From positions 1 to 5,836 of the forward strand of contig JALGVQ010000253.1 of assembly GCA_025774615.1 (NCBI GenBank): a stretch of DNA of 5,836 nt, given 5' to 3'. This DNA is from a bacterium (GTDB lineage Bacteria; Blakebacterota; Blakebacteria; Blakebacterales; Blakebacteraceae). Both the position numbers and the translations under genes were made by a program. Numbering within the stretch: position 1 is the first letter of the stretch; each line of letters opens with the position of its first letter. The notes under the pieces were generated by a model that made no database searches, had not been told where the DNA came from, and saw only the letters and a list, made by a program, of their open reading frames with translations. This document shows positions 1-5,836 of the stretch, piece by piece.

Positions 1-992
1 CCGTGCGGAACCGCTACAAGGGCGTCGATCAGACGTCGCGCGAGATCATCGGAGAGGACCTCTGTACCCACCATGCCTGAGGTTATCTCGATCACGAGTC
101 CGGGATCGATCTTTCCGAACTCTCCCATGAACTCAACCGTGAGTTCTTCGGTCACGGTGCGGATACGATCCAGGGATCCCTCGGCGGCTCTGATGCCGGC
201 AAAGGCTTCCCGCGGGATCGCGTTATGCAGCATACCCCCCTCGATCGTGGCCGTGTCGAATTCGATGCCGGAAATGCGGAAAGTCTGGAGCAGTCTGACG
301 AGCAGTTTGAGGGCATTGGCACGGTTCTCGTGGACGTCGACCCCGGAGTGGCCACCCCTCAGTCCCTTGACTGTTATCTGGATCTCTTCCGGAAGGGTTG
401 AGGTCTTCTTCTCGAGGTCGAAGAAGGTGTGCTGGTCCGCGCCGCCAGCGCACCCGATGTAGAACGCGGCGTCCTCTTCAGTATCGAGGTTGATCAGCAT
501 ACGTCCTGTAAGGAGCGTTTCATCCAGCTCGGTAGCACCCGTAAGGCCAGTCTCCTCATCGACGGTGAAGAGGAGTTCAAGAGGTGGATGTACACATTCC
601 GGGTCGGACGCGGCCGCCATGCTGAGCGCTATCCCGACACCATTGTCTGCTCCGAGAGTGGTCTCAGGAGCAACCACCCAGTCACCATCGATCACCGCTT
701 CGATCGCGTCGGTAAGGAAATCGTGGTCTGAATCCCGATTTTTCTCCGGGACCATGTCGACGTGTCCCTGCAGAACGACGGGTGCCGCCTCTTTGTTTTC
801 ATCGGTCGCTGGAACGGAGACAACGAGATTGCCGGCAGCGTCTTCCTGGACGCCGAATCCTCTCTCCTCAGCCCATGCTTTCAGCCATGCCTGTATCTTC
901 TCTTCGTGTTTTGAAGGTCGGGGAATCTTCCTGATCTCATCGAAATATTCCCATACTACACGAGGCTCGAGTTCTGAGAGGGTATTGCTCAT
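1..992 (-). CDS. pepD: Aminoacyl-histidine dipeptidase (PepD, peptidase family M20C), partial: C-terminus outside window
   Basis: Cytosolic two-metal dipeptidase that hydrolyses Xaa-His (carnosine-type) and other dipeptides. I translated 330 codons on the minus strand without a stop; the family is usually about 480-490 residues, so roughly 150 C-terminal residues, including the last metal-binding His, lie beyond position 1. M20 landmarks are all present: QGHVDM (H77 metal ligand, D79), LGADNG (bridging D116), DEETG (general base E146, ligand E147), NLDTEE (D170) and GGHSG (H215) in the lid/dimerisation domain. As I recall the Vibrio PepD numbering, the metal-site residues match with a constant offset of about three. 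The start is ATG at 992-990: a GGAG lies 7 nt upstream, and the ATG at 998 is followed at once by TGA. It lies 117 nt downstream of the AmrS-like gene on the same strand, so co-transcription is possible but not shown. The family is clear; the exact substrate is inferred. Confidence 0.93.
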   Translation of the reverse strand, partial: MSNTLSELEPRVVWEYFDEIRKIPRPSKHEEKIQAWLKAWAEERGFGVQEDAAGNLVVSVPATDENKEAAPVVLQGHVDMVPEKNRDSDHDFLTDAIEAVIDGDWVVAPETTLGADNGVGIALSMAAASDPECVHPPLELLFTVDEETGLTGATELDETLLTGRMLINLDTEEDAAFYIGCAGGADQHTFFDLEKKTSTLPEEIQITVKGLRGGHSGVDVHENRANALKLLVRLLQTFRISGIEFDTATIEGGMLHNAIPREAFAGIRAAEGSLDRIRTVTEELTVEFMGEFGKIDPGLVIEITSGMVGTEVLSDDLARRLIDALVAVPH

Positions 993-1109
993 TCACATAC
1001 TCCGGCAGTCAGAAAGTCAGGAGTGATTAGTCTGTCTATATCACTACAGATGCATGTTCTGATAATATCAGGCGTTACGCAAGTATTTCGCGAATTATCC
1101 ATAAATCGG
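993..1109. other. Intergenic spacer between amrS-like gene and pepD, with small dyads
   Basis: Non-coding 117 nt. It contains a perfect 13-bp palindrome CTGATAATATCAG (1059-1071, arms CTGATA/TATCAG), an inverted repeat AGTGAT/ATCACT (1022-1027 and 1040-1045, 12-nt spacer) and the 8-bp palindrome TTCGCGAA just upstream. These may be operator sites for pepD. I found no convincing -35/-10 pair and no terminator with a U-tract on the minus strand, so whether pepD has its own promoter is open. Confidence 0.35.
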
Positions 1110-2198
1110 TCAGCAGTTCCAGCGACCGGCTATCACCGCTCCACAGGCAGGGCATCGGTTCCCATCCAGGTGGTTGGCCCGGATCGTGAACCCCTGCCGT
1201 TCAATGAGGATCATGCCGCAGGAGGGGCAGAGTGTGTTCTCAGTACCCTCGACCCTTCCCGGCATGTTCCCCGCATATACGTGCCGCAGTCCCCGGGAGC
1301 GGCCGATCTCAGCGGCCCGGAGCAGTGTTGCGGCCGGGGTTGGCCCCGGCTTGTCCATACGGTATTCCGGACGATACGCGGTCACATGCCAGGGAATGTC
1401 CACTGAGATTCCCGCAATGAACGATGCGATATCGTTCAGTTCCCTGTCGGAGTCATTAAATCCGGGGATCAGCAGGGAGACGATCTCAACCCACTTATCC
1501 ATTCTCACCAGCGTACGGATCGTTTCCAGCACCGGTTCCAGTCTGCCTCCCAGTCCACGATACGTTTTATCGGAGAAGGACTTCAGGTCGACTTTGAAGA
1601 AGTCGATCCAGGGGTCCAGATAAGCGAGTACCTCCGGGGTAGCGTTCCCGTTGGAGACGAATGATGTAGCAAGTCCTGCTTTGCGGGCCAGTCTGAATAT
1701 CTCAACTGCCCACTCAACAGTGATGATCGGCTCATTGTATGTGCTGCAGATTGATTTCGCTCCGGCATCGAGGGCCTGGGCAACGATCTCTTTCGCAGAT
1801 ATCGTGCGAATGGACACACCCTTCACATCATCTCTGAGCGCCTGGCTGGTGACCCAGTTCTGACAGAATGAACAGTGATAGTCACAGCCGATCATGCCGA
1901 GTGAGAGCGCGAGCGAGCCGGGGAGGGTGTGGAAGAACGGCTTCTTCTCGACCGGGTCGGTCTGAAGGGAGGTGACATATCCTCTGGGGACCCGAAGAGA
2001 GCCCTGATCATTAAATCTGACTTTGCAGATCCCTGCAGCCCCGGGAGGGATCCGGCACCGGTGAGCACAGGCCAGGCAGGCGATCCGCCCGCCTTCCAGT
2101 GGTTCACTCAGCTCGCTTTCTGTGGTGAGGTTCCCGAGACGATCCCCGAGTGATTCTCCAGATTTCTCTTTTTGTGGTGAATGCTTTACAGGAATCAT
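1110..2198 (-). CDS. amrS: AmmeMemoRadiSam-system radical SAM protein (AmrS-like, PflA-related)
   Basis: Radical S-adenosylmethionine protein related to pyruvate formate-lyase activating enzymes. Numbered from the ATG at 2198 (362 residues), it shows: a Cys cluster CLACAHRC...C (C41, C44, C48, C58) typical of this family's N-terminus; the 4Fe-4S/SAM motif CDYHCSFC (C105, C109, C112); TYNEP (153-157), a PflA-type SAM-site motif; YAGNMPG (308-314); and a C-terminal zinc ribbon of two CxxC pairs (C324/C327, C349/C352). This order matches the family that co-occurs with AMMECR1 and Memo proteins, but neither partner is in the window. The reaction is unknown to me. The start is uncertain: an in-frame GTG at 2225 would add nine residues, neither start has a good SD, and the conserved part begins only about 35 residues after the ATG. 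It is divergent from the lipoprotein gene and upstream of pepD on the same strand. Confidence 0.92.
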   Translation of the reverse strand: MIPVKHSPQKEKSGESLGDRLGNLTTESELSEPLEGGRIACLACAHRCRIPPGAAGICKVRFNDQGSLRVPRGYVTSLQTDPVEKKPFFHTLPGSLALSLGMIGCDYHCSFCQNWVTSQALRDDVKGVSIRTISAKEIVAQALDAGAKSICSTYNEPIITVEWAVEIFRLARKAGLATSFVSNGNATPEVLAYLDPWIDFFKVDLKSFSDKTYRGLGGRLEPVLETIRTLVRMDKWVEIVSLLIPGFNDSDRELNDIASFIAGISVDIPWHVTAYRPEYRMDKPGPTPAATLLRAAEIGRSRGLRHVYAGNMPGRVEGTENTLCPSCGMILIERQGFTIRANHLDGNRCPACGAVIAGRWNC

Positions 2199-2288
2199 GG
2201 TGTTAACGAGTATAGAGAGGGGCACGTCCAGTTACCAGAGGTACCATTTGCCGGACAATACCGGATCACCAATCACATGCGTTGCCCC

Positions 2289-2324
2289 ACCCAGGGAAAA
2301 GGGAACACCCAGGGAAAAGGGAAT
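2289..2324 (+). repeat. 18-bp direct tandem duplication covering the ribosome-binding site
   Basis: Two adjacent copies of an 18-bp unit (2289-2306 and 2307-2324, starting ACCCAGGGAAAAGGGAA) differ only in the last base (C versus T). The AAGGGA in the second copy lies 6 nt before the lipoprotein ATG at 2329 and serves as its likely, imperfect SD; the first copy holds an identical SD-like core 18 nt further away. Confidence 0.85.
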
Positions 2325-2328
2325 ACAG

Positions 2329-3441
2329 ATGCGCTCTCGATACAACCTGAGGACCGCAACAATCACCATTCTCGTTCTTGTGCTGATACTTGTGGGTTGC
2401 GATGCCATAAACCCCGACGACGATATCGGCTTTCAGACGACATCCCTCGTACCGGGCAGTCTGCTTTTTGCCGGCCACTCCGGCGTTTCGGGGAACACAA
2501 CGCTTGAACTGCGCGCCATCAATGTACAGACAACGAATCAAGTGCTTCTTGTGGGGTCGGGTGTTCACGATTACTCGAGTCCCGATATTGTTGACCGGGC
2601 CAATGGAACGTTCTTTATCGGATTCGGCAGAACGAATCTGAAGATCCTCGATACGTTCTTCTTCAAGGTCAAAAAGGTGAACGGGTTCGGCGCCCAGCAG
2701 CGTGCTCTCAATTTCAACCGGGAGGATCAGGAGAGTTTTACCTACATGGATGGCTCTCCCACCGCCGGTTTCGATATTATAGTTCAGAATGGGCTCGATG
2801 CCTCGCCTGTGGCAATCACCTCTGATGGCTCATCATCAATACAGAACTGGACACCCTGCTACTCACCCGACGCCCAATGGATTCTCTTCGCGAAGATTCC
2901 CGCGGGTGCCACATCGGGTTCAGGCTGCGAGCTGTGGCGGGTCCACCCTGACGGCACCGGGGCGGAAAAGCTCCCCATTACTACTGTTGAAGTGCCCACA
3001 TACGCGACCTGGAATCCTGACGGCACCGAGGTCTTCGTGCCTGGCGATTTCACCTCGTACCGGATCAGTGATGGCACGGTCGGGAAGATCGATCACGTAC
3101 GCGATCTGGACGAAGTAACCACCAAACTCGCCGTGTGGGGATATGAACTGGTCGGCAGTCCGTTGACCGGACCCACACATGAGGGGGACACAGTTTCCCA
3201 GGTCCGGCACACCTTCCCGATATCAGCGGTCTGGATGCCGGGTGACAAGCTCTATCTGGAAGCGCTGGTTGCGTATAATGACGGAATAACACCGGCACCT
3301 CATGCTGTTGCCGGCGTAGGTGTATTTGCCTGGTTGCGGGATGCCCAGGTGCTCCTGAAGAATATGAGTCCGGTCCCTGTATCGGCGACAAACTCCGAGG
3401 GCTACTCCTTGAGTATTCTGCACCCGACGATCATTCCCTGA
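2329..3441 (+). CDS. Putative lipoprotein with TolB/PD40-like beta-propeller motifs, function unknown
   Basis: 370-residue exported lipoprotein. Residues 1-23 form a signal peptide: basic N-region (R2, R4, R8), a hydrophobic stretch of I/L/V, and lipobox LVGC, with C24 predicted to be lipidated after signal peptidase II cleavage. Asp at +2 (D25) would favour inner-membrane retention by the E. coli Lol rule, which may not hold here. The middle resembles TolB/PD40 blades: TPCYSPDAQWILFAK (175-189), a CELWRVHPDGT segment (200-210) and ATWNPDGTEVFV (226-237). C177 and C200 could form a disulfide. The C-terminal 130 residues I do not recognise. The start at 2329 was chosen because it puts the signal peptide at the N-terminus; the same frame is open back to 2122, with an ATG at 2197 after AGGA, but that would place 44 polar residues before the signal. 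The gene is monocistronic by context, ending in a hairpin. A role in substrate binding or envelope assembly is only a guess. Confidence 0.8.
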   Translation: MRSRYNLRTATITILVLVLILVGCDAINPDDDIGFQTTSLVPGSLLFAGHSGVSGNTTLELRAINVQTTNQVLLVGSGVHDYSSPDIVDRANGTFFIGFGRTNLKILDTFFFKVKKVNGFGAQQRALNFNREDQESFTYMDGSPTAGFDIIVQNGLDASPVAITSDGSSSIQNWTPCYSPDAQWILFAKIPAGATSGSGCELWRVHPDGTGAEKLPITTVEVPTYATWNPDGTEVFVPGDFTSYRISDGTVGKIDHVRDLDEVTTKLAVWGYELVGSPLTGPTHEGDTVSQVRHTFPISAVWMPGDKLYLEALVAYNDGITPAPHAVAGVGVFAWLRDAQVLLKNMSPVPVSATNSEGYSLSILHPTIIP

Positions 3442-3454
3442 TCAGGCTCTCTTC

Positions 3455-3488
3455 AGACCGTGCCCGGCTCTCGAGCCGGGCACGGTCT
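3455..3488. terminator. Bidirectional hairpin terminator between convergent genes
   Basis: Perfect inverted repeat, arm AGACCGTGCCCGGCT (3455-3469) pairing with 3474-3488 across CTCG, with 15 bp of GC-rich stem. It lies between the stops of the plus-strand lipoprotein gene (3441) and the minus-strand M20 gene (3507), where a shared terminator is expected. No clean U-tract follows on either strand, so it may act with another factor or simply as a 3'-end stabiliser. Confidence 0.7.
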
Positions 3489-3506
3489 CTTACGCGATCA
3501 GATATC

Positions 3507-4757
3507 TCAGCTCTCCAGGAACAGGTGGGCCATAACAGCGGCGTCTCCCACCATATAATCGATCACACAATACTCATCCGGCATATGTGCCTGGTCGTCC
3601 ATGCGGGACCAGACTGCTGCGGGTATCCCTGCCTTCCTGAAGAATGACGCCACTGTTCCCCCTCCGATCCCCATGGGCCTGGCGTCCACACCATAGGTAT
3701 GCTTCACCGCCCTGCCAAGGGCACCGACGATAGGGGCCTCGGGGGATGTAGGCGGCGCTGCCGGCTGCCATGAGGGGGTCTCGATTCCGATCGTCACTCC
3801 GAACGTCTGCTCCACTTCCCTGACGTATACCTCGATCCTGCCGCGAACGTCATCGAGGCTGTATGCGGGCATGACCCGGCAGTCGAACGCAAAAATATCC
3901 TCACCGGGTATGGTGTTGATGTTCTCCACGTTGGCTCTCTTCATCGTGGGCTCGAATGTGCTCACCGGAGGGTCGAAGAGATCGTCCCGGACAGGGAAAT
4001 CCTCATACAGTTGTTCAAGGAGTACGATGAGGTGGGCCCCTGCCTTATGCGCGTTCACGCCATGGTCGGGTGTGGAACCGTGGGTCTGCCTGCCGCGCAC
4101 GGTAAACAGGAACCATCCGATCGATTTCTCCGCCACCTCGATCATTGTGCCATCCTCATCACCCGCGTCAGGGATGAGGAGCAGGTCATCCGGCCCGAAG
4201 AGGTCCCGGTGGTGTTCCATGAGGTATTCGGCGCCGAAGTGGCTTCCTGTCTCTTCATCGGCCACGAATGCCAGTGCCACGTCATGCGGCGGGGTTATCC
4301 CCTCCTCAAGGAGTGCCCTGAAGGCGAAGATGCCACTCACCATCCCCTGTTGATTGTCTTCCACACCTCTGCCGTACAGCTTCCCGTCCTCCTCCCTGAG
4401 CGTCCAGGGATCACCGCTCCACAGGTTCTCCTCACCTGGAGGCACCACGTCGAGATGGGTGAGTACCCAGGTCGTGTGGTCGTGCGAGGCGCCGGGGAGG
4501 CGGACGATGTAGTTCGGTCGTTCACCTTCCGGCACGTCATCTGACGGAGCAGGGTAGTATTCAGGCTCGGGGAATCCCCATCCGGAGAGACGCTCCATAA
4601 GCCAGGCGGCTTTCGCCATTTCTCCGGTTCCACCACTTGATGGACCAAGGGCTGGATGGGCGCACAGACCTCGCTGGAGTTCGATCATCTCATCTCTGGC
4701 GGCCTCAATCCTGGAAGTGACCCGCAAGAGGAGTTCGTTGTCGATGTGGTGGCCCAT
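3507..4757 (-). CDS. M20 family metallopeptidase / deacylase (ArgE/DapE/CPG2-like)
   Basis: Complete 416-residue cytosolic metallohydrolase of the M20 family, which hydrolyses peptides or N-acyl amino acids with two bound metals, usually zinc. Visible motifs: THLDVVPPG (H101 ligand, D103), YGRGVEDNQQG (bridging D134), ADEETG (general base E168, ligand E169), IPDAGD (D197 ligand), RQTHGSTP in the lid domain (H226), GIGGGT (363-368) and the last ligand His in DDQAHMPDE (H391). All expected active-site residues are present and the length is normal. The GRGVEDNQQ wording suits the general ArgE/DapE-like group rather than PepD; substrate cannot be read from sequence. Start ATG 4757-4755 follows AGGAG with 4 nt between. 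It is convergent with the lipoprotein gene, sharing the hairpin at 3455-3488, and divergent from the pseudopilin gene. No signal peptide is seen. Confidence 0.93.
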   Translation of the reverse strand: MGHHIDNELLLRVTSRIEAARDEMIELQRGLCAHPALGPSSGGTGEMAKAAWLMERLSGWGFPEPEYYPAPSDDVPEGERPNYIVRLPGASHDHTTWVLTHLDVVPPGEENLWSGDPWTLREEDGKLYGRGVEDNQQGMVSGIFAFRALLEEGITPPHDVALAFVADEETGSHFGAEYLMEHHRDLFGPDDLLLIPDAGDEDGTMIEVAEKSIGWFLFTVRGRQTHGSTPDHGVNAHKAGAHLIVLLEQLYEDFPVRDDLFDPPVSTFEPTMKRANVENINTIPGEDIFAFDCRVMPAYSLDDVRGRIEVYVREVEQTFGVTIGIETPSWQPAAPPTSPEAPIVGALGRAVKHTYGVDARPMGIGGGTVASFFRKAGIPAAVWSRMDDQAHMPDEYCVIDYMVGDAAVMAHLFLES

Positions 4758-4808
4758 ATTGCTCCTGTTCGGTATCGAGGGGCTGGTTTTGCGTCGCTGG
4801 AATAACCG

Positions 4809-4837
4809 ACTTTACTCCCGGAGACAGGGGTGGTCAA
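4809..4837 (-). promoter_or_regulatory. Candidate sigma-70-type promoter for the M20 gene
   Basis: Read on the minus strand: TTGACC (4837-4832, 5 of 6 to consensus), a 17-nt spacer, then TAAAGT (4814-4809, 4 of 6). It would give a leader of about 45 nt before the ATG at 4757, a sensible distance. The -35 box lies inside a G-rich tract. This is a pattern match only. Confidence 0.35.
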
Positions 4838-5080
4838 TGGGGGAGGGAGTGGGGGAAATGGCGGAAACCCGCCTGAATACTGATTATTCTGACGATTGAC
4901 TATATTGATGTCCAGAGAAGTGTAAGGAGGACCAGACGGTCCTGTTTCATTTTATCATGGACAGACTGTACAGAACTTTTTACTATCGCCGCTGCTTGAC
5001 CATGAAGCAAGAGCCGTTCGGAACTGAAGTACCCTAACACATGTTAATGAAATCTTACATAATCCGGCAGCTTTCATCGT
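4838..5080. other. Non-coding part of the divergent intergenic region
   Basis: I see no convincing gene here. It holds the right part of a G-rich run (to 4855), a consensus-like SD AAGGAGG (4924-4930) with no start codon at a usable distance, and an overlapping hairpin AGGACC/GGTCCT (4928-4933 and 4938-4943, AGAC loop) followed by the T-rich GTTTCATTTT. That resembles a weak plus-strand terminator or attenuator. A 26-codon reading frame at 4957-5037 has no usable SD. Confidence 0.4.
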
Positions 5081-5130
5081 AACTTGTTGATAAACAGTAA
5101 AATAGAAGTAGTAAATAATTACTTACAAAT
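5081..5130 (+). promoter_or_regulatory. AT-rich block, probable promoter region of the pseudopilin operon
   Basis: Only 10 of 50 bases are G or C, far below the flanking genes. It includes TTGATA (5087-5092), TAAAAT (5098-5103, 5 of 6 to a -10 box) and an imperfect 16-bp palindrome GTAAATAATTACTTAC (5111-5126). No -35/-10 pair has good spacing, so no exact promoter is claimed. A start site near 5110-5130 would make the downstream paired region the mRNA leader. Confidence 0.4.
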
Positions 5131-5224
5131 CGAAAGTGGTGTTGAATCAACACTCTCGAATCGTCTCTAATTCGTTGACAATCAACGAATTGTGACTGCT
5201 GAATCTGATTTGCGGTCAGAGACG
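5130..5224 (+). promoter_or_regulatory. Structured leader: hairpin plus three-way junction before the pseudopilin SD
   Basis: Hairpin I (5130-5159) has an apical dyad GTGTTGAATCAACAC (5139-5153) and a base of TCGA (5130-5133) paired with TCGA (5156-5159). Two bases later a junction begins. P1: CGTCTCT (5162-5168) with AGAGACG (5218-5224), 7 perfect pairs. P2: AATTCGTTGA (5169-5178) with TCAACGAATT (5182-5191), 10 perfect pairs, CAA loop. P3: GACTGC (5194-5199) with GCGGTC (5212-5217), 6 pairs including one G-U, extendable by four pairs past a bulged U5200 (one more G-U). P1 ends one base before the SD. It could act as a cis-regulatory RNA; the dyads could instead be DNA operators. It resembles no riboswitch class I know. 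Confidence 0.55.
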
Positions 5225-5225
5225 C

Positions 5226-5230
5226 GGAGG
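5226..5230 (+). promoter_or_regulatory. Shine-Dalgarno site fixing the pseudopilin start
   Basis: GGAGG, 4 nt before the ATG at 5235. It fixes this start over the in-frame ATG at 5262, which has no SD. It lies one base after the P1 stem of the leader structure, so folding could limit ribosome access. Confidence 0.8.
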
Positions 5231-5234
5231 CCAC

Positions 5235-5825
5235 ATGGTGTTAACCGTTATTAACAGATTCATGGCTGCCACTCGCGTGAGCAGTAACCGGTCAGGTTAT
5301 ACGATACTTGAGGTCCTCATTGTGATGAGTCTGGTGGGAGTGTTCATCGCCGCCACCATTCCCAACTTCAGCAAGATCATCCCCGAAATGAAGGTGGACA
5401 AGGCGGCCAGCAAACTGGCGTCCGATCTGCGCATGGCTCAGCAGCGGGCCATCTCGGAAATGGCGATCGTGCGTTTCAGGGCGGAAGTGGATAGTGAACG
5501 GTATTATGCCATGCTCAAGGCGCGCGATACGGGCGGACTCTGGTATCAGGATAATTATAGTGACTATGTAGAAGACCCACTGAATAGCGGCGCTATAGTA
5601 CTGATGGATTTCACCGACTCGAACAGCAAGTTCTACGGACTTGTGATACAGTCGATCGAGCCCCGGTTCGCCTATGGTGAGCAGTGGGGTTTCTATATCA
5701 GTCCTCTGGGTGACCTGCGCTGGCCCTTCGAGAATATAACCATCACCATTGCTGATCCGAAAACCGGTTATAGCCGCAGTGTGCAGATAACCTATCCGAT
5801 GGGAAAGGTTTCGGTTCTGCCGTGA
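5235..5825 (+). CDS. GspH/FimT-type pseudopilin (type II secretion or type IV pilus minor pilin)
   Basis: 196-residue prepilin-like protein. The leader (1-21) carries R8, R14 and R19 and ends in SG; prepilin peptidase should cut G21/Y22, leaving YTILEVLIVMSLVG with the invariant Glu at mature position 5 (E26). Tyr replaces the usual Phe or Met at +1. The hydrophobic helix runs to about residue 45, followed by the amphipathic segment AASKLASDLRMAQQRAIS (57-74), characteristic of GspH/FimT, and a beta-rich C-terminal domain with YISPLGDLRW (154-163) and a final PMGKVSV strand. The mature protein would sit in the inner membrane and join a pseudopilus or pilus tip. The 21-residue leader is at the long end for prepilins. 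It is the first gene after a 477-nt divergent region, with the next gene probably overlapping its stop, so it likely opens an operon. T2SS versus T4P use cannot be decided from this window. Confidence 0.9.
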   Translation: MVLTVINRFMAATRVSSNRSGYTILEVLIVMSLVGVFIAATIPNFSKIIPEMKVDKAASKLASDLRMAQQRAISEMAIVRFRAEVDSERYYAMLKARDTGGLWYQDNYSDYVEDPLNSGAIVLMDFTDSNSKFYGLVIQSIEPRFAYGEQWGFYISPLGDLRWPFENITITIADPKTGYSRSVQITYPMGKVSVLP

Positions 5826-5836
5826 TTCGCCCTTTC
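5822..5836 (+). CDS. Probable start of next operon gene (partial, five codons visible)
   Basis: A GTG at 5822-5824 overlaps the TGA of the pseudopilin gene (GTGA, 4-nt overlap) and opens a frame reading MIRPF to the window end. Such overlaps are typical of translationally coupled genes, and pseudopilin genes usually occur in rows, so another pilin-like protein is expected. Only five codons are visible and no strong SD is seen, so this rests on spacing and context. Confidence 0.35.

Follow-up and report, generated by a model that had tools for sequence, protein, structure and literature searches.

A conserved hairpin or dyad and a neighboring, probable PilR-type palindrome at the head of a minor-pilin operon

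Stem-loops of the ompA type in 5' leaders affect mRNA stability or ribosome loading, and in the classical layout of NtrC-type enhancers two tandem sites, spaced by about three helical turns, precede a sigma54 promoter. The window analyzed here (5,836 nt, an entire contig of the 3.3-Mb, 324-contig genome G000) contains a minor pseudopilin gene whose upstream region resembles these systems in part. Like the ompA-type leaders, it has a strong short hairpin (P2) in what is probably a leader, with no ligand core and with the Shine-Dalgarno sequence outside the hairpin; P2, unlike the ompA hairpin, is well removed from where the 5' end is predicted. With riboswitches such as the c-di-GMP GEMM and purine classes it shares a place in the leader of a surface-structure gene and, in the window, a compact junction, whereas it has no Rfam match, no conservation of the junction and no conserved unpaired core. 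The palindrome beside P2 is the same as the one that precedes the sigma54 promoter of pilC, as in PilR/NtrC-family enhancers, but at the pseudopilin locus it runs over the start codon, and the search there gave no convincing sigma54 promoter. The element is of an ordinary kind: a conserved hairpin or dyad of the leader, within the region that controls the minor-pilin operon. The features of this region are as follows (G001 is the relative used for comparison).

4958 to 4986, plus strand: probable sigma70-type promoter, TGGACA-17-TACTAT (TGGACA-17-TACAAT in G001)
5042 to 5059, plus strand: weaker, tentative PilR-type dyad, TGTTAATGAAATCTTACA, 10 of 12 dyad bases
5110 to 5127, plus strand: degenerate, tentative PilR-type dyad, AGTAAATAATTACTTACA, 8 of 12 (aligned G001 sequence TGTAAAGCATTGCTGACA, 9 of 12)
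5162 to 5168, plus strand: 5' strand of P1, MFE pairing, window only
5168 to 5192, plus strand: P2, an 11-bp hairpin with a CAA triloop, 10 Watson-Crick pairs and U5168-G5192; the conserved core
5193 to 5218, plus strand: P3 hairpin, MFE fold, window only; not conserved
5218 to 5224, plus strand: 3' strand of P1, window only, ending one base before the Shine-Dalgarno sequence
5226 to 5230, plus strand: Shine-Dalgarno sequence, GGAGG (GGAG in G001)
5238 to 5825, plus strand: minor pseudopilin gene (GspH/FimT-like), with a conserved GTG start at 5238
5239 to 5256, plus strand: 18-bp palindrome TGTTAA-N6-TTAACA overlapping the GTG start, a probable PilR-type (NtrC-family) site

The comparison set comprised the four genomes available for the family; the phylum likewise returned four. 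G001, a sediment metagenome-assembled genome (Meg22_46_Bin_213) of the same genus as G000, carries an orthologous pseudopilin gene (protein identity 66-67%) that adjoins the same M20 peptidase gene as in the window and is followed in its operon by further pilin-like genes. The Meg22 core comes from Guaymas Basin (PMC10290634). Searching genome_contigs with the pseudopilin alignment returned the G001 locus again and no other, and the same search of viral_contigs found none; G003 keeps the neighboring M20 peptidase gene with no pilin beside it, so no third orthologue was found, and the leader comparison rests on two sequences, the window and G001. The identification of the gene as a pseudopilin, made earlier from the sequence, was borne out by matches to N_methyl (PF07963, E 1.9e-5) and to GspH (TIGR01708, E 2e-9, under the cut-off of that model). 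Because G001 has ATA at the position of the window's ATG at 5235 and both sequences share the GTG, the GTG at 5238, seven bases past GGAGG, is probably the true start, and the annotatable ATG 5235 is not. Elsewhere in the window, a radical SAM protein with a zinc-ribbon-like C-terminal end is encoded between two M20-type peptidase genes (1110-2225, minus strand), and a predicted lipoprotein with an LVGCDA lipobox-like start (2330-3441) has no Pfam match; a similar protein is found at the same place in G001 (L012:2448-3602).

The first-pass annotation had drawn the 63 nt from 5162 to 5224 as a three-way junction of P1, P2 and P3, and its bases and coordinates are correct: the P2 arms (5169-5178/5182-5191) are perfectly complementary, GGAGG lies where it was placed, and P1 closes one base before it. 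The MFE fold of the segment has the drawn shape at −25.9 kcal/mol, compared with −12.2 kcal/mol for shuffled sequences (z −5.0; 0 of 200 shuffles as good), in agreement with the claim that the fold exceeds chance. The helices differ in detail from those described. P1 can pair over the 7 bp proposed (5162-5168/5218-5224), but in the MFE fold it has 6 bp, U5168 being paired with G5192, and this same pair extends P2 from 10 bp, all of which are present, to 11 bp. P3 is predicted with 7 bp (5193-5199/5212-5218) in place of 6, and the 4 bp proposed beyond its bulged U are open. In the wider context of 5120-5240 (121 nt) the energy signal falls to z −2.95, with 1 of 200 shuffles as good. When P2 was held fixed and its flanks were shuffled, the exact cut of 5162-5224, which had been picked because it folds well, gave p 0.002, whereas wider cuts gave p values of 0.058, 0.072, 0.03, 0.014 and 0.044. 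The fold-energy signal of the region thus comes mostly from P2, and the fold outside P2 is modestly better than chance.

The relative separates the three helices. Five of the six P3 pairs are broken in G001 and one is kept (58% of cells paired), P1 retains four of its seven pairs with two broken and one gapped, and the MFE fold of G001 has no junction. The first-pass annotation had named relatives showing no compensatory substitutions as able to refute the junction, and it falls on that comparison because G001 lacks most of the P3 pairs and has a compensatory change in neither P1 nor P3. P1 and P3 are, on this alignment, particular to the window sequence and no part of a conserved junction. 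The earlier proposal that the whole 63-nt fold is a new cis-regulatory RNA, a riboswitch or protein-binding leader controlling pseudopilin translation, drew on the fold energy and on the closing of P1 one base before the Shine-Dalgarno sequence; the GACG before the Shine-Dalgarno sequence is also predicted to be paired in both species, with different and non-homologous partners, which is weak evidence at best. Besides the loss of P3 and the reduction of P1 to four pairs, this proposal is opposed by p values of 0.01-0.07 for the remainder of the fold in wider cuts with P2 fixed and by the search for a second copy, which found none in the four genomes. Control of translation likewise found no support, the Shine-Dalgarno sequence lying outside the fold and being predicted as free in G001 (pair probability 0.00-0.05). 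The statement that the element fits no known riboswitch does hold, as cmscan with all 4227 Rfam families placed nothing on the region at E values up to 5. We consider a junction RNA very improbable, and the comparison with G001 has largely refuted it already.

P2 behaves differently. The hairpin reads TAATTCGTTGACAATCAACGAATTG in the window and TAATCCATTGATAATCAATGGATTA in G001, so that AATTCGTTGA-CAA-TCAACGAATT has become AATCCATTGA-TAA-TCAATGGATT. Two of the ten pairs are altered on both sides (T-A to C-G and G-C to A-T, both double compensatory), the outer U-G has become U-A, and the one remaining change is in the loop; pairing is thus 100% in both species and all 11 pairs are kept in G001, with 20 of 25 bases identical. 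The compensatory changes that had been suggested as a check are therefore present in P2, in two pairs and in the two sequences of the window and its only relative with the locus. RNAalifold windows that hold the whole of P2 scored z −3.7 to −6.9 against column shuffles (in 60-column windows, 0 of 100 shuffles as good and z about −6.9 at best), whereas no leader stretch without P2 fell below z −2.4. In the fold of the whole leader of both species, the inner pairs of P2 have probabilities of 0.93-1.0, the outermost 0.60 and 0.85, and the loop-closing pair 0.76. By simulation, all ten pairs survive in 0.06% of cases at 45% divergence and in 3.4% at 20%, and given two changes per arm the pairing survives by chance in 3.7% of cases. 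We conclude that the P2 hairpin is real and is conserved with matched changes in the only close relative, and, since P1 and P3 are lost there, that the hairpin is supported and the junction is not. Matched changes would also arise in a functionless chance palindrome if one arm served as the template for replication errors in the other (quasi-palindrome correction), and templated changes of this sort are known in general. However, eight pairs are unchanged and the 20 identical bases stand in a leader that is otherwise poorly conserved, which suggests selection; we regard a functionless palindrome as quite improbable.

The surroundings of P2 bear on whether it is transcribed. The best conserved intergenic block in the alignment with G001 (4939-4997) contains the sigma70-like promoter, and it is followed by the poorly conserved leader, by P2, and then by GACGCGGAG with the Shine-Dalgarno sequence. 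Because it lies downstream of this conserved promoter-like block, P2 is probably part of the mRNA. Transcription of the minor-pilin operon would start at about 4993 and give a 5' leader of about 245 nt, with P2 about 45 nt before the GTG start. In that position P2 would most likely serve as a simple leader element that blocks nucleases or holds the upstream leader away from the ribosome site, with which it might otherwise pair, thereby helping to set the level or the translation of the mRNA. P2 is not a dispersed repeat of the REP or MITE-like kind, as both DNA matching and a covariance model (its P2 part) found one copy in the genome. Nor does it look like an intrinsic terminator or attenuator: the terminator scan did not list it, and it is followed by GTGACTGC, with no U-run. 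A background count over 225 kb gave six perfect 10-bp hairpins lacking a T-run, so such hairpins are scarce. Our best explanation, held with about even confidence, is that the mRNA of the minor-pilin operon carries P2 as a conserved stem-loop in its 5' leader; the covariation, the unbroken stem and the probable leader position favor it. Against it, G002 has a similar dyad in a spacer, ahead of a sigma54 promoter, where a DNA site would fit better, and the pseudopilin locus holds other DNA palindromes.

The clearest of these palindromes, TGTTAA-N6-TTAACA at the start codon, is a stronger signal than the adjacent P2. All 12 of its dyad bases are kept in G001 with a changed center. Exact matches number two in G000, two in G001 and one in G002, compared with one, zero and zero for the reversed-pattern controls, and elsewhere the exact palindrome occurs only in the pilR-pilC spacers of the three genomes (L031:5487-5504, L033:1377-1394 and L024:2245-2262). 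The gene adjoining the pilC spacer encodes an NtrC-type regulator with Response_reg, Sigma54_activat and HTH_8 domains (receiver, sigma54-activation and Fis-type HTH), and a conserved sigma54 promoter, TGGCATG-N3-TTTGC, lies upstream of pilC in all three (L031:5362-5377, L033:1252-1267 and L024:2117-2132, minus strand). The spacer palindrome is 119.5, 119.5 and 122.5 bp upstream of this promoter, and a second, weaker copy is found 31 bp further upstream (11 of 12 dyad bases in G001 and G002, 10 of 12 in G000). Because the sites stand in tandem at the pilC sigma54 promoter, in the NtrC layout, and rpoN is present in all four genomes, the palindrome at 5239-5256 is probably a PilR-type enhancer or binding site, and the minor-pilin operon probably belongs to the predicted PilR regulon. 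No sigma54 promoter scoring 9 or more was found in the window, and the best candidate with both core dinucleotides (5416, score 7) is inside the gene. Because no good sigma54 promoter was found nearby, the palindrome may repress from where it sits on the start codon, or may exert its effect from a distance. We dropped the idea that it forms an RNA hairpin over the start codon, as the same site occurs far upstream of pilC, above its promoter; a pilC match in G003 (37% identity) was at the level of a paralogue and was left out. Within the pilR-pilC spacer, the stretch that separates the PilR-type site from the sigma54 promoter also carries hairpins, of 13 bp in G001 (with two G-U pairs), about 11 bp in G002 and weaker in G000.

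These spacers bring in the serious rival to an RNA hairpin, namely that P2 works as double-stranded DNA: a dimeric transcription factor acting on pilin operons would bind its 25-bp dyad (half-site AATTCRTTGA) as an operator beside the PilR-type site, and the hairpin would be a by-product of the symmetry. A search of the four genomes with the P2 consensus, allowing up to three mismatches, found a single additional site, TAATTCATTGCCATTCAATGATTTA, which lies close to the TGTTAA palindrome in the pilR-pilC spacer of G002, and the reversed-pattern controls gave none. The identity of eight of the ten pairs between G000 and G001 would also fit a DNA site. However, the P2 sequence is absent from the pilC spacers of G000 and G001, where in G001 the 13-bp hairpin stands at the place of the P2-like dyad of G002. 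Furthermore, the half-sites have changed in step twice, which is not required of a DNA site, and T-G, the outermost combination in the window, does not pair in DNA. Relaxing the P2 motif gave more matches than the reversed-pattern control, but these were mostly within coding frames, and we claim no regulon from them. An operator is a serious possibility, though on the two sequences compared less likely than the RNA hairpin. The two readings could also be combined, with the P2 dyad and the TGTTAA palindrome forming a two-part control module common to the minor-pilin and pilC-pilin operons, in which one sequence would be both the DNA site of a second pilus regulator and a leader RNA hairpin; this we think unlikely. 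One orthologous pair among the relaxed-motif matches, dyads of the form CGTTG-N5-CAACG that share their core and spacing with the window's P2, is located close to where a TetR-type regulator gene begins in G000 and in G001 (L073:1501-1520 and L078:1501-1520).

Literature searches turned up, among the titles listed, neither a comparable RNA element nor a comparable PilR palindrome. Dropping the three-way junction averts a false riboswitch lead. For this lineage, represented here by four genomes, the analysis places a conserved, probably transcribed leader hairpin and a likely PilR-type site among the control elements of type IV pilus genes; by itself the hairpin is ordinary, and the PilR-type palindrome over the start codon is worth a specialist's attention.
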